Below, one piece after another: positions 1-64,000 of a stretch of 64,000 nt of DNA. The DNA comes from Candidatus Eremiobacterota bacterium. Lineage in GTDB: Bacteria; Vulcanimicrobiota; CADAWZ01; Ess09-12. How positions within the stretch are numbered: position 1 is the stretch's first letter; each line of letters begins with the position of its first letter. A program made the position numbers and the translations under genes. Location: positions 62,001 through 126,000 of the forward strand of contig JAVHLM010000012.1 of assembly GCA_031082125.1 (NCBI GenBank). Reading direction: 5' to 3'. The notes below the pieces were generated by a model. The model was not told the DNA's origin. It saw only the letters and a list, made by a program, of their open reading frames with translations, and did no database searches.

Positions 1-1
1 C

Positions 2-547
2 CAGAGACCCCTCGGGGTTTTTGACCTGCGCATCGAGCGTCCCTTCGGAGCCTGGCACGTCGTGGCCCTTGTCAACCACGATGATGCTCCCAGGGACCTC
101 ACCTTTGATCTTGCCTTTACGGGGATGCGCCAGAAAGAGTACCTGGTCTATGACATCTGGAATGACCTGTTCCTGGGAGTGCTCAGGGGAAAGGTGAGCT
201 TCCGCTCAGTGCCTCCCCATGGCACAAAGCTCATCGTGGTAAAAACGGCTCTTGCTCACCCCCAGCTTGTGGCCACGGACCTCCACCTCACCTCCGGCGG
301 CTGTGAAGTCTCGCACTACCATTACAGCCCACGGACAAGGGAGCTCACGGTGGAGATCAAAGCCCCGGGACGCAGGGAATGCTCACTGATCTTCCACCTT
401 CCATCCCGGTTCCGCCTGAAGGAGATCACAGGCACGGCGGAGACCCTTGACCGCGAGGACGGCCTCATCGAGGTCAAGTGCGCTTTCACGAGAGAGTTCT
501 CCACCACGCTTTCCTTTGAGCGGGAGGAGTCCCGGGCTTCCAGGTGA
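2..547 (+). CDS. C-terminal part of an alpha-galactosidase-like glycoside hydrolase (5' end outside window)
   Basis: The reading frame is already open at base 2, so the gene starts upstream; a GTG at 62 is inside the protein. The visible 181 residues hold the pattern seen at the end of melibiase/alpha-galactosidase-like (GH27/GH36-type) proteins: FGAWHVVALVNH, then a beta-sandwich with YLVYDIWNDLFLG, then a second small beta domain after HPQLVATDLHLTSGG. The catalytic barrel is not in the window, so the substrate cannot be judged. A strong hairpin terminator overlaps the stop codon, so this is the last gene of its transcript. The family call rests on remembered similarity of the C-terminal segments and is moderately sure. 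Confidence 0.6.
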   Translation, partial: QRPLGVFDLRIERPFGAWHVVALVNHDDAPRDLTFDLAFTGMRQKEYLVYDIWNDLFLGVLRGKVSFRSVPPHGTKLIVVKTALAHPQLVATDLHLTSGGCEVSHYHYSPRTRELTVEIKAPGRRECSLIFHLPSRFRLKEITGTAETLDREDGLIEVKCAFTREFSTTLSFEREESRASR

Positions 548-567
548 AAGCCCGGGAGCACCTTTTT
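531..567 (+). terminator. Rho-independent terminator of the alpha-galactosidase-like gene
   Basis: Perfect 9-bp stem CCCGGGCTT (531-539) / AAGCCCGGG (548-556) with an 8-nt loop, followed by a run of five T at 563-567. The stop codon TGA (545-547) sits in the loop, so the stem begins inside the coding region. Confidence 0.8.
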
Positions 568-596
568 CTACGATAGCGCCTTCATCTTTCCCGATC

Positions 597-866
597 TCAG
601 TGGCTCACGGGGACAAGGTCGGCTGTGTAACGGGCCGTAATCATGTCAAGCACCCGCCTGCGAAGCTCCGTGTCGGTGAAGAAATAGATATCCTCCCATG
701 ACTCCCCCTTCTTGCGGGCAGGCATTGATATCCACAGATTCCCGTCGTTTCCCAGCAGGCGGATTCCCCTGAGGACCACCCCTTGATAATTGAGTGACGC
801 TATTGCCTTGAGGTTTCCGAAGCCGGTGATTGGCTTCACGAAAAGATTGGTGATCTCGTTTTCCAT
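597..866 (-). CDS. spoVG: SpoVG family regulator
   Basis: A protein of 89 residues, the usual length of SpoVG. The core KAIASLNYQGVVLRGIRLL followed by LWISMPARKK and DIYFFTDTELRRRVLDMI matches the SpoVG fold (A-IT / I-V-D / L-F-V-A-M-P-S pattern). SpoVG proteins are small DNA- or RNA-binding regulators known from Firmicutes and spirochaetes, where they affect sporulation, septation and gene expression. The ATG has a good ribosome site (AAAGGAG, 8 nt away). The gene stands alone, convergent with the gene before it. An A/T-rich promoter region lies upstream, with a TATACT at 942-947 on the minus strand. Nothing here implies that the organism sporulates. Confidence 0.8.
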   Translation of the reverse strand: MENEITNLFVKPITGFGNLKAIASLNYQGVVLRGIRLLGNDGNLWISMPARKKGESWEDIYFFTDTELRRRVLDMITARYTADLVPVSH

Positions 867-1070
867 CAGCTTTCTCCTTTCATCTTGGTGACTGACGCGC
901 AGCTTTCCCGGGATTCAGCGCCAAATCTTTCTTCCACCTAGAGTATACCCCAGAGAGATTGCCAGAATGTGTCACCGTTATTGCCATATCTCGTTTTTTG
1001 TTAATTTTCCGTGACGGCCTGAAAAACAGCCTGTAAGTCAAATGTTTACATTAATTTAAAGTCCTCTCCA

Positions 1071-1099
1071 TTGAACAGAGGGCAAAAGAGCGCTACACT
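1071..1099 (+). promoter_or_regulatory. Sigma-70-type promoter for the translocase-like gene
   Basis: TTGAAC (1071-1076), 17-nt spacer, TACACT (1094-1099), 35 bp before the GTG start at 1134. The predicted leader is short and holds the ribosome site AGGGGGG. Confidence 0.6.
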
Positions 1100-1133
1100 T
1101 CCCTTGTGGGAATAGAAGACAGGGGGGTCCGCG

Positions 1134-2981
1134 GTGAAAGACTTTCTCTGCAGGGCGCTGAAAATAGAGAGAACGGAGCTCAGGAAAACCATCCTGGTCT
1201 TTTTTCTGTATTTTTTTGTGATCTTCGCCTATTACCTCATCAAGCCCTCGAAGGACTCGCTCTTCATCCAGTACATGGGCGCCGAGTCAATGCCTCTGGC
1301 CTTCATCATCATTCCCCTCGTGACGCTCGTCTTTCTCTTCCTCTATGACTACCTGGTAAGGAAGCTCAGGAGGAGAAACTTTGCCGCCATACTGCTGATC
1401 TTCTTCATCACCAACCTTATCACCATATGGCTCATGTTCAGGGCGGGCCTCAAGAGCCAGGCTGCCTACACTCTCTATGTCTGGTCCGATATTTTTTCCG
1501 TGGCCACCGTCACCCTCTTCTGGTCCATCACCAACGACATATACACCTCCGACGGCGCAAGGCGCGTGTACGGGTTCCTGGGGATAGGCTCCCAGCTGGG
1601 CGGGTCCCTGGGGAGCCTAATCACCCGGAAGGCGGCATCATTCACCGAAACTGAAAACCTCCTCCCTGTCTCAGCCCTCTTTATCGTGGTGATAATCCTC
1701 TTTATCTTCCATATCGACGGCCTTGTCGAGGAGACAGAGGCTTCCCGTCACAGGGAGCTCAAGGATTCTCTCGATCTCTCCTCAAAGAAGACCTTCTCGG
1801 AGCTCTACAGCAACTTCCTCCTTGTGCTGCGCTCTCCTTATCTTCTTTATTTTGCCCTCCTGCTCTGCATGATGCTCATGTGCTCAAACCTGGTGAACTA
1901 CCAGATCGGGAGAGTCATGGAAAACGCCATTATCGGCAAGGAGAGCAAGACGGCCTACATGGCCTCGATCTATTTCTGGGCTAACACGTTCTCGCTGGTC
2001 TTCCTGATACTGGCTCCCTTCTTCTACCGCCTGCTTGGAGTATTCGGCACCCTGGGCCTGGCGCCGGTGATAAACCTTATCACCATCTCGGGCTTTACGG
2101 TATATCCCGTCATAGGCTTCATCACCATCACCAAGATCCTGGACGGGAGCCTCAAGTACGGCATCACGCAGGTCACCAGGGAGATGCTCTACATCCCCTG
2201 CACCAAGGAGGAGAAATACAGGGCCAAGGCCGTCATCGACATCCTGTTCTACAGGCTGGTGAAGATATTCTCGGCCCTGGTGATGATTATTTTCACAAGC
2301 CTGGTGCTGCTCTCGATACGACAGTTCAATGTTATCATCATAGTGACGCTCTTCTTCACCATGTGGGTTATCTACCGGCTCAGGCTTGTGTATATTAAGA
2401 GCATCGAAGCGAAAATCAAGAAGCTATACGACGAGCACATCGAGCTCATGGAGCCTGGAGAGCCTCTCTGGAAAGCTGATATCTCCATCATCGAGCAGGA
2501 GTTCCTCCGTATCCACCGCAAACAGCTTGCCTCAGAGAAGCAGGGAAAAGGGAGCACGCCCGAGGCGATGAGAGGCTCCCTGGCGCTCCCCCTTGAAGAT
2601 CTCGCGGTGCTCTCGGAAAAGACTGCCTTCAACGAGGAAACAGCAATGAAAAAGCTTCTGCAGATCCTCATCGAGAAGGCCCCTGAGAAGAGCCTTACCC
2701 TCGATCCCCTCTCGCTCATCGACAAGGAGCTCATACTCATAGCACCGGCAGGGACCAAGGTCTACCATAACGAGTACATAGAAAAAGCCATCCTTCTTCT
2801 TTCGCGTTTCCACAGGGACAGCTCAGTCTATTCGCTCTGCACGCAGTACCTCTTGATGGTGCTCCCCTACGGTGCAAGGAAAAAGTACACCCTCCTTCTC
2901 TCCCACCATTCACCGACAAGAAGGCTCTTCGAGATAGCCAGCCTTACCGGCCGGAATCCATCGCCTCAAGGAAGCGCATGA
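1134..2981 (+). CDS. ADP/ATP (NTT/TLC-family) translocase-like membrane carrier
   Basis: A 615-residue membrane protein starting with GTG. About 12 hydrophobic segments fill residues 20-425. The first segment context (YFFVIFAYYLIKPSKDSLF) and the glycine-rich FLGIGSQLGGSLGS resemble the nucleotide-translocase-like branch of the major facilitator superfamily, found in parasites as ATP/ADP exchangers and in free-living bacteria as carriers of unknown substrate. The last ~190 residues (from IKSIEAKIKKLYDEH) are soluble and helical, an extension not needed for transport. A promoter lies 35 bp upstream. The 3' end overlaps the convergent FAD-subunit gene by 38 bp. Family is fairly sure; the substrate is unknown, and nothing suggests an intracellular lifestyle. 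Confidence 0.6.
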   Translation: MKDFLCRALKIERTELRKTILVFFLYFFVIFAYYLIKPSKDSLFIQYMGAESMPLAFIIIPLVTLVFLFLYDYLVRKLRRRNFAAILLIFFITNLITIWLMFRAGLKSQAAYTLYVWSDIFSVATVTLFWSITNDIYTSDGARRVYGFLGIGSQLGGSLGSLITRKAASFTETENLLPVSALFIVVIILFIFHIDGLVEETEASRHRELKDSLDLSSKKTFSELYSNFLLVLRSPYLLYFALLLCMMLMCSNLVNYQIGRVMENAIIGKESKTAYMASIYFWANTFSLVFLILAPFFYRLLGVFGTLGLAPVINLITISGFTVYPVIGFITITKILDGSLKYGITQVTREMLYIPCTKEEKYRAKAVIDILFYRLVKIFSALVMIIFTSLVLLSIRQFNVIIIVTLFFTMWVIYRLRLVYIKSIEAKIKKLYDEHIELMEPGEPLWKADISIIEQEFLRIHRKQLASEKQGKGSTPEAMRGSLALPLEDLAVLSEKTAFNEETAMKKLLQILIEKAPEKSLTLDPLSLIDKELILIAPAGTKVYHNEYIEKAILLLSRFHRDSSVYSLCTQYLLMVLPYGARKKYTLLLSHHSPTRRLFEIASLTGRNPSPQGSA

Positions 2982-3804
2982 GAAGAATTCCCACCACGTG
3001 GTTCCGGTAAACGCCGCTTGAGCGCACGTCATCAATGGGTCTGCAATCCTTCCGTATCAGGCGGCCTGCCTCTTCCCTGACCTGCAGGGAGGGCGCTTTC
3101 CCCGAGAGGTACTGCTCGGCCCCCGACGCCCTCACCACGGTGGGGGCCACGCTTCCCAGGGCTATCCTCACGTCTTCGAGAAAGCCCTCCTTCAGGGCGG
3201 CCCGCGCTGCAAGAGATACTTTCGTCACCGAAAGGGCCTTTCTCATGCCAAGCCTGTGGAAGGTCCAGGGCTGCCCTTCGGGCATCTTCTCAATGCTGAT
3301 CTCCGTCAGCAGCTCGTCGGGAGCGCAGACCGTTCTCTGGGGGCCCGTGAAAAATTCTTTGAAATCGACGACACGGGTGCCCCCCTTCCTGCTGAGGGTG
3401 AAACGGGCTCCAAGGACTGCGAGGGCGGGAAGGGAGTCACCGGCAGGGCTTCCCGTGCAGACATTGCCGCCCAGGGTTGCTTTGTGGCGGATCTGAGGCG
3501 ATCCCACGCGGCTTGAGCAGTCGGCAAGTAAGGGAGCATGCTTTAAAAGAAGGGGGTGGGAGTGGGCCTCCCCATGGGTGAGGAGGGGTCCTATGACAAG
3601 CCTTTCACCCTCTTCCCTCACTCCGGCAAGGCTCTTTACGGTGCAGATATTGAGCAGATAGCGGGGGGCAAGCTTCTTTTCCTTCAGAAAGACCATGAGA
3701 TCGGTGCCGCCGGCAAGAATCCTGATGGACTGGCTTCCATAGCGGGCCAGCAGCTCAAGAGCATCTTCAATGCTCCCTGGAGAGAAGGCTTCAAGAACGC
3801 TCAT
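2944..3804 (-). CDS. Molybdenum hydroxylase FAD-binding subunit (CoxM/XdhB family)
   Basis: A 286-residue protein with the FAD_binding_5 signatures ILAGGTDLMV (about residues 29-38) and ATLGGNVCTGSPAGD, followed by the CO-dehydrogenase flavoprotein C-terminal domain. It carries electrons from the iron-sulfur subunit to FAD and on to an acceptor in xanthine-dehydrogenase-type enzymes. It is the last gene of a three-gene operon (Mo subunit, Fe-S subunit, FAD subunit) and its start overlaps the Fe-S gene by 4 bp, implying coupled translation. Its 3' end overlaps the convergent translocase-like gene by 38 bp. Confidence 0.9.
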   Translation of the reverse strand: MSVLEAFSPGSIEDALELLARYGSQSIRILAGGTDLMVFLKEKKLAPRYLLNICTVKSLAGVREEGERLVIGPLLTHGEAHSHPLLLKHAPLLADCSSRVGSPQIRHKATLGGNVCTGSPAGDSLPALAVLGARFTLSRKGGTRVVDFKEFFTGPQRTVCAPDELLTEISIEKMPEGQPWTFHRLGMRKALSVTKVSLAARAALKEGFLEDVRIALGSVAPTVVRASGAEQYLSGKAPSLQVREEAGRLIRKDCRPIDDVRSSGVYRNHVVGILLMRFLEAMDSGR

Positions 3805-4280
3805 TTTCCAAGCTCACCACCTTTTCTTTTCTGCGACGCCTTTTTTACCGCCTCAATAATCTTCTTGTAGCCGGTGCAGCGGCAGAGGTTCCCCGAGAGG
3901 CCCAGACGAATCTCATCGAGGGTTGGTGAAGGGTTCTTATCGAGAAGATGCCACGCCGATATCACCATGCCCGGTATGCAGAAACCGCACTGCACGGCTC
4001 CTTCCTCGATGAAGGCCTCCTTGACGGGGCCTATTTTCCCCGATGACTCGAGGCCTTCTATCGTGACAACCTCGCTTCCCTGCAACTGGCAGGCGGCGAT
4101 AAGGCATGAGTTGACAGTAAGGCCATCCATTATAACCGTGCAGGCGCCGCATTCCCCCTCACCGCACCCTATCTTTGTGCCCGTAAGGGCAAGATCGTAG
4201 CGGAGAATATCCACAAGGCGGCGCTCAGGCTCAGAGTGCACCTTCACCTCCCTGCCGTTCACGGTGAATGTTATCTCCAT
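3801..4280 (-). CDS. Molybdenum hydroxylase [2Fe-2S] subunit (CoxS/XdhC-type small subunit)
   Basis: A 159-residue protein with two 2Fe-2S domains. The plant-ferredoxin-type cluster is bound by C39, C44, C47 and C59 (GCGEGECGACTV); the second, all-helical cluster by C98, C101, C133 and C135 (CGFCIPGM and NLCRCTGYKKI). All eight cysteines are present, so both clusters should form. It passes electrons from the molybdenum site to FAD. Gene order is Mo subunit, 43-bp gap, this gene, 4-bp overlap, FAD subunit. Confidence 0.95.
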   Translation of the reverse strand: MEITFTVNGREVKVHSEPERRLVDILRYDLALTGTKIGCGEGECGACTVIMDGLTVNSCLIAACQLQGSEVVTIEGLESSGKIGPVKEAFIEEGAVQCGFCIPGMVISAWHLLDKNPSPTLDEIRLGLSGNLCRCTGYKKIIEAVKKASQKRKGGELGK

Positions 4281-4323
4281 CGCTTCACTTCCTTCCCGTT
4301 GAAGTTCCCCACCCGAGGCTTTT

Positions 4324-6612
4324 CTATGATACGGATCCTCCGTACAGGGCGGTGAAGAGCTTTTCCGGCGTCACCGGTATCTCGTCAATATCAACGCCGG
4401 CGGCTTGCCTTATTGCCGATGCAATGGCCGGGGCCACGACCACGTGGGGCATCTCCCCTATACCCTTGGCGCCGAAGGGGCCGTAAGGATATTCATCCTC
4501 CACGATGATGGTCTCCAATTCGGGAATATCCATTGAGGTGGGGATTATGTACGTAGTGAGGTTCCTGTTCTGGATGCGCCCCTCCCGGTATTTCATCTCT
4601 TCCATGAGAGCATAGCCCAGGGACTGCACCGTGCCTCCCTCGATCTGCCCCTCGACCAGGCGAGGATTAATGGCGCGGCCCATATCGTGGGCAGCAATTA
4701 TCTTCACGACCTCCACCTCGCAGGTCTCCAGGTCCACTTCCACCTCGGCCACCGTGGCAGCCCACCCGTACCCCGCGTACGCATCTCCCTGGAATTTCTC
4801 CTCATCCCACTTGATGAAGGGAGGGTGGCTGTACTGGCGGTAAAAGGTGAGGCTCTCTCCCCTCTTCTGGTGAATGGCCGCCGCTTTGAAAAAATCGGCC
4901 ACGGAGACCTGCCGGTGGTGAAACTCACCCTGCCGGTAGTCAAGCTCCAGCGTGTCATAGCCTTTTTCCTTTGCCAGGGAGGCCTTCAGCTCCTCAATAA
5001 GCATTGCTGCCGTATCATTGAGCACCTTTCCTATGATCATGGTGGTCCTCGACGCGACGGTAGGCCCGCTGTCAGGCACAAGGTCCGTGTCGGTCCTCTC
5101 CACCTCAACGGACGCAACAGGCACCTGGAGCACCTCGGCAACGATCTGCGGCAGTATGGTGCGCATTCCCTGGCCCATTTCGGTGGTGCTGCAGAGAATT
5201 TTCACCTGGCCCCCCGGATCGATGGTGATCCCCGCCTTCGCCTTTATCTTGTCCTCGCCCTTGCCGGTGAAGCCGGCACCGTGAAACACCGCTGCTATAC
5301 CTATTCCCCTGCGCTTCTTCTGCCCCGCCGGCTGATCACGGTACTTCCTGTAAAGCTCCTGAAAGCCTGAGCGATCCTTTACCGCTTCCATGCAGCGCCC
5401 CAGGCCCACGCTGTAGCGCAGAAGCTGGCCCGTGGCCGTGTAATCACCTTCCTTCAGCAGGTTTTCCTTCCTGAAGGTATAGGGGTCCTGCCCAAGCTCC
5501 TCGGCAACCTTGGTCATATGGAGCTCAATGGCGTAGAATGACTGGGGGGCGCCAAATCCCCTGAATGCCGAGGTGGGAACCTTGTTTGTCGCCACTGCCC
5601 TGGACCTGATGCGAATATTGGGGCAGTTATAAGCGCCGCATCCACCAATGGTGGCGCGGGCAAGCACTACCGGCGTCGCCATTGAGTATGCTCCCCCGTC
5701 AAAGGTGATGTCCACATCCATGGCGACCAGTCTCCCCGTGCGGTCCGTGCCTGTTCTCACTTTCACAAGCGAAGGATGGCGCTTCGAAGTGCTCTCGATA
5801 TCTTCAACCCTGTCATAAATAATCTTCACCGGTTTCCCCGCCTTGAGGGCCAGGAGAGCCGCATGGCCCGCCACAATCGAGGGGAAGTGCTCCTTGCCGC
5901 CGAAGGCTCCGCCCGTGGTGCACTGCACTACCCTGATCTTTTCGGGCGGAAAGGTAAAAAGGCGCTGTGCCTCGAGGCGGATATAATAGGGGCATTGGAG
6001 GGACCCGTGAATGGTGACGCCGCCCCTGTCACTGTCAGGGACGGCAACAATGCCCTGCGTCTCTATGTAGCCATGCTCCTGGTGCCAGGTCCTGTAGGTG
6101 CCCTCCAGGACCTTTTCTGCCGCGGCAAAGCCTGCCTGGATATCGCCCTTGAGCACCTCGTACTTTTTCAGGATGTTGTCTTCACCGTAGATGAGATTTT
6201 TCTTATCGAGGCCCTCCTCAATGGTGAGGACCGGATCTATGACCTCGTATTCGATGGCGAGGTGAGAAGAGGCCTCTTCAAGCCTGCTCCGCCCTGGCGC
6301 CGCCAGCAGCATGACCGGCTCTCCCACGTAGTTCACCATGCCGTTCCTGGGGAGAAAGGGCACATCCATGTTGAAATTGTTGAAGACATTCTCGCCGGGA
6401 ATCTCCTCGGCCGTGAAAGTGACTATATCACTCCAGTCAAAGGCGGGGTCCTTCACGATGGCCTTTATCCTTGCGCAGGGATGAGGGCTTCGGATCACCT
6501 TCCCCGCAAGCTCTCCCGGGAACTTGATGTCATCGATGTACAGGGCTTTTCCTGTCACCTTGTCCTCAGCATCCTTGCGCGGTATCGATTTTCCTACGAT
6601 CACTGGAATCAC
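4324..6612 (-). CDS. Xanthine-dehydrogenase-type molybdopterin-binding subunit
   Basis: A 762-residue catalytic subunit with the aldehyde oxidase/xanthine dehydrogenase a/b hammerhead domain first (GKALYIDDIKFPGELAGKVI), then the molybdopterin domain. Substrate-channel segment TSAFRGFGAPQ is of the xanthine/aldehyde oxidase type and not the AYxCSFR loop of true CO dehydrogenase, so this is not CoxL form I. The catalytic glutamate lies in GAKGIGEMP near the C-terminus. Likely substrates are purines, N-heterocycles or aldehydes; the sequence does not decide. The start is GTG right after AAGGAGA; a second GTG three codons on has better spacing. No Mo-cofactor chaperone (XdhC/CoxF) or transporter gene lies beside it in this window. 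Confidence 0.9.
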   Translation of the reverse strand: MIPVIVGKSIPRKDAEDKVTGKALYIDDIKFPGELAGKVIRSPHPCARIKAIVKDPAFDWSDIVTFTAEEIPGENVFNNFNMDVPFLPRNGMVNYVGEPVMLLAAPGRSRLEEASSHLAIEYEVIDPVLTIEEGLDKKNLIYGEDNILKKYEVLKGDIQAGFAAAEKVLEGTYRTWHQEHGYIETQGIVAVPDSDRGGVTIHGSLQCPYYIRLEAQRLFTFPPEKIRVVQCTTGGAFGGKEHFPSIVAGHAALLALKAGKPVKIIYDRVEDIESTSKRHPSLVKVRTGTDRTGRLVAMDVDITFDGGAYSMATPVVLARATIGGCGAYNCPNIRIRSRAVATNKVPTSAFRGFGAPQSFYAIELHMTKVAEELGQDPYTFRKENLLKEGDYTATGQLLRYSVGLGRCMEAVKDRSGFQELYRKYRDQPAGQKKRRGIGIAAVFHGAGFTGKGEDKIKAKAGITIDPGGQVKILCSTTEMGQGMRTILPQIVAEVLQVPVASVEVERTDTDLVPDSGPTVASRTTMIIGKVLNDTAAMLIEELKASLAKEKGYDTLELDYRQGEFHHRQVSVADFFKAAAIHQKRGESLTFYRQYSHPPFIKWDEEKFQGDAYAGYGWAATVAEVEVDLETCEVEVVKIIAAHDMGRAINPRLVEGQIEGGTVQSLGYALMEEMKYREGRIQNRNLTTYIIPTSMDIPELETIIVEDEYPYGPFGAKGIGEMPHVVVAPAIASAIRQAAGVDIDEIPVTPEKLFTALYGGSVS

Positions 6613-6722
6613 TCTCCTTCACGCCTCAGGAAATCGGTATATGGCTATTAGTCTTCCATAGAGGCATGCAAATTCCTTTTCCCGCCACTCCGGAGCCGCC
6701 TGCCTCCCTGAAACCTTTTCCC

Positions 6723-7697
6723 TTATTCAAAGGGGAGGAGCATGCTGTCCTTGAGGATAAACTCGGCCTTGATCAGAGTGAGGGGCGGTATCTTCTCTCC
6801 GCGGTGAGCCATTATTGCCTGCTTTACGGCTATCCTCCCCATATAAAAGGGGTTCACAAAGACAGATGCGTCGATTCTTCCTTCCTTGATTGCCCTCCTC
6901 CCCTCCTCGGTGGCATCATAGCCCACTATTATGAGGCTTCCTTCCCTTCCCGACACGACAATTGAATCAGAAATCCCTATGGCCATCATATCGTTAAAGG
7001 CGAAGACCCCTTTCAGCTCCGGATAGTCTCTGAAGAGGTTGAGGGAAACCTCAAAGCCGGTGCTTCGCTTGTAATAACCGGGCCTGGTGTAGATCACCCT
7101 GATCTCCGGCGAGCCTTTGAGAGCATTCAGGAAGCCTTCCCTTTTGTTCTTCCCCGTCATGCTTTTCGGCGTACCTTCCATGACGGCAACCATGCCTTTC
7201 CCGCCAAGCTTCTTAACAAAATACTGGCCGGCCATCTCGCCGCCATGGAAGTCGTCTCCCTGAATCATGCCTGAAACCTCGGCCTTGAGCCTCTTTGCCT
7301 CGTCGATGTCGATTCCCGAGTCAAGCAGCACCACAGGGATTTTCCTGGACGTCGCTTTTGCAATGGCCTCGATGCAGTTCACGGCATTCTCGGGCGCGAT
7401 GCAGAGGGCATTCACCTTCATGTCTATCAGGTCGTTCACGAGGAGGGCCTGCTTCTCGGGGTCCCGCTTCTCAGGCGCCAGGACAAGGATGTCGCACCTC
7501 TCTTCCTGGGCTCCCTTGCGGGCTCCCTTTTCCATCTCAGTGAACTTGGGATTCGTATTGTCCTTCAGCACAATGCCCACGAGAGGAGGCGCCCCCTGCT
7601 TCTTTACGCATCCGGGGCAAAGGAAAGCGGCACAGGAAATGACAATCAGGAGCAGGAGCATTCCCTGGAGGAGAGGGGAGCCTCGGTAGTTTTTCAT
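6723..7697 (-). CDS. Sugar-type periplasmic binding protein (RbsB-like), probable lipoprotein
   Basis: A 324-residue exported protein. The N-terminus has a hydrophobic stretch ending in FLCPGC (Cys30), an imperfect lipobox. The mature part is a type I periplasmic binding fold: VGIVLKDNTNPKFTEMEKGA, then a D-rich hinge (IPVVLLDSGID), GMIQGDDFHGGEMAG and FAFNDMMAIGISDS, as in ribose/galactose binding proteins. It normally delivers a sugar to an ABC transporter or chemoreceptor, but no ABC transporter gene is near. It is the last gene of the operon running down from the MATE gene and overlaps the C26 hydrolase gene by 4 bp (ATGA). Family is sure; the ligand is unknown. Confidence 0.85.
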   Translation of the reverse strand: MKNYRGSPLLQGMLLLLIVISCAAFLCPGCVKKQGAPPLVGIVLKDNTNPKFTEMEKGARKGAQEERCDILVLAPEKRDPEKQALLVNDLIDMKVNALCIAPENAVNCIEAIAKATSRKIPVVLLDSGIDIDEAKRLKAEVSGMIQGDDFHGGEMAGQYFVKKLGGKGMVAVMEGTPKSMTGKNKREGFLNALKGSPEIRVIYTRPGYYKRSTGFEVSLNLFRDYPELKGVFAFNDMMAIGISDSIVVSGREGSLIIVGYDATEEGRRAIKEGRIDASVFVNPFYMGRIAVKQAIMAHRGEKIPPLTLIKAEFILKDSMLLPFE

Positions 7698-8542
7698 TGG
7701 CGGTGCCCCCGTGCCCTGATCTCCCCGTATTTCTGCGCTTCGTCATGAAAACGCTCGAATATCCTGCGGAAGAGCCTGTCCACATCAACAAGGCGCTCAG
7801 GATGAAACTGCACGCCAAGGACAAAGGTTCTGCCGGGGCACTCAATCCCTTCAATGACGCCATCCTGTGCTTCCGCGTTGACCTTCAGGCCTTCTCCGAG
7901 GCTTTTCACTGCCTGATGGTGGGCCGTATTCACTATCTTCACCGAAGAGCCCAGTATCTGCCTGAGGAGGGTGCCTTCCTTGATGGCTACCGTATGGTGC
8001 TTCTCCCATTTTGTCCTGGGATCCCTGTGGTCAACTCCGCCGATTACTCCCCGCTCCCTGGGAAGGTCCTGGACCAGGGTGCCCCTGCAGTACACGTTCA
8101 GGAGCTGCTCGCCGCGGCAGATGGCCAGGACCGGCATGTCCCTTTTCCACGCCTCACCGAGAACCTGGAGCTCATAGCGGTCAAAGTCAAGATCGGCTTC
8201 AGTATGGCGGCCCGAAGAGGGCTCGTGGTAGAAGCTGGGGTCCACGTCGCCTCCCCCGGGGATAAGGAGCCCCTGAACCTCATCGGGAGACACCGGGCTC
8301 TCCGGGCTTGCCGCCAGAGGCCTGAGAGAAGCATTAGTGAGAGCCCTGGAATAATTCTTGAGTGGATCATCGCCGGCCTTGAGCTTTTTGTACTGCGAAG
8401 GCGTGTAGAGGAGCATTACTGCCGGATCGCCTGGTGACTCTGCTCCGGCCCTGAAAGAGAGGGCACCTGCCAGCACGGCGAAAAACAGCAGAGCCGGCAG
8501 AATTTTTCTATGAAATCTCAGGGGCCCCACCTTGCACCTCAT
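7694..8542 (-). CDS. Exported class I glutamine amidotransferase-like hydrolase (peptidase C26, PuuD-like)
   Basis: A 282-residue protein. An N-terminal hydrophobic segment (LPALLFFAVLAGALSF) looks like a signal peptide, unusual for this normally cytoplasmic family. The fold is that of gamma-glutamyl-gamma-aminobutyrate hydrolase: GLLIPGGGDVDPSFY, the nucleophile elbow AICRGEQLLNV with its Cys, HRDPRTKWEKHH, and VQFHPER with the catalytic His. The triad looks intact. Family members cleave gamma-glutamyl amides. The gene overlaps both neighbours by 4 bp, so it is made together with the DegT aminotransferase and the binding protein. What it cleaves, apparently outside the cytoplasm, is not known. 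Confidence 0.8.
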   Translation of the reverse strand: MRCKVGPLRFHRKILPALLFFAVLAGALSFRAGAESPGDPAVMLLYTPSQYKKLKAGDDPLKNYSRALTNASLRPLAASPESPVSPDEVQGLLIPGGGDVDPSFYHEPSSGRHTEADLDFDRYELQVLGEAWKRDMPVLAICRGEQLLNVYCRGTLVQDLPRERGVIGGVDHRDPRTKWEKHHTVAIKEGTLLRQILGSSVKIVNTAHHQAVKSLGEGLKVNAEAQDGVIEGIECPGRTFVLGVQFHPERLVDVDRLFRRIFERFHDEAQKYGEIRARGHRQ

Positions 8543-9678
8543 TTCGTTCGGGAAGCTCTGTGCTCCCTTACAATGGCAGTGAAAGAGCCGACGACATACT
8601 GCAGGTCCTCTTCAGTGAGAAGGCTGTGCACAGGGAGCGACAGTATCTGTCCGGCAAGCCCCTCGGTGACGGGGAGCCCGCCTTCGCGGTGGCCGAGCTC
8701 CCGGAAAACAGGCTGCAAGTGAGCGGGGGGGAAATAGATCTTTGCCTGTATCCCCTTTTCACGGAGCCTTCCTGCAAGCTCATCGCGGCTTATCCCTGCT
8801 TTCTCCTCGTCAACGAGGAGGGTGTAAAGCATATAGGTATGGTTTCTCTCCTCTGCCACGAAGGGAGGCGTCACGCCCTCAATCTGCGAGAGTGCCCTGT
8901 CGTAAAATCGTGCGTTCCTGCTCTTGATCTCAAGAGTGCCCTTGAGCCTTTCAAGCTGCACGAGCCCCATGGCAGCCTGCATCTCCGTCATCCTGTAATT
9001 GTAACCCATCTCTACATGGTGATATTCTCTGTCCTGGCCATGGTTTTTCAGCAGGCGCACCTTCGCCGCGAGGGCGGGATCATCGGTAGTCACCATTCCC
9101 CCCTCGCCGGTGGTCATGTTCTTGGAAGGAGTGAAGCTGAATATGGACCCGGAGCCGAATGATCCGGCATGACGTCCTTTATAATAGGCCCCGGCAGCCT
9201 CTGCAGCGTCCTCACAGAGCATGATACCTCGGGAAGCAGCTATTTCACCGAGCTCATCCATCATCGCCACCTGCCCCCCGTAATGGACCGGCATGATGGC
9301 TTTTGTCCTGGCCGTTATTCTCTTTGCCACGTCATCGGGATCCAGGTTGAAGGTATGGCGGTCCACCTCGGCAAAGACAGGCGTGGCGCCCACAAAGAGA
9401 AGGGACACGGCCGTCGAGATGAAGGTCATCGAGGGCACTATCACCTCGTCGCCGGGCCCTATGCCCAGGGCCTTCCAGAGAAGGTGGAGAGCCACGGTGC
9501 CGTTGAAGCACACCACTGCGTGGCGCACGCCGGCCATGGCGGCAAAGGCCTCTTCAAAGGCCTGCACCTTCGGCCCCTCGACCAGGCGCCCCGACATGAT
9601 GACCTCACTGACAGCCCTTGCCTCTTCTTCGCCTACCCTCGGGGCGAGAATAGGTATCTCCCTGCGCTCACATCTCAT
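8539..9678 (-). CDS. DegT/DnrJ/EryC1/StrS family PLP aminotransferase
   Basis: A 379-residue fold-type I aminotransferase. Visible are VCFNGTVALHLLWKALGIGPGDEVIVPS, the PLP-stacking and phosphate-binding stretch CEDAAEAAGA, and the Schiff-base lysine in FTPSKNMTTGEGG (near residue 184). This family transaminates keto sugars bound to nucleotides (for example in O-antigen or aminoglycoside sugar synthesis). I chose the ATG at 9678 because it has the site GTAGGAG just before it; an ATG at 9711 has none and would overlap the previous gene. No sugar-nucleotide dehydratase or glycosyltransferase lies beside it, so its substrate partner is elsewhere. Confidence 0.9.
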   Translation of the reverse strand: MRCERREIPILAPRVGEEEARAVSEVIMSGRLVEGPKVQAFEEAFAAMAGVRHAVVCFNGTVALHLLWKALGIGPGDEVIVPSMTFISTAVSLLFVGATPVFAEVDRHTFNLDPDDVAKRITARTKAIMPVHYGGQVAMMDELGEIAASRGIMLCEDAAEAAGAYYKGRHAGSFGSGSIFSFTPSKNMTTGEGGMVTTDDPALAAKVRLLKNHGQDREYHHVEMGYNYRMTEMQAAMGLVQLERLKGTLEIKSRNARFYDRALSQIEGVTPPFVAEERNHTYMLYTLLVDEEKAGISRDELAGRLREKGIQAKIYFPPAHLQPVFRELGHREGGLPVTEGLAGQILSLPVHSLLTEEDLQYVVGSFTAIVREHRASRTK

Positions 9679-9686
9679 AGGCTCTC

Positions 9687-10622
9687 CTACGGAAAAGTGG
9701 CTATATACCATTTCCCCTTGATTCTTTTTACCGTCAGGTAATCCACGCCGTCGCCCTCATCGCCGTACTGATGGACCCCCTTCATCACGGCGCATTCCAC
9801 TTCGTCATCGCTGTAAACTGAGAGATAGAGAAGCTTATACCACGCTACGGTCCACCAGATTCTCTCCTTGTATTGAGGAACCTCGCAGAAAGACCAGCGA
9901 TCCACATCCGGATCGAGATATTGTCTTGCCTTCTCCCAGCGGTTGGTGATAAGGTGGCCATAGTAGGCTGACACGGCCTCCTCGGGACTGTTCTTTTCAG
10001 GGGGGACATCAATGGCCCGGCACGAAGCCACCTTCACCCACCGGCGGAACGATACGAGCTCCGCCGGCCCTTCCCCGCCTGCAGGGCTGACCCTGGAGAG
10101 AATGGTATAACTGAGAGCGTCGTAAAAATCAAAGTCATCGGTGGGAAACACCAGCTCAAAGCTGACCTTCCTCCCCCCTCTCATGTCACAGGCGCTGCCG
10201 TAAATGGCGGAGCACATGGCGGTGTCCCTTATAAAGTGGACGAAATAGCGCTCGCGGTGATCCTCGAACTTGTCGGGGAAGCCTATGGGGCCTGTCACTC
10301 TTGCCTTTTCATCATAAGCAAGGAGAGAGAGGAGGAAATCATCGAAGGTTCTGAAGGATTGCGCGGCCGAGAGGCGCACCGTGACAGGCCCTCTTCCCTG
10401 GCGGGCATCTTCCTGGAAGGTCCAGGATGTTTCTCCCCCGTCGCAGGGCTTCCAGGCTGCCGGCATGTAGAGCCGGGCATAGGCACTGAGGGCCTCGAAG
10501 GGAACAAGCCGCAGGGTCCTCTCGGGGACAAGGGATTGATCATACCTCGCCAAGGCGGCAGCAGGGGAGAGCAGGAGAAGACAGGCTGCAAGTCCTGCAA
10601 GGAATAATGAGGTTTTTTTCAT
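9687..10622 (-). CDS. Secreted protein of unknown function
   Basis: About 311 residues starting MKKTSLFLAGLAACLLLLSPAAALARYD, a clear Sec signal peptide with a cleavage site near ALA-R. The start at 10622 follows GAGGAAAG; an alternative ATG lies 4 codons upstream. The mature part has an N-terminal domain rich in aromatic residues and a C-terminal part (about residues 210-311) with alternating hydrophobic pattern ending VDYLTVKRIKGKWYIATF, which looks like an NTF2/SnoaL-like or DUF4878-type fold. I do not recognise a named family. It lies second in the MATE-DegT-C26-binding protein operon. Confidence 0.6.
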   Translation of the reverse strand: MKKTSLFLAGLAACLLLLSPAAALARYDQSLVPERTLRLVPFEALSAYARLYMPAAWKPCDGGETSWTFQEDARQGRGPVTVRLSAAQSFRTFDDFLLSLLAYDEKARVTGPIGFPDKFEDHRERYFVHFIRDTAMCSAIYGSACDMRGGRKVSFELVFPTDDFDFYDALSYTILSRVSPAGGEGPAELVSFRRWVKVASCRAIDVPPEKNSPEEAVSAYYGHLITNRWEKARQYLDPDVDRWSFCEVPQYKERIWWTVAWYKLLYLSVYSDDEVECAVMKGVHQYGDEGDGVDYLTVKRIKGKWYIATFP

Positions 10623-10640
10623 ATCTTTCCTCATTCCGAT

Positions 10641-12056
10641 TTAGCGGTACTCCTTTAAGAGTTCCCCGCGCTCTCCCAAATGCCCTTCCCCCTCGTGGAT
10701 AAAACGTGACTTTTTCCACCTGCCCAGGACAAACCACACCGAAGAGAAAAGGGCTCTCACGGCCACGAGAATGGTGATGGCCCACCAGACGCCGTCAACG
10801 CCCATAGCCATGGGAAAGGCAAGATACCAGGCCAGGGGAATCCTGAGAAACGTCACTGGGATGGTGATGAGCATGGGAACTATGGTATTGCCTGATCCTG
10901 AAAAGGCGCCGTCCATCACGATGGCGATCCCCATGAAAACCTGGCAGAGGCTCACTATCCTGAGATAGCTTGCGGCAATCCGCTGCGTGGCCATATCGTT
11001 TATAAAAAGTGCTGCAAGAGGATCGCAGAAAACGTAAAAAAGAACCCCTATGGCTGTGGTGATTACCGATATGATGCCCACTATGATCCAGGACGCCTTC
11101 TCGGCCCGCTTCACGTTGCCGGCGCCCAGGTTCTGGCCTATCATCGTCACCGCCGTGAGCGAGAAGCCGAGGCAGATCATGAAGGAGAAGCTCTCGATCC
11201 TGTGGCCGATACCGATGGCGGCCATGGCCTCGGTGCCGAACTTCGCGATAATCGTGGTGAGCAATATGTAAACGACGGAGAACACGATGGACGTCATGGA
11301 GGGGGGAAGGCCCACGGAGACAATGTTCTTCAGCAGGTGGAGATCGGGAACAAGAGAGCGCCCCTCGAACCTGAACCGCAGGACGCGGCGCCGCACAAGC
11401 ACAAAGAAAATAATGAGCGTCACCATGAAGCCCGTATTGGCGGCAATGGCTCCCCCTGCAATGCCAAGATGAGGGAAAGGCTTGATCCCTAATATCAGAA
11501 AGGGATCGAGCACAAAGGTGATAAGAAAGCCCCACGTAAGGGCTGAAAGGGGCGTCCTCGTATCGCCATAGCCTCTCAGAATGGAGCAGAGCGACTCCAT
11601 TATGCCGAAGGGCACTCCAAAAAGGGCCACCAGGAAGGTATAGCGGTATGCCTCGCTCACTACCTCGGGGGCAGCGCCCATGAGGGTAAAAAACGTCTTT
11701 CCCATAAAGATCAGCACCAGAGAATAGGCAAGCGAAATGATGCTGGCGCCTATAAGCCCCTGGTGCGCAACCTTCCCTGCCCTGTCACTCTGGCCCGCAC
11801 CGTCATACTGGGCCACAAGAGCCGTGGTGCCGGTATTCATGATGCCCATGAAGGCATAGGACATCCATATGAAGAATGAGCTCACATTCACTGCAGCAAA
11901 GGAGACAGGGCCGAGGCGCCCCACCCAGAAACCATTCAGGAAATGCCATGCCGTCTCGAGAAAATGAGAGCCCAGGATGGGGATGACAAGCAGCATGATG
12001 ACCCTGGTAAGGCTCCCCTTTAAAATCTGCTGCTGCATCGAGTTCTGCGTTTCCAT
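10641..12056 (-). CDS. MATE family multidrug/organic-cation efflux transporter
   Basis: A 471-residue integral membrane protein with 12 hydrophobic segments in two related halves. The first contains ILGSHFLETAWHFLNGFWVGRLG and AALVAQYDGAGQ, the second ITTAIGVLF and FSGSGNTIVPM, as in MATE/NorM carriers, which expel drugs or metabolites against Na+ or H+. It heads a five-gene minus-strand operon; the next gene starts within about 20 bp. Because it is co-transcribed with an aminotransferase and a gamma-glutamyl-type hydrolase, it may export a product of theirs (inference). Confidence 0.9.
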   Translation of the reverse strand: METQNSMQQQILKGSLTRVIMLLVIPILGSHFLETAWHFLNGFWVGRLGPVSFAAVNVSSFFIWMSYAFMGIMNTGTTALVAQYDGAGQSDRAGKVAHQGLIGASIISLAYSLVLIFMGKTFFTLMGAAPEVVSEAYRYTFLVALFGVPFGIMESLCSILRGYGDTRTPLSALTWGFLITFVLDPFLILGIKPFPHLGIAGGAIAANTGFMVTLIIFFVLVRRRVLRFRFEGRSLVPDLHLLKNIVSVGLPPSMTSIVFSVVYILLTTIIAKFGTEAMAAIGIGHRIESFSFMICLGFSLTAVTMIGQNLGAGNVKRAEKASWIIVGIISVITTAIGVLFYVFCDPLAALFINDMATQRIAASYLRIVSLCQVFMGIAIVMDGAFSGSGNTIVPMLITIPVTFLRIPLAWYLAFPMAMGVDGVWWAITILVAVRALFSSVWFVLGRWKKSRFIHEGEGHLGERGELLKEYR

Positions 12057-12158
12057 GGGTTCTCCGATGAAAGGTCACATAAGAGGATATTTCCACCGCG
12101 TTCAGAAATCAGAGACTAGTAACACCGTCACGCGCATGGGAGCGCGGGGCAGATATGG

Positions 12159-13973
12159 GTGACTGAAATGCAAAGAAGAGTAATACGGTATGGACTCCTT
12201 TTCTTCCTTCTCATGCTCCTCTGCGCCGAAGGGGCATGGTGCCGGGAGGGCGAGAGAGCGACGCTCTTTCTTATGGATAAGCCTCACCTCCTCAGGAACT
12301 TTTTCATGGTGCAGGGGGACAGGGTCGTGGCCGCTCCCGCCGAAAAAGTGCCTGCCCGCACAGGGAAAGAGTACGAGGAGACCTTCAGTGACCTTTACCT
12401 TTCCCTGGACGATCCTGATGTGAAGGCTCTTTTCCTCGCCATGGGAGCCTTTTTCACGTGGTCCTCGAGCGGCGACACCCTCTTCATCTTCTCGTCGGGA
12501 AGAAATGTATACTTTGACAGGAATTCGTCCTGGTCAGATTACAAAGGCCGCTCCGAGAAGCGCCCCGGGGGTTATATCAAACAGGATGGAGCGACGTACG
12601 TCAACTTTGCCCACCTGGTGGCCCTTATGCACACCTCTCTGAGGGACGCTGAAAAGCCTTCGTCATTTCACCTGCTGCCGGTGATAGACGACATTTACTG
12701 GAAAGAGGACATGGGCACAAGAGAGCTTCTCGTGCACACCTCAATCCCGCTGAAGTACAAAGTTGACGATACCAGGAAAGGCTGCCTTGCCTACCACTTT
12801 CCCTATGCCGACTGCTCCCTCAGCACCGGGGAGCTCCAGGTGGCCGACAGTAAAATTTCCATTGAGGCCGTGCCCGGCGAGCCCCTTGCATTGAAAGTGA
12901 CGCTCTTTTTTCCGCCCTCGTGGGAGGGACGGTTCACCGAGCGCCGCATCTCCGGCGACATGGTGGCCGAAATGCTCCCCGCCTTCTCCCTCACGCCAGG
13001 CTACAAGTTCGAGAGCGTCACGAAGCTTGAGCCCAACCCTCCGGGGCGTGCTCCGGGCTTCTTCATCGAAGCCACGGGGCCCTTTCAGTATGACTGGAAC
13101 TATTACCCGGCGCAGAAGCTTCTTGTCATCGACATGCCTCTCGTGGAGCTCCCGAAAGAGACAAAGGTTCCTTCGCCTGCGAACAGCTTTGTCACCGCGA
13201 GCAGGGTCTATTCTTTCTCCAAGCTTTACGGCGACGTGAGGTTTTCCTTCACCCTGGCGGACCGAGGCGACTTCTCCCTCGTCACGGACAGGAAGAAAAA
13301 TCCTCACGGCATGGCCATAGAATTCCGCCAGGGGACTCCCGGGGCCACGGCGGGCCGCGGCGTCACCGGCGACGCGGAAAACTGGGGGACCATCGTGCTG
13401 GATCCCGGCCATGGCGGCGGCGATCCCGGCGCAGTGAACAGCGCCTACGGCGTCCTGGAAAAGGAAGTGAACCTGGACCTTGCGATGCGCCTTATGAGGA
13501 TACTCCAGAAGAGCGGGTGGAAGGTAGTCCTCACCCGCACCAGTGACAGGGATGTCTCATGGGCCTACTCGCCCGACAGGGTGGAGCTCCAGGCCCGCGC
13601 TGACGTGGCCGCAATTAACGGTGCCACCATTTTCATCAGCATCCACTGCAACGCATCCACTTCAAGCGAGATGAGAGGGTCGTCGCTCCACTGGTGCAAA
13701 GATGACGACTATCCCCTGGCAACGGCGATGACGGAAGCCACGGCCCTCTTCGAGTCACAGCTCGGCATCCCCCAGCGGGGCCTCATACAGAACAACTTTT
13801 ACGTGCTGCGCCACTCGTCAATGCCGGCCCTCCTCATAGAGACGGCCCACATAAGCCACGCCGACGAGGCCCTCATCCTGGCCGACCCCTCGTGTCGCCA
13901 GAGAATCGCCGAGGCCATCGCCAAGGGCATAGAAAAATATTTTCTCACGCAGAACATCAGGAAAGCCCCATGA
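12159..13973 (+). CDS. Exported N-acetylmuramoyl-L-alanine amidase (Amidase_3)
   Basis: A 604-residue protein with a signal peptide (YGLLFFLLMLLCAEGAWC). Residues ~410-600 are the zinc amidase: IVLDPGHGGGDPGAV (His ligand), GVLEKEVNLDLA (Glu ligand), SIHCNAS (His ligand) and LLIETAHISH (catalytic Glu), all intact. It cuts the amide bond between MurNAc and the stem peptide. The first ~380 residues contain a copper-amine-oxidase-N-terminal-like stretch and AMIN-like beta segments, likely for wall targeting. Start is GTG at 12159 or ATG at 12168; neither has a strong ribosome site. It is divergent from the MATE gene. Confidence 0.9.
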   Translation: MTEMQRRVIRYGLLFFLLMLLCAEGAWCREGERATLFLMDKPHLLRNFFMVQGDRVVAAPAEKVPARTGKEYEETFSDLYLSLDDPDVKALFLAMGAFFTWSSSGDTLFIFSSGRNVYFDRNSSWSDYKGRSEKRPGGYIKQDGATYVNFAHLVALMHTSLRDAEKPSSFHLLPVIDDIYWKEDMGTRELLVHTSIPLKYKVDDTRKGCLAYHFPYADCSLSTGELQVADSKISIEAVPGEPLALKVTLFFPPSWEGRFTERRISGDMVAEMLPAFSLTPGYKFESVTKLEPNPPGRAPGFFIEATGPFQYDWNYYPAQKLLVIDMPLVELPKETKVPSPANSFVTASRVYSFSKLYGDVRFSFTLADRGDFSLVTDRKKNPHGMAIEFRQGTPGATAGRGVTGDAENWGTIVLDPGHGGGDPGAVNSAYGVLEKEVNLDLAMRLMRILQKSGWKVVLTRTSDRDVSWAYSPDRVELQARADVAAINGATIFISIHCNASTSSEMRGSSLHWCKDDDYPLATAMTEATALFESQLGIPQRGLIQNNFYVLRHSSMPALLIETAHISHADEALILADPSCRQRIAEAIAKGIEKYFLTQNIRKAP

Positions 13974-14046
13974 AGAGCGCCGCAGCGCAGGAAAGCCTCA
14001 TGGGAGGGAAGTCAAAGCCGGCGTAGAAATTACTGAGGGGCGACCG

Positions 14047-14850
14047 GTGAAACGGGAGGAAATTGTTTTGGAATACCAATGGGACTATATGATAAGGGTC
14101 TACAAGGCGAAGGAGATCGAGAAGTCATCCTTTGAGAAGAACCTCCAGGAACTGGGAAAGCTCGGTTGGGAGCTCTGCTCCATCCAGCAGGTCACAGCAG
14201 GCGAAAAAGGGGGGCCGAGCCTCACCTTTTTCTTCAAGAGGCCCATAAAGCAGGAAGCCCAGTTCCCCTCGGTGGATCCCAACAAGGTGCAGTTCCTGCC
14301 GCCCCGCATCAAACCCGAAGAGAGCGCCGAGCTTGCCGCCGTCGCTTTAAGGCAGCCCACCCCGGCGAAGGATATCGCCACACTCTTCCCTGCGCGGGAA
14401 ACGGCTCGCGTGCTCTCAGGCCTCGAGCCTGAAAAGCCCGAGGCAGCCCCTCTCCCGAAAAGCCGCTTCCAGGAGGTGCTTTCAGGGGCCCTCGACGAGG
14501 AGGAGACTGTGCTATTCACCCTCAAGAAATCGGAGACTCAAGGGCTGGGCCTCACGGAAAAGCGCCTCATCCTTGTCAAGCAGGAAGCCTGGGGAAATGC
14601 CAAGGTCATATCCGCTGACTTTCTGCAGATAAAGGAGATTGACCTGAGAAAAGCCTTCGGAAAGTACGATTTTTCCTTCAGATACTTCGACAAGAAGGCC
14701 GACGCAGAGAGAATAGAGGTCATCTCCCTCGATGAGGAACACCTGGAGGCTATAATGGCTCTCGCGCTCCAGATTGAACAGGAAATCTCCTCCATCGGCC
14801 ACACCGTCGTGATAGGCGGCATCCTTCCGGGAAAGCCGTCGTCCGGGTAG
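14047..14850 (+). CDS. DUF4177-like plus PH-like domain protein, function unknown
   Basis: 267 residues, no signal peptide. The first ~75 residues (WDYMIRVYKAK ... LQELGKLGWELCSIQQV ... LTFFFKRP) match the DUF4177 pattern, a small beta domain with the GWEL motif. A proline-rich linker (~80-150) follows, then a beta-rich domain (VLFTLKKSETQGLGLTEKRLILVK ... DFLQIKEIDL) resembling bacterial PH domains, which often sense or bind membranes or peptides. GTG start after GAGGGG. No clear operon partners; probably cytoplasmic. Confidence 0.6.
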   Translation: MKREEIVLEYQWDYMIRVYKAKEIEKSSFEKNLQELGKLGWELCSIQQVTAGEKGGPSLTFFFKRPIKQEAQFPSVDPNKVQFLPPRIKPEESAELAAVALRQPTPAKDIATLFPARETARVLSGLEPEKPEAAPLPKSRFQEVLSGALDEEETVLFTLKKSETQGLGLTEKRLILVKQEAWGNAKVISADFLQIKEIDLRKAFGKYDFSFRYFDKKADAERIEVISLDEEHLEAIMALALQIEQEISSIGHTVVIGGILPGKPSSG

Positions 14851-14855
14851 CTTCT

Positions 14856-15560
14856 TCAGCTCACCTTTGCCACCTGCACCATCTCGTGGACCGCTCCGGG
14901 CTCAAGGATCAGAACCTGGGCCGCGGGATGGCGCTTTCCCACCGTTTCCCTGAAAACCTTGGGGTCCTGCCTTATGGGCTCGAAAGTGTTGTAGTGCATG
15001 GGAATCACAAGCGAGGGCTTCACCAGCTCCACGGCCTTTGCGGCGTCCCTTATCCCCATCGTGAAATGGTCGCCGATGGGGCAGAGGAGCACATCAATGG
15101 GTGTCATCTCGGCAATAAGGGCCATATCGCCGAAAAGGCAGGTATCACCGGTGTGATAGACCGTCGTGTCGCCCATGTGGACCACAAAGCCGCAGGGATT
15201 GCCCAGATAGTTCCCCTCGGGAGACGAGCTGCTGTGCCAGGCAGGCACCAGCTTCACCCACCCGAAATCAAACTTTATGGTGCCACCCATGTGGGCCCCT
15301 ATGGTTTTGGCGCCTTTGCCCGCGCAATAGTTGGCAAGCTCAAAGACGCCCAGTATGGGAGCTCCAGAGTGCTTGGAGATATCAATGGCATCGCCCAGGT
15401 GGTCGCCATGGCCATGGGTCACCAGTATGACCTTCGGCGAAAGCTCCGACGGCTTCACCTTTGCATTGGGGTTGCCGCTCAGGAAGGGGTCAATGAGAAC
15501 ACTCTGGCCTTTCTCCTCCAGAAGAAAGGCATCGTGACCGAAATAATGAATCTTCATCAT
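14856..15560 (-). CDS. UPF0173 family metal-dependent hydrolase (metallo-beta-lactamase fold)
   Basis: 234 residues with the small metallo-beta-lactamase fold of the UPF0173 (YtkL-like) family: MKIHYFGHDAFLLE, DPFLSGNP, the metal motif VTHGHGDHLGDA, HTGDTCLFGDM and the C-terminal HYNTF. The exact substrate of the family is not known. The ATG at 15560 lies correctly behind GGAGGAGG; an upstream TTG is too close. The start overlaps the stop of the histidine kinase gene (15557), so the two are translationally coupled. Confidence 0.9.
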   Translation of the reverse strand: MMKIHYFGHDAFLLEEKGQSVLIDPFLSGNPNAKVKPSELSPKVILVTHGHGDHLGDAIDISKHSGAPILGVFELANYCAGKGAKTIGAHMGGTIKFDFGWVKLVPAWHSSSSPEGNYLGNPCGFVVHMGDTTVYHTGDTCLFGDMALIAEMTPIDVLLCPIGDHFTMGIRDAAKAVELVKPSLVIPMHYNTFEPIRQDPKVFRETVGKRHPAAQVLILEPGAVHEMVQVAKVS

Positions 15561-17473
15561 GTGCAATCCTCCTCCACATTTCTCCTGCTCTCTTCCTGCC
15601 TGACGGGAATCCTCACGGTAAAAAGGGAGCCTTCATGTAATTTCGAAGCTGCCTCTATTGTTCCTCCATATTTCCTTACGATGTCCTGAGATATCGAGAG
15701 GCCCAGGCCGGCAGCCTTTCCCATCCCCTTGGTGGTGAAAAAGGGCTGGAAAGCCGATTTCATCACCTCTTCGCTCATCCCCGCGCCGTCATCTCCCACG
15801 GAGAAAAAGACCCCGCTCTCCTCCAGACCGCACCTTACCTCCAGGGTGCCCGAGCCGGAGCCCTTCTCGACGATGGCATCATAGGCGTTCATAAGCACAT
15901 TGGTCACCATCTGCGTGATATGGTTGGGATTTGCCGTCACGGCAGGCGTCTCGCCCAGGTTCTCCCTTATGATTATATTTGAAAGGGAGAAATGATCCTC
16001 CACGAGCTCAAGGCTGTCCTTCACGACAGCCCTCAGGTCAACGGGCCCCGGAGGCGCGTCGGCCTGCCTCGAGTAGCGCAGGAGCTTTTCAATGATGAGC
16101 TTGCATTGAAGGACAGCGCCCTCGGCCTCACCGAGGTTCTCCTTCAGATCATCCCTCCCCTCCAGGAAGGGAGCAAGGGTCTGGATATTCGTAAGGACTG
16201 CGCCGAGGGGGTTGTTCAGCTCATGGGCAACTCCGGCGGCAAGCTGGCCCACGGCGGCAATCCTGCTTGACTGGATGAGCCGTGCCTGGGCTTCCTTCAG
16301 CCTTTCATTGGCGATGACAGCCTCTTTATAAAGCTCAGCATTGATAATGGCAGACGAGGCCTGCGACGCCCCTATGCCAAGATACTGGCGGTCCTTGTCG
16401 CTGAAGTGATCCTTCAGGGCGAATAGTGCCCCCCTGAGGTTGTCGCCCTCGCCAACTGCCGTGAGGGTGAGCTCCTTCCCTTCGCTCACATGGTGCGCCA
16501 AATCGGGAACAAGATCCCCGCGGGCGATTACTTCTGTCGCCATGACAGGGGAATTTCCCCGCCTGGCAAACTGCGCCAGCGCCGAAGAGAGGGGCAGATC
16601 AGCAAGAGCTCCCTTCCCTGCGTGAAAAGAGGCATCACCGGCGCCTTCCCTGTGCAGCAGCACAATGACCCCATCCAGCTGAGCCACCTCGGTAATCTCA
16701 TCGGCCAATGATTTCAGCACGTCGCCCCTCGTAAGGCTCGAGCTGATAAGAGTGGTGTAACGGTAAAAGACATTGAGATCATCTTTTTTCTCGGCATCGG
16801 CGAAGGCCTTTTTCAGGAAGAAGTAAACAAGAACAAGGGGGATGACGATGAAAAGGACATAAAGGGGGCCCCAGCGGGCCTCAAGCACCACGGCGAGGAT
16901 GCCGAGGGGGGCCAGGGAGAGGTCCACAAGCCTCCCTCTCCTGTCATAATGCCTGAATGCCAGTGTGCCTTTCCCCCGCGCGAGGGAGGAATAGGGAAGC
17001 TCCCATAAGGAGAGGGCAAAGAACAGCACAATCGATGCAAGGAGAGGGAATATGACCAACCGATCAATGCTGCCGAAAGAGAGTATTCCCCCGGCGGCAC
17101 GGAAGAAAAAGCCCGACACCAGTGAGACCAGGGCCAGGTGAAGGGGATGGGGATAGCCGCGGGGCACCACGGCCTTCCGAAGGATACCGGCTGTCAGGCG
17201 GAATGCAAGAACGGGAAGCACCGCGGGAATCCACGCAAAGGGGCCCAGCATCAATACCGAGACAAGAAGGGGGGGATAGACAGGAATGTATTCCCACCGC
17301 CCGCCGGGGAGTCGCAGGGAGGCAAGGCTCGCGATGAAAACGAGGAATGTGCAGAACACCAGCCGGGGAGGTGACGGAAGGGGGGCGAAGCGGAAAGAGA
17401 GCACTATGGCCACACCGCAGAGAAGGTATAGAAGAACGGCAAGCAGCTTCCTGGGAACCAAGGGGATGGTCAT
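15557..17473 (-). CDS. Membrane-bound GAF-containing sensor histidine kinase
   Basis: About 638 residues. Residues 1-225 hold some seven or eight hydrophobic helices (membrane sensor region); then a GAF domain (~235-385), a dimerisation domain with the phospho-acceptor in AAGVAHELNNPLGAV (His about residue 415), and an ATPase domain with N box NVLMNAYDAIVEK, G1 VGDDGAGM, F box PFFTTK and G2 GLGLSI. No response regulator is adjacent. The ATG at 17473 follows AAGGAGGGAG; a longer version from an ATG at 17509 would start inside a strong palindrome and has no ribosome site. Coupled downstream to the UPF0173 hydrolase. Confidence 0.9.
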   Translation of the reverse strand: MTIPLVPRKLLAVLLYLLCGVAIVLSFRFAPLPSPPRLVFCTFLVFIASLASLRLPGGRWEYIPVYPPLLVSVLMLGPFAWIPAVLPVLAFRLTAGILRKAVVPRGYPHPLHLALVSLVSGFFFRAAGGILSFGSIDRLVIFPLLASIVLFFALSLWELPYSSLARGKGTLAFRHYDRRGRLVDLSLAPLGILAVVLEARWGPLYVLFIVIPLVLVYFFLKKAFADAEKKDDLNVFYRYTTLISSSLTRGDVLKSLADEITEVAQLDGVIVLLHREGAGDASFHAGKGALADLPLSSALAQFARRGNSPVMATEVIARGDLVPDLAHHVSEGKELTLTAVGEGDNLRGALFALKDHFSDKDRQYLGIGASQASSAIINAELYKEAVIANERLKEAQARLIQSSRIAAVGQLAAGVAHELNNPLGAVLTNIQTLAPFLEGRDDLKENLGEAEGAVLQCKLIIEKLLRYSRQADAPPGPVDLRAVVKDSLELVEDHFSLSNIIIRENLGETPAVTANPNHITQMVTNVLMNAYDAIVEKGSGSGTLEVRCGLEESGVFFSVGDDGAGMSEEVMKSAFQPFFTTKGMGKAAGLGLSISQDIVRKYGGTIEAASKLHEGSLFTVRIPVRQEESRRNVEEDCT

Positions 17474-17498
17474 CTCCCTCCTTATACTCACCAGCATA

Positions 17499-17573
17499 AC
17501 TGACACCATGCGTATATGGCTCTGTTATCAAAATAAACCCCATTTTTGGATGGTGTTTATTTTGGGTGTCAGT
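17499..17573 (-). promoter_or_regulatory. Nested inverted repeats in the leader of the histidine kinase gene
   Basis: Outer arms ACTGACACC (17499-17507) and GGTGTCAGT (17565-17573) are perfect 9-bp complements. Inside lie CAAAATAAAC (17529-17538) and GTTTATTTTG (17555-17564), perfect 10-bp arms. A small CCAT/ATGG hairpin can form in the side loop. The whole lies just upstream of the chosen ribosome site, so it could be a structured mRNA leader or a double operator. Confidence 0.55.
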
Positions 17574-17832
17574 ATATACTCGAAGGGTTACTATTCTTCT
17601 TCAGGACGCCCTATTCCTATGCTTCGTGGCCTCCTGCCGGTTATTGAAAGAAAAAGGACAGGTGAAAATAAGATGAAAGGGGGCTTAAAAAAGGCTGAAA
17701 ATAATAAACAAAATGTAACCAAATTGTGAGGGGTTAAAAAGCCCGCTGCGACAAAGTTTCCTCCCCGAAAAGGGTCCTTTTGGGGGGCATTTCTGGTAAT
17801 AATTTATTTTTCAGTTTTTTTTCAGGCGCCTC
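17574..17832. other. Non-coding stretch with a GC-rich hairpin
   Basis: A+T-rich, no credible gene. A symmetric hairpin at 17763-17786 (CCCC, AAAAGG / CCTTTT, GGGG) lies downstream of the minus-strand gene 17833-18618; it lacks an immediate T-run, so it is only a possible terminator. Confidence 0.4.
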
Positions 17833-18618
17833 TTATGCCACGAGCTCGAAAGTGGCGAAATTGTAAACGTTCCTGTAATCTTCCTCGTCATCCATTGCTT
17901 CGTAAGTCCCCACGGCCTTCGGTGAGAGGGGGAGGGGCTTTGCAAGGTCCCAGCCGCCCGCGTTCTCATCCCACTCGGTCCTGCTCTTCTTGGGAGCTGA
18001 CTTCTGGCCTGCCTTCAGCACTTCCTGGTTGATGTCGTCAAGGACCTCGAGCCTGTCCCTGAGCTCCTGGCGGCTGTAGATTCCTTCGTAATCGTCGCTC
18101 TGGTCATACTCGGTCTGCACCCAGTCCTGGAGGTTCTTTGCGATAGAGGTGGGGTTCATCTTCTCTGCTTTCTTCTCGGCATTGATGACGTTCCACCAGG
18201 TGTTCTGGAGATGGGCGGGAAGCTCGCTCGCCCTGTTCGTGGTGCTCTGTCTCTGGGCCTCTCTGGGGGCTACGGCGCTCTGGAGCTCGGGTCTCACGGC
18301 GACCCTGTTCTCGGTGTAGCTTACCTGTGAATCGCTGGTCCTGTTGAAGAGCTTGTTGTTGAGCTCTTTGAAGAGGTTCAGTATGCCGTCGAACTCGCTG
18401 GTCTTCTTGCTCTCGTTGCTCTCGCCGCGGTAGAAGTCGGCGGGGGCGAAGTATCTCTCGGTGGCTCTCTCGGCTGCCTTGGTGAAGGAAGTCCTCTCGC
18501 TTGAGTTCCTGGCCTTCTTGAGGTGGTAGTTCGGAGGAAGGTTCTCTGCCGACACTTTATTGTATACAGCGTTCTTATACACTGTGTAGCTTTCCATCGG
18601 ATTTCTGTTCTCTATCAT
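17833..18618 (-). CDS. Hydrophilic soluble protein of unknown function
   Basis: About 261 residues beginning MIENRNPMESYTVYKNAVYNK, without signal peptide or membrane segment. It is highly charged, rich in Asn, Ser, Glu and Arg, and probably partly disordered; a helical stretch covers NLFKELNNKLFNRT and the C-terminal third is acidic (EAMDDEEDYRNVY). The ATG at 18618 has GGAGG 8 nt upstream; an ATG two codons earlier is too close. The gene is monocistronic. I do not recognise a family. Confidence 0.6.
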   Translation of the reverse strand: MIENRNPMESYTVYKNAVYNKVSAENLPPNYHLKKARNSSERTSFTKAAERATERYFAPADFYRGESNESKKTSEFDGILNLFKELNNKLFNRTSDSQVSYTENRVAVRPELQSAVAPREAQRQSTTNRASELPAHLQNTWWNVINAEKKAEKMNPTSIAKNLQDWVQTEYDQSDDYEGIYSRQELRDRLEVLDDINQEVLKAGQKSAPKKSRTEWDENAGGWDLAKPLPLSPKAVGTYEAMDDEEDYRNVYNFATFELVA

Positions 18619-18761
18619 TTTCATCGCCTCCCGCTTTTTCTACTTCTCTATCACCTCAGAGGGTAAAATTATTCTGAAGAGGCCTTTAAAAAAATCTGAA
18701 AATGGTAAATCTCATGTTAATGTTTGTGAATTCCCTCCGTAGAAGGAAAAAATAACTCCAT

Positions 18762-18870
18762 AAAGGCCAGAGGCTTTTCTCCTCTTCAACCAACATTTGG
18801 ATTTGTCCATATCTTGTTTACGTGACAAAGACAAATTTTTTTGGACGGGAGAAATGCCCATGGCCTCTTT
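18762..18870. repeat. Long imperfect hairpin, copy A of a dispersed repeat
   Basis: Outer left arm AAGGCCAGAGGCTTTTCTCC pairs with right arm 18847-18870 (GGGAGAAATGCCCATGGCCT core). Inner arms include GGATTTGTC on the left and GACAAAT on the right. The same architecture and much of the sequence recur at 34203-34307. It lies in the intergenic gap between divergent genes. No coding capacity. Confidence 0.65.
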
Positions 18871-19013
18871 GAAATCCTGCATGTGTTCTGTATAATTGCC
18901 TCTGTTACTGGTGATGGAGTGATGGCGGTGACGAAGAGTGTTGCAGGGAGGAAAGGCTTCATAAAGAGAGAACACATGGTAACGTGGCTCAGCAGCCAGA
19001 AAAGAGGTGTAAT

Positions 19014-19655
19014 ATGGCAAAAATCAGGGAGGAAATGCTTAAAGCCCTGCGCTTCTGTTATCAGGAAGGGCTTGTGTGGGGCCAGTCAGGCATTCTTACT
19101 GCCAGGGCCAGGGGCTCCCAGTTCCTGGTGGCCCCCCGCGGCGCATCATATGAAGATCCCACCGAGCACTCAATCGGCGTTTATGACAGCACTAAAAAGA
19201 GGTGGAGGGGACCGGGCCTTCCCCCGGCCGATCTCACCATCCACGGGGAAATCTACCGCACGAGGGGACAGATCCAGGCGATTTTTCAGAGCCAGGCTCC
19301 CTTCACCACCCTTGTTGCCTGCTCCGACATCGCGCTTGAGACAGCCCTGACCCCTCTCACAATGGCAAGCCTTGGCACAGTGATAGATATTCCCTACAAC
19401 CTGCCCGGGAGCGAAGAGCTTATTTCCTCAATCAACGTGAAAAGCATCAACAGCGACGTGCTGCTCCTCCGAAGCTACGGAGCGCTCGTGGCAGGGAAGA
19501 CTCTCAAGGAAGTGATAGAAAAGACCATCACCCTCGAATTCACCTGCAGGCTCTGTGTCTTTGCAGGCCAGGGAGGTATCAAGCTCCGGCCTCTCTCGCC
19601 TGATATGGTTGAGAGTCTCAAAGATCTCAGGAGAAAGGGTGCCTTTGCGATCTAA
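19014..19655 (+). CDS. Class II aldolase/adducin-fold protein lacking the zinc ligands
   Basis: 213 residues, the normal length for fuculose-phosphate-aldolase-like proteins, with recognisable fold landmarks (LVWGQSGILTARA, PPADLTIHGEIYRTRGQIQAI, LLLRSYGALVAGKTLKE). In E. coli FucA zinc is held by Glu73, His92, His94 and His155. Here the matching positions read Asp73, Gln92, Gln94 (FQSQAPF instead of HxH) and Tyr155 (SYGAL instead of NHGxL). Family membership is clear, but normal zinc-dependent aldol cleavage is unlikely. It may bind a ligand or protein instead, as adducin does. Start chosen at the ATG with GAGGTG upstream; its last bases overlap the convergent glycosidase gene. Confidence 0.8.
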   Translation: MAKIREEMLKALRFCYQEGLVWGQSGILTARARGSQFLVAPRGASYEDPTEHSIGVYDSTKKRWRGPGLPPADLTIHGEIYRTRGQIQAIFQSQAPFTTLVACSDIALETALTPLTMASLGTVIDIPYNLPGSEELISSINVKSINSDVLLLRSYGALVAGKTLKEVIEKTITLEFTCRLCVFAGQGGIKLRPLSPDMVESLKDLRRKGAFAI

Positions 19656-20431
19656 TCTCCCCGGTGGCTTCCCCCGCCGCCGCCAGGCCTGTCATAGACC
19701 ACAAGGATGTTGGAAAGGGGTCTCGTGGGCTTGACGTGAAACACTCCGCGGTAAAAAAGCGCCGTCGAGCCCCCGCCGTCAAGATTGATGGCGTCGCTCA
19801 CCCCGAGGGATCTGAGCGTCGCCGCCCATCTGCCCAGGGTCACAGAAGTAAGGGATACTGCCATGGTGAGCCTCGCTGATGCATTGTCGAGTCCCACGGC
19901 AGTTCTCACGGCACTCCCGAATATATGCTTATCCCTGAAGCCCTCACCGCCAAAGGAAGAGGGTATTTTCCCCTTCACCAGGAGCCTGGGCCCTCCTCCC
20001 AGGGTGAATTCAAGATCGCTTCTCTTTATCTTACGGTGGTTCCGCGCTGAAAAAAAGAAGGCGCGGCGCTTCCTGGTGACGGCGAGGACCGTGCCTGTGG
20101 CTGACGAATTGAGCTTCACGCCATCAATGGTAATCTCCCCCACGGGGGTGCTCGTTTCCATGTTGAAATAGGTGCCGTTTACTGCCGCCAGGGGCCGGGT
20201 GCGGTAAATGATGCTGTCAAAGGGCTCCTCAGAAAAAGGGAGCCCATAGCACACCTGGGGGCTTACCTTGATAGTGCTGTCGCCTAGATCAACAGTGACC
20301 GCCTTGACCCATACCCCGTCTATGACGTACTCGTCAAAAGAAACGGCGCCCCGGGCGGCCCCCGACAGGAGGGCCACGAGGAGCGCCGCCACACACAAAA
20401 GCAATCCAGGCTTGAGAGTTATTTCTCCCAC
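19652..20431 (-). CDS. Exported phosphodiester glycosidase (NAGPA/DUF2233) family protein
   Basis: About 259 residues with an N-terminal hydrophobic signal (LLLCVAALLVALLSGAARGA). The NAGPA domain is shown by AAVNGTYFNMETSTPVGEI, FTLGGGPRLLVKGK and the C-terminal signature DAINLDGGGSTALFYRG. Relatives remove a covering N-acetylglucosamine from a phosphodiester or act on wall polymers. Third gene of the pepA-acylase-glycosidase operon, 3 bp after the acylase stop. The GTG start is nearly on top of its ribosome-like site, so the true start may lie a few codons in. Confidence 0.8.
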   Translation of the reverse strand: MGEITLKPGLLLCVAALLVALLSGAARGAVSFDEYVIDGVWVKAVTVDLGDSTIKVSPQVCYGLPFSEEPFDSIIYRTRPLAAVNGTYFNMETSTPVGEITIDGVKLNSSATGTVLAVTRKRRAFFFSARNHRKIKRSDLEFTLGGGPRLLVKGKIPSSFGGEGFRDKHIFGSAVRTAVGLDNASARLTMAVSLTSVTLGRWAATLRSLGVSDAINLDGGGSTALFYRGVFHVKPTRPLSNILVVYDRPGGGGGSHRGD

Positions 20432-20434
20432 TCC

Positions 20435-22828
20435 CTATTTAAACTCCAGCACTTTCACCGACTCGGTGTGATGCTGCACATCTTCAGGATAGAACCAGAG
20501 ATCCTTGTATTTTCTCTTCAGGAACATCTCGAGCTGGTTCCTGCAGTGCTCGCAGGCGCAGCCGTCGCAGGAGACGAAGCCGCTGTTGCCCGGGGGAACA
20601 ATGCTCACCGCCTTCTGCCAGTTCTTTGAAGACTCAAAAAGGATCACTGCCGATCCCCTGTAGGAGGCAGGCATCTGTATGGCATCACACTGGCTCATCG
20701 GGAGATCGACCTTCACTCTCAATTTCGGCTCAAGACCCTCCATGACCACCTTGTAAAGCCACTTGGAGGGCTCTTTCCCGTATTTTCCCCTGATCTCTTC
20801 AAGGGCCTTCTTGAGGCTTTCCGTCATCACCGTGGCGGCATCCTTGCCGTTGAGATAATCGTGATGGAGGGTCATGCCGGGCGACGAGCCTCCCTTGAGG
20901 ACGCGGTAGACAAGGGGGGCGCCGAAATCGTTGGAGGCGAAGATGTAATAGTCGCCAAGCTCGTCATGGAAGATGTCCTTGACCAGGGTGTCCCACCAGG
21001 TCTTGAAAATGAGGAGCCCCGGCGAATCATAGCATCCGTCGCCGTCAATGTCTTCAAAGCGGTTGTTCCAGTAGCGGAGCTGCGTAAGAGCCTCCCTTAT
21101 GCCGGGCTCCGTGTTGGATTCAAGCGCTGCAAGCAGGATCGGCTTGAAGTCCAGGGCCGTGAAGCTTGTGATGCTGATGGCCTTGTCCAGCTCCTTCAGA
21201 TCGAGAAAGCTCACCTCGCGGTAGTCCGGTGAAGCCATAAGGCTCTCGACGACGTTGGCCTTGTTCTGCACGCCCCAGAGCATGGTTCTCTCGCCGTTGT
21301 CCCAGAGGGGTGCCGGCTTCGAATTGCGCGTCATGAAATATCCCGAAGAGGGATTCTTTGCCTGGGGGAGCATGCTCGGGTCCATGAAGCCCTGCCAGTC
21401 GCTGTTTCCGGTACCGTCAGCGGGAAGGCGGCGGTCCACATTTTCGGGACGGAGGGGGTATTTCCCCGAGTGCATGAAAGAGAGATCGCCCTTCCTGTCA
21501 ATGCTTATATAGTTTATCGCGAGCACACTGGTCCTCACGGCATTGAAAAACTCGTCGGAATTGCGGGCTTTTCTCAATGCCTGGCCGGTATTCCATGTAT
21601 CAATGATATCTTCCGCCTTGACGGAAACTGCTCTGGCATAGGCCACGGGGTTGAGGGGATCCTTGTCATCATAGCCGACGACAGGGCCGTGGACTGTTTT
21701 CATGACATCATAAGCCACGTCCTTCGCATCTTTCACCTCGATGAGATAGGTCTCCTTGGTCATGTCAACCCACTTGCCCTTGTACCAGTATTGGTTCATG
21801 TTCTTGGGGTTCAGCTTTTCCCTGAAGAAATCTATCTGGTTATCAAGGCCGCTCGTGATGGTCCAGCAGATATCGCGGTTCTGCCCGATCAGCATTCCCG
21901 GGAATCCTATGTGGGAGACGCCGCTGATGTCAATCTCCTTTCCATGAAGACCGCACTCGTAGTAATAGCTCGGTATCCCGAAGCCTATCTTGGGCCCTGC
22001 AAGGAGCATCGGATTGCCGGTCTGGGTTCTCCTGCCCGAGATGGCCACGGCGTAGCTTCCCGGTCTCGTGGGAACGCCAAGGGCCGCCTTCAGCTCTTGC
22101 GCAGCTTTCATCTCCTTCTCGTAACGGGCGGCAAGGGCACCTACAGAGGGTGAATAGATCCTCTCCCCTCCCGAAGCCTTCCTGGGGGCTGCCCAGCCCG
22201 GCGCCGTCACGGGGGTGCCGGGATCATCCTTCCAGATGACGTCATCAAAGATGTTTTTCCCTTCGACGTCGCCGAACTTGTCGATGAGATGTTTGTAAAG
22301 GGCGGCATTTTTGAGCTCCTGATCGCACTCGTAGTACATTGAGAATTCGGTGATGATAATCTTTATCACGTCTTCAGCCTTCCAGTCGAGGGGCTTCAGG
22401 CCGAATTTCCTGAACTCAAGGGGGAGCTTCTTGTCGGGTGCCTCCAGGGCCTCCTTGATATAGGCGTTCACTCCCGAGGCAAAGGCCTGGAATATTTTCT
22501 TCTGTTCCGCGGGGAGATTGAGAGAAATCTTCTGGATGTCGGTGTCGCTGTAAAGATCCCTTCTCTGGAGCTTGTCAAGGGGAAGGCACTTTTCCCCCAT
22601 CACCTTTGAAAGCTTCCCTGACGCCACAAGGCGGATCATCTCCATCTGGAAGAGCCTGTCCTGCGCCATGGCATACCCCTGGCCGAAGAAAAGGGCGGCG
22701 TCAGTGTCGGCGTAAATGTGAGGCACGCCTAACTGGTCCCTCATTATCGTCACTTCTTCCCCATAGGCGCCCGACGCGAGGGTGAGGGCACAGAAGACCA
22801 CTGCTGCAAAGATTTTCAGACTTTTCAT
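20435..22828 (-). CDS. Penicillin acylase family (S45) Ntn-hydrolase, exported
   Basis: 797 residues with a signal peptide (IFAAVVFCALTLASGAYG). The alpha-chain start VTIMRDQLGVPHIYADTDAALFFGQGYAMAQDRLFQMEMIR is the family hallmark. Cleavage should occur before Ser258 in RPGSYAVAISGRRT, making the beta-chain nucleophile; most relatives have SNxW here, so the SYAVA form is unusual. MLLAGPKIGFGIPS and the Asn-containing downstream segments fit the catalytic core. The C-terminus has a Cys cluster (CDGCACEHC). These enzymes hydrolyse amides such as beta-lactam side chains or acyl-homoserine lactones. Co-transcribed with the aminopeptidase upstream (14-bp gap). Confidence 0.9.
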   Translation of the reverse strand: MKSLKIFAAVVFCALTLASGAYGEEVTIMRDQLGVPHIYADTDAALFFGQGYAMAQDRLFQMEMIRLVASGKLSKVMGEKCLPLDKLQRRDLYSDTDIQKISLNLPAEQKKIFQAFASGVNAYIKEALEAPDKKLPLEFRKFGLKPLDWKAEDVIKIIITEFSMYYECDQELKNAALYKHLIDKFGDVEGKNIFDDVIWKDDPGTPVTAPGWAAPRKASGGERIYSPSVGALAARYEKEMKAAQELKAALGVPTRPGSYAVAISGRRTQTGNPMLLAGPKIGFGIPSYYYECGLHGKEIDISGVSHIGFPGMLIGQNRDICWTITSGLDNQIDFFREKLNPKNMNQYWYKGKWVDMTKETYLIEVKDAKDVAYDVMKTVHGPVVGYDDKDPLNPVAYARAVSVKAEDIIDTWNTGQALRKARNSDEFFNAVRTSVLAINYISIDRKGDLSFMHSGKYPLRPENVDRRLPADGTGNSDWQGFMDPSMLPQAKNPSSGYFMTRNSKPAPLWDNGERTMLWGVQNKANVVESLMASPDYREVSFLDLKELDKAISITSFTALDFKPILLAALESNTEPGIREALTQLRYWNNRFEDIDGDGCYDSPGLLIFKTWWDTLVKDIFHDELGDYYIFASNDFGAPLVYRVLKGGSSPGMTLHHDYLNGKDAATVMTESLKKALEEIRGKYGKEPSKWLYKVVMEGLEPKLRVKVDLPMSQCDAIQMPASYRGSAVILFESSKNWQKAVSIVPPGNSGFVSCDGCACEHCRNQLEMFLKRKYKDLWFYPEDVQHHTESVKVLEFK

Positions 22829-22842
22829 TGATAGCTCCTTTC

Positions 22843-24411
22843 TTATTCTCCCTTTTCCTTTGAAGGCTCATCGCCTTGTTCAGCTTTCTTTTTGAGGACC
22901 TCCGCCCCATCCTTGAGAAACTGGTAAAGAAGCCTTACTCCTACGGCGGTGGCGCCCTCCTTGGGCACATAGGGGTTTCTCACATAGAGGGTGATGGCGG
23001 CGTCGATGGTGGCCGTGCCGGCAATATCGATGTGGGCCCACTTCGTGTCCCCCACGAAGGCCTTCAGGAACGCTGCGGCGGTAATGGAGCTCGCGGGTCT
23101 TCCCCCGCTGTTCTCTATGTCGGCCACGTCGCTGCGAAGCTGCGTGGCGAACTCCTTATAGAGGGGAAGCTGCCAGAGGCGCTCCCCCGTTGTTTCCCCT
23201 GATTTGAAGAGAATATCGACAAGCTCCTGGTCATTGCCCATAATCCCTGAAAGGTGATGGCCCAGCGCTATGACGATTCCTCCTGTAAGGGTGGCGATGT
23301 CCACGAGGTATTCCACGCCCTTCTTGTAGGTGTAAGTAAGGGCATCTGCAAGGATAAGCCTGCCCTCGGCATCAGTGTTAAGGATCTCAATAGTTTTACC
23401 TTCCAGGGATTTCAGGATATCCCCTTCCTTATAGGCGCGGCTTCCCGGCATGTTCTCGCAGAGGGGCATCACGGCATGACAGTTGACAGGCAGCTTCATC
23501 TCGGCGGCGGTTGCAATGGCCCCCAGTACCGCGCCGGCTCCAGCCATATCGCAGTGCATCCTGCTCATATTGTCGCCTGTCTTTATATTGAGACCGCCGC
23601 TATCAAAGGTGATGCCCTTGCCGACGAGACCGATCCACTTTCCCCCGGGATTTCCCTCGTAGCGGAGGTCCACAAGGCGCGGAGGGTTCTCGCTTGCCTT
23701 TGCCACGGCCCAGAAGGCTCCCATGCCCATATCCTGTATGGCCTTCTCGTCGAGAATGGTGACGGCTATGCCTGCTTCCTTTGCCACCCTCTCTGAGACC
23801 TCAGCAAAATATGCGGGCGTGAGGGTGTTTGCCGGCTCATTGACAAGGTCCCTCACGAAATTGGCATTCTTAGAGAGGGCCTCGCCTTCCTTGAAGCCTG
23901 CCTCAAGGAGGGGGAGGTTTGCCTCGTCCTGGTCGGCGATAATCACCTCTCCTATGGTGTCCTCGTATTTCTTTGCCCCTTCACCCATGTACTTGGTGAA
24001 CTTGTAAAGGCCCAGCACAATTCCCTCAACTATGGCCCTGGCGCTCTCATGGGCGCTTATCCCGCAAGGGGCGAAGCTGTCAACGGCAAGGGACTTCGCG
24101 TGGATCCTCCTGGTGTTGCGGGCTGCGATAGCCACGACGGACCTGATCCTGTCAATGCTGAAGTCCTCTTTTTTTCCCATGCCGATGATCAGGATCCTGT
24201 CTGCTCCTATTCCCGTGGTATGGAGAAGGGCAAACTCCTTGTATTTCCCCTGGACCTCGTTAGTCTTGAGGAGCTTCGTGATATGCCCCGCAAGAATCCT
24301 GTCAAGCCAGGCCAGGCGGCCCTTCAACTCCTTCTCCCCTTCGAAGATGGTGACAAGGAGCATTTCGGCCTTGATATCCTCCAGGGGCTCAGTGGTAGTC
24401 TTCAAATGCAT
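22843..24411 (-). CDS. pepA: Leucyl aminopeptidase (M17 family)
   Basis: 522 residues. The N-terminal macro-like domain is followed by the di-metal peptidase domain with GLVGKGITFDSGGLNIK (lysine and aspartate ligands), DMAGAGAVLG and the signature NTDAEGRLILADALTY. It removes N-terminal residues from peptides in the cytoplasm. The ATG at 24411 has GGAGG upstream; a longer frame from 24438 lacks one. It is the first gene of a three-gene operon with the exported acylase and the phosphodiester glycosidase. Confidence 0.95.
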   Translation of the reverse strand: MHLKTTTEPLEDIKAEMLLVTIFEGEKELKGRLAWLDRILAGHITKLLKTNEVQGKYKEFALLHTTGIGADRILIIGMGKKEDFSIDRIRSVVAIAARNTRRIHAKSLAVDSFAPCGISAHESARAIVEGIVLGLYKFTKYMGEGAKKYEDTIGEVIIADQDEANLPLLEAGFKEGEALSKNANFVRDLVNEPANTLTPAYFAEVSERVAKEAGIAVTILDEKAIQDMGMGAFWAVAKASENPPRLVDLRYEGNPGGKWIGLVGKGITFDSGGLNIKTGDNMSRMHCDMAGAGAVLGAIATAAEMKLPVNCHAVMPLCENMPGSRAYKEGDILKSLEGKTIEILNTDAEGRLILADALTYTYKKGVEYLVDIATLTGGIVIALGHHLSGIMGNDQELVDILFKSGETTGERLWQLPLYKEFATQLRSDVADIENSGGRPASSITAAAFLKAFVGDTKWAHIDIAGTATIDAAITLYVRNPYVPKEGATAVGVRLLYQFLKDGAEVLKKKAEQGDEPSKEKGE

Positions 24412-24854
24412 AAACGTACCTCCTTCTCGCGGTGCCATGAATTACCTTACTTACTGTTGAATATGGCTTCTCTGCCTTGTGGGGGAAAAAGCCTCACCGA
24501 TTCCCGAAAGCGTGAGGTTTTCTTACCTGTCCTCAGGAACTTCCAATGAGTCTTTCTCCATGGGACATGCTACCTCCTTTTTCTTTCAGGACTTTCTCCG
24601 AAGCCATGAAAAGCACTCCGTTATGCAGAAAGCCAGGGGTGATGTGGCCGGCGCCATGAAACATCCTTCCTTTCAGGTGCCATTGGCAGTTTTAATCCCA
24701 CCTGTCATACCGTTCCTGCCATTTGAATCATCATACCGGGCCCAAAGTCCTCTATACTTTTTCAAGTTTTTCATCTATAATAAGAAGCAGTGAAATTGGC
24801 GGCTCCATCCGATGGCGCCTTACTCCCAAAAATATGTTACAGGAGGTGGCTCTT
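24412..24854. other. Divergent intergenic region with a symmetric hairpin and promoter-like sequence
   Basis: No credible gene. CCTCAC (24492-24497) / GTGAGG (24512-24517) is flanked by A-run and T-run and could terminate in either direction or attenuate pepA. TATAAT at 24776-24781 is a probable -10 for the DUF3300 gene; its -35 is poor. Confidence 0.4.
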
Positions 24855-26006
24855 TTGAAAAAACAATATCGTTCCCCTGGCAGGCATTTCAAGCCCGCGG
24901 TCATTGCCCTTTTTCTGCTGCTGACAGGCTTCTGCGGCCCAGGGGTGGTGCAGGGCCAGGACACAATTCTTACCTCAAGCCAGCTGGAAGACATTGTGGC
25001 GCCGGTGGCCCTCTACCCCGACGACCTGCTCACCAATGTCCTTACGGCGGCAACAGTTCCCGCCGAGGTGACTCAGGCAGTCCAGCTGCTGCAGGCAAGC
25101 GGCGGGAAGGTCTCCTCGATGCCCGACAACGACTGGGACCCCAGCGTGAAGGCCCTTCTCTCCTTTCCCGACGTGCTCAATAAAATGAATAGCGATCCAG
25201 GCTGGACTCAGAGCCTGGGGAATGCCGTCATCAACCAGATGAACGACGTCATAGCGGCAGTGCAGTCTTTCCGCAACAAGGCGATGCAGGCAGGGAACCT
25301 CCAGACCAACGATCAGCAGAAGGTCGTGCAGGACCAGAACACGATAATGATCGAGCCTTCAACACCCGATGTGTACTATGTCCCCCAGTATGAACCCTCG
25401 CAGGTGGTTTATGCGGGACACCCGGTGGCCGCCTTTGCCTCAGGCGTGGCAGTGGCGAACTGGTGGAACTACAGGAACATGAACTGGGCCAATGGCACCA
25501 TCAACGTCAATCCCGCCTATATAAACCATTATAATTACCGGCCTGGCGGCAATTATTACAACAATCTCTACCCCCGTCCCGGCTACACCGCCGCAAACAC
25601 CTGGCGCCCCGTGGCCACACCTTACGGCACCGGGAATGCCTACAGGGCAGGGAACGCTTATAACGCAGGAAATGAGGTCCGCACAGGAAACACGGTCCGC
25701 GCCGGGAACACTTATAATATAAATACTGGCGGCAACACCGCCAATTTTGACAGGAACACGGCGAACAGCCTGAATACCACAAGGGTCAACCAGTCGTCGC
25801 TCTCGACTTCCAATATCAATGCGCAGCTCAGGCAGGGCTTCCAGCAGAGCCCGGGCGGCGCCTTCGGAGGCATGAGCAGCGGGTCCTCGGCGCGCTATGA
25901 GAGCGCAAGAGGAGCATCAAGCAGGTCCTCCTTCCAGTCGAGCGGCTTTGGCGGCGGCTCATTCAACCGCGGCGGCGGAGGCTTTGGCGGCGGAAGAAGG
26001 CGCTAG
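24855..26006 (+). CDS. DUF3300 family exported protein
   Basis: 383 residues from a TTG start that lies 8 nt behind AGGAGG. A signal peptide (FKPAVIALFLLLTGFCGPGVVQG) precedes the DUF3300 domain: LEDIVAPVALYPDDLLTNVLTAATVP, MPDNDWDPSVKALLSFPDVL and VYYVPQYEPSQVVYA. The C-terminal 150 residues are low-complexity, rich in Asn, Gly, Tyr and Ser, ending in a glycine-arginine tail. Function unknown. It is followed 16 bp later by a DUF2950 gene; these two families commonly sit together in environmental bacteria, so they probably act together outside the cytoplasm. Confidence 0.9.
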   Translation: MKKQYRSPGRHFKPAVIALFLLLTGFCGPGVVQGQDTILTSSQLEDIVAPVALYPDDLLTNVLTAATVPAEVTQAVQLLQASGGKVSSMPDNDWDPSVKALLSFPDVLNKMNSDPGWTQSLGNAVINQMNDVIAAVQSFRNKAMQAGNLQTNDQQKVVQDQNTIMIEPSTPDVYYVPQYEPSQVVYAGHPVAAFASGVAVANWWNYRNMNWANGTINVNPAYINHYNYRPGGNYYNNLYPRPGYTAANTWRPVATPYGTGNAYRAGNAYNAGNEVRTGNTVRAGNTYNINTGGNTANFDRNTANSLNTTRVNQSSLSTSNINAQLRQGFQQSPGGAFGGMSSGSSARYESARGASSRSSFQSSGFGGGSFNRGGGGFGGGRRR

Positions 26007-26022
26007 GAAAGGAGATACCATA

Positions 26023-26982
26023 ATGAATAATATAATGAGGATATTTCACGGAAAAGCTCTCACTGTCGCGGCAGCGGCGCTTCTTATTATTCTTGCGGGC
26101 ACCGCTCCTCTCCGGGCTCAGGACGGCGCAAAAATATTCGCCTCGCCCGATGAGGCCGCAAAGGCCCTCATTGACGCTTGCCAGGTCAATGACATGAAGG
26201 CCCTTTTCGAGATACTGGGCCCCGCGGCGAAGGCGGTGCTTGTCACTTCCGACAGGGCGGCCGATGAGATGGGGCGCAAAAAATTCCAGGCTGCGGCAGC
26301 TGAGCACATGCACCTGGAAAAGGCTGGAGCAGCCAAAGTGACGATGGTCATCGGGAAAAACAAATGGCCTTTCCCCATCCCCCTCGTCAAGGGCAAGGAG
26401 GGATGGAGCTTTGACTCGAAAGCGGGAAGAGAGGAGATTGTTAACCGCCGCATTGGGAAGAACGAGCTCAATGCCATTGCCGTCTGCTGCGCCTATGTCG
26501 ATGCCCAGAGGCATTATGCCAGCAAGGACCGCATGGGCAAGGGGATACTCGAGTATGCCCAGAAAGTGGCGAGCTCCCCTGGCAGGAAAGACGGCCTCTA
26601 CTGGCCGGCAAAAGAGAACCAGGAGCTCTCCCCCTTCGGCCCCTTCATCGTGTCCTCATCGGAGTACCAGGCGGCGCGCAAGCAGGGCGATCCCTATTAC
26701 GGTTATTATTTCAGGATCCTCAAGGCCCAGGGGCCCAAGGCGCTCGGCGGAGCCTTCAATTATGTCATCAACGGCCATATGCTGGCGGGATTTGCCCTCG
26801 TGGCGTACCCCGCTGACTACGGCACCTCGGGAGTGATGACCTTCGTGGTGAACCAGTGGGGCAGGGTCTTCGAAAAAGACCTGGGAAAGGACACAGGCCG
26901 CGTGGCGGGCTCAATGAAGGAGTACAACCCTGACGGGACTTGGAGCGCCGTGAAAGACAAGGGAGCCCTGGCTACGGAATAG
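26023..26982 (+). CDS. DUF2950 family exported protein
   Basis: 319 residues beginning MNNIMRIFHGKALTVAAAALLIILAG, a signal peptide. The DUF2950 domain shows FASPDEAAKALIDACQVNDMKALFEILGP, then LYWPAKENQELSPFGPF, GYYFRILKAQGPKA and GVMTFVVNQWGRVFEKDLG. Function unknown. Start has AGGAAAGGAG upstream. It forms a two-gene unit with the DUF3300 gene. Confidence 0.9.
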   Translation: MNNIMRIFHGKALTVAAAALLIILAGTAPLRAQDGAKIFASPDEAAKALIDACQVNDMKALFEILGPAAKAVLVTSDRAADEMGRKKFQAAAAEHMHLEKAGAAKVTMVIGKNKWPFPIPLVKGKEGWSFDSKAGREEIVNRRIGKNELNAIAVCCAYVDAQRHYASKDRMGKGILEYAQKVASSPGRKDGLYWPAKENQELSPFGPFIVSSSEYQAARKQGDPYYGYYFRILKAQGPKALGGAFNYVINGHMLAGFALVAYPADYGTSGVMTFVVNQWGRVFEKDLGKDTGRVAGSMKEYNPDGTWSAVKDKGALATE

Positions 26983-27001
26983 CGAGAAAGGGGGCACCGC
27001 C

Positions 27002-27493
27002 ATGGACGAGACCCGGCGCGACCTTGTGGGCACATGCGGATTCTACTGCGGATCATGCGCCGTGCATATCTCCTACAAGAAAGGGATAGAGTACCAGAGG
27101 AAGCTGGCCTCTGCCCTTTCAACGCATATGGGGAAGCCCGTGGCAGTCACGGAGATTCAGTGCCGCGGGTGCCGCTCGCTTGACAGGGACTCCTGGGGAA
27201 AGAGGTGCACCATACGCCCCTGCGCGGAGAAAAAGGGCATCACTTACTGCCATGAGTGCCCCGAATTCCCCTGTGACCAGTATATCACTCTCTCTGAGAC
27301 CTATCAGGGCATTCCCTTCACCCAGCTCGGGGAGCTCAAGCGCTTTGGTGTGGAAAAATGGCTTGAGACAATGGGGGGGCGCTGGCGCTGCCCCAAATGC
27401 ACAGGCGCCATCGAATCAGGCACAAAAAAGTGCGGCACCTGCAATTCAAACTGCGAGAAGCACGTGAACTCGACCCTCCCGCCGCCGGGCTGA
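27002..27493 (+). CDS. DUF3795 cysteine-rich protein
   Basis: 163 residues. It starts with the family signature LVGTCGFYCGSCAVHISYKKG, continues with CRGCRSLDRDSW, CTIRPCAEKKGITYCHECPEFPC and ends with a zinc-ribbon-like CPKCTGAIESGTKKCGTCNSNC. Fifteen or so cysteines suggest metal or cluster binding. Cytoplasmic, role unknown. Starts 19 bp after the DUF2950 gene and probably shares its transcript. Confidence 0.85.
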   Translation: MDETRRDLVGTCGFYCGSCAVHISYKKGIEYQRKLASALSTHMGKPVAVTEIQCRGCRSLDRDSWGKRCTIRPCAEKKGITYCHECPEFPCDQYITLSETYQGIPFTQLGELKRFGVEKWLETMGGRWRCPKCTGAIESGTKKCGTCNSNCEKHVNSTLPPPG

Positions 27494-28240
27494 TCATCTC
27501 CCCTCTATGGCTTTGCGGGCTTTTCTGTCAGCCTCTTCAAGGGCGTCAAGGAGCTTCCGGTAATTGCCGTTGAAATCACGGACCGCTCTGAAGCCCGTCT
27601 CCAGGAAAGGCCTGTTGAGGGTGAAAGTATCAGGATCAATCACACAGATCTCGTAAGTGGCCCTTGCGCGGCCCTGGATATAGCGTGTGAGGTAATCGTC
27701 AACCTTGAGGAACTTCCCCACGAGCTCTCTCCCCTTTTTCAGCTTGGCATCCTCGGCCTTTGCCGGGGCAGGCCATTTGTCAGGCTTTTCTCCGAAGGGC
27801 TCAAAATCCTCGGCAAGTTTCTCCCTTGCGTCACCGAGGCGGCTTTTCGCCTTTTTCACAGCGCTTTCCAGTGAAGGAGCCTGCATCAGTATGGACTTCA
27901 TGGCGTCATAATACTGGCGGGGCTTCCCCTTTTCCACCGCCGACTCCATTTCTTTCAGTGAGAGAGAGCGGCTCTCATATACCGCCTGGAACCTTTTCTT
28001 TTCCTCGCCGGTGAGGAGGGGCGCAGGCTTGAATCCCATGAGGGCCTGGATCTGAAGGGGCGTGTATTTCCTGAGGGAGAACTCGGAGAAAGTGAAAGAA
28101 TAAAGCGGTCCCCCCGCTGGGGGGGCGGGGGGACCGGGTGGCTTGCAGTGACCGCTCCCTGAGAGGCAGGTCCCTGTGACGAGCCCTGCTATCAGGACCG
28201 CGCAACCGATAGTCAGACATTTCCGGATGATCACTATCAC
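27494..28240 (-). CDS. Exported helical protein of unknown function
   Basis: 248 residues. An N-terminal hydrophobic segment (CLTIGCAVLIAGLVTGTCL) and a proline-rich stretch (PPGPPAPPAGGP) lead into a charged, helix-rich body (LTGEEKKRFQAVYESRSLSLKEMESAVEKG and on to the C-terminus). No clean lipobox. GTG start without a clear ribosome site, so the true start is uncertain. It follows the next upstream minus gene by 4 bp and is likely co-transcribed with it. Not recognised. Confidence 0.6.
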   Translation of the reverse strand: MIVIIRKCLTIGCAVLIAGLVTGTCLSGSGHCKPPGPPAPPAGGPLYSFTFSEFSLRKYTPLQIQALMGFKPAPLLTGEEKKRFQAVYESRSLSLKEMESAVEKGKPRQYYDAMKSILMQAPSLESAVKKAKSRLGDAREKLAEDFEPFGEKPDKWPAPAKAEDAKLKKGRELVGKFLKVDDYLTRYIQGRARATYEICVIDPDTFTLNRPFLETGFRAVRDFNGNYRKLLDALEEADRKARKAIEGR

Positions 28241-28244
28241 TACT

Positions 28245-29198
28245 TTAGAAGTCGATTTTCGGGCTGGTATTTTCCTGTATGTCCCATACCACTGCTTCCT
28301 GGTCTATATTCCCGTTGACCAACTTCTTCCTGTACACGACCCAGAGTGTTTCCTTGTCGATTGCGAGGAGGTCCTGCACGCCATCCTTCTTGAATTCTAT
28401 GATAATGCATTCCTTTTCAATCTTCCTGGCATCCTTGTCATCCTTCACGGCCTGCGGTGACGCCTCGGGAGTGGGAGCCACGGCAGGCGACGGCGAAGGT
28501 TCCGGCGCTGCTGAAGGCGAAGGTTCAGGTGTCGCGGAAGGTGATGCCGCCGGTGATGTTTCCGGTGAAGGGGAAGCGCCTGATGATGCCTCCGGAGAAG
28601 GGGAGGCATCACTGATTGTCGGGGCATCGGCAGTGACGACCGGCGCCGACGAGTCCATGGCGACAAGCCCGTTCTGCGAGACGACGGAGACATTTTTCCC
28701 TATGGAGAGGGTGAGCTTGTCAGTCCCCTTGATTGTGCCTTCAGGGTATTCCTGGATCTCCTTCAGCACCTGATCCAGGAGCGACTGCACCAGGGGGCTG
28801 TTCTGAAGACCCAGCGACTCAATGGTTTTCCATACGATGAACATGCCCTTCTTGCAGTGGATCGAATCGGGCTTGTCAGAAGGCTTGTACACAAGGGTTG
28901 TCCTTGCATAATTGCCGGCCACTATCCTTGTCCTGATGTCGCTTGGCTGCACGCAGCGGTAATCAATGATGTAAGAGCAGAGCTTGTTCTTCATCATCCC
29001 CCTGTAAAAGAGGGACACGCAGAAATCCTTTATCGTGGATGCCTTTGCCGCCATTGCAGTGACGACATCCCTGGAGGTCGCGAATTCTTTCGCGCCCTGC
29101 GTGGTTGCCGAGGCGTCTTTTGCCGGGTCCTGGGCCCACGCCGTGCCGGCGGCAAGAAGAGAGCCTATGAGAAGGCATGCAACTATTATTTTCCTCAT
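28245..29198 (-). CDS. Exported protein with proline/serine-rich linker, function unknown
   Basis: 317 residues starting MRKIIVACLLIGSLLAAGTAWAQ, a good signal peptide, with GGAGGG before the ATG. The N-terminal domain (FCVSLFYRGMMKNKLCSYIIDYR ... NYARTTLVYKP) has a beta-strand pattern like LolA/DUF1571-type lipoprotein-binding folds, but I am not sure. A ~45-residue linker of SPSPE/APEPSP repeats separates it from a short C-terminal domain (IIIEFKKDGVQDLLAIDKETLWVVY) that may match the N-terminal beta-sheet. Extracytoplasmic. Confidence 0.6.
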   Translation of the reverse strand: MRKIIVACLLIGSLLAAGTAWAQDPAKDASATTQGAKEFATSRDVVTAMAAKASTIKDFCVSLFYRGMMKNKLCSYIIDYRCVQPSDIRTRIVAGNYARTTLVYKPSDKPDSIHCKKGMFIVWKTIESLGLQNSPLVQSLLDQVLKEIQEYPEGTIKGTDKLTLSIGKNVSVVSQNGLVAMDSSAPVVTADAPTISDASPSPEASSGASPSPETSPAASPSATPEPSPSAAPEPSPSPAVAPTPEASPQAVKDDKDARKIEKECIIIEFKKDGVQDLLAIDKETLWVVYRKKLVNGNIDQEAVVWDIQENTSPKIDF

Positions 29199-29308
29199 CT
29201 GTCCCTCCTCGGGCACGTTCTTCGCGCTCCATTGATGATTGTACCGCAAAAAATACCTGTCTTCAGCCAATTGCCAAAATTCAGTCCATATTTTCGACAC
29301 TTTCTCAG

Positions 29309-29375
29309 CCACTCCTCCCTCCCGGGAAAAAATACCCCTCCGGCATGAAAAATATTCCCGGCCCTGAGGGAGTGG
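29309..29375. repeat. 67-nt intergenic inverted repeat
   Basis: Outer arms CCACTCC (29309-29315) / GGAGTGG (29369-29375) and inner arms CCGGGAA (29322-29328) / TTCCCGG (29355-29361), each perfect 7-bp complements. It lies between divergent genes, so it is not a terminator of either. Confidence 0.5.
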
Positions 29376-29548
29376 ATTGAGGCATCGCAAGGGTTCTTCC
29401 ATAGGCCGTCAAACAGGGGCACTCTCTGCTGCGGATACCTGCAGCCATTAAATCTATTGCCTGCATTTGCCGTGACCGTGGCATAAGGAGGAGAAGTCGC
29501 AAAAAAATAGAACGTGAAATTGAATTCTTTTAAGGAAGGATCACTCTC

Positions 29549-32296
29549 TTGGCCCACACGCTCTGGGGTAAGCTCCTCATAAACGTCCCCGGGAGGCCGC
29601 TTGCCGAGTACAATCTCACCGAGGGCTCTCTCAGCATAGGCTCCGACAGAACCAGCGACCTGGTGCTCAGCGCGCCGGGCGTGGCGCCCGTACATTGCAA
29701 GATTGTCTGCGACAGCCGCGGGTGCGAGATAATAGACCTCCGCTCGGCCACGGGCGTCTCGATAAACCAGCGGCCCGTCACCTTCCAGAAGCTCTCGCCC
29801 GGTGACATCATTGCCCTGGGCTCCGTCACCATGACCTACCAGGATCCCGAGAGTGACCTGCGCTCTCCCGCAGGCCCGGGAGATGAGGCCGGGGGATTCG
29901 GAGATGACGGGGAAGAGCCCCTCACGATCCCCCACTTCAAGGTGCGCAAAGGGGCGTCGCCCCAGACCTTCACCCTCACGCCGGGAAAGGTCCTCGTCAT
30001 AGGCACCGACAAGGAATGCGACGTAATCCTCCCCTTCGGGAAGAAGATATTCCCCCGCCACGCCGTGGTGGAATGGGCGTCGGACTCGCGGGTGATCAGG
30101 AAGCTCTATGATCCCGCCATCATCACCATCAACGACACGCCCGTGAAGCAACACCAGGCCCTTCAGAACGGCGATATCGTAACTCTTGGAGAAGTCACGC
30201 TTGAGTTCATCGATCCCCTGGCCAAGGGTCCCCGGGGGGTAACGGAGATGAAGCTCCGTGACCATCCTCCCGCGACAGCCACCAAGTCAAGGCTTGCCGC
30301 CGCGCCTCAGCCCACTGTCCCCGAGCACGAGCTCAAGGAGGAGACGGTAAGCATCGGGAGGGACCCCTCGAACGTCATCGTGCTCAACCACGAGACGATA
30401 TCGAGATTTCACAGCAAGATAGAGTTCCGGAACAAGACCTATCACCTCATGGACCTGCACAGCACCAACGGCACCTTTGTGAACGGCATGATGACCGAGG
30501 ATTCGGTGCTCAACAGGGGCGACCTCATCCAGATAGGAGATTTTGAGTTCCTCTTCGACGGCAAGATGCTCAGGCAGGCTTCCCGGGAGGGCGAGGCCCG
30601 TATCGACGCCGTCAACCTGAAGAGGACCATCACGAAGGACCTGGTGATCCTCAATGACATAAGCCTCTCAATCTATCCGCGGGAGCTTGTGGCCATCGTG
30701 GGAGGGAGCGGCGCCGGCAAGTCTACCCTCATGAACGCCCTGGGAGGCTTCAGCCCCGCCGATTCAGGGACAGTCTTCGTGAACGGGATAAATTTCTACA
30801 AGTTCTTTGACGCCTTCCAGTCATCGCTGGGGTATGTGCCCCAGGATGACATTATCCACAAGGAACTCACGGTATTCCGCGCCCTCCACTACGCCGCGTG
30901 CCTCAGGATGCCCGAGGACACGAAAAAGGAGGAGCGGGAATCCCGCATCGAGCAGATCCTGAAGGATCTCCAGCTCTCCCACAGGCGCGACACGGTCATC
31001 ACGAGGCTCTCCGGCGGCGAGCGCAAAAGGGTGAGCATAGGCGTGGAGCTTCTCACGAGGCCGCGGCTCTTTTTCCTGGACGAGCCCACTTCGGGTCTCG
31101 ACCCCGGCCTCGAGGCCGACATGATGAATATCTTCCGTGTGCTGGCCAACCAGGGCCACACGACGGTCCTCATCACCCATGCCACGAAGAACCTGGATAT
31201 CTGCGACCAGGTGGTCTTCCTTGCCCGCGGGGGGCACCTGGCCTATTTCGGGCCGCCGCGGGAAGCCATCGGGTATTTCGAGGCCGAGGACTTCACCGAC
31301 ATTTACGTCCGCCTCGAGAGGGAGAAGCGGGCCGACCTCTGGGGCCGCCAGTTCAAGAACTCGGCGGAATACAGGACCTACGTCGAGGACCGGCTCAAGG
31401 AGATAGAGCCCCAGCAGAAGATGGCCGAAGAGACGGCTGTCCCTGCCCGGGAAAAGCAGAAGAAGAAAACCAAGAAGAAGAGAAGCAGCGCCTTCAGGCA
31501 GTTCAGCATCCTCGCCGCGAGATACCTGGAGATCATAGTCCGCGACACGAGAAACTTCGCCATCCTGCTCCTGCAGGCCCCCCTCATAGGGCTCCTCCTC
31601 TCGCTGGTCTACGGCAGGGACATCTTCGACAAGACCACGGGAAATTACAATGACGTAAAAAGCCTCCTCTTCTTCCTCATATGCATCTGCATCTGGTTCG
31701 GGACGAGCAACGCGGCGCGGGAGATCGCCAAGGAGATCGCCATATACCGACGGGAGCGCTTCATCAATATCGGGATTGTCCCTTATATTCTTTCAAAGGT
31801 GGCGGTCCTCTCTTTTCTCTGCGTCATCCAGACATCAATCCTGATGGCAATTATCTGCCTGAAGGTGAAGATGCCGGACCTGGGATTCACTATGTACAAG
31901 GACATATTCCTCACCATGGCCCTCACTTCCATCGATGCCATGGCCATGGGCCTCATGATCTCGGCCATAGTGAACAACCCGGACAAGGCGGCGAGCATCG
32001 TGCCCATCCTCCTCATCCCGCAGATCGTGTTCTCCGGCGCCATCATCCCCCTCAAGGGCGCCGCCGAGATAGTGTCATACTTCACTCTGAGCCGCTGGGG
32101 CTTCGAGCTCCTGGGCTACATCACCGACGCGAAGAAGCTTCCCCTGATGACGACGCCGGTGCTCAAGCGCTCCACCGAGGGGATTTTTGACATAATCCCC
32201 TCAACGCACTGGACAATCCTGCTGGGGTACCTCGTGATGTTTGTGCTCCTTGCCTGCCTCTTCCAGCGCCTCAAGGACTATTCCAGGGTTCGGTAG
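29549..32296 (+). CDS. Triple-FHA, ABCG-type ABC transporter (ATPase and permease fused)
   Basis: 915 residues from a TTG start (AAGGAAGG upstream). Three FHA domains, which bind phosphothreonine, come first: ~20-95 (LSIGSDRTSDLVLS), ~140-220 (VIGTDKECDVILP) and ~260-340 (VSIGRDPSNVIVLN ... SRFHSKIEF ... NGTFVNG). Only the third has the full SRFHS/TNGTFVNG binding surface; the first two are degenerate. Then an ABC ATPase: Walker A GGSGAGKST (~385), signature LSGGERKRVSIG (~487), Walker B LFFLDEPTSGLDPG. A Lys-rich linker leads to six membrane helices (~665-905). ITHATKNLDICDQVVFLARGGHLAYFGPP is typical of ABCG exporters. Likely controlled by Ser/Thr phosphorylation, perhaps by the kinase at 37 kb. 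Confidence 0.95.
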   Translation: MAHTLWGKLLINVPGRPLAEYNLTEGSLSIGSDRTSDLVLSAPGVAPVHCKIVCDSRGCEIIDLRSATGVSINQRPVTFQKLSPGDIIALGSVTMTYQDPESDLRSPAGPGDEAGGFGDDGEEPLTIPHFKVRKGASPQTFTLTPGKVLVIGTDKECDVILPFGKKIFPRHAVVEWASDSRVIRKLYDPAIITINDTPVKQHQALQNGDIVTLGEVTLEFIDPLAKGPRGVTEMKLRDHPPATATKSRLAAAPQPTVPEHELKEETVSIGRDPSNVIVLNHETISRFHSKIEFRNKTYHLMDLHSTNGTFVNGMMTEDSVLNRGDLIQIGDFEFLFDGKMLRQASREGEARIDAVNLKRTITKDLVILNDISLSIYPRELVAIVGGSGAGKSTLMNALGGFSPADSGTVFVNGINFYKFFDAFQSSLGYVPQDDIIHKELTVFRALHYAACLRMPEDTKKEERESRIEQILKDLQLSHRRDTVITRLSGGERKRVSIGVELLTRPRLFFLDEPTSGLDPGLEADMMNIFRVLANQGHTTVLITHATKNLDICDQVVFLARGGHLAYFGPPREAIGYFEAEDFTDIYVRLEREKRADLWGRQFKNSAEYRTYVEDRLKEIEPQQKMAEETAVPAREKQKKKTKKKRSSAFRQFSILAARYLEIIVRDTRNFAILLLQAPLIGLLLSLVYGRDIFDKTTGNYNDVKSLLFFLICICIWFGTSNAAREIAKEIAIYRRERFINIGIVPYILSKVAVLSFLCVIQTSILMAIICLKVKMPDLGFTMYKDIFLTMALTSIDAMAMGLMISAIVNNPDKAASIVPILLIPQIVFSGAIIPLKGAAEIVSYFTLSRWGFELLGYITDAKKLPLMTTPVLKRSTEGIFDIIPSTHWTILLGYLVMFVLLACLFQRLKDYSRVR

Positions 32297-32320
32297 AAGG
32301 TTGAGCGCCTTCGGCAGATA

Positions 32321-32344
32321 GCCCGGGAACTGTCCCTGGTTTTT
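32321..32344 (+). terminator. Probable Rho-independent terminator of the FHA-ABC gene
   Basis: CC-GGGA / TCCC-(T)-GG stem with ACTG loop, followed by five T at 32340-32344. It overlaps the stop codon of the convergent AlbA_2 gene. Confidence 0.55.
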
Positions 32345-33596
32345 AGGGTTCTTCAGGGGGGCCGGCTGCATATATGGTGAGAAGGAGTTCGGCGTCATCG
32401 ATGAGCCGGTATTCAGGAGCCCTGCCTGAGAGCTTTTCGCTCTCATCGATTATGATCGGCACTCCCTCTCCGCGGCGGTCCATGAGCATGCTTCTCAAGG
32501 AATAGGCATCATCATCTCTTACAGGGCACCGTGAAAGGAGGCTGGTGATCAGCTCATTCCGCGTAGCCTGCCGCAGTGAAAGGCTCTCGACAGTGAGGGT
32601 ATTGGCGAGGGCTCCCGGAGAGTAAAGCTCAAGGCGGTCATCGAACATGTAAAGCCTTATCTTGGAGGCATAAATGGAATAATCCCGGTGCGCCACGGCG
32701 TTGACCACGGCTTCAAAGAGGGCGCGCATCGAGAACTGAGGATACTCAACACGGTAGGGTACTTTGCGGGCCGCCACGGTCATGGAAAGGCGGGTAAAAA
32801 GAAGAGCCTGCTCTATCTGCTGGTCAAGCGGCCCCACGATCTGTCTGGCATTGACCTGGAAGTTGCTGTCTCTCTTCACACCGCGGTACCTCACGGCCTC
32901 AATGTATGCCTGGGGTAGACAGGCTTCCGGGTGGGCGCTGCAAAGGAGCAGCCCGCCTACAGACACCCTCTCTTTGCCGCTGCTGTCCATACAGAGAATC
33001 CTCATTTTACTCAGAGCCACCAAAGGCTCATGGAGCATAGTGTGAGGCAGAAAGCGCTTCCAGAGGCTTTCTTCAATGTCGTGGATTCCTGTGCCGGGGA
33101 CAGGCTCCTCGTCAAACCTGATGATCCTCGCCTGGCTCCGCTGCTGCAGCAGGCGGGCAAGCTGCTCCGTGGACATTTCCCGTTTTGAGCTTCCCACGCG
33201 GTTGAAATACCCTCCAGGGCTCTTGTGCACAAAAAGGCTCCTGGGGACCTCGACTTTTACTACGGGTTTCATGGCGCCTTCCCGGTCAGGGAGCTCCATC
33301 TTGAGTATGGCAGCAATGAGAGGAGGCTTTATGGAGTCACTGCATACCTCGCGGATATAACTCTCGACAGCATCAAGCTTATCAAGAGGAATTCCCACAA
33401 TTTCCCTGGAGCTGTCGTCAATTCCAAGCAAAAGCACGCCATCATGGGTGTTGGCAAAAGCGGCAAGCTCATCTGCCAGGGTATTCCTCGCGGGAGAAGA
33501 GACTTTCTTCCCCCTGAAGTGAACAGTCTTCAGCTCCAGGAAGCTGTCCTCGCCAAGCCGTATCCTGGCGAGAAGCTCTTCAGGGGTGGTGAACAT
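32343..33596 (-). CDS. AlbA_2 (Schlafen-type) domain putative transcriptional regulator/ATP-binding protein
   Basis: 417 residues. The N-terminal ~130 residues form an AlbA_2/divergent-AAA_4 domain: GEDSFLELKTVHFRGKK, ADELAAFANTHDGVLLLGIDD and a basic FNRVGSSKREMS. The C-terminal part (~280-400) has the HATPase_c_4 pattern FEAVVNAVAHRDYS, MFDDRLELYSPGAL. Such proteins bind nucleic acid and are often annotated as transcriptional regulators; related Schlafen domains act in RNA cleavage and phage defence. Good site AAGGAGG before the ATG. It borders the debris and toxin-antitoxin region. Confidence 0.85.
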   Translation of the reverse strand: MFTTPEELLARIRLGEDSFLELKTVHFRGKKVSSPARNTLADELAAFANTHDGVLLLGIDDSSREIVGIPLDKLDAVESYIREVCSDSIKPPLIAAILKMELPDREGAMKPVVKVEVPRSLFVHKSPGGYFNRVGSSKREMSTEQLARLLQQRSQARIIRFDEEPVPGTGIHDIEESLWKRFLPHTMLHEPLVALSKMRILCMDSSGKERVSVGGLLLCSAHPEACLPQAYIEAVRYRGVKRDSNFQVNARQIVGPLDQQIEQALLFTRLSMTVAARKVPYRVEYPQFSMRALFEAVVNAVAHRDYSIYASKIRLYMFDDRLELYSPGALANTLTVESLSLRQATRNELITSLLSRCPVRDDDAYSLRSMLMDRRGEGVPIIIDESEKLSGRAPEYRLIDDAELLLTIYAAGPPEEP

Positions 33597-33635
33597 GCCG
33601 CAGACCTCCTTGAGTTCTTTATAAAGAGCGGTGAT

Positions 33636-33900
33636 TTAATCTTCCTTCCACGATGTTAACTGTTCTGCCTTCACAGTCTCTTCGCTTTGTGCGCTGACAG
33701 GATCACTTTCAGTTATATTATTTTCATATATTTCGTTTTCTTCATCAAAGCATATATTCATTTCAGCATCATAATAGACTTGGAGTTCGCTTATTTTTTC
33801 AGAGTTACCAGAATATCTTCGATACCATGCGTATTTCTCCCTTTCATAGGGGAATCAGAACTCAGAGTGGCATAGCTCCAGTGATGCACATAGCGATATT
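33636..33900 (-). pseudogene. A+T-rich, frameshifted C-terminal gene remnant
   Basis: Read on the minus strand, one frame gives YRYVHHWSYATLSSDSP down to about 33850; a second frame, offset by one base, then gives PYEREKYAWYRRYSG and runs with protein-like, acidic composition to a TAA at 33636-33638 (ending QLTSWKED). Neither frame has a usable start. The codon use (AAT, GAA, ATA, TAT) is much richer in A+T than all neighbours, suggesting a foreign origin. The family is not recognised. Confidence 0.45.
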
Positions 33901-34170
33901 GTGAATACTGGCGCGATCCGCGAGTATCCCGGCTACGAGGCCGTCATGGAGGGCGGGCAGGTCTTCAATGCAGGACCCGGCCTCCCGCTGGTCACGTACG
34001 GCGCCGACAAGGTGCTCTCGCGGTCAGACTGCCGCCACATATTCCGCGATCTCACCGGGGAGGTCCTGGACTGGAACCTCTGGTGTCTCCACGAGAACTA
34101 TCTTATCATCAGGGGCACTGCGCCCCACCGCATCACTGTCATCTTCCCCCGCGGCAGGAGAATCCTTTAG
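33901..34170 (+). CDS. Small orphan frame, probably a gene fragment
   Basis: 89 codons starting at GTG exactly where base composition switches back from A+T-rich to G+C-rich. The product (PGYEAVMEGG ... LVTYGADKVLSRSDCRHIF) is protein-like in composition but matches nothing I know, has no ribosome site and is flanked by debris. More likely the 3' part of a broken gene than a functional one. Confidence 0.3.
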   Translation: MNTGAIREYPGYEAVMEGGQVFNAGPGLPLVTYGADKVLSRSDCRHIFRDLTGEVLDWNLWCLHENYLIIRGTAPHRITVIFPRGRRIL

Positions 34171-34202
34171 CACCTGAAATTCCGATGAAACTGAGGTGCC
34201 AT

Positions 34203-34307
34203 GAGGCCAGGGGACATTCTCCTCCTCAGCCGGCATTTGGATTTGTCACTACACTGGCATTCGCACCGCAGACAAATCCTGCCGGCCGGGAGAATTCCCC
34301 TGGCCTC
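34203..34307. repeat. Long imperfect hairpin, copy B of the dispersed repeat
   Basis: Outer arms GAGGCCAGGGGACATTCTCC (34203-34222) and GGGAGAATTCCCCTGGCCTC (34288-34307); inner arms GCCGGCATTTGGATTTGTC (34229-34247) and GACAAATCCTGCCGGC (34271-34286); 23-nt loop. Shares the CATTTGGATTTGTC ... GACAAAT ... GGGAGAA ... TGGCCTCT order with copy A. At 35358-35383 only a remnant (GAGGCC joined directly to GGGAGAATTCCCC) is left. Confidence 0.75.
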
Positions 34308-34331
34308 TCGATACACCACAGGGCTCTCCCC

Positions 34332-34562
34332 TTATTCCCCCACCCTGGTGACAGTGATGTCATCTATCCAGGCCTCGCCGCAGTCCTCCGAGAGAATCCT
34401 CACATCGGCGTAGTCCTGCTGAAGCGAGAAGGTGCCGCGGTAAAGAGTCCAGGGAGATGAGCCCTGCGGCAATACCACGGGCCTGACCCCCCATCCCTCG
34501 TCAACGGCGATGTTCACTGCCCCGCGGGAGCTGAGATTTTCTCCCTTTGCCCACAAGGTGAT
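34332..34562 (-). pseudogene. 3' tail of a lost caspase-family gene
   Basis: The last ~76 codons are almost identical in protein to the C-terminus of the intact caspase gene at 35408-36814 (RGAVNIAVDEGWGV through EDCGEAWIDDITVTRVGE), with two replacements. Upstream of 34562 the match stops abruptly at TLWAKGEN. The catalytic domain is gone, and the frame has no proper start. Confidence 0.85.
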
Positions 34563-34588
34563 TCTGAAAATGTCGAGTACGCGGCCTA

Positions 34589-34617
34589 TTGCGAAAAGCG
34601 TCTTTTTACGGTATACT
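34589..34617 (+). promoter_or_regulatory. Promoter of the AbrB-PIN module
   Basis: TTGCGA (34589-34594), 17-nt spacer, TATACT (34612-34617), 38 bp before the antitoxin ATG. Confidence 0.65.
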
Positions 34618-34623
34618 ATAAAT

Positions 34624-34638
34624 GTAAGAATTCCTTAC
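34624..34638 (+). promoter_or_regulatory. Palindromic operator candidate of the AbrB-PIN module
   Basis: GTAAGAATTCCTTAC, a 15-base palindrome (perfect except at its centre), just downstream of the -10 box. Toxin-antitoxin pairs usually repress themselves by antitoxin binding to such a site. Confidence 0.55.
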
Positions 34639-34654
34639 TTTAGGAGCTGAGAGC

Positions 34655-34918
34655 ATGAAAGACGAATGCATGGCGAGAATGACAAGCAAGGGGCAGATCA
34701 CTCTGCCGGCCCGCATCAGGAAAAAAATCAATGCCGGCACGGGCGACTACATCTTGTTCCGGGTGAGGGGCAAAATCATAGAGCTCGAAAAGGTGGACCT
34801 CTCCTGGGAAGAGCGCTTCAATGCCCTTGCAGGCACCATAGAAGAGCGCTTCAAAAAGGAAAAGATATCGAAAAAGGACATTGAAGAAGCCATAAAATGG
34901 GCAAGAGAATCGTCATAG
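34655..34918 (+). CDS. AbrB/MazE-type antitoxin
   Basis: 87 residues. SpoVT-AbrB swapped-hairpin DNA-binding domain: ARMTSKGQITLPARIRKKINAGTGDYILFRVRGKIIELEKV (residues ~7-47), then a helical acidic/basic tail likely to grip the toxin. Start ATG after TTAGGAG. It overlaps the PIN toxin gene by 22 bp. The module lies between two copies of a caspase-gene tail and has its own promoter and palindrome. Confidence 0.9.
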   Translation: MKDECMARMTSKGQITLPARIRKKINAGTGDYILFRVRGKIIELEKVDLSWEERFNALAGTIEERFKKEKISKKDIEEAIKWARESS

Positions 34919-35313
34919 ACACCAACGTGCTTATCTCCGCCCTGGGATGGAGCGGCGCGGAGAGAGCCCTCCTCATGCAGTGCAGGAAGGGCGTTTTTCA
35001 ATTGGTTATCTCTCTTCCGCTTCTGAAGGAACTGGAGCGGGTGCTCCATTACAAAAAGCTGAAGTTTCAGAAAGAAGAGCAAAGAGAGTTCCTCTCACTT
35101 GTTCTAGAGCTTTCAGTCATTGTTGAGCCGAAAGAAAGCTTTGACGCGATCAGTGCCCACCCTCCGGACAACAGGATCCTCGAGTGTGCCTGTGAAGGCC
35201 AGACGGAGTATATCATTTCAGGCGATGAGCATCTTCTGCACCTGTCGGAGTTTCACGGCATTAAGATTATGAGGGCTCCAGACTTTCTTAAAGCCTTTCA
35301 AAAGCGGTTTTAA
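34897..35313 (+). CDS. PIN-domain ribonuclease toxin
   Basis: 138 residues of the 'putative toxin component, PIN family' type: KRIVIDTNVLISALGWSG with the first catalytic Asp, the mid Glu in LPLLKELERVL, and HPPDNRILECACEGQTEYIISGDEHLL with the late Asp residues. PIN toxins cut RNA. The ATG lies inside the antitoxin gene, as is usual for coupled expression. The acidic site looks complete, so the toxin should be active unless neutralised. Confidence 0.9.
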   Translation: MGKRIVIDTNVLISALGWSGAERALLMQCRKGVFQLVISLPLLKELERVLHYKKLKFQKEEQREFLSLVLELSVIVEPKESFDAISAHPPDNRILECACEGQTEYIISGDEHLLHLSEFHGIKIMRAPDFLKAFQKRF

Positions 35314-35338
35314 GGCTCACCGGTTGAGAGTTTATTTA

Positions 35339-35638
35339 GATGAAACTGAGGTGCCATGAGGCCGGGAGAATTCCCCTGGCCTCTCGATACACCACAGGGC
35401 TCTCCCCTTATTCCCCCACCCTGGTGACAGTGATGTCATCTATCCAGGCCTCGCCGCAGTCCTCCGAGAGAATCCTCACATCGGCGTAATCCTGCTCGAG
35501 GGAGAAGGTGCCCCGGTACAGGGTCCAGGGCGATGAGCCCTGTGGCAGCACGACCGGCCTGACCCCCCATCCCTCGTCAACGGCGATGTTCACTGCCCCG
35601 CGGGACCTGAGATTTTCTCCCTTTGCCCACAAGGTGAT
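35339..35638. repeat. Direct repeat, right copy (300 bp)
   Basis: Second copy of the 34184-34562 repeat, covering the 3' flank and last ~76 codons of the intact caspase gene. It lacks the 79-bp hairpin core; the junction is GAGGCC directly followed by GGGAGAATTCCCC. Confidence 0.85.
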
Positions 35639-36814
35639 CTCGTAGGTCTTTCCCTTTTCTATGGGAATCCTCTGAGCTGTTGAGCCGAACACATGAGGCG
35701 CCCGCGGCGACAGGTTGATGATGTGCAGGGATGCTGAACCGTTTTTCATGGAGCTTTTATCGATCTCGGCGCGCGAGGTGCATGTAAGGCTGTTCCACCA
35801 AGCCTTTCCCAGATCACTGTAACGGCCCGTTCCCCATGGAGGGGCGAGGCCATCCTCAAAACCGCCGTTGCTTACAAGGTTTGCAGGTGATGATGGCATA
35901 TTTACCACTGCGGCGGGCTTTGCCAATGTCCATATTTCTTCACCGGGACCCTCTTCTCTTATCACCCAGGGATTTTGAGAGCAGCCGCGCTCCCTTTCCA
36001 CTGCTGGCGGGACGTTTTTCGTGATATACCGCCGAAGTGACTCGAGCGTCACAAAGCCTTTCCTGTTCACGGCTTCACCGCGGACACCCTTGACAAGGAA
36101 ATAGGTAAAGAAGCCCATTGCCTTCTCTGACCACTCATAGGATCGCTCCCCCACGTTGCAGGAAAAGTAGATTGCACTGAACCGCGGCGAAGAGGAGGAT
36201 TCTTTCTCCTTCGGGGGGGCGATGGTGATATTCTTCGCCATGAGGCTTGAGAGCCTGTTATCACTGTCTCCCTTGCCTCCCCGTGGATCGTTGCGGCATG
36301 CGTCTATGAAAAGAAGCTTTCTCCCGGCTCTCATATTCTCGATTATCTTCCTGAGATCGGCCAGTTTGAGGGAGCTTGTCTCAAGAGTCTCCCTGCTGAA
36401 AGGATCGGCCTCTGCGGTGAGCAGATAGCTCTCCTTCTCTATGTCAATGCCATGGCCTGAGAAAAAAAACACGAAAATATCATCAGGCTGAGCCTTGTTC
36501 TTGATGTATGAGACCCACCTTATGATGCCGGTTTTATCAGGGAAGCGGTTTCCCGTCTGGTCGCTCGTCAGCAGAAATACCTGGTCTTCATTGAAGCCTG
36601 CCGCCTCCACAAGGGCCTTTTTGAATTCTCTTGCATCAGCTGCGGAGAACTGGAGAGGAGTGACCTCCTTAAGATACTTGTCAATTCCCACGACGACGGC
36701 CCATGCCTGCGACTTTTTGGGCGCCACGGCCTGCACCTCAGAGATGGTTACAGAGGCACACAGCAATGCGGCAAGAATGTAAGCCACACAGGCGCAGAAA
36801 TAACGGCTTCTCAT
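35408..36814 (-). CDS. Exported caspase-family (C14) protease with C-terminal carbohydrate-binding-like domain
   Basis: 468 residues. A signal-like segment (YILAALLCASVTISEVQA) precedes the caspase-fold domain: AWAVVVGIDKYLKEVTPLQFSAADAREF, catalytic FFFSGHG (His121) and LLFIDACRNDPRGG (Cys173), both present. Residues ~315-468 form a beta-sandwich like CBM4_9 family modules (LVSNGGFEDGLAPPWG, AQRIPIEKGKTYEITLWAKGEN, AWIDDITVTRVGE). Metacaspase-like proteases cleave after Arg/Lys. Start at 36814 behind AAAGGAAC. A second, destroyed copy of its tail lies 1.1 kb away beyond the toxin-antitoxin pair. Divergent from the Ser/Thr kinase. Confidence 0.9.
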   Translation of the reverse strand: MRSRYFCACVAYILAALLCASVTISEVQAVAPKKSQAWAVVVGIDKYLKEVTPLQFSAADAREFKKALVEAAGFNEDQVFLLTSDQTGNRFPDKTGIIRWVSYIKNKAQPDDIFVFFFSGHGIDIEKESYLLTAEADPFSRETLETSSLKLADLRKIIENMRAGRKLLFIDACRNDPRGGKGDSDNRLSSLMAKNITIAPPKEKESSSSPRFSAIYFSCNVGERSYEWSEKAMGFFTYFLVKGVRGEAVNRKGFVTLESLRRYITKNVPPAVERERGCSQNPWVIREEGPGEEIWTLAKPAAVVNMPSSPANLVSNGGFEDGLAPPWGTGRYSDLGKAWWNSLTCTSRAEIDKSSMKNGSASLHIINLSPRAPHVFGSTAQRIPIEKGKTYEITLWAKGENLRSRGAVNIAVDEGWGVRPVVLPQGSSPWTLYRGTFSLEQDYADVRILSEDCGEAWIDDITVTRVGE

Positions 36815-36965
36815 GGTTGTTCCTTTTTCCGCTTTCATATTCCCATTTTATCAAATAGAGCGTCGATATGCAATGAAGATCCTCTCTCCCGGAGAATATT
36901 ATGACCGGCAGAGCGCCCCTGAGTGCAGGAACCGCAGCCCCGGCAACCTCACGAGCGGAATATAC

Positions 36966-36993
36966 TTTACATTTCCCGGATATATATTATAAT
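36966..36993 (+). promoter_or_regulatory. Promoter of the Ser/Thr kinase gene
   Basis: TTTACA (36966-36971), 16-nt spacer, perfect TATAAT (36988-36993), 110 bp before the ATG. Confidence 0.6.
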
Positions 36994-37103
36994 TATAGCA
37001 GGGAATATTATTTCACGCGACGCGACAATGCTCTTGAAAGGCATAGGCCGCTGCTCAGGGCCTATGTCCGGAGATACTGTACGCTGCACTGGAGGCCTTG
37101 CAT

Positions 37104-38852
37104 ATGAAAACGTCTCTGAAGCCCGGGATGACGCTCCAGGGAAGGTATAAGATCCTCTCGCAGATCGGCAGGGGAGGAATGGGGTACGTCTTCAAGGTGC
37201 ATGCCCTGAGGCTCAACAAGGAGTGCGCCCTCAAGGAGATGTATGATCATTTCGTTGAAGCCGACGACCGCGAGCGGGTGGCGGCTCAGTTCCAGAACGA
37301 AGCCGAGACCATGGCCAAGCTCGATCACCCCGGGATCCCCAGGATCCTGGACACCTTCGAGGAGAACGATCGCCATTACCTCGTGATGGAGTTCGTAGAC
37401 GGCAGAACCCTGGAACAGGTGGTGATGGAGAACCCCCAGTATATCATGGAGAGCCAGGTGCTGGAGTGGAGCGACCAGATCCTCGATATCCTGGACTACC
37501 TCCACACCAGGCCGGACCCCGTCATCATAAGGGATCTCAAGCCTGCGAACATCATGCTCACCAGCGAGGGAAGGATCAAGATCATCGACTTCGGTATCGC
37601 CAAGATATTTGATCCCCGCGACAGGACCATGACGGCCATCAAGGGGAGCGGCTCCGCAGGCTTTGCACCGCCGGAGCAGTACGGGAGCGGCGGCACCGAC
37701 CCGAGGTCAGACATCTATGCGCTTGGAGTGAGCCTCTATTACCTCCTCACCAAGATCATCATCGCCGACTCCGTGGACAGGATCCTCCAGGGCGGCACCG
37801 TCAATGCACCTTCTCACTACAATCCCCTGGTGTCGGCGCAGGTCGATGCCCTCATACTGAAAATGATAGAGCTGAAGCCTGACGAAAGGTTCCAGAGCGT
37901 GGTGGCCATCAGGGAATACATGATCAGCCAGAATCTGAGGCGCCCCCAGGCTGCCGACGGGGGGCGGTCGTCTGCCTCAACTCTTCCCAAAACGCAGCTC
38001 CGCCTGGAGAACCAGGGCGTCGTCGAGGACTGGAAAAGAAAGCAGTCCCAGGTCTCCCTCACCAAATCAAAGGAGGCTCCCCCGCCGGCAGTGGCTCCTC
38101 AGCCCGTGGCGCCCTCCACGAGAGAGAGGGATTATCATTTTGTCTCGGAAGCACTGCTCAAGTCAGGCAAGGAGGGCGGTGAAAAGAAGGAGAAAGAGCA
38201 CCGCTCCTCGGTCCCCGCTTTCATCATCGCAGGGGTCATCGTGGGGTTCATCGTCTTCTTCCTTGTAATATTCTCCATCCCCCTCATAATGAAGTTTACC
38301 GGGCCGGTGGCGAAAGCCTCGCCCACGCCCTCCCCCACTCCGTCGCCATCGCCCACGGTGGTGAAGATCGTGGAGAAGATCAAGGAAGTGAAGGGAACGC
38401 TCGCGAAGCTGGAAAAAAGCGAAGACACGGTGAAGCTCCAGGTGAAAACCTCTGACGGTCCCCTGACACTCAGGATGAAGCGCTCCGAGCTTCCCAAGAA
38501 GGCCAAGGTGGGCGCCGAGATCACGGCGGAATACAAGATTCCCGGTGACGGAAAGGGAAAGCCCCCATGGAATATCGTCACTCTCACCATCACGAAAAGC
38601 GCCCCGGCGCATGAGCCTCTTCCAGGAACTGGCGGCGGAGGCGGCTACAGAGGCGGCGGTGGAGGCGGCTACAGCGGCGGAGGCGGTGGCGGCGGCTACA
38701 GCGGCGGAGGCGGGGGCACTTCCGGCGGCGGAGGTGGCGGCTACAGCGGCGGCGGGGGCACTTCCGGCGGCGGCGGTGGCACCTCCGGCGGAGGCGGCGG
38801 AACATCAGGCGGCGGAAGCGGAAGCCTCACGCACCAGAGGCCCCAGTACTGA
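37104..38852 (+). CDS. Transmembrane eukaryote-type Ser/Thr protein kinase with glycine-rich tail
   Basis: 582 residues. Kinase domain 15-275: G-loop IGRGGMGYVFKV, Lys44 in CALKEM, catalytic IIRDLKPANIML (Asp144), DFG at 162-164, APE equivalent FAPPEQYGSG. A cytoplasmic linker, one membrane helix (~370-392, FIIAGVIVGFIVFFLVIFSIPL), a TPSPTPSPSP spacer, then an extracytoplasmic ~100-residue domain and a ~65-residue tail of GGGGGYSG and GGGGTSG repeats. GGAGG lies 8 nt before the ATG. It is a plausible source of the phosphothreonine read by the FHA domains of the exporter 5 kb upstream (inference). Confidence 0.95.
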   Translation: MKTSLKPGMTLQGRYKILSQIGRGGMGYVFKVHALRLNKECALKEMYDHFVEADDRERVAAQFQNEAETMAKLDHPGIPRILDTFEENDRHYLVMEFVDGRTLEQVVMENPQYIMESQVLEWSDQILDILDYLHTRPDPVIIRDLKPANIMLTSEGRIKIIDFGIAKIFDPRDRTMTAIKGSGSAGFAPPEQYGSGGTDPRSDIYALGVSLYYLLTKIIIADSVDRILQGGTVNAPSHYNPLVSAQVDALILKMIELKPDERFQSVVAIREYMISQNLRRPQAADGGRSSASTLPKTQLRLENQGVVEDWKRKQSQVSLTKSKEAPPPAVAPQPVAPSTRERDYHFVSEALLKSGKEGGEKKEKEHRSSVPAFIIAGVIVGFIVFFLVIFSIPLIMKFTGPVAKASPTPSPTPSPSPTVVKIVEKIKEVKGTLAKLEKSEDTVKLQVKTSDGPLTLRMKRSELPKKAKVGAEITAEYKIPGDGKGKPPWNIVTLTITKSAPAHEPLPGTGGGGGYRGGGGGGYSGGGGGGGYSGGGGGTSGGGGGGYSGGGGTSGGGGGTSGGGGGTSGGGSGSLTHQRPQY

Positions 38853-39084
38853 TCAGAGCTCCAGGAGGCTTTCCAGCCCAGTTTCCAGCGCAGTCCTGAT
38901 ATCTGCGGGAAAAGAGTCTTTCCTCTGCTTCTCTCGGGAATTTATTCTTATTATCCATGTATCATAGGGTGAGGACGGGAGAAGGCACAGAGGCATCTCC
39001 TCCCGAATATTTAATTATTCAATTCAGCGATATGAAGCAGACTGTGATGCAATGGATCTCTCTGCACAGGAAAGGATGGTCACC

Positions 39085-40725
39085 GTGAAAAAAGCCATTT
39101 ACCACGCCGGCCTTGTCATACTTATCTCCATGGCGCTTATGGCGCCTCTGCTGGGCCAGGATGCTCAGTCCCTCGTCAACCAGGGCCTCCAGTTCGCCCA
39201 GAAACAGATGTGGGACAAGGCCATAGAGGCCTTCCAGCGCGCCATCGCCCTCAACCCCCAGAACCCCATGGCCCACAACAACCTTGGATATGTGTACGCC
39301 GAAAAGGGATTCTTCAAGGAGGCTTTCCAGGAGTACGAGATTGCCCTCAAGATAAAGCCTGACTACAAGGAGGCACAGCAGAACCTCCTCGCCGGGGCAA
39401 GCCAGTGGAGCCAGGATCTTATCGACCATGGCCAGTACTCGACGGCCGTCGAGCTCCTGAAGGGCGCCATCGCAAGATTCCCCGCCGCAGGCGAGCTCTA
39501 TTACTTTCTCGGCGTCGCATACCAGGCCCAGGATCGCTTTCAGGACGCTCTGCAGTACTGGAAAAAGGCGGCACAGATCAAGCCCGAGTCAAGCACCGCC
39601 TTCTACGTGAAGGCGATTGAAAAGCTCATGGCTCAGAACGTGCCGGGAGCCATCGCCGATCTTAACGCCGCGATAAAGGTGATGCCCCAGAACGCTTATG
39701 CCCACAACATGCTCGGCATCCTCTACGTCCAGATGGGAAAGCTCGCCGAGGCCAAAACCGAGTTCGGGCAGGCCTTGCGTTACAAACCCAATTATGTGGA
39801 GCCCTACCTGAACCTGGCCTACCTGGCGGAGAAGGAGGGCCAGCAGGAAGAGGCTCTCAAGAACTACAAGGCCGCCACCATAAAGAACCCTTACTCGGTG
39901 AAAGGCCTCATGGCAATGGGAAAAATCTACTTCACCACAGGGAGGTTCTTTGACGCCGAGTCCTGCTACAGCAGGGCACTGAGGATCCAGCCCCTCTCGC
40001 CTGACCTCCACTCTTCTCTTGCCTTCACCCTGGCGAGGCAGAACAAGCACGCTGATGCCATAAGGGAATTTGAGACAGCCCTCTCCATCAATCCAAAGAG
40101 CGTTGACGCCTCTTACGCCCTGGGGCTCATTTACCGTTCCCTCAAGGGTGACGAGTATAAAGCCAAGGCCATCGAGGCCTTCCAGCGCTGCATGGCCATC
40201 GATTCCTCGCACAAGTACAGCCAGATGGCCGCCCAGAAGCTGGCGGAAATGGGGGGAGGCGCGACACCGCTGCCGACAGCTACAGGGGCGCCGCCTTCAG
40301 TGGCCGCAATACAGGCCGAGAGCCCCGACGGTGACCTCACCCTCTCCATCACCCCCCAGTGGCAGGAGATTCCCCTCCAGGGCGAGGGCTCAGACAAGTT
40401 CCTGTGGATCTTCTCGAGGCCCGATATGGGACTGGTCCTCACGGTATACAAGCCCCAGGGGGTGCCCGTGAACAACGTTGACACCATCAAGCCCTATTCC
40501 ATCAAGGAGGCTGAGAAGAAAGGCCTCAAGAAGCAGAACGAGGAAAAGGCCAGGGTGGGCGGCCTTGACGGATACAAGATACAATTCGCCGACAGCGAGG
40601 GAAAATCGCGGTATATGTATATCGCCGTGAAGAACAAAAAGGCCTATGTCTTCATGGTGGAAGCCAAGGACAGCGCCCTCCTTCCCGAGGTGGAAGGGCT
40701 CATCATGTCTTCAACAATACGCTAA
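39085..40725 (+). CDS. Exported TPR-repeat protein
   Basis: About 546 residues. Signal peptide AIYHAGLVILISMALMAPLLGQ; then roughly ten tetratricopeptide repeats (for example DKAIEAFQRAIALNPQNPMAHNNLGYVY, FQEYEIALKIKPDYKEA, DAIREFETALSINPKSVDASYALGLIY) to about residue 395; then a proline-linked C-terminal domain (~415-546) of the PsbP/DUF1795-like type (GDLTLSITPQWQEIPLQG ... KNKKAYVFMVEAKDSALLPEVEGLI). TPR arrays hold protein complexes together. Start GTG at 39085 suits AGGAAAGG; ATG 39076 or 39052 are alternatives. Confidence 0.85.
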   Translation: MKKAIYHAGLVILISMALMAPLLGQDAQSLVNQGLQFAQKQMWDKAIEAFQRAIALNPQNPMAHNNLGYVYAEKGFFKEAFQEYEIALKIKPDYKEAQQNLLAGASQWSQDLIDHGQYSTAVELLKGAIARFPAAGELYYFLGVAYQAQDRFQDALQYWKKAAQIKPESSTAFYVKAIEKLMAQNVPGAIADLNAAIKVMPQNAYAHNMLGILYVQMGKLAEAKTEFGQALRYKPNYVEPYLNLAYLAEKEGQQEEALKNYKAATIKNPYSVKGLMAMGKIYFTTGRFFDAESCYSRALRIQPLSPDLHSSLAFTLARQNKHADAIREFETALSINPKSVDASYALGLIYRSLKGDEYKAKAIEAFQRCMAIDSSHKYSQMAAQKLAEMGGGATPLPTATGAPPSVAAIQAESPDGDLTLSITPQWQEIPLQGEGSDKFLWIFSRPDMGLVLTVYKPQGVPVNNVDTIKPYSIKEAEKKGLKKQNEEKARVGGLDGYKIQFADSEGKSRYMYIAVKNKKAYVFMVEAKDSALLPEVEGLIMSSTIR

Positions 40726-40744
40726 GAGCCGGCCGCTGCGCTCT

Positions 40745-41002
40745 TCAGAGGACCTTCCTGCCAAGGATGAATCCTGCGGTTGCCCCAAGGGCGCTCCCCA
40801 GGTTGAACCTGAAGTCAAAGCCGAAGGTAATGTCCATGATGTAAAGATTGAGCGTGGCCGGCGGCGTGAGGCCGAGGCTTACCGATTTCGCCATGCTGGG
40901 AATGACTGAGCGGAGCATTTCAGCGAGAACTCCTCCCAGAAGCACGCCAATCATCACAAAGAGGAAGAGAAAAAGGCCATTGATTTTGCTACCGTCTTTC
41001 AT
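40745..41002 (-). CDS. DUF4321 small membrane protein
   Basis: 85 residues with two hydrophobic helices (LFLFLFVMIGVLLGGVLAEML and the C-terminal LGSALGATAGFILGRKVL) joined by a segment with IMDITFGFDFRFNLGS, as in the DUF4321 family. Role unknown. ATG at 41002 follows GAGGTG; an ATG four codons earlier is less well placed. Convergent with the TPR gene, with 19 bp between their ends. Confidence 0.7.
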   Translation of the reverse strand: MKDGSKINGLFLFLFVMIGVLLGGVLAEMLRSVIPSMAKSVSLGLTPPATLNLYIMDITFGFDFRFNLGSALGATAGFILGRKVL

Positions 41003-41055
41003 GCAACACCTCACCGACAGAATAATAAGATAAGGCTGAAAGACAGGCGGGAGGG

Positions 41056-41071
41056 TATGACACCTGTCATA
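41056..41071 (-). promoter_or_regulatory. Operator-like palindrome upstream of the DUF4321 gene
   Basis: TATGACA-CC-TGTCATA, perfect 7-bp arms with a 2-bp centre, 54-69 bp before the start of the gene at 40745-41002. Confidence 0.4.
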
Positions 41072-41144
41072 GTCCTGATTCCGAGGAAAAAGCGTGGATA
41101 TATTCTCTCCCGGCAGAAAAAATCCTTTTCTCTGTGCTCCGGCT

Positions 41145-43067
41145 CTACACGCGGGCCCTCACGGCCCTGCGGATGTCTGAGAGCTCTGCCGCCGCCGCCT
41201 GGAAGGCCTGCATGCCCTGGTAGAGAAAATCGGGGCTCTGGGTAAAGAGGAGCATGGTCTCCAGGGACTGCCTGAGCTGGTTGAGGTTGCTGTGAAACGA
41301 TGCCGTGTATTCCCTTATCTCGGCGCTTGGCGAGGCGGCGAGGGCCTGGTGAGACCTCGACTCGAAGTCGCTTCTTATCCCTTCGAGCTTGTTGATATAG
41401 CTCTTGATCTCCCCCGAGAGCTCGCCCGCAGAGAGGGAGCCGCTCTCAAACTGCGTGACGGCCTCTTCGATGCGGGCGATATTGAAGGGCGAGCCCTCTT
41501 CCATGCCGAGGGTATCATCGGTGGAATATGATTCGGCCACGACGAGCGGCAGAGGCGTCGAGCACTTCCTGCAGCGCTTTGTCCCAGGAGCGTTCTCGGT
41601 GCCGCACTTGAGGCAGAAGAGCTTCTGGGGCCTGGTGCTCCCAAGGCGTTCAGAAATCTCCGATTTCACGCCTCTCTGGATCTCAAGAAGACGGGGCAGA
41701 GTCTTTTCAATCATGGCAAGCCCTTCCACGAGGTGGTCCCTCCCGCCGTCGTCAAGGAACCTGAGCATCCTCTCGATGCCCCTTCCCTGCTCGGTGAGAA
41801 GCCCAAAGACCTCGCCCACCTCGGGGGCGCTCCCGGGGGTATCCTTGGCCTTGCTGAACTCCCCGAGAATGTCCAGGTGGGACTGCTCGAAGAACTGGAG
41901 CCTCTGGGCAAAATATTCAAGCACGACGCCATCTTTCAGGGCCCTCCCCACAAGCTCCTTCATCTCCTCGATGTGGGGCGCCGAGGCCACCTTCATTATC
42001 TCCTCTTCCATCAGGGTGACAAGCCTTGAAATCGCTGAAGAATAGCTTTCAAAGGCTGCGGTCACCTCGCCCGGCGGGATGTCTTTCTGCTGCGATGCAA
42101 TACTTTTTGATAGGGTGGCGTGGAGACCTCCACAGTGAATCCTGCAGATCTGTGCCGCTGCCCAGGCATTCCCCAGAGTGAAGAAGAGAGGAAAATCCTT
42201 GATGGCATCGTGAGTCTCATCATAGAGGCTCTTAAGGAAGGTGAGGGTCTTGAAGCTCCCTTCCACAGGCTCCCAGGGCATTTTCCCTTCCTTCCAGGCA
42301 GCATAGGCCTGGCAGAACTCCTCCACAGCGGGGATCTTCGAATACTGCGAGGTGCTTGCCGCTATGCGGTCCATCTCGCGCAGAATCCTGTAGAGGTTCC
42401 GCGAGGCATACTTGAGGAGGCGGAGGCCGTCGGCAAGGCACACGGGCTTTTTGTCCTTGAGATAGAAGAAGAGGGCGCCCGTTCCCTCCTTCAGGTCGCC
42501 TACAAGCTTCCTGGCTGTTCTTGCGAGATCTTCCTCGCCGGGATGGAGGGTGCTGAACCTCGCCACCTCGCCGTCAAGGGAGCTTACCAGGACCACGAGG
42601 CTTGGGAACCACTGTCCGAGGACCCTGGTGTCATCGTTGCCGCTCGCCACGTTGAATGAGGCCTTGATAATGGCATTCACGACGGGCATGGGTGACTCGA
42701 CCTTCTCCCTCGCATCGAGGTCCTTGAGCTCCCTGATGGCCGATATGAGACGCCCCGAGGACTCCTCGATATAGTGCATGACAGGGTTCAGCTCAAAGGT
42801 CCTTTTCTCCCGGACCACCCGATCAAGATCGGCGATATCCTTCTCGAGCTCATTAAAGTTGGTCTCTATGTAGTCAAGCAGGGTCCTGGTGTCCTTGTCC
42901 CTGTAAAATGTCGTGGCCATGAGACGGTAAAGGGCCCGGTAGGTGGAGAGAAATTGAGCGGCCTCCCCCGTGGCCGCGAGGAGGGCCTCGCTGTTCTCGC
43001 TTCCAAGGGCGGCCTCTTTGCCGATATTGATGAGTTTCGCCAAGGCGGGCGTCAGAATTGTTCTCAT
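41145..43067 (-). CDS. Large helical zinc-ribbon protein of unknown function
   Basis: 640 residues, no signal peptide or membrane segment, mostly alpha-helical with coiled-coil-like stretches. A zinc ribbon lies at about residues 480-500 (FCLKCGTENAPGTKRCRKC). The helical parts before (DLDRVVREKRTFELNP, SRLISAIRELKDL) and after (LNQLRQSLETMLLFTQSPDFL) look like repeats that may stack. Monocistronic. The family is not recognised; cytoplasmic scaffold or sensor is a guess. Confidence 0.6.
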   Translation of the reverse strand: MRTILTPALAKLINIGKEAALGSENSEALLAATGEAAQFLSTYRALYRLMATTFYRDKDTRTLLDYIETNFNELEKDIADLDRVVREKRTFELNPVMHYIEESSGRLISAIRELKDLDAREKVESPMPVVNAIIKASFNVASGNDDTRVLGQWFPSLVVLVSSLDGEVARFSTLHPGEEDLARTARKLVGDLKEGTGALFFYLKDKKPVCLADGLRLLKYASRNLYRILREMDRIAASTSQYSKIPAVEEFCQAYAAWKEGKMPWEPVEGSFKTLTFLKSLYDETHDAIKDFPLFFTLGNAWAAAQICRIHCGGLHATLSKSIASQQKDIPPGEVTAAFESYSSAISRLVTLMEEEIMKVASAPHIEEMKELVGRALKDGVVLEYFAQRLQFFEQSHLDILGEFSKAKDTPGSAPEVGEVFGLLTEQGRGIERMLRFLDDGGRDHLVEGLAMIEKTLPRLLEIQRGVKSEISERLGSTRPQKLFCLKCGTENAPGTKRCRKCSTPLPLVVAESYSTDDTLGMEEGSPFNIARIEEAVTQFESGSLSAGELSGEIKSYINKLEGIRSDFESRSHQALAASPSAEIREYTASFHSNLNQLRQSLETMLLFTQSPDFLYQGMQAFQAAAAELSDIRRAVRARV

Positions 43068-43185
43068 ATGGTCAGCCTTTCAAGACAGGTTTTCAAGATA
43101 TGCTCCTGAGTATAAATACTCCGGGCGACCTTTTTCCCCTTCCCGGATCGCCGCCCAAAACCCCTGAAGGGCTGCGGCAGGTGCA

Positions 43186-43216
43186 ATAAAAAAGGTGAGC
43201 ATGGTGCTCACCTTTC
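43186..43216 (-). terminator. Rho-independent terminator of the gene at 43241-44290
   Basis: On the minus strand AAGGTGAGCA-CCA-TGCTCACCTT (stem at 43192-43201 and 43205-43214, perfect 10 bp) followed by six T. Confidence 0.9.
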
Positions 43217-43240
43217 GGTATGCCTTGGAAAAGCGGCCTC

Positions 43241-44290
43241 TTAGGTGTAATAGCCGTCAACGAGATTCGATATGTATTTGCCCGGGCTGAGGGCTGTTGA
43301 CGCCGTCGTGGGGTTCACACCCATGGCGACGGACTGCGAATAGGAGGAGAGATCCAGGAATCCGAAGAGCTCCCTGGTCATGATGGCATGGTGGCCCATA
43401 AGCTCCGTGGAGCCCGGGGACTGGATCATACCCACCGTCGGCGCTGCAGGCGCCGGTGCGTCAAGCCCTATGGCGGGAGAAGGAGCTGCCTGCCCGTTGA
43501 GCCAATCGGTCATGCCGATCATGCCATTGTTGCCAGTACCATCAAAGCGGGAAAGGGTTTCATGTATCTGTGACCATCCGCCGCTATACTCAGCACGGTT
43601 TCCTTCAATCACGGGCCTCGATACCATGGGCCTCACATCAAAAGCTTCACCGGGAGGGGTTGCCAGAGCCGTCATCGCGGGCGCGGAGTTTCCGAGGGCA
43701 AGGCCCTGGGGTGCGCCGCTCTCCAGATATGCCATCTCGCTCCCTGAATCAAGCTCCCACTTGCCGAGGGTTTCAAAGCCCACGTTGGCCGCCTTCTCCT
43801 GGTCCTTCATCGCCACTTCCTCTCCCGGGCTCTTCTCCAGGATCTGGCTCACTGAGGCTGGATTCCCCGTGGAGGCCACCTGGGCTCCCACTCCCGGGAC
43901 AAGACCCAGGGCCACTTCGCTTACTTCGGGGGCTTCATAGCTTGTAAGGGTCTCAAAGGCCCTGCCCTCCTGGATACCTGCCATGGGCTTCAGGGCCTGG
44001 GGGGCACCGGCCGTATTTTTCCCCATATTGAGGATCTCTGCGCTCGCAAGAGGATTTTCAAGGGCTTCCATTGCCCTGTCGCCAAGGCCGAGGTACCCGT
44101 TGAGGCATCCTGACATCACGGCATCAAGGCGGAAGCCTTGCTGCACCGTGCCTCCTTCTGAGCCGAGGACATTATCAATGTACATGCCAAGACGCTGGCT
44201 CTCCTGGACCGCCTGAGGCGCGCCGACAGGACCTGCCTGCTCGAGCTGCGATATGCTGGGATTGAATCCTGGCTGCTGAATCTCGTTCAT
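43241..44290 (-). CDS. Low-complexity soluble protein of unknown function
   Basis: 349 residues, MNEIQQPGFNPSISQLEQAG onwards, rich in Ala, Gly, Pro, Met, Glu and Ser, with no signal peptide or hydrophobic helix and probably little fixed fold except the C-terminal ~60 residues (LMGHHAIMTRELFGFLDLSSYS). A strong ribosome site (AAGGAGGAG) and a perfect terminator frame it as a single-gene unit, so it is likely well expressed. It might be exported without a Sec signal. Not recognised. Confidence 0.6.
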   Translation of the reverse strand: MNEIQQPGFNPSISQLEQAGPVGAPQAVQESQRLGMYIDNVLGSEGGTVQQGFRLDAVMSGCLNGYLGLGDRAMEALENPLASAEILNMGKNTAGAPQALKPMAGIQEGRAFETLTSYEAPEVSEVALGLVPGVGAQVASTGNPASVSQILEKSPGEEVAMKDQEKAANVGFETLGKWELDSGSEMAYLESGAPQGLALGNSAPAMTALATPPGEAFDVRPMVSRPVIEGNRAEYSGGWSQIHETLSRFDGTGNNGMIGMTDWLNGQAAPSPAIGLDAPAPAAPTVGMIQSPGSTELMGHHAIMTRELFGFLDLSSYSQSVAMGVNPTTASTALSPGKYISNLVDGYYT

Positions 44291-44423
44291 AATCGCTCCT
44301 CCTTGTCCTTGTCATCTCTTATTGCCCCGCGGAACCCTTCATCACGGGCCCGGGGAGCTGGACTTGTCATATAGATCGCACCGTACATATTATACCATGG
44401 AATTGTTAAAATTTTGGAAATAA

Positions 44424-44446
44424 TTTGTTAACTAAATATTAACAAA
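44424..44446. promoter_or_regulatory. A+T-rich palindrome upstream of the 43241-44290 gene
   Basis: TTTGTTAA (44424-44431) / TTAACAAA (44439-44446) with a 7-nt centre, between two minus-strand genes. Operator-like, or a weak terminator of the nucleoside kinase gene. Confidence 0.4.
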
Positions 44447-44469
44447 AGCGACGCAATACCATGGTTCCT

Positions 44470-46149
44470 TCAATGGGGCACGTCGGCGCTTATGAAGTAG
44501 GTGGCACCGATGAACTCGCGCATGATGGAGTTGGGAGGAATCTCATCGGTTCCCACTTTCAGGAAGAACTGCAGTATCGACAGGAGGCGCTGCGCTTCCG
44601 AATACTCGGGCTCGGTCCTGCCGATGGCCTTCAAGGGCTCCTCCACAAAGGTCTTGAGAACGGAAAACTCGTAGACCAGCGAGGAGTTGAACATGATGTC
44701 AGCCTCTTCCTGGAAGGGAAAGATGTGGTCACGCTCGCCCATCCTTACGGAATCCCATCTTTTCAGTGTTCCCAGCGCGTCGCGCCCCCTGAACTGCTTG
44801 TCACGCACTATTCTCCTGAGAATCCTCGTATCGGTGGTGTTGATCCTGTTATGGTCATCCAGGTTGAGCTGCGTAAGGGCGCTTACGTATATCTTGAACT
44901 TGTTCTCCCTGGCGATTGACTCGGTAAGCCTGTCGTTGAGACAGTGAATCCCCTCTATCACGAGGGGCTGATCCGGCTTGATCCTGAGCTTTCTCCCCGA
45001 CTTCATGCGGGCGCCGACAGTGAAGTCGAAGTGGGGTATCTCCACTTCACCGCCCATGAGAAGCGTGGTGAGGTGATTGTTGAAAAGCTCAAGATCGAGG
45101 GCCTCAAGAATCTCGAAATTGTAGTCGCCCTTTTCATCGCGGGGCGTCTTTTCCCTGTCAAGGAAATAATCATCGACGGAGATACCTACAGGCTTGATCC
45201 CGTTCACCCTGAGCTGCACGGCAAGCCTCTGGGCAAAGGTGGTCTTCCCCGACGCCGATGGCCCCGCTATGAGAACAACCCTGAGCTGCTCCTTGTTTTT
45301 TGCTATAATGTCGGCAATGGCAGCGATCTTTTTCTCATGAAGAGCCTCGGCAACCCTTATGAGGTCGTTTATCTCGCCCGACTCTATGACGGTGTTGAGA
45401 GCCGGCACGTCGCCGACTCCCAGGAGGTTCACCCACTGCTTGTACTCATAGTAAACTCTGAAGAGCTTCTTCTGCTCTGTGTAGGGCGAAAGCTGAAGGG
45501 GGTTGTTGGAGCGGGGAAAGCGCAGGATGAAGCCCGGCGGGTAATAGAGAAGATCATAGACCTTCAGGTAGCCGGTGCTCTGCACCATCTTGCCGAAGAT
45601 GCAGGCTCTTATCTCTCCACAGGAATGGACTTCTATGGAAGGATCCCCCATGTAGGGAAAGAGCCGCGCCTTGTCATCCTGGCCGTCGCTTCCGAAAAAC
45701 TTCACCGCCTCTTCCCTGGTGAAGACATGGGGTTTGAAAGGCTCGTCGCGTGCAATGATCTCGTCCATCCTCGCCTTGAGGGCCTTGAGATCCTTGGGAG
45801 TAAAAGGCCTGTCAATCGACGGCTTGCAGAAATAGCCGCCGCTCAGGGAGTGCCTTATCACTACCTTCCCGTCGGGGAAGAGCTCCCTGAAGGCTCTGAT
45901 CATGACAAGGCTGAGGCTTCTTCGGTAGATCTTGCGGCCCTCCTCGAGGCGGCCGTCAAGAAGCTCCACACGGGAATCTTCCAGGAGGGGCTCCGAGAGA
46001 GACTTAAGCTCATTGTTCACCAGGGCTCCCATAAGGTGATAGGGAGTGAAATGCCCCGAGAGCCTCGCCGCATCGAGCACCGTGATCCCCCTGGTCACTT
46101 CATGCTCTCTTCCGTCTGCGAATATGACTTTTACTGCATCTTCCGGCAT
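44470..46149 (-). CDS. TGS-domain uridine kinase-like nucleoside kinase
   Basis: 559 residues. Residues ~5-65 are a TGS domain (VKVIFADGREHEVTRGITVLDAA), ~70-240 a threonyl-tRNA-synthetase-like second additional domain (VVIRHSLSGGYFCKP), and ~285-500 a P-loop uridine-kinase/phosphoribulokinase domain with IAGPSASGKTTFAQRL, ISVDDYFLDREKTP and VIEGIHCLND. This TGS-SAD-kinase order is known in a family annotated as nucleoside or uridine kinase. Likely phosphorylates a nucleoside with ATP; the tRNA-synthetase-like N-terminus may sense RNA or amino acid (inference). Confidence 0.9.
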   Translation of the reverse strand: MPEDAVKVIFADGREHEVTRGITVLDAARLSGHFTPYHLMGALVNNELKSLSEPLLEDSRVELLDGRLEEGRKIYRRSLSLVMIRAFRELFPDGKVVIRHSLSGGYFCKPSIDRPFTPKDLKALKARMDEIIARDEPFKPHVFTREEAVKFFGSDGQDDKARLFPYMGDPSIEVHSCGEIRACIFGKMVQSTGYLKVYDLLYYPPGFILRFPRSNNPLQLSPYTEQKKLFRVYYEYKQWVNLLGVGDVPALNTVIESGEINDLIRVAEALHEKKIAAIADIIAKNKEQLRVVLIAGPSASGKTTFAQRLAVQLRVNGIKPVGISVDDYFLDREKTPRDEKGDYNFEILEALDLELFNNHLTTLLMGGEVEIPHFDFTVGARMKSGRKLRIKPDQPLVIEGIHCLNDRLTESIARENKFKIYVSALTQLNLDDHNRINTTDTRILRRIVRDKQFRGRDALGTLKRWDSVRMGERDHIFPFQEEADIMFNSSLVYEFSVLKTFVEEPLKAIGRTEPEYSEAQRLLSILQFFLKVGTDEIPPNSIMREFIGATYFISADVPH

Positions 46150-46293
46150 TTCATCTTCTCCTTTCAGACAGAGAAATTATACACCATATCGCTTCGATGG
46201 TAAAGGGGGAGAGGCTCTTTGCCGTTGGAGGAAAAAGACCTTTCGTGGAGAATGGAGAAGGCTTTACTATTATGCACCATCGCGGAGGTGGGT

Positions 46294-47256
46294 ATGGCGA
46301 TCATTATCACCGGCTCGCTGGCTTACGACAATATCCTGAAGTTCCCGGGCTTTTTCAAGGAACACATCCTTCCCGACAAGATAGAAAAGCTCAACGTGAG
46401 CTTTCTCGTTGACTCAATGAAAAAGCTCCGCGGAGGCTGCGCCGCTAATATCGCCTATTCCCTGGCGCTGCTGGGGAAAAGACCTCATGTCATGGGGACA
46501 GTGGGAGAGGACTTCGGCGAGTTCCGCACGTGGATGGAGGCACAGGGCATTGAAACCTCCCTCATCAAGGTAATCCCCGGCGAGTACACCGCCTCCTGCT
46601 TCATCACCACCGACAGGAGCAGCAACCAGATAACGGGCTTCTACGCGGGGGCGATGGCATCGGCCCACACGCTCTCATTTCATGAGCTCAAGAATGAAAA
46701 AGTCGAGATAGCCATCATCTCTCCCAACGATCCCGGGGCCATGGTGAAATACTGCAGAGAGTGCAGGGAAGCCTCCATACCCTTCATCTTTGACCCTGGC
46801 CACCAGATCCCGCGTCTTGAGCCGGAACAGATACTGGAAAACATCAGGGGGTCCAGATTCACCATCCAGAACGACTACGAGCTGGACATGATCCTTCACA
46901 AGACAGGAAAATCAGAGCAGGAGCTCCTGGAAATCACAGGGGGCCTGATCGTGACCAAGGGATCCCAGGGCTCCTTCATCAAGACGAAAGAACAGACCTA
47001 TTCGATACCTCCCGTCACGCCGCGGATAGTGGCTGATCCCACCGGTGCAGGCGACGCCTACCGGTCGGCCATCATCATGGGCATCCTCTGTGGCCTTGAC
47101 TTCATGGCCATGGGAAAACTTGCGAGCCTTGTCGCCACGTACGTGGTGGAAGTATGCGGCACGACAGAGCATCATTTCACTTTTCAGGAGCTTAAAGCGC
47201 GGTATGAGCAGGTATTCGGCGAGGCCCTTCCTATGCCGGTGCCAGGGGAAGGGTAA
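46294..47256 (+). CDS. PfkB-family carbohydrate/adenosine kinase
   Basis: 320 residues. MAIIITGSLAYDNILKFPGFFKEHI, the substrate-side LRGGCAANIAYSLALLGKRPHVMGTVGEDF and the ATP/anion-hole motif DPTGAGDAYRSAIIMGI (catalytic Asp ~253) define the PfkB fold; the N-terminal pattern is closest to adenosine-kinase-like members. ATG at 46294 lies behind GGAGGTG. Its 3' end overlaps the convergent sensor gene by 26 bp. Lies beside the nucleoside kinase in divergent orientation, which fits a nucleoside-salvage theme. Confidence 0.9.
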   Translation: MAIIITGSLAYDNILKFPGFFKEHILPDKIEKLNVSFLVDSMKKLRGGCAANIAYSLALLGKRPHVMGTVGEDFGEFRTWMEAQGIETSLIKVIPGEYTASCFITTDRSSNQITGFYAGAMASAHTLSFHELKNEKVEIAIISPNDPGAMVKYCRECREASIPFIFDPGHQIPRLEPEQILENIRGSRFTIQNDYELDMILHKTGKSEQELLEITGGLIVTKGSQGSFIKTKEQTYSIPPVTPRIVADPTGAGDAYRSAIIMGILCGLDFMAMGKLASLVATYVVEVCGTTEHHFTFQELKARYEQVFGEALPMPVPGEG

Positions 47257-48565
47257 AACAGAAGGCCGTGCCCTCTTCTTTGGAGGACTCGATCCACATC
47301 TTCCCCCCATGGAGCTCTACAAGGATTTTCGTTACCGGGACATTCAGGATTATCTTGCCATGCTTTGTCGAGGCCGTATGCTCAATCTTTCCGTAGGGAG
47401 CCAGTATTGCCTCGAAATCCAGGGGATTGATCTCGTCGCCGTAATCACACACGGAAATGGCAGCCATGTCGCCCTCGCGGGATACATTGACTCTCAGCAG
47501 ACTCCCTGCCTTGCTTGCCTCGACGGCATTCTCCAGAAGGGCCACCAATATCCGCTGGAGCTTCTTGTAATCGGCCACCACCTGGGGAAATTTCTTGTCA
47601 ATCTCCACAAAGATGCGGAGGCTCTTGTCGTCGATTTTCGCCTTGATGCGCTCCTGGGCATCGGCCAGAGACCTTGCGAGATCTACCTTCCGCCGCTCGA
47701 GGTACACCTGTCCCCCCGTGAGCAGCACATACTCGTTGAGGTGATCAATCCTCCTCTGGGCGAGTTCCGCCGCCTCACGAACATCCTTTATGGCATCTTC
47801 CTGCTTGGTGGTGAGCTTCCCCATGCCCTTTTCACCCATGCTCTGGCATTTTTCGACGATCCTCTCCTGGAGAGCCCTCACTTCGCTCTTTAAATAGAGG
47901 GACATGGCATAATCGGGCTCGCTCACCACCTGGGCGGACTGCTTGAAGAGGCTCACCTTTTCGTTGAGGAGCTCATTCTCAAAGAAGGAGGCAAGGAGGG
48001 CGCAGAAGAGCTGCGTCACTTCAAGGTGGGCCTGGGTGAAGACGCTGGGCTTGCGGTGATAGAGGTTCAGAAACCCCCAGAACCTGCCGGGCGAAGCAAC
48101 AGGTATCTGGAGAATAGAGACAATCTTGTAAATATGGACGATATCGCTCACGGGGAACTCGGGCTCTTCGTGGATATTGCCTATGCGGGATATCCTTCTC
48201 TCCTTCACGATGTCTTCCATCTCGGTGCCCCTGTAATTGAGGCGGAGACCCCACTGGATAATCCCCTCATAACAGACGGAGTAGGCCACGAGGTGCTCTT
48301 CCGATTCATCCATCTTCATCAGTTCCAGAGCCTCGAAGGGCACAAGAATCTGCCCCTGGCTCACCAGGATCCTGAGAAGATCCTCAAGTGAGGCAGACTG
48401 GCCAAAAAGGCTGATTACCCTTATGAGGCAGTCAAATCTGGCTTCCAGGAACTTCTTCTGCTGCTCAAGCTTTGACAGATCCTCGGGAACTGCCGGCGGC
48501 TTCTGCACCTGCTCAACAGGCTTTTTCCTGCTCGCAAGCAATGCTTCAATGTAATCTTCGCCCAT
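47231..48565 (-). CDS. GAF-domain histidine-kinase-like protein with degenerate catalytic motifs
   Basis: 444 residues, soluble. A coiled-coil start, GAF domain (~50-200: LEDLLRILVSQGQILVPFEALELMKMD ... ILQIPVASPGRFWGFLNLY), a helical dimerisation-like region without a recognisable H-box (EDAIKDVREAAELAQRRIDHLNEYV), and an ATPase-like domain (~320-440) with N box LLENAVEASKAG. The G1 region reads CDYGDEINP instead of DxGxG, and G2 is GKIILNVPVTK. So it has the layout of a sensor kinase but may not phosphorylate itself; it may regulate by binding. Confidence 0.8.
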   Translation of the reverse strand: MGEDYIEALLASRKKPVEQVQKPPAVPEDLSKLEQQKKFLEARFDCLIRVISLFGQSASLEDLLRILVSQGQILVPFEALELMKMDESEEHLVAYSVCYEGIIQWGLRLNYRGTEMEDIVKERRISRIGNIHEEPEFPVSDIVHIYKIVSILQIPVASPGRFWGFLNLYHRKPSVFTQAHLEVTQLFCALLASFFENELLNEKVSLFKQSAQVVSEPDYAMSLYLKSEVRALQERIVEKCQSMGEKGMGKLTTKQEDAIKDVREAAELAQRRIDHLNEYVLLTGGQVYLERRKVDLARSLADAQERIKAKIDDKSLRIFVEIDKKFPQVVADYKKLQRILVALLENAVEASKAGSLLRVNVSREGDMAAISVCDYGDEINPLDFEAILAPYGKIEHTASTKHGKIILNVPVTKILVELHGGKMWIESSKEEGTAFCFTLPLAPA

Positions 48566-48857
48566 GGGAGCCCCTTTCGCTTCCTTGTGACGATCACGGT
48601 CCTGGACTTTCCCTTGCGATCATGCCACGCAAGGCTGTTCTCATGAGAAATTTCGTGATACGCCCGAGAGTTCCTCTAGCCCCTTATTTTCCCCCTCCAT
48701 CCCTTTTTGTTGATTTTTATTCAATGCAATGGGCGGGGCAAGTCCGATATCCCAAGGGCTAGTAGATGAATTTTTTTCATCAACTATATGTGGAATCGCA
48801 CCACTATCGAAAAATTTTTTATTTTTTTTAAAAAAGGAGAAGGAGTTATCCCCAGAT

Positions 48858-48903
48858 GTGGAGAAATTGTGGTTAAAGGTGGGAATAAGTGGGAAAAAGT
48901 GAA
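48858..48903 (+). promoter_or_regulatory. MraZ-type operator: GTGG(G) repeats with 10-11 bp period
   Basis: GTGG/GTGGG/GTGAA units begin at 48858, 48869, 48879, 48889 and 48899, spaced 11, 10, 10 and 10 bp, immediately before the mraZ start. MraZ is known to bind such TGGG-N5/6 direct repeats in its own promoter. Confidence 0.8.
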
Positions 48904-48904
48904 G

Positions 48905-49366
48905 ATGCCTGACCTGAAAACACAGTTTACTGGTGAGCACAAGTACTCGCTGGACTCAAAAGGGAGGTTGATAATACCGGCAGAGCTGAGGGAAGGACTG
49001 GGAGAGAGCTTCTACATGGTGAGGGGACTTGAAAGGTGCATATCACTCTTCCCCCCCGGAGAATGGGCCAAACTGGTGGCCAAAATGGAAGAGCTCCCCA
49101 TCTCGAATCCCTACGCGCGATCCCTCGTAAGGTTCTTCGGATCGGGCGTGAGGCTCTGTGAACCGGACAGCCACTGCCGCATCATCATACCGCCGCCCTG
49201 GCGGGACCACGCCGGGCTCGACAAGAAAGTGGTCCTCGTGGGGGTCTTCAACAAGGTGGAAGTATGGAGCGACGAAAACTGGGCAAAGGCATCGCGGACG
49301 AACTACCAGGGAGAGCTGGCCGTGGCGGAAGACCTGGCGGCACAGATAATCGCCCTGGGAATATAG
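48905..49366 (+). CDS. mraZ: MraZ transcriptional regulator (stand-alone)
   Basis: 153 residues with two SpoVT-AbrB-like halves: FTGEHKYSLDSKGRLIIPAELREGL and VRLCEPDSHCRIIIPPPWRDHAGL. MraZ is a ring-forming regulator that in most bacteria is the first gene of the division/cell-wall cluster (mraZ-rsmH-ftsL-ftsI). Here no rsmH follows; a terminator comes 140 bp after the stop and the next gene is on the other strand. The operator repeats just upstream argue for self-regulation. ATG at 48905 chosen; a GTG two codons upstream is the last operator repeat. Confidence 0.9.
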   Translation: MPDLKTQFTGEHKYSLDSKGRLIIPAELREGLGESFYMVRGLERCISLFPPGEWAKLVAKMEELPISNPYARSLVRFFGSGVRLCEPDSHCRIIIPPPWRDHAGLDKKVVLVGVFNKVEVWSDENWAKASRTNYQGELAVAEDLAAQIIALGI

Positions 49367-49503
49367 GAAAAGGCGGATCGGGAACTATGAGGTATCAGCA
49401 AAAAGAGAGGTGTCAAGAGCAAGAGTTTATCTGAAGGAATTTCAGTTCATATTGGTTTCTCCCCATTTCATACCTTCTTTCATTCTTTCCTCCACATTTA
49501 GAG

Positions 49504-49561
49504 ATGGGGATGATGTTGTAGGACACATTAGGACCATATAACATCATCCCCCATTTTTTTT
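49504..49561 (+). terminator. Rho-independent terminator of mraZ
   Basis: ATGGGGATGATGTTGTA (49504-49520) pairs with TATAACATCATCCCCCAT (~49537-49553), about 16 bp with one bulge and one mismatch, followed by eight T. Confidence 0.8.
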
Positions 49562-49650
49562 CTCTGGGAGGCCAGTCTCCCTACCTGGGTATTGGCAGTT
49601 TATCAGGGCCGGAGAAGGACCATATACCATCATCCCCCATTTTTTTTCTC
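49531..49650. repeat. Pair of 34-bp direct repeats around the mraZ terminator
   Basis: 49531-49564 and 49617-49650 are identical in 33 of 34 bases (GGACCATATA-A/C-CATCATCCCCC, then T8-CTC). The first contains the 3' arm and T-run of the terminator. The second lies just before the stop codon of the convergent GGDEF gene and has no 5' arm of its own. Confidence 0.75.
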
Positions 49651-49659
49651 CCCGGTTTT

Positions 49660-50949
49660 TTATTCCTCGCAGAGGATCACCCTGTTTCTTCCGAGGCTCT
49701 TTGCACGGTAGAGGGCATTATCGGCTCCGCTGGTGATTATCTCCGCGGTCCGCCCGTCCTGTGGAAACGACGAGATCCCTATGCTCATCGTGAGGCGGAC
49801 TTCCGTCGAGCCGCTTATCTCGTCAAATTCCAACTCCTCAAGCCCCCTCCTTATACGCTCTGCAAGGTGGGCAGCCTCCTCTTTCCTCGTCTCAGTGAGG
49901 ATTATGGCAAACTCCTCTCCGCCGTAACGGGACACGATATCGGAATCCCTTGCGGATGCCCAGAGAAGGGCTGCAATTTTCTTGAGGGCTTCATTGCCGG
50001 CGGGATGGCCGTAAGTGTCGTTGAACTTCTTGAAATTATCGAGGTCGATGATCATCAGGGAAAAGGTGTTGCCATACCGGACTGACCTGCTCACCTCCTT
50101 GAAAAGCTGGTCCTGGAAATATCCAAAGTTGTAAAGCTTGGTGAGCCTGTCGGTGATAGCGTGGTGATAAACCCTGGCGTTCTCTATCGAGACCGCCGCG
50201 AGGCTTGAGAGGGCCAGCAGAAGCTCCTTGTCATCGCTGTCAAAGCAGGAGGCCTGCCCTCGCTTGTTTATCACCTCGAGGGCGCCGGAGATCCTGAGCT
50301 CCCCCTTCTCCTTGACTCTTATGGGCACACAGAGAATTGCCCGGGTGACAAAGCCGCTCATCCTGTCGAACTTTCTGGCGAACCTTTCATCATGCTGCGC
50401 ATCATCAACCTGGATGATCTCGCCTGTTTTGGCGACTGTGCCGGCGATCCCCTCCCCTACCTTTATCCTGAGCGTCTTGAAGACTTCACCTTTATCACCG
50501 AGTGCCACGGTAAAGCGCAACAGCCCGGGATTATCCTCGTCGATGAGGAAAAGAGAGCAGGCCTCGGCGTTCATCACCGACTTCACCGTCTCCATGATAC
50601 GGGAGAGGACGGTCACGTGATCAAGGGTCTCGTTGATATAAAGGCTCACATCAACAAGCTTCTTGAACTCCTCCAGCTTGTCCCTGAGACGCTCTATCTC
50701 CTCGTCATCTTCCCTGTCGTGGGAGGCCAGTCCCTGCAGATCTTCGGTGAGCTCCCGGGAGAGCACTGTACCAACTTCGGACTTGATGCGCAGAAGGAGA
50801 TCCTTAGCCGACTGCGATTCCGGCTCAGTGGAATGATTATATCCTTCAATCACCTCGTCCAGGTAACGGCATACCTTGGAAGTGGTCTGGGCAATTACCT
50901 GCCTGGTGATATCCTGCCCGTCAGCACTCTCTTCCCGAGACGATTTCAC
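49660..50949 (-). CDS. GAF-GGDEF diguanylate cyclase
   Basis: 429 residues, soluble. A helical N-terminus (~1-110), a GAF domain (~115-260: HVTVLSRIMETVKSVMNAEACSLFLID ... GEGIAGTVAKTGEIIQVDD), and a GGDEF domain (~270-425) with DLDNFKKFNDTYGHPAGNEAL and RYGGEEFAIIL. The intact GGEEF site should make cyclic di-GMP from two GTP. The sequence RDSD five residues before the signature is the product-inhibition I-site. The GAF domain is the likely signal input. Convergent with mraZ. Confidence 0.95.
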   Translation of the reverse strand: MKSSREESADGQDITRQVIAQTTSKVCRYLDEVIEGYNHSTEPESQSAKDLLLRIKSEVGTVLSRELTEDLQGLASHDREDDEEIERLRDKLEEFKKLVDVSLYINETLDHVTVLSRIMETVKSVMNAEACSLFLIDEDNPGLLRFTVALGDKGEVFKTLRIKVGEGIAGTVAKTGEIIQVDDAQHDERFARKFDRMSGFVTRAILCVPIRVKEKGELRISGALEVINKRGQASCFDSDDKELLLALSSLAAVSIENARVYHHAITDRLTKLYNFGYFQDQLFKEVSRSVRYGNTFSLMIIDLDNFKKFNDTYGHPAGNEALKKIAALLWASARDSDIVSRYGGEEFAIILTETRKEEAAHLAERIRRGLEELEFDEISGSTEVRLTMSIGISSFPQDGRTAEIITSGADNALYRAKSLGRNRVILCEE

Positions 50950-51091
50950 TGCATTCCTCCCTGATTGAATTACTTTTCCTGGTAGAGCCGCATGAGGTGC
51001 TGATTCCCCTCTCCCCTGTTCTTATCCTCCACGGGAGATCCTGTAAATGGCCCCTGACATGGCTTATACAGAAGCCCTAATATTCCTTCAG

Positions 51092-51115
51092 GCGCCGTGC
51101 CTCTCTGCATGGCGC
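51092..51115 (+). promoter_or_regulatory. Hairpin in the leader of the NatA-like gene
   Basis: GCGCCGTGC-CTCTCT-GCATGGCGC, 9-bp stem with one G/T pair, 60 bp before the TTG start. Could be an old terminator or a leader element; no T-run follows. Confidence 0.35.
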
Positions 51116-51174
51116 GGAAGGATTTCAGCCCTCCTGATGGTATATATGTATGACAAAGCATTAAGGGAGGAGAA

Positions 51175-51924
51175 TTGGAAAAAGCCGTCACCGTAGAGAG
51201 CGTCACTAAAAAGTTCTACGATTTCAGGCGTGGGGAGATCACCGTGCTGGACAATATCTCATTCTTCTGCTCTCCCGGGGAGATCGTGGGCATCCTGGGA
51301 CCCAACGGGGCGGGCAAAACCACCATGCTCCGCCTCATATCCGCAATTCTCACACCCACATCAGGCACAATAGAAGTAATGGGGCTCAGCACCGTCAGGG
51401 ATCCCCAGAAGATCAGAACCCATATAGGCTTTATCTCAAATGACACGAACCTTTACGAGCGCCTCACCTCGGAAGAGATGGTCTCCTATTTCGGAAAACT
51501 CTTTGATCTCTCCGACGAGACCATAAAAGCCAGGTCCCAGAAGCTCTACGAATCTCTGGGCATGACCCATATCCTCAAGAGGCTCTGCAAAAACCTCTCG
51601 GCAGGTGAGAAACAGAAGGTCTCAATCGCGAGAACCCTCATTCATGACCCTCCCATTCTTATTCTCGATGAGCCCACCACCTCCCTCGACGTGCTCACCA
51701 GCCGCGACATCCTCTGGCTTGTAAGACAGGCAAGGAATGAGGGGAAAGCCATACTTTACTCGGCCCACAACATGGAGGAGGTTGAGAACCTCTGCGACAG
51801 GATCATACTCATCCACCAGGGAAAGAAGCTCGAAGAAGGCACTATCCCTGAGGTGGTGAAGCGCCATGGCGCCGGCAGCCTCACCGAGTGTTTCCTGAGC
51901 CTCGTGAAGGACGGCACGTCATGA
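51175..51924 (+). CDS. ABC transporter ATP-binding protein (NatA type)
   Basis: 249 residues from a TTG start directly behind AAGGGAGGAGAA. Walker A GPNGAGKTTM (~42), signature LSAGEKQKVSIAR (~142), Walker B ILILDEPTTSLD (~160), H-loop SAHNMEEVENLC. It powers the membrane protein encoded next, whose ATG overlaps its TGA. The pair resembles the NatAB Na+ exporter system. Confidence 0.9.
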   Translation: MEKAVTVESVTKKFYDFRRGEITVLDNISFFCSPGEIVGILGPNGAGKTTMLRLISAILTPTSGTIEVMGLSTVRDPQKIRTHIGFISNDTNLYERLTSEEMVSYFGKLFDLSDETIKARSQKLYESLGMTHILKRLCKNLSAGEKQKVSIARTLIHDPPILILDEPTTSLDVLTSRDILWLVRQARNEGKAILYSAHNMEEVENLCDRIILIHQGKKLEEGTIPEVVKRHGAGSLTECFLSLVKDGTS

Positions 51925-53897
51925 ACATGCGGCGGGTAAAAACCCTCTACGCCAAGGAGATTAAGGAGATCCTGAGAAACTGGGGGCTCATAATCCTCCT
52001 TATCTTCTTTCCTCTTATTGTCTATCCATCAACCCTTATTTTCATGGCCGAGTTCGGCGTCTCGCAGATGAAAAAGCTGGAGAGCCAGAAAACCAGGGTG
52101 GCCGTCAAAGGCAGGGAGCTTGCGCCGGAGCTCATCCCGCTGCTTGAGGAAAAGGAGGGGCTTATCCTTGAGTTCACCGATGATGCCAAGGTGAGCGCCA
52201 TCCCCTCAAAATACAAGTCCATCCTGAGCATCTGCTTGAGGGGTGACCTTATCGATGAGAAAGTGAAGAACATCGCGATGGATCTCTACTTTGACTCCAC
52301 CGACGAGGAGTCAAAGCTCTCCAGGCTCCGCATGGAGGAGGTCCTGCTGGACTATAAGAAAGAGCTTATCTATCGCAGGCTCGAAGCGAAGAACCTCTCC
52401 ACGGACTTCATGGAGCCTATCCGCCTCAAGTTCGATAACGTGGCGACAAAAAACAAGATAGCCGGAGCCCACCTCGGGGAGGTCCTCCCTCTTATCCTCA
52501 TCACCTTTATCATGCTGGGCACCATCCAGGTGGCCGTCGATCTCACGGCAGGCGAGAAAGAGCGGAAAACCATGCAGACCCTCATCCTTTCTCCGCTTTC
52601 GAGGCTGGAGATCATCACCTCCAAGCTCCTCGTAGTGCTCACCACGACGCTCTTCACCACGGCGGTGAACTTTCTCTCCGTGGGGCTCACGATCTATTTT
52701 GTTTACAATTTCACGCAGAAAGCCAAGGAGCTCACTATCTCCTTTCCGGCCATCATGCTCTCCCTGGTGCTTGCCGTGCCCCTCGTGGTGCTCATGAGCG
52801 CCCTTTTCCTCATGGTGGGCATCATGGCCAAAAACCAGCTTGAGGCCAATATCTACGTCCTTCCCATCCTTTTCGTGGGCCTTCTTCCCGCGGGGCTCCC
52901 CTCGATTCCCGGACTCAAGTATGATACGTGGATGAGCCTTATCCCCATTGCGAACACAGCCCTCATGGTGAAGGCAATCTTCCTGGGAACCTATACCATG
53001 CTTGAATTTGCCCTCACCTTCCTCTCCAATTCCCTGTACGCTGTCCTTGTCATTATTTTCATGAGCCGCCTTTTCCAGAAGGAGGATATTGCCTTCGGAG
53101 GCCTCAGCGATATAATCTTCCAGAAAATAGACAGGACCAGGCCTACGGCAGGCGAGGTGATCCTTTTCTTCCTGGGAGCGCTGGCAGTGTATTTCTTTAT
53201 CGGGAACAACCTTCAGCAGAAGCACATGCAGGCGGGCCTTGTGGCGTCGCAGGTCCTCCTCCTTCTCGTCCCGGCCCTTTATTTCGTGAAACGAAGCGGC
53301 TACGACGTGAAAAAGGTCTTCAAGCTCAGGAATTTCAAGCCCCAGGTCCTTGTCCTTGCCCCTCTCATCGGCCTGGGAACGCTGGTATTAAGCCAGTATA
53401 TGGAGAAGTTCCAGAGCTATTTCATCCAGACACCTCATGAGCTTGAGGCCTTCATGACCAATCTCCTCACCTTTCACGGCTTCAGAGAGGGCCTTTTCGT
53501 CTTTCTTGTCATCGCCGTCACACCGGCAGTCATCGAGGAGCTCGTGTTCAGGGGACTCATCCTCTCAGGACTTGAGCACTCCCTCACCAAGGTCACCACG
53601 TGCCTTCTCGTGGGATTCCTCTTCGCGCTCTTCCACCTGAATCTCTATATACTCATCCCCGTGACCCTCATGGGCGCCCTCCTCACCTATGTGGTGATGA
53701 GAACCGACTCCATCTACACAGGGATGCTCATGCACTTCACCATCAACGGCACCCAGGTGGCCCTCCTGAACTTTGTCTCAAAAGACATAAACATCCCACC
53801 TTATGCGTGGCTCATCGCCATTGCGGCAATAGTTGGAGGGATTGCCCTTCTTCCCCGGCCGGCCGGGGAAAACGAAAAAAAAACTGAACCTCTCTGA
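51921..53897 (+). CDS. NatB-like ABC permease fused to a CPBP intramembrane protease domain
   Basis: 658 residues. Residues 1-410 are an ABC-2 permease with an N-terminal membrane anchor, a large external loop and five further helices (SKLLVVLTTTLFTTAVNFLSV etc.). Residues ~450-655 add a CPBP (CAAX protease and bacteriocin-processing) domain with its motifs EELVFRG (~538), FALFHLN (~570) and HFTING (~604), all key residues present. Fused NatB-CPBP proteins are known. The ATG (51921) overlaps the end of the ATPase gene by 4 bp; reading from further upstream has no ribosome site. Confidence 0.9.
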   Translation: MNMRRVKTLYAKEIKEILRNWGLIILLIFFPLIVYPSTLIFMAEFGVSQMKKLESQKTRVAVKGRELAPELIPLLEEKEGLILEFTDDAKVSAIPSKYKSILSICLRGDLIDEKVKNIAMDLYFDSTDEESKLSRLRMEEVLLDYKKELIYRRLEAKNLSTDFMEPIRLKFDNVATKNKIAGAHLGEVLPLILITFIMLGTIQVAVDLTAGEKERKTMQTLILSPLSRLEIITSKLLVVLTTTLFTTAVNFLSVGLTIYFVYNFTQKAKELTISFPAIMLSLVLAVPLVVLMSALFLMVGIMAKNQLEANIYVLPILFVGLLPAGLPSIPGLKYDTWMSLIPIANTALMVKAIFLGTYTMLEFALTFLSNSLYAVLVIIFMSRLFQKEDIAFGGLSDIIFQKIDRTRPTAGEVILFFLGALAVYFFIGNNLQQKHMQAGLVASQVLLLLVPALYFVKRSGYDVKKVFKLRNFKPQVLVLAPLIGLGTLVLSQYMEKFQSYFIQTPHELEAFMTNLLTFHGFREGLFVFLVIAVTPAVIEELVFRGLILSGLEHSLTKVTTCLLVGFLFALFHLNLYILIPVTLMGALLTYVVMRTDSIYTGMLMHFTINGTQVALLNFVSKDINIPPYAWLIAIAAIVGGIALLPRPAGENEKKTEPL

Positions 53898-54048
53898 CGG
53901 CGGCCTGCAGCACTGCACACGAAAAGGTGACAGAGAAAAAACGTCGAATTTTCTCCTCAATATGCCGATAATCCTTGTGAAGGACACCCTTTGCCAGGCT
54001 CTGCCGGCAGGGCGGATAGAGAAGAATGTTCCGGAAGGAGGCATGCCA

Positions 54049-54474
54049 ATGGAGGAAAAGGACAAGGAACGCTTCAGGATACTGCTCGGCCATATCGGCT
54101 TTCTCCCCTTCATAAACGAAAAGCGTTTCGAGGAGCTGATCATGGTGGCAGAGAAGCGGAGCTTCTCCAAGGGCGAGGTGATGATCAAAAAGGACAGCCT
54201 TGACGATTCCTTTTACATTATCTCCCGGGGCTCCTGCGAGGCCTTTGTGGAAGAGGGTGAAGACGAGATAAAGAGCGTGGGGACCATGAGCGCCGATAAT
54301 TTTTTCGGCGAGATCGCCCTTGTCATGGAGGGAGTCCGCACCGCATGGGTCGCGGCGAAAGAGACAGTGGACGTCTTTGTCATCTCAAAACAGAACGTAT
54401 CAAAATACCTGCTCTCCATCCCGGAAATTGCGGAAAAAATATTTGCCACGGCGCGGAAAAGGCTTATTTCCTGA
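54049..54474 (+). CDS. Stand-alone cyclic-nucleotide-binding domain protein
   Basis: 141 residues consisting of one CAP-type cyclic-nucleotide-binding domain: RFEELIMVAEKRSFSKGEVMIKKDSLDDSFYIISRGSCEAFV, then the phosphate-binding-cassette region NFFGEIALVMEGVRTAWVAA (the usual form is GExAL...RTA). No DNA-binding helix-turn-helix follows, so it must act by binding a partner. ATG at 54049 has AGGAGG 7 nt upstream. Its stop overlaps the convergent membrane-TPR gene by 11 bp. The ~150 bp before it are non-coding. Confidence 0.85.
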   Translation: MEEKDKERFRILLGHIGFLPFINEKRFEELIMVAEKRSFSKGEVMIKKDSLDDSFYIISRGSCEAFVEEGEDEIKSVGTMSADNFFGEIALVMEGVRTAWVAAKETVDVFVISKQNVSKYLLSIPEIAEKIFATARKRLIS

Positions 54475-56380
54475 CCTTCCCCTCAAGCCTCCTGAGCGCC
54501 TCACGGCTCCTTGCGAAGGAGGGATTGATAGAAAGGGCTCTGCGGTATTCCCGGCAGGCCCCTTCAATGTTCCCTTCCTTCTCGTAGAGGACTCCCATGA
54601 GATCATGGGCCAGGAAAAGGTTCCTGTCCTTTCTCAGACCCTGCCTCAGAACCTGGAAAGCTTTGCCGTTCTCACCCTTTTCCATCAGCACATAGCCCAG
54701 CTCCACATAGAGAGAGGTAAAGCTCCCGTCCAGGGCGATGGCATCATTGAGCAGCCCCTCGGCCTCATTGAGCCTTCCCTCCTTTATGAGTCCCGTGGCG
54801 CTGTTCTTCAGCGTCCATGCGCTCACAGGGATTATAAGGGCACCTTCACGGGCTTTGCGGAAAATCTCTTCATTTGAGGGGATCTTTCTCATATAGAGAA
54901 GCTCTACCCTGTCTTCATACACCAGGCCCCAGGCGGCGCTCTTGCCAAGAATCTCGCCGAGGCGGTAGGCCTGCCCCCTCTCCATGTGGTACTTATTGCA
55001 GAGTACCATGTTCACTCCGTAGCGGTCAAGGATTTCCTGCCATCCCCTGGCACCCGCCGTGGTATCAAGGGACTCTCTGTAAACCTCCTCGGGATAGGCC
55101 ACGTTGGCCCTCCCGTCAATGAATACTTTACAGGGCGGATAGAGACGCCATAGCACGTAGCCCCCCCATTCATAAGGGTTGTAAAGAGGGCCTTCAAGGC
55201 CGTTGTATTTTATAAAGGTCAAGCCATTGTAAGGGAAAAGGGCTTTCTCCATGGAAAGGTTCTCGTAATCGACGGCGGCGAGCCTGAGATAAAGGAGGGC
55301 TCCCGCAAGGAATAAGCCTGCCATGGCGACAATGGCGGAAAACCTCTTTCCCCCTGCACTGCGTAAGACAGCGGTGTCTCTCCATGAATGGGGTATTCTC
55401 GCTGCAAGGGCGTGATAAAGCTCTTGCAGAAGAAGCGAAAGCACAGGCACCACGGCCAGGCAGAAGAGCGTGATATGGCGGACTGTCGTGAAGGCAAGGT
55501 ATCCGAAGAGCAAGAGGCTCAGGCCGTCAAAGAGGCGGAGCCTTCTGCGGAAGATCACCGCGAGTACGGCCACTGCCACAAGGAAGACCAGGAAAGGGAG
55601 GTCCCTGCCGAGGAGATCGGGCCTGATCCATTCAATGAGCTCACGGCGGTAAAAGCTGTCTTTCACGAAAGAGAGGGGGTAAAGGAGAAGGTCACGGCCG
55701 TAAGGATTAATAAATACGAGAAGCGCGCTTGCCAGCAGGACAGCACCCTCCCGGATGAGCGGGACGGAGCTCCCCTTCTTGAGAAGAGCCGCTGTCGCGT
55801 CTATGGCCATGAGCAGCAAGAGGAGGACAAAATAGAGGGCAAAGCCGCCATGGCAGTTTGCCCAGGCCCATGCCATGAATGGCAGCAAGGCAAGGCTCCA
55901 GGGCTTCTCCCTGGCCCGCTCGACAAGAAAGAGGAACAATGCCAGAAAAAGGTAGGTGAAGAGGTAAGGTCTTATGTCAAAATACAGATCGCCCTTTGCA
56001 AAGGACACTGCCACCATGACCGCCAGGGCGCTGAAGCAAGGAGATGCCCCCCTGAGCCTTCCCGTCTCGTAAAGAAGAAGAAAGGAGAATAGAATGACGA
56101 GGGACTTCATAAAGTAAAGGAGAGGGAGGCGGCCGGCAGTGTAAAGGGAGAAAAAAATGAGCTCCGAGAGCCATTCGTGGTCTATGACGGGATAATGGAA
56201 AGCCGTGTAGGAAAAGAAGTTCGTCCTGGCGACGTCACCGCTTGAGACAAGGTGGCGGCCCATGGCGAGCTGCCACCAGAGATCGGCGGCAGGGATGGGG
56301 TGAACCGTTGTAGTGAGCACGAGGGCCATCATGAGAAGAAAGAGAAGGGTATGGAAAACGGTGGTTTTCTGATCACCCAT
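54464..56380 (-). CDS. Polytopic membrane protein with C-terminal TPR repeats, glycosyltransferase-C-like
   Basis: 638 residues. Ten or eleven membrane helices occupy ~10-370. The start pattern PAADLWWQLAMGRHLVSSGDVARTNFFSYT ... DHEWLSELIF belongs to a widespread family of membrane proteins resembling GT-C glycosyltransferases; the aspartates in the first loop could be catalytic. A soluble part (~385-510) follows and then two or three TPRs (LNEAEGLLNDAIALDGSFTSLYVELGYVL, EGACREYRRALSINPSFARSREAL). Possibly transfers sugar to protein or lipid; not proved. Monocistronic, convergent with the preceding gene. Confidence 0.75.
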   Translation of the reverse strand: MGDQKTTVFHTLLFLLMMALVLTTTVHPIPAADLWWQLAMGRHLVSSGDVARTNFFSYTAFHYPVIDHEWLSELIFFSLYTAGRLPLLYFMKSLVILFSFLLLYETGRLRGASPCFSALAVMVAVSFAKGDLYFDIRPYLFTYLFLALFLFLVERAREKPWSLALLPFMAWAWANCHGGFALYFVLLLLLMAIDATAALLKKGSSVPLIREGAVLLASALLVFINPYGRDLLLYPLSFVKDSFYRRELIEWIRPDLLGRDLPFLVFLVAVAVLAVIFRRRLRLFDGLSLLLFGYLAFTTVRHITLFCLAVVPVLSLLLQELYHALAARIPHSWRDTAVLRSAGGKRFSAIVAMAGLFLAGALLYLRLAAVDYENLSMEKALFPYNGLTFIKYNGLEGPLYNPYEWGGYVLWRLYPPCKVFIDGRANVAYPEEVYRESLDTTAGARGWQEILDRYGVNMVLCNKYHMERGQAYRLGEILGKSAAWGLVYEDRVELLYMRKIPSNEEIFRKAREGALIIPVSAWTLKNSATGLIKEGRLNEAEGLLNDAIALDGSFTSLYVELGYVLMEKGENGKAFQVLRQGLRKDRNLFLAHDLMGVLYEKEGNIEGACREYRRALSINPSFARSREALRRLEGKVRK

Positions 56381-56431
56381 GACTGTTTCCTCTCACCGTG
56401 ACGTGATCACCTGCTTCCCCGGGTCACGGCC

Positions 56432-56647
56432 CTATACGCCTGCTCCTTCACAAAGAAAGGATTCCATCACCCCGAGGGGGACAAGGATCTCGCATACCTG
56501 ATTTCTTGTCCTCGAGGCCAGATCCTTCAGGCCTGACTTTTTGAGCCTCGCAGCTATCTCCTTCACAGGAAGACCCGACAGGACCGAGACCTCCTCGATG
56601 GTGTAAAACTTTTCCTTTTCAAAAAACAAAAACGAGACATTGCCCAT
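56432..56647 (-). CDS. Small helix-turn-helix (MerR/excisionase-like) protein
   Basis: 71 residues. The middle YTIEEVSVLSGLPVKEIAARLKKSGLKDL is a winged-helix or MerR-type helix-turn-helix; the rest is short. Such proteins are small regulators or excisionases; no integrase is near. It is preceded by a weak GGAGGTAA site and lies 51 bp downstream of the minus-strand direction's larger neighbour (56715). Function uncertain. Confidence 0.5.
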   Translation of the reverse strand: MGNVSFLFFEKEKFYTIEEVSVLSGLPVKEIAARLKKSGLKDLASRTRNQVCEILVPLGVMESFLCEGAGV

Positions 56648-56714
56648 AGATTACCTCCAGAGCCGTCTCCGGCATGGGTGATTCTCCACGGGCAAAAAAA
56701 ATCCTGCTGCTCTA

Positions 56715-59700
56715 TTAAAGCCTTACGACAAGGAGGGAAAAATCGTCGCTGAGCTTGCGGCGGGTATATTTCTGGACCGCCGTGTAAATCCTGTTGGCAA
56801 TGGTCTGGGGATCGAGATGGGCGTGCTTCTTCACTATCTCCATGAGGCGCTCGAGACCGAATATCTCCCCCTTTCCCCCGCGGGCCTCGGTGATGCCATC
56901 GGTGTAAAGGACAAGAATGTCGTTGTTCTCAAAGGTGATTTCCTCCTGGCGGAACTTGGCATCGTAGCTCACGCCGATAAGCAGGCCCTCGGTCTCAAGA
57001 AGCCTCAGCTCCCTTGTGGCATGGGAGCAATAGATCGGGGGCTCATGGCCCGCTGAGCTGAATTTGATGAACTTTTTCTTGATATCCACTTCCATGTAGA
57101 AGAGGCTTATGAACTTGTCATCGCCCGCCTCGGGGATGATGAGGTTATTTACCATGCTCAGGACTTCCCTGGGCTGATAGCCGGCAATGGCATAAGACTT
57201 GAGGATATACTTGGCGCGGGCCGTGTAGATTGCCGCCGAGGGGCCCTTGCCCGACACGTCGGCAATCACCAGGGCAAAACGGGTTTTGCTCAGGGGGATA
57301 AGGTCGAAATAGTCTCCCGAGAGCTCAAGGGAAGAGAGATAATGATAGCCCACCTCAATGCCGGGGTAGGAGAACTCCTTCTGGGGCATGATGATGGACT
57401 GCAGGAGCTGGGCCACCGTGTACTGTGCCTCATAGAGCTTTGCATTTTCAATTGCCATCGAGGCCGAGTTCGAGAGGGCCACCAGCAGGTTTATCTCGTG
57501 GGGCTTGTAGTAATAGATATCCTTGAGGTATATATTGATGAGGCCTGTTATTTTTCCCTTCGCCTCAAGGGGTACCGAGAGAATGGTGCGGAGGCCCTCT
57601 TCGCTGATTGCCCTGGGAAACTTGTAGGGCGATTTCCTGGCCTGCATGTCCAGCAGGATCATGGGGCTCCCCGTCTTCGCTGCAATACCTGCCACGCCCT
57701 CGCCTATCTTTATTTTTCTCTCAATGGCATTCTTGCTGAGACCCAGGGCCGTATGGATGGAGAGCTCCTCCTGCTCTTCATCAACAAACATGATGGATAC
57801 GGCGTCTGCGTTCATCACGCGCTTCACATTCTTTGCAACCTCCTCCATGACACGTTCAAACTGGAGCGTCGAGGTGATGGCCTTGCCCACCTCAAAAAGC
57901 GTGGCAAGCTCCCTCACCTTGTTTTTCACCACATTGTGAAGCCTCGCGTTTTCCACGGCGATGGCGGCGTGGTTCGCAAAGCTCCTGAGGAGCTGGACCT
58001 GCTCCAGGGCAAAATAATGCCCCTCCTCGGAGAAGCAGTTGAGGATGCCCACGAGACGGCGCTTTGCAATGAGGGGGATGGAAAGCACCTGGCCAATATT
58101 GCACTTGGAGAGAAGCTCGCTTATCTCGTCGCCGGAGCGGTCCTCCACCGTAAGAAGGGTGTGGCGCTTCTTGTCAATGGAATTCCGGGATATTTTCTTC
58201 TGGAGAGCCGATTCAAGGAGAAGAGAATTGAGGCCTCTTGACTCCTGGAGCACAAAGTCGTTCTCCGTGTCATCCATGATGAGAAGGGCCACGGCAGACC
58301 AGTTGACGAGCTGCGCCGCCTTCTCAACGACCAGGGTGAATACTTTGGGAAGGCTCAGGGAGCTGGGGAGCACCGACGATACCTGCAGCAGGGCCTTGAG
58401 CTGGCTGGTGTTCTCCTCCTGCTTGGTGATAAGGCGCGCCCGCTGGAGAGCCGTTGCAATCTGGATGGAGAGGGTCATCACCAGGCGGATCTGGGAGTTT
58501 GAGAAATAATGGGCCATCTGGGAGTCATCGACGTAGATGATGCCAAGAAGCTTCTCCCTTGCGATGAGGGGCACGAGGAGATAGGAGTTGGAGGGAAAAA
58601 TCTCCTGGAGCCTCGCGAGGCCGGGGCAGTCAGGGGGGATACCCGAGGAAATGCGCGGCTTCCCGCTCTCCAGGTCATCCCATATCTCCCGGGAGATATC
58701 GGAAGCGGCAATGCGGAAAAAGGAGAAAAACTCCTTCTGCGCGTCGGTGATGCCCGTGTTGGCCGCTGTGTGAAACTCCTCTTTCATCTCGTCGTAGAGA
58801 AAGATCAGGCAGCGGTCCACCTGGATAATCTTTGAGATCTTGCTGACCGTCACCTCGAGGAGCTCCCCAAGGTCCGTAGTCTGCCCGATGGCCCTTGCCG
58901 CCTCGTAGAGCAGGGTGGCCTCACGGGCGCGCTTCTGCTCCTTTTCATAGCTGAGGGCGTTGTCAATGGCCATTGCCGCCTGGCCTGCAAAGGCCGAGAG
59001 AAGCTCGACCTTGTCCGGGGCGAACTCCTTCCTTTCCCTGGAGTAAATGTTGAGAAGGCCTATGAGCTCGTCCTTGATGGAGAGAGGGACGCCAAGATAG
59101 GACTTGATCGTATCCCGCGATGAGGGGCCCTGGTAGAAATATTCCGTGGCCTCCTTCGTCTGGGGGGGAGTAAGGTTCTGGTTGCCCTCCTGCCAGCCCA
59201 GCAGGCTCTCCCTCATCCTGAACCTTGCGAACTCGGCCTTCTCCGCGTCAAGGCCTATGGAGACATGCATGGAGAGCTTCCGGTCCTCGATAAGGTAAAG
59301 GCTTCCCGCTTCAGCGCCGATGAGCTTCAGGGAGAGCTCCATGATGAGCCTCAGTATCTGGTGCAGGTTCAGGGCAGAAGAGAGGGCCGCCCCTATCTGG
59401 GAGAAATAAGCCTGGAGCTCCTCTTTTGACCGCTTCAGCTCCTCCGTGTGCTTGACGCTCTCCTCATAGAGCTTCGTGTTGTTGACGGCGATAGCCGCCT
59501 CCGAAGCTAAGACCTCGACGAACTCGGTCTCCCTCTGGGTAAACTCATGGAAGCTCTTGATTGAGCCCACATGGAGGACGCCGATAGTCTCGTCACCGAC
59601 CTTCATAGGGACTGCAAGGAGACTCTTGATGCCCAGACTCTTCTTAACCACTCTCGGGTCGGCAAGGGCATTGGGAACTGCAATGGATTTTCCCGAGAGG

Positions 59701-60503
59701 GCCACTATACCGGTGATGCCCTCGCCGGGGCGGAATTTCATCTCGGCCTCGCCCGGCGGGAGTGCCAGGTTGGTAGTCACAAGGTTGAAATCCTTTCTTT
59801 CCTTGTCATAAAGGAGGATGAGGCAGATATCCACATCGATGGCATCGGCCACTTCATGGGTGGTTCTCTCCAGGAGCTTCCTGATATCAAGCTTGGTGCT
59901 CACCATCTCGTTCATTTTCGAGGCAAATATGAGCTTCCTGAGCTGCCTGTCCGCGAGGTGCTTCTCATAGACCTCGGTGGCGCAGATCTTTGAATCATTG
60001 GCAAGCCTTATCACTGACTCCTCTAGAAATTTCCTGTTCATGACAGGGATGGCGAGATATGCTTCCCAGAGCGATCCATCGTCGCCCAGATCGCTCTTCA
60101 GGCGGTGGGCCATCTCCTCTTTCTGCCCCCCTGTCAGCACGTGGCCGCCGGCTATAATCCCCATAAGGCGCTCTTCGACGAGGATGGGGAAGGCAAAGCA
60201 ATAGAGGCCGTGAGGGCACTTGAGGATGCGGTATTTCTTCTTTTCCCTGCACGACGAGAGAAGTTCCTTGTGATACTTGAGGCAGAGCTTGGGGATGGGA
60301 TGGGAGGGGGACTGATCCAGGATCTTCTCGCAGAAGGTCGTGTCGCCATAAAGAGGGCTTATCTGCTCGCCCAGCTCGTCAAAGAGAGCAAGGGACATTC
60401 TGGTATAATCGGCAAAAAGGGAGAGAAATATGCTGCAAAGCCTGCTGTTGACAAAGATGTTCTCATTCTCAGCAAAATCCCTTGTGGGGATGCTTTTTTT
60501 CAT
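56715..60503 (-). CDS. PocR - five GAF - SpoIIE-type phosphatase (PP2C)
   Basis: 1262 residues, soluble. N-terminal PocR-like sensor (~5-165) with the Cys/His pattern CEKIL ... LCLKYHKELL ... LKCPHGLYCFAFPI. Five GAF domains follow, recognisable at VDICLILLYDKE, AEAGSLYLIE, VDRCLIFLYDE, SAVALLIMDD and ADAVSIMFVDEE, separated by helical linkers. The last ~200 residues are a PP2C/SpoIIE phosphatase: LELSGDYFDLIPL, LVIADVSGKGPSAAIYTARA, LYTDGITEARG and LSDDFSLLVVRL, with the metal aspartates. It should remove phosphate from an anti-sigma-factor antagonist or similar. No such partner is adjacent. ATG at 60503 chosen; a GTG 30 codons earlier would add a hydrophobic stretch but has no ribosome site. 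Confidence 0.9.
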   Translation of the reverse strand: MKKSIPTRDFAENENIFVNSRLCSIFLSLFADYTRMSLALFDELGEQISPLYGDTTFCEKILDQSPSHPIPKLCLKYHKELLSSCREKKKYRILKCPHGLYCFAFPILVEERLMGIIAGGHVLTGGQKEEMAHRLKSDLGDDGSLWEAYLAIPVMNRKFLEESVIRLANDSKICATEVYEKHLADRQLRKLIFASKMNEMVSTKLDIRKLLERTTHEVADAIDVDICLILLYDKERKDFNLVTTNLALPPGEAEMKFRPGEGITGIVALSGKSIAVPNALADPRVVKKSLGIKSLLAVPMKVGDETIGVLHVGSIKSFHEFTQRETEFVEVLASEAAIAVNNTKLYEESVKHTEELKRSKEELQAYFSQIGAALSSALNLHQILRLIMELSLKLIGAEAGSLYLIEDRKLSMHVSIGLDAEKAEFARFRMRESLLGWQEGNQNLTPPQTKEATEYFYQGPSSRDTIKSYLGVPLSIKDELIGLLNIYSRERKEFAPDKVELLSAFAGQAAMAIDNALSYEKEQKRAREATLLYEAARAIGQTTDLGELLEVTVSKISKIIQVDRCLIFLYDEMKEEFHTAANTGITDAQKEFFSFFRIAASDISREIWDDLESGKPRISSGIPPDCPGLARLQEIFPSNSYLLVPLIAREKLLGIIYVDDSQMAHYFSNSQIRLVMTLSIQIATALQRARLITKQEENTSQLKALLQVSSVLPSSLSLPKVFTLVVEKAAQLVNWSAVALLIMDDTENDFVLQESRGLNSLLLESALQKKISRNSIDKKRHTLLTVEDRSGDEISELLSKCNIGQVLSIPLIAKRRLVGILNCFSEEGHYFALEQVQLLRSFANHAAIAVENARLHNVVKNKVRELATLFEVGKAITSTLQFERVMEEVAKNVKRVMNADAVSIMFVDEEQEELSIHTALGLSKNAIERKIKIGEGVAGIAAKTGSPMILLDMQARKSPYKFPRAISEEGLRTILSVPLEAKGKITGLINIYLKDIYYYKPHEINLLVALSNSASMAIENAKLYEAQYTVAQLLQSIIMPQKEFSYPGIEVGYHYLSSLELSGDYFDLIPLSKTRFALVIADVSGKGPSAAIYTARAKYILKSYAIAGYQPREVLSMVNNLIIPEAGDDKFISLFYMEVDIKKKFIKFSSAGHEPPIYCSHATRELRLLETEGLLIGVSYDAKFRQEEITFENNDILVLYTDGITEARGGKGEIFGLERLMEIVKKHAHLDPQTIANRIYTAVQKYTRRKLSDDFSLLVVRL

Positions 60504-60710
60504 GCAGTCATGCCTCTTTAGTCCGGATAAGAGACAAAACAAGAAATTCCCCGCCAGCAGCCCGCTAAGGTAAAAAGCCGCCGGCACTGACACAATAAAA
60601 TAGGCTTGCTCACCCGCAAACCTGTTATATTCAATTACTCCCTCGCGGAGCCTGTTATGTTGTCTGCTGTAATGTTTTCTTGCGGCACGCCTTGTATTTT
60701 CTTCATTATA

Positions 60711-60739
60711 ATCTTATCATCATTACCATTCTTTGTCAA
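60711..60739 (-). promoter_or_regulatory. Promoter of the PocR-GAF-SpoIIE gene
   Basis: On the minus strand TTGACA (60734-60739), 17-nt spacer, TAAGAT (60711-60716) directly followed by TATAAT. It implies a leader of about 200 nt, in which ATAACAGG occurs twice, 32 bp apart. Confidence 0.55.
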
Positions 60740-60780
60740 TATTACCTGCATGCAAGGCCTGGATCATCATTGAAGTGACG

Positions 60781-60810
60781 GGGACAACTTTCCTCGAAAG
60801 ATGCTGTCCC
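60781..60810. repeat. REP-like inverted repeat
   Basis: GGGACA-A-CTTTC-CTC-GAAAG-ATGC-TGTCCC; outer 6-bp and inner 5-bp arms. GCTGTCCCGG is repeated 25 bp further on. It lies in the gap between divergent genes. Short and degenerate; only one copy noticed in this window. Confidence 0.4.
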
Positions 60811-60924
60811 GGCATTCGTGAAAAGAGCTGTCCCGGGTTTCTTACCGGTTCTCCGGAAGAGGATCATGGCTGTCTCTCCAGAAAGTACCTCTGCCCCGAA
60901 ATGCACGAAAGAAGGTGTACTGCT

Positions 60925-63066
60925 ATGAAAAGGTCTCTCGCGATCCTTGCCCTCCTCGCTGTCACCATGACAGCGACCTATGCTCTTTCCTGGGCCTCGC
61001 CAGGGAACGACGACAGTGGGGCCGGTTATTTCAAATGGCTCGAGGAGCGCTCGATGCTGAAGCAGGCCGAAATGCTGTCCCGGCAATCAGCAGGATCAGG
61101 AAAGCTGTGGCAGCACCCCTACGCCCTGCCGCAGCCGCGGAAGGCTTCAAAATGCGCCTCCGTGTGGTTCACCGCCTACCCGGCGGCCACCATCACCTCT
61201 CCGGGGAAATCGATCATAGCCACCCTTGGCGACGAGGAGCTCTGGAAAACCTTTTCCGAGATAGGCATAAGGGCAATGCACACAGGTCCGATGAAGAGGT
61301 CCGGCGGCATAAGGGGGAGGGAATACACACCCACTGTTGATGGCAACTTTGACCGCATAAGCATGGAGATAGACCCCGCATTCGGCGCTACGGAAGAATA
61401 TGTCGCCATGACACGGAACGCCGGGAGATACAGCGCCGTCATCATAGGCGACATTATCCCGGGGCATACGGGCAAGGGGGCGGACTTCCGCCTTGCAGAG
61501 CGCGGGTACGGCGATTATCCCGGCATCTTCCACATGGTTGCCGTAGATGAGAAGGACTGGGGCTTGCTTCCTCCCGTGGCGAAAGGCAGAGACTCTGTGA
61601 ACCTCCCCCCATCGGCTGTTGATGAGCTCAGAAGCAGGGGCTATATAGCAGGGCAGCTCGTGCGCACCATATTCTATGAGCCGGGGGTCAAGGAAACCGA
61701 CTGGAGCGCCACTGACATTATCGAGGGCGCCGATGGGAAAAAGAGGCGCTGGGTATACCTCCACTATTTCAAGGAGGGGCAGCCCACGCTGAACTGGCTT
61801 GACCCCTCCTTCGGCGCAGAGCGCCTGGTCATTGGCGATATGCTCAACTCCATGACAGTCCTCGGGGAGAAAATGCTGCGGCTTGACGCCAACGGCTTCC
61901 TGGGCATAGAGAAGGCTCCCGGCGAAGGGCGTTCCTGGTCTGAGGGCCATCCCCTTTCGGTAACCTCCAACGAGATTATCTCGATGATGGCAAGAAAGCT
62001 CGGCGGCTTCACCTTCCAGGAGCTCAACCTTACCCTCGAGGACATAAAGACCATGGCGGCAATGGGTGCCGACCTTTCCTATGATTTCGTGACGCGCCCC
62101 GCCTACCATCACGCCCTTGTGACAGGCAACACGCAATTCCTGAGGCTCATGTTCTCCCTCATGAAAAAGTATGGAATTGACCCGGCAGGCCTCATCCATG
62201 CCCTGCAGAACCACGACGAGCTCACCCTTGAGCTCGTGCATTTCTGGAGTGCTCACGGCGACGAGATATTCCGTTACGGTGACCGCGAGATAAAGGGAAA
62301 GGCCCTCCGCGAGGAAATCCGCCGCCAGATGTTCGACAGACTCATAGGCCCCGCCGCCCCTTACAACCTGAAAGCCTCAAACGGCATTTCCTGCACGACA
62401 GCCAGCCTCTGCGCGGCAGTTCTGGGCGTCAGGGATCTTCAGAAAATGACTGCCGCAGAGAAGGAAAAAATAAAGAAGCTCCACCTGCTCCTGGTCATTT
62501 ACAACGCCTTTCAGCCCGGTGTTCTGGCCCTCTCGGGGTGGGACCTCGTGGGAGCCCTTACCCTTCCTTCCAGCCAGGTGAAGGAACTGCTTGCTGACGG
62601 CGACACGCGGTGGGTCAACAGGGGCGCCTACGACCTTATGGGGAAGGCTCCGTCGGTGGCAAAGTCCGCCGTGGGGCTTCCCAGGGCGGTGAGCCTCTAT
62701 GGCTCCCTGCCCCTTCAGATGAAAGACCCTTCATCGTTCGCCCGGAGCCTCCAGAAGATGCTCAGGCTCCGTGAGAAGATCCGCATCGCCGAAGCGACGC
62801 TGCTCGAGGTGCCTGCCGTGAAGAGCAAAAGTCTCCTGGTCCTCATCCACGCCCTCCCTGACGGGGGCGGCACCGAGGTGACAGCCATCAACTTCGGCCA
62901 GGCGCCTGTCGAGGAGCCTGTCACTCTTTCCGGAGCACAGGGTCTTGACGTAACAGAGCTCCTGGAAGGCAGGAGCGAAGGGAAAATCAGCAGCACAGGG
63001 AGCTTTCTCTTGAAACTGGGGGGCTACGAGGGGAAGATCCTTCTCGCGGCAGCAAGAGGTAGATGA
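60925..63066 (+). CDS. Exported GH13 (trehalose-synthase-like) alpha-glucan enzyme
   Basis: 713 residues starting [24 protein letters not shown], a signal peptide. GH13 landmarks: [11 protein letters not shown] at the first strand; [13 protein letters not shown], the nucleophile-Asp region (Asp ~319); [14 protein letters not shown] with the likely acid/base Glu (~366); and [14 protein letters not shown] with the transition-state His-Asp (~428). A C-terminal beta domain closes the protein. The pattern around [15 protein letters not shown] fits maltose alpha-glucosyltransferase/trehalose-synthase-like members. Export is unusual for trehalose synthases. AAGGTG precedes the ATG at 60925. It overlaps the next gene by 4 bp. 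Confidence 0.75.
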
Positions 63067-64000
63067 AAACCCTTATTGTGACAGGTGTTACGAGCTTCGT
63101 GGGGTGCCACCTCGCATGTTTTTTTGCAGGGGAAGGCTTCCAAGTCATCGGGACCGTCTCGGGGGGGAAGTCGAGCGACAGCGGGACGGCAGCGGCGCGG
63201 CTCGAGCTTATGGCAAAATCAGGCGCAGAGACCGGGACCCTCGACCTGACAGAAGAGTCCTCCATAGCCTCTTTTGTGGGACGGCACAGGCCCGATTTCT
63301 GGATCCACCATGCCGGGTGGGCCAGGGACTACCGGAGCTTCAGCTTTGATCTCGCCAGGGCCCACTCCGTCAATGTGGCCCCCCTGGGGGCCCTCTATGA
63401 GTCTCTGGAGAAAAACGGCTGCAGGGGAGTCATCATCACGGGGACCGAGAGCGAATATGGCGTCAGCATCAACGCCCACAGGGAAGACGAGATCCCGATG
63501 CCTGCCACTCCCTACGGGCTCTCGAAGCTCTCCGAGACCATCAGGTCATTCCAGTTGGCCCATTACCACAGGCTCCCCACAAGGGTGGCCAGGCTCTTCA
63601 TTCCCTACGGCCCCCTCGACTCCCCCCTCAAGGTCATCCCTGCCACCATAAGGGCCCTTGCGGAGAAAAGGGAGATGGAGCTCTCCTCCTGCGAGCAGCT
63701 CAGGGATTTCCTCCATGTGGACGATGTGGCCCGGGGCTACAGGGCCCTGGTCCGCGACATCGAGGAGTGCATTTCCCTCTTTGATATTTTCAACCTCTCA
63801 AGCGGAAGGGCAAAATCTCTCAGGGATGTCCTCACGGCCATAGCCGACGGCCTCTCATCTGACAGGAGCCTCCTCAGGTTCGGGGCCTTGGAGCAGCGTT
63901 CCTCTGAGGCACCCGTCTGCTACGGAGACACCTCGAAGGCCGAGGGGGTCCTCAAGTGGAGCCCCGCCCCCTTTGAAGACGGGATACGGAAGTACCTCAA
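63063..64000 (+). CDS. NAD(P)-dependent epimerase/dehydratase (3' end outside window)
   Basis: At least 312 codons, running off the window. Extended short-chain dehydrogenase: dinucleotide motif [27 protein letters not shown], active-site [10 protein letters not shown] and [10 protein letters not shown] (YxxxK), then [14 protein letters not shown]. Sugar-nucleotide 4-epimerases, dehydratases and reductases share this plan; the exact reaction is not clear. Its ATG overlaps the stop of the GH13 gene, so they are coupled; an exported glucan enzyme and a nucleotide-sugar enzyme on one transcript is unexpected. Confidence 0.9.

Follow-up and report, generated by a model that had tools for sequence, protein, structure and literature searches.

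The locus examined here raises the question of why two palindromes should lie nested, one inside the other, immediately before the ribosome site of a histidine kinase gene. The stretch of Candidatus Eremiobacterota DNA that was analysed, 64,000 nucleotides in all, is referred to below as the window. The preliminary description had suggested that the palindromes could be either a structured leader RNA or an operator. We consider with good confidence that they are one copy of a short, non-autonomous mobile palindromic family, REP/MITE-like in its behaviour, here located just 5′ of the ribosome site of the kinase.

The outer arms form a perfect pair (9/9), and the inner arms, of 15 nt each, are 93% complementary and contain a perfect 10-bp pair; both perfect pairs, of 9 and 10 bp, lie where the preliminary description had placed them. 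When nested perfect arms of at least 9 nt each with a gap of up to 66 nt were sought, 17499-17573 was the one occurrence in the window, and when the window was simulated 50 times with a first-order Markov model, 2 of the simulations contained such a nested pair. The fold of these 75 nt reached −25.8 kcal/mol, against −11.6 ± 2.8 in shuffled sequences (z −5.07), and none of the 200 shuffles was as good. Directly 3′ of the nested palindromes, on the kinase strand, stands a third hairpin, TTATGCT-GGTG-AGTATAA (P3), which overlaps the ribosome site AAGGAGG by its final two bases and is part of the unit. The palindromes are real, and the full unit is longer than the stretch first described (Table 1). 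Energy minimisation of the 95-nt unit folded alone gave the helices P1, P2 and P3 together with a minor helix of two pairs. Across the family, the architecture is that of an outer imperfect hairpin, composed of P1, a conserved bulge, P2 and a variable inner part, which is followed by the sequence-conserved 3′ hairpin P3. The consensus of P3 is TTATGCTCTGGAGTATAA. In the window, Rfam 15 gave no match above the gathering score.

Table 1. Coordinates of the element copy, its parts and the adjoining genes in the window.
Feature	Position	Strand	Basis
Whole element copy, 95 nt	17482-17576	−	Covariance model: 32.7 bits, E 8.3e-4, whole genome
Outer stem P1, 5′ arm	17565-17573	−	
Outer stem P1, 3′ arm	17499-17507	−	
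Inner stem P2, 5′ arm; this inner part varies across the family	17550-17564	−	
Inner stem P2, 3′ arm	17529-17543	−	
3′ hairpin P3, most sequence-conserved part of the family; base 17499 common to P1	17482-17499	−	
Kinase ribosome site AAGGAGG	17477-17483	−	Sequence
Histidine kinase gene (HisKA PF00512, HATPase_c PF02518)	15557-17473	−	
Metallo-beta-lactamase-fold hydrolase gene (PF13483), overlaps the kinase stop	14856-15560	−	

The source genome (7.43 Mb in 69 contigs, 97.6% complete) was searched with a 131-nt query. A second copy was found on contig C31, matching at 99% over 75 nt with different flanks, along with several short matches, eight of which span both the P1 3′ arm and the 3′ hairpin. 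A pattern made for the P1 3′ arm and P3 matched 49 times, against 2 for its reversed control. A covariance model, R1, was then built from 13 compact copies; it gave at least 74 matches at E ≤ 1 and at least 55 at E ≤ 0.01. The window copy is one of these, at a modest score (Table 1). As a single place is matched on both strands, the 55 matches correspond to at least 54 places. The copy counts are lower bounds because R1 scored 150 of the 2392-2478 first-look candidates. Like a MITE, the element is small and non-autonomous and occurs in many copies with unrelated flanks and sharp edges. Its length is mostly 55-107 nt across the family. There is a 106-nt subfamily of four copies, 94-97% alike over 106-123 nt, whose surrounding stretches of about 7.5 kb are otherwise unmatched; further copies of it carry an internal insert (C15:105009-105033) or an internal deletion (C18:152459-152496). 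Copies L043 and L050, which have in common an inner part with GATCCCT...TGATGAG, represent a longer form of 105-107 nt, as do L053 and L056 more loosely. By eye, a second small hairpin type with GTCCCC/GGGGAC-like arms was noted inside or at the edge of copies L002 (C31), L004 (C4) and L192 (C15); it is perhaps a further mobile palindrome.

Outside the source genome, 27 relatives were searched, four of the same order and 23 of the same phylum, and none had an R1 match at E ≤ 0.01 among the 150 candidates scored per genome. An exact 23-nt pattern, of a kind that misses diverged copies, had no match in a bacterial species collection from which the source genome is possibly excluded, nor in viral contigs, and three consensus strings of the element did not occur in the literature searched.

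The movement of the element can be read at several sites. At C44:30812, a 51-nt unit has been inserted into a stretch that also occurs, intact, at two other places on C44, with identical flanks over the length compared. The site can be read without mismatch if 0 or 1 nt was duplicated; a 2-nt duplication requires one mismatch. The insert stands in the loop of a hairpin with the same fold; its own structure is a bulged hairpin and, after it, a hairpin of 5 bp that ends in GAGTAG. Its P1 letters are quite different and its match to R1 is weak (8.0 bits, E 0.055 in 601 bases); the fold and P3 suggest that it is a distant member of the family. At C44:48539-49285, a copy splits a gene for a PD-(D/E)XK nuclease family transposase (PF12784), both halves of which match PF12784. 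The paralogues on C27 and C13 are uninterrupted at the insertion point, and the net difference from them is 60 nt; any duplication length from 0 to 3 nt suits this site equally well. Finally, a 63-nt copy splits an IS91-type transposase (IS91-family Y2; PF04986, PF14319; L120, C44, 523-1710) and gives it a stop codon, and the rest of the frame continues behind. No intact counterpart of this site was found in the source genome. Near-identical copies of the element occupy the same point in two more transposase remnants, on C44 and C4, which does not require that the insertions were independent. More transposase fragments were observed on several contigs. Ten plasmid homologues of the IS91-type transposase were listed, 25-29% identical. 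Two of these ten, H6 and H7, can be aligned across the joint without a break (in H6, the alignment extends only 7 residues past it), and the remaining ones listed align in two pieces or in places stopping near the joint. The idea that an IS91-type transposon naturally ends in this element was rejected, since the transposase frame continues behind the copy and two homologues align through the joint. The insertion into a hairpin of its own fold, together with the split PF12784 gene and the split IS91-type transposase, argues for a non-autonomous mobile palindrome. The unit is repeated, and copies of it have entered other sequences; at the single site where the flanks are identical, no more than 1 nt was duplicated. 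Retrotransposition was also considered and set aside; fragments with only the left end and fragments with only the right end both occur.

The conservation of the pairing was evaluated in an alignment (A2) of 61 distinct rows fitted to the covariance model, in which 85.5% of the cells pair. Double-changed cells numbered 64, whereas shuffles gave 18.3 ± 3.7, and the covariation score was 0.194 against 0.121; for both, none of 500 shuffles was as high. Changes on both sides were seen in 13 of the 16 P1/P2 pairs and in 3 of the 6 P3 pairs. When the partners were slid by 1-3 columns, pairing fell to 23-50% and the score to 0.06 or less; the number of pairs changed on both sides is 16, a value that the −1 slide also reaches. 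The signal was weaker in a MAFFT alignment of 13 rows, with 9 double-changed cells against 3.3 ± 1.5 (1 of 500 shuffles as high) and a number of pair types no higher than in shuffles (219 of 500). Regarding the strand, a G-T pair of P3 is kept in 48 of 61 rows, where the opposite strand would have an A-C mismatch; in P1/P2 there is only a weak indication of the strand (46 G-T cells and 28 A-C cells, with a p of 0.047 that ignores the kinship of the copies). Covariation is therefore present within the repeat family and conservation spans the whole folded unit; the letters of P1 change and the pairing stays.

The gene context was described for 61 copies (the 13 weaker-scoring of the 74 were left out), with genes called by our own script. 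The copies lie mostly between genes, and some lie inside coding sequences. One of the 61 has no right neighbour. Among the 60 with both neighbours, 24 are in divergent, 33 in co-directional (20 and 13 in each sense) and 3 in convergent gaps, against 39%, 46% and 15% of the sampled intergenic bases, so that the copies are scarce in convergent gaps. The left neighbour faces away in 45 of 61 copies (74%), somewhat above the length-weighted expectation of about 62%, and the right neighbour in 37 of 60, for which the expectation is also about 62%. Thus, the copies roughly track intergenic space, without a fixed sense relative to genes.

A key aspect is what this means for the kinase itself. From the sequence and the script gene call, its start is most likely the ATG at 17473 and not the longest open reading frame start at 17509, and the element stands, as had been described, directly 5′ of the ribosome site. 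The best-scoring match of the kinase among the 27 relatives is 32% identical, with shorter ones up to 41%, and those in the bacterial species collection are 26-37% identical; none of them is usable as an orthologue for comparing leaders. Between the kinase and the next gene, terminator-like hairpins were observed on the plus strand (17761-17788; 2 found against 0.7 expected). If the unit were a dedicated leader RNA, acting like an attenuator or riboswitch on the translation of both the kinase and the coupled hydrolase, this would agree with the strong fold, with pairing conserved family-wide, with the adjoining ribosome site and with the overlap of the two genes. When 17470-17600 was folded alone, moreover, the ribosome site paired with a CCCUUC that immediately precedes the unit; however, once the start of the kinase gene was included, it paired mostly with the coding region instead, and the predicted pairing therefore varies with the stretch that is folded. 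Against a dedicated leader stand also the lack of an Rfam match in the window, the 27 relatives in which R1 (E ≤ 0.01) did not find the element, and the copies beside and inside unrelated genes. An operator for a dimeric regulator, the other proposal, could point to P3, which nearly forms an 18-bp palindrome and is better conserved than any other part, but conservation extends over the whole folded unit and copies lie inside coding sequences. Neither a purpose-built leader switch nor an operator of one regulator explains a dispersal to at least 54 places, in both senses relative to genes and with readable insertions. If it is transcribed, the unit is a structured leader; as a switch made for the kinase it is very unlikely, and the operator, which these results do not support, is more improbable still.

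A different relation with the kinase would be co-option, in which the hairpins of an inserted mobile repeat, carried in the kinase transcript, now alter translation or mRNA stability. It is in line with this that P3 overlaps the ribosome site, that some of the 61 copies have GGAG no more than 14 nt from an end (the right end in 7, the left end in 11), and that MITE hairpins are said to affect neighbouring mRNAs (PMC2229807). On the other hand, the only promoter-like match in 17440-17860 (17730-17701, kinase strand) is at chance level, 1 found against 0.7 expected. We regard co-option as possible, although somewhat doubtful, and an effect on kinase expression would in any case be a by-product of the insertion of the element. 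Within the mobile-repeat reading, it was also considered whether the family is a Tc1/IS630-type MITE with a TA target duplication, which its ends, TATACT...AGTATA, resemble. A terminal TA is typical of bacterial MITEs (PMC2229807), the PF12784 site permits a duplication of 0-3 nt, and 36 of 58 copies have TA as their two leftmost letters; the other 22 do not, and the 51-nt insertion, though of a distant member, permits at most 1 nt. The flanks of 58 copies (3 of the 61 were dropped as duplicates or as the opposite strand of one place) were scanned at 294 settings of length and offset. No direct repeats of 4 nt or more stood clearly beyond shuffles (best 8/200), and at 2-3 nt there were small excesses, the best being 6 observed against 1.8 (0/200), about what 294 settings can give. 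P1, besides, covaries and is not a fixed terminal repeat. A short duplication such as TA is possible in the family, while its assignment to the Tc1/IS630 type seems to us distinctly unlikely.

Since P1 keeps pairing while its letters change, we infer that the mobile palindrome is probably recognised as a folded single strand and that it would be mobilised by an enzyme acting in trans. The known systems of this style, IS200/IS605 and TnpA_REP, use Y1 transposases (PMC6006769, PMC8266576). In the source genome, at 97.6% completeness and in 69 contigs, no Y1 transposase (PF01797) was matched at E ≤ 0.001, and 12 of the 28 genomes searched had a PF01797 match. The surroundings of 16 isolated left ends were examined for an autonomous parent and contained no right end with fewer than 5 mismatches, and in the assembly stretches that were read no insertion sequence with TATACT/AGTATA ends was seen. 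The mover could have been lost, be unassembled or be an enzyme of another kind. Only tentatively, as an idea on balance unlikely, do we put forward that these are mobile hairpins recognised by shape, with little or no target duplication, a single-strand mover other than Y1 and insertion into the loops of hairpins of their own architecture.

By comparison with other systems, the small dispersed repeats of cyanobacteria are also small mobile palindromes that enter other repeats. The attC sites of integrons carry GTTRRRY and RYYYAAC boxes and form arrays beside the integrase; the GTTATGC of the element consensus misfits GTTRRRY, and the copies are dispersed. The REP/REPIN elements served by RAYT (TnpA_REP) are likewise short palindromic units in many copies, mostly extragenic, with a bulged hairpin that is probably handled single-stranded (PMC3116915, PMC6006769, PMC8266576). 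REPs have GTAG or GTGG 5′ of the hairpin foot, whereas in our element GTAG at the foot of P1 or P3 occurs in 0 of 61 distinct rows, and a Y1 transposase was not found in its genome; a REPIN is an inverted REP doublet, unlike an outer covarying hairpin with one conserved hairpin at one end. The CGTC-tagged REPs, reported without a dedicated transposase, are described in PMC3733652 as an unpaired CGTC tag, a stem of 8-9 bp starting with AT, a loop of 4-5 nt and a CCA tail. Before P3, the element has CGTC in 35 of 61 rows, TGTC in 7 and CCTC in 2, variants that are reported for the CGTC-tagged REPs too (PMC3733652); however, its CGTC is paired in P1, its P3 stem begins with TT and not AT, and a CCA tail is present in 0 of 61 rows. 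With the Correia/NEMIS, RUP and ERIC MITEs (PMC2229807, PMC10969869), it has in common a small size, non-autonomy, folding into stem-loops, intergenic and some intragenic copies, and TA at many termini. It differs from bacterial MITEs in that no target duplication of 2 nt or more is seen at the one exactly readable site, and in that the letters of P1 change together and do not form fixed terminal repeats. The palindromic elements of Rickettsia are also small mobile palindromes that enter genes (PMC2229807).

The tempting reading of a kinase riboswitch thus gives way to the better supported one of a mobile repeat, a mobile palindrome known so far from one genome. In its arms the pairing persists as the letters change, and the enzyme class known for moving such hairpins was not found in that genome. 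The spread of palindromes without a dedicated transposase becomes, in this way, testable in one organism.
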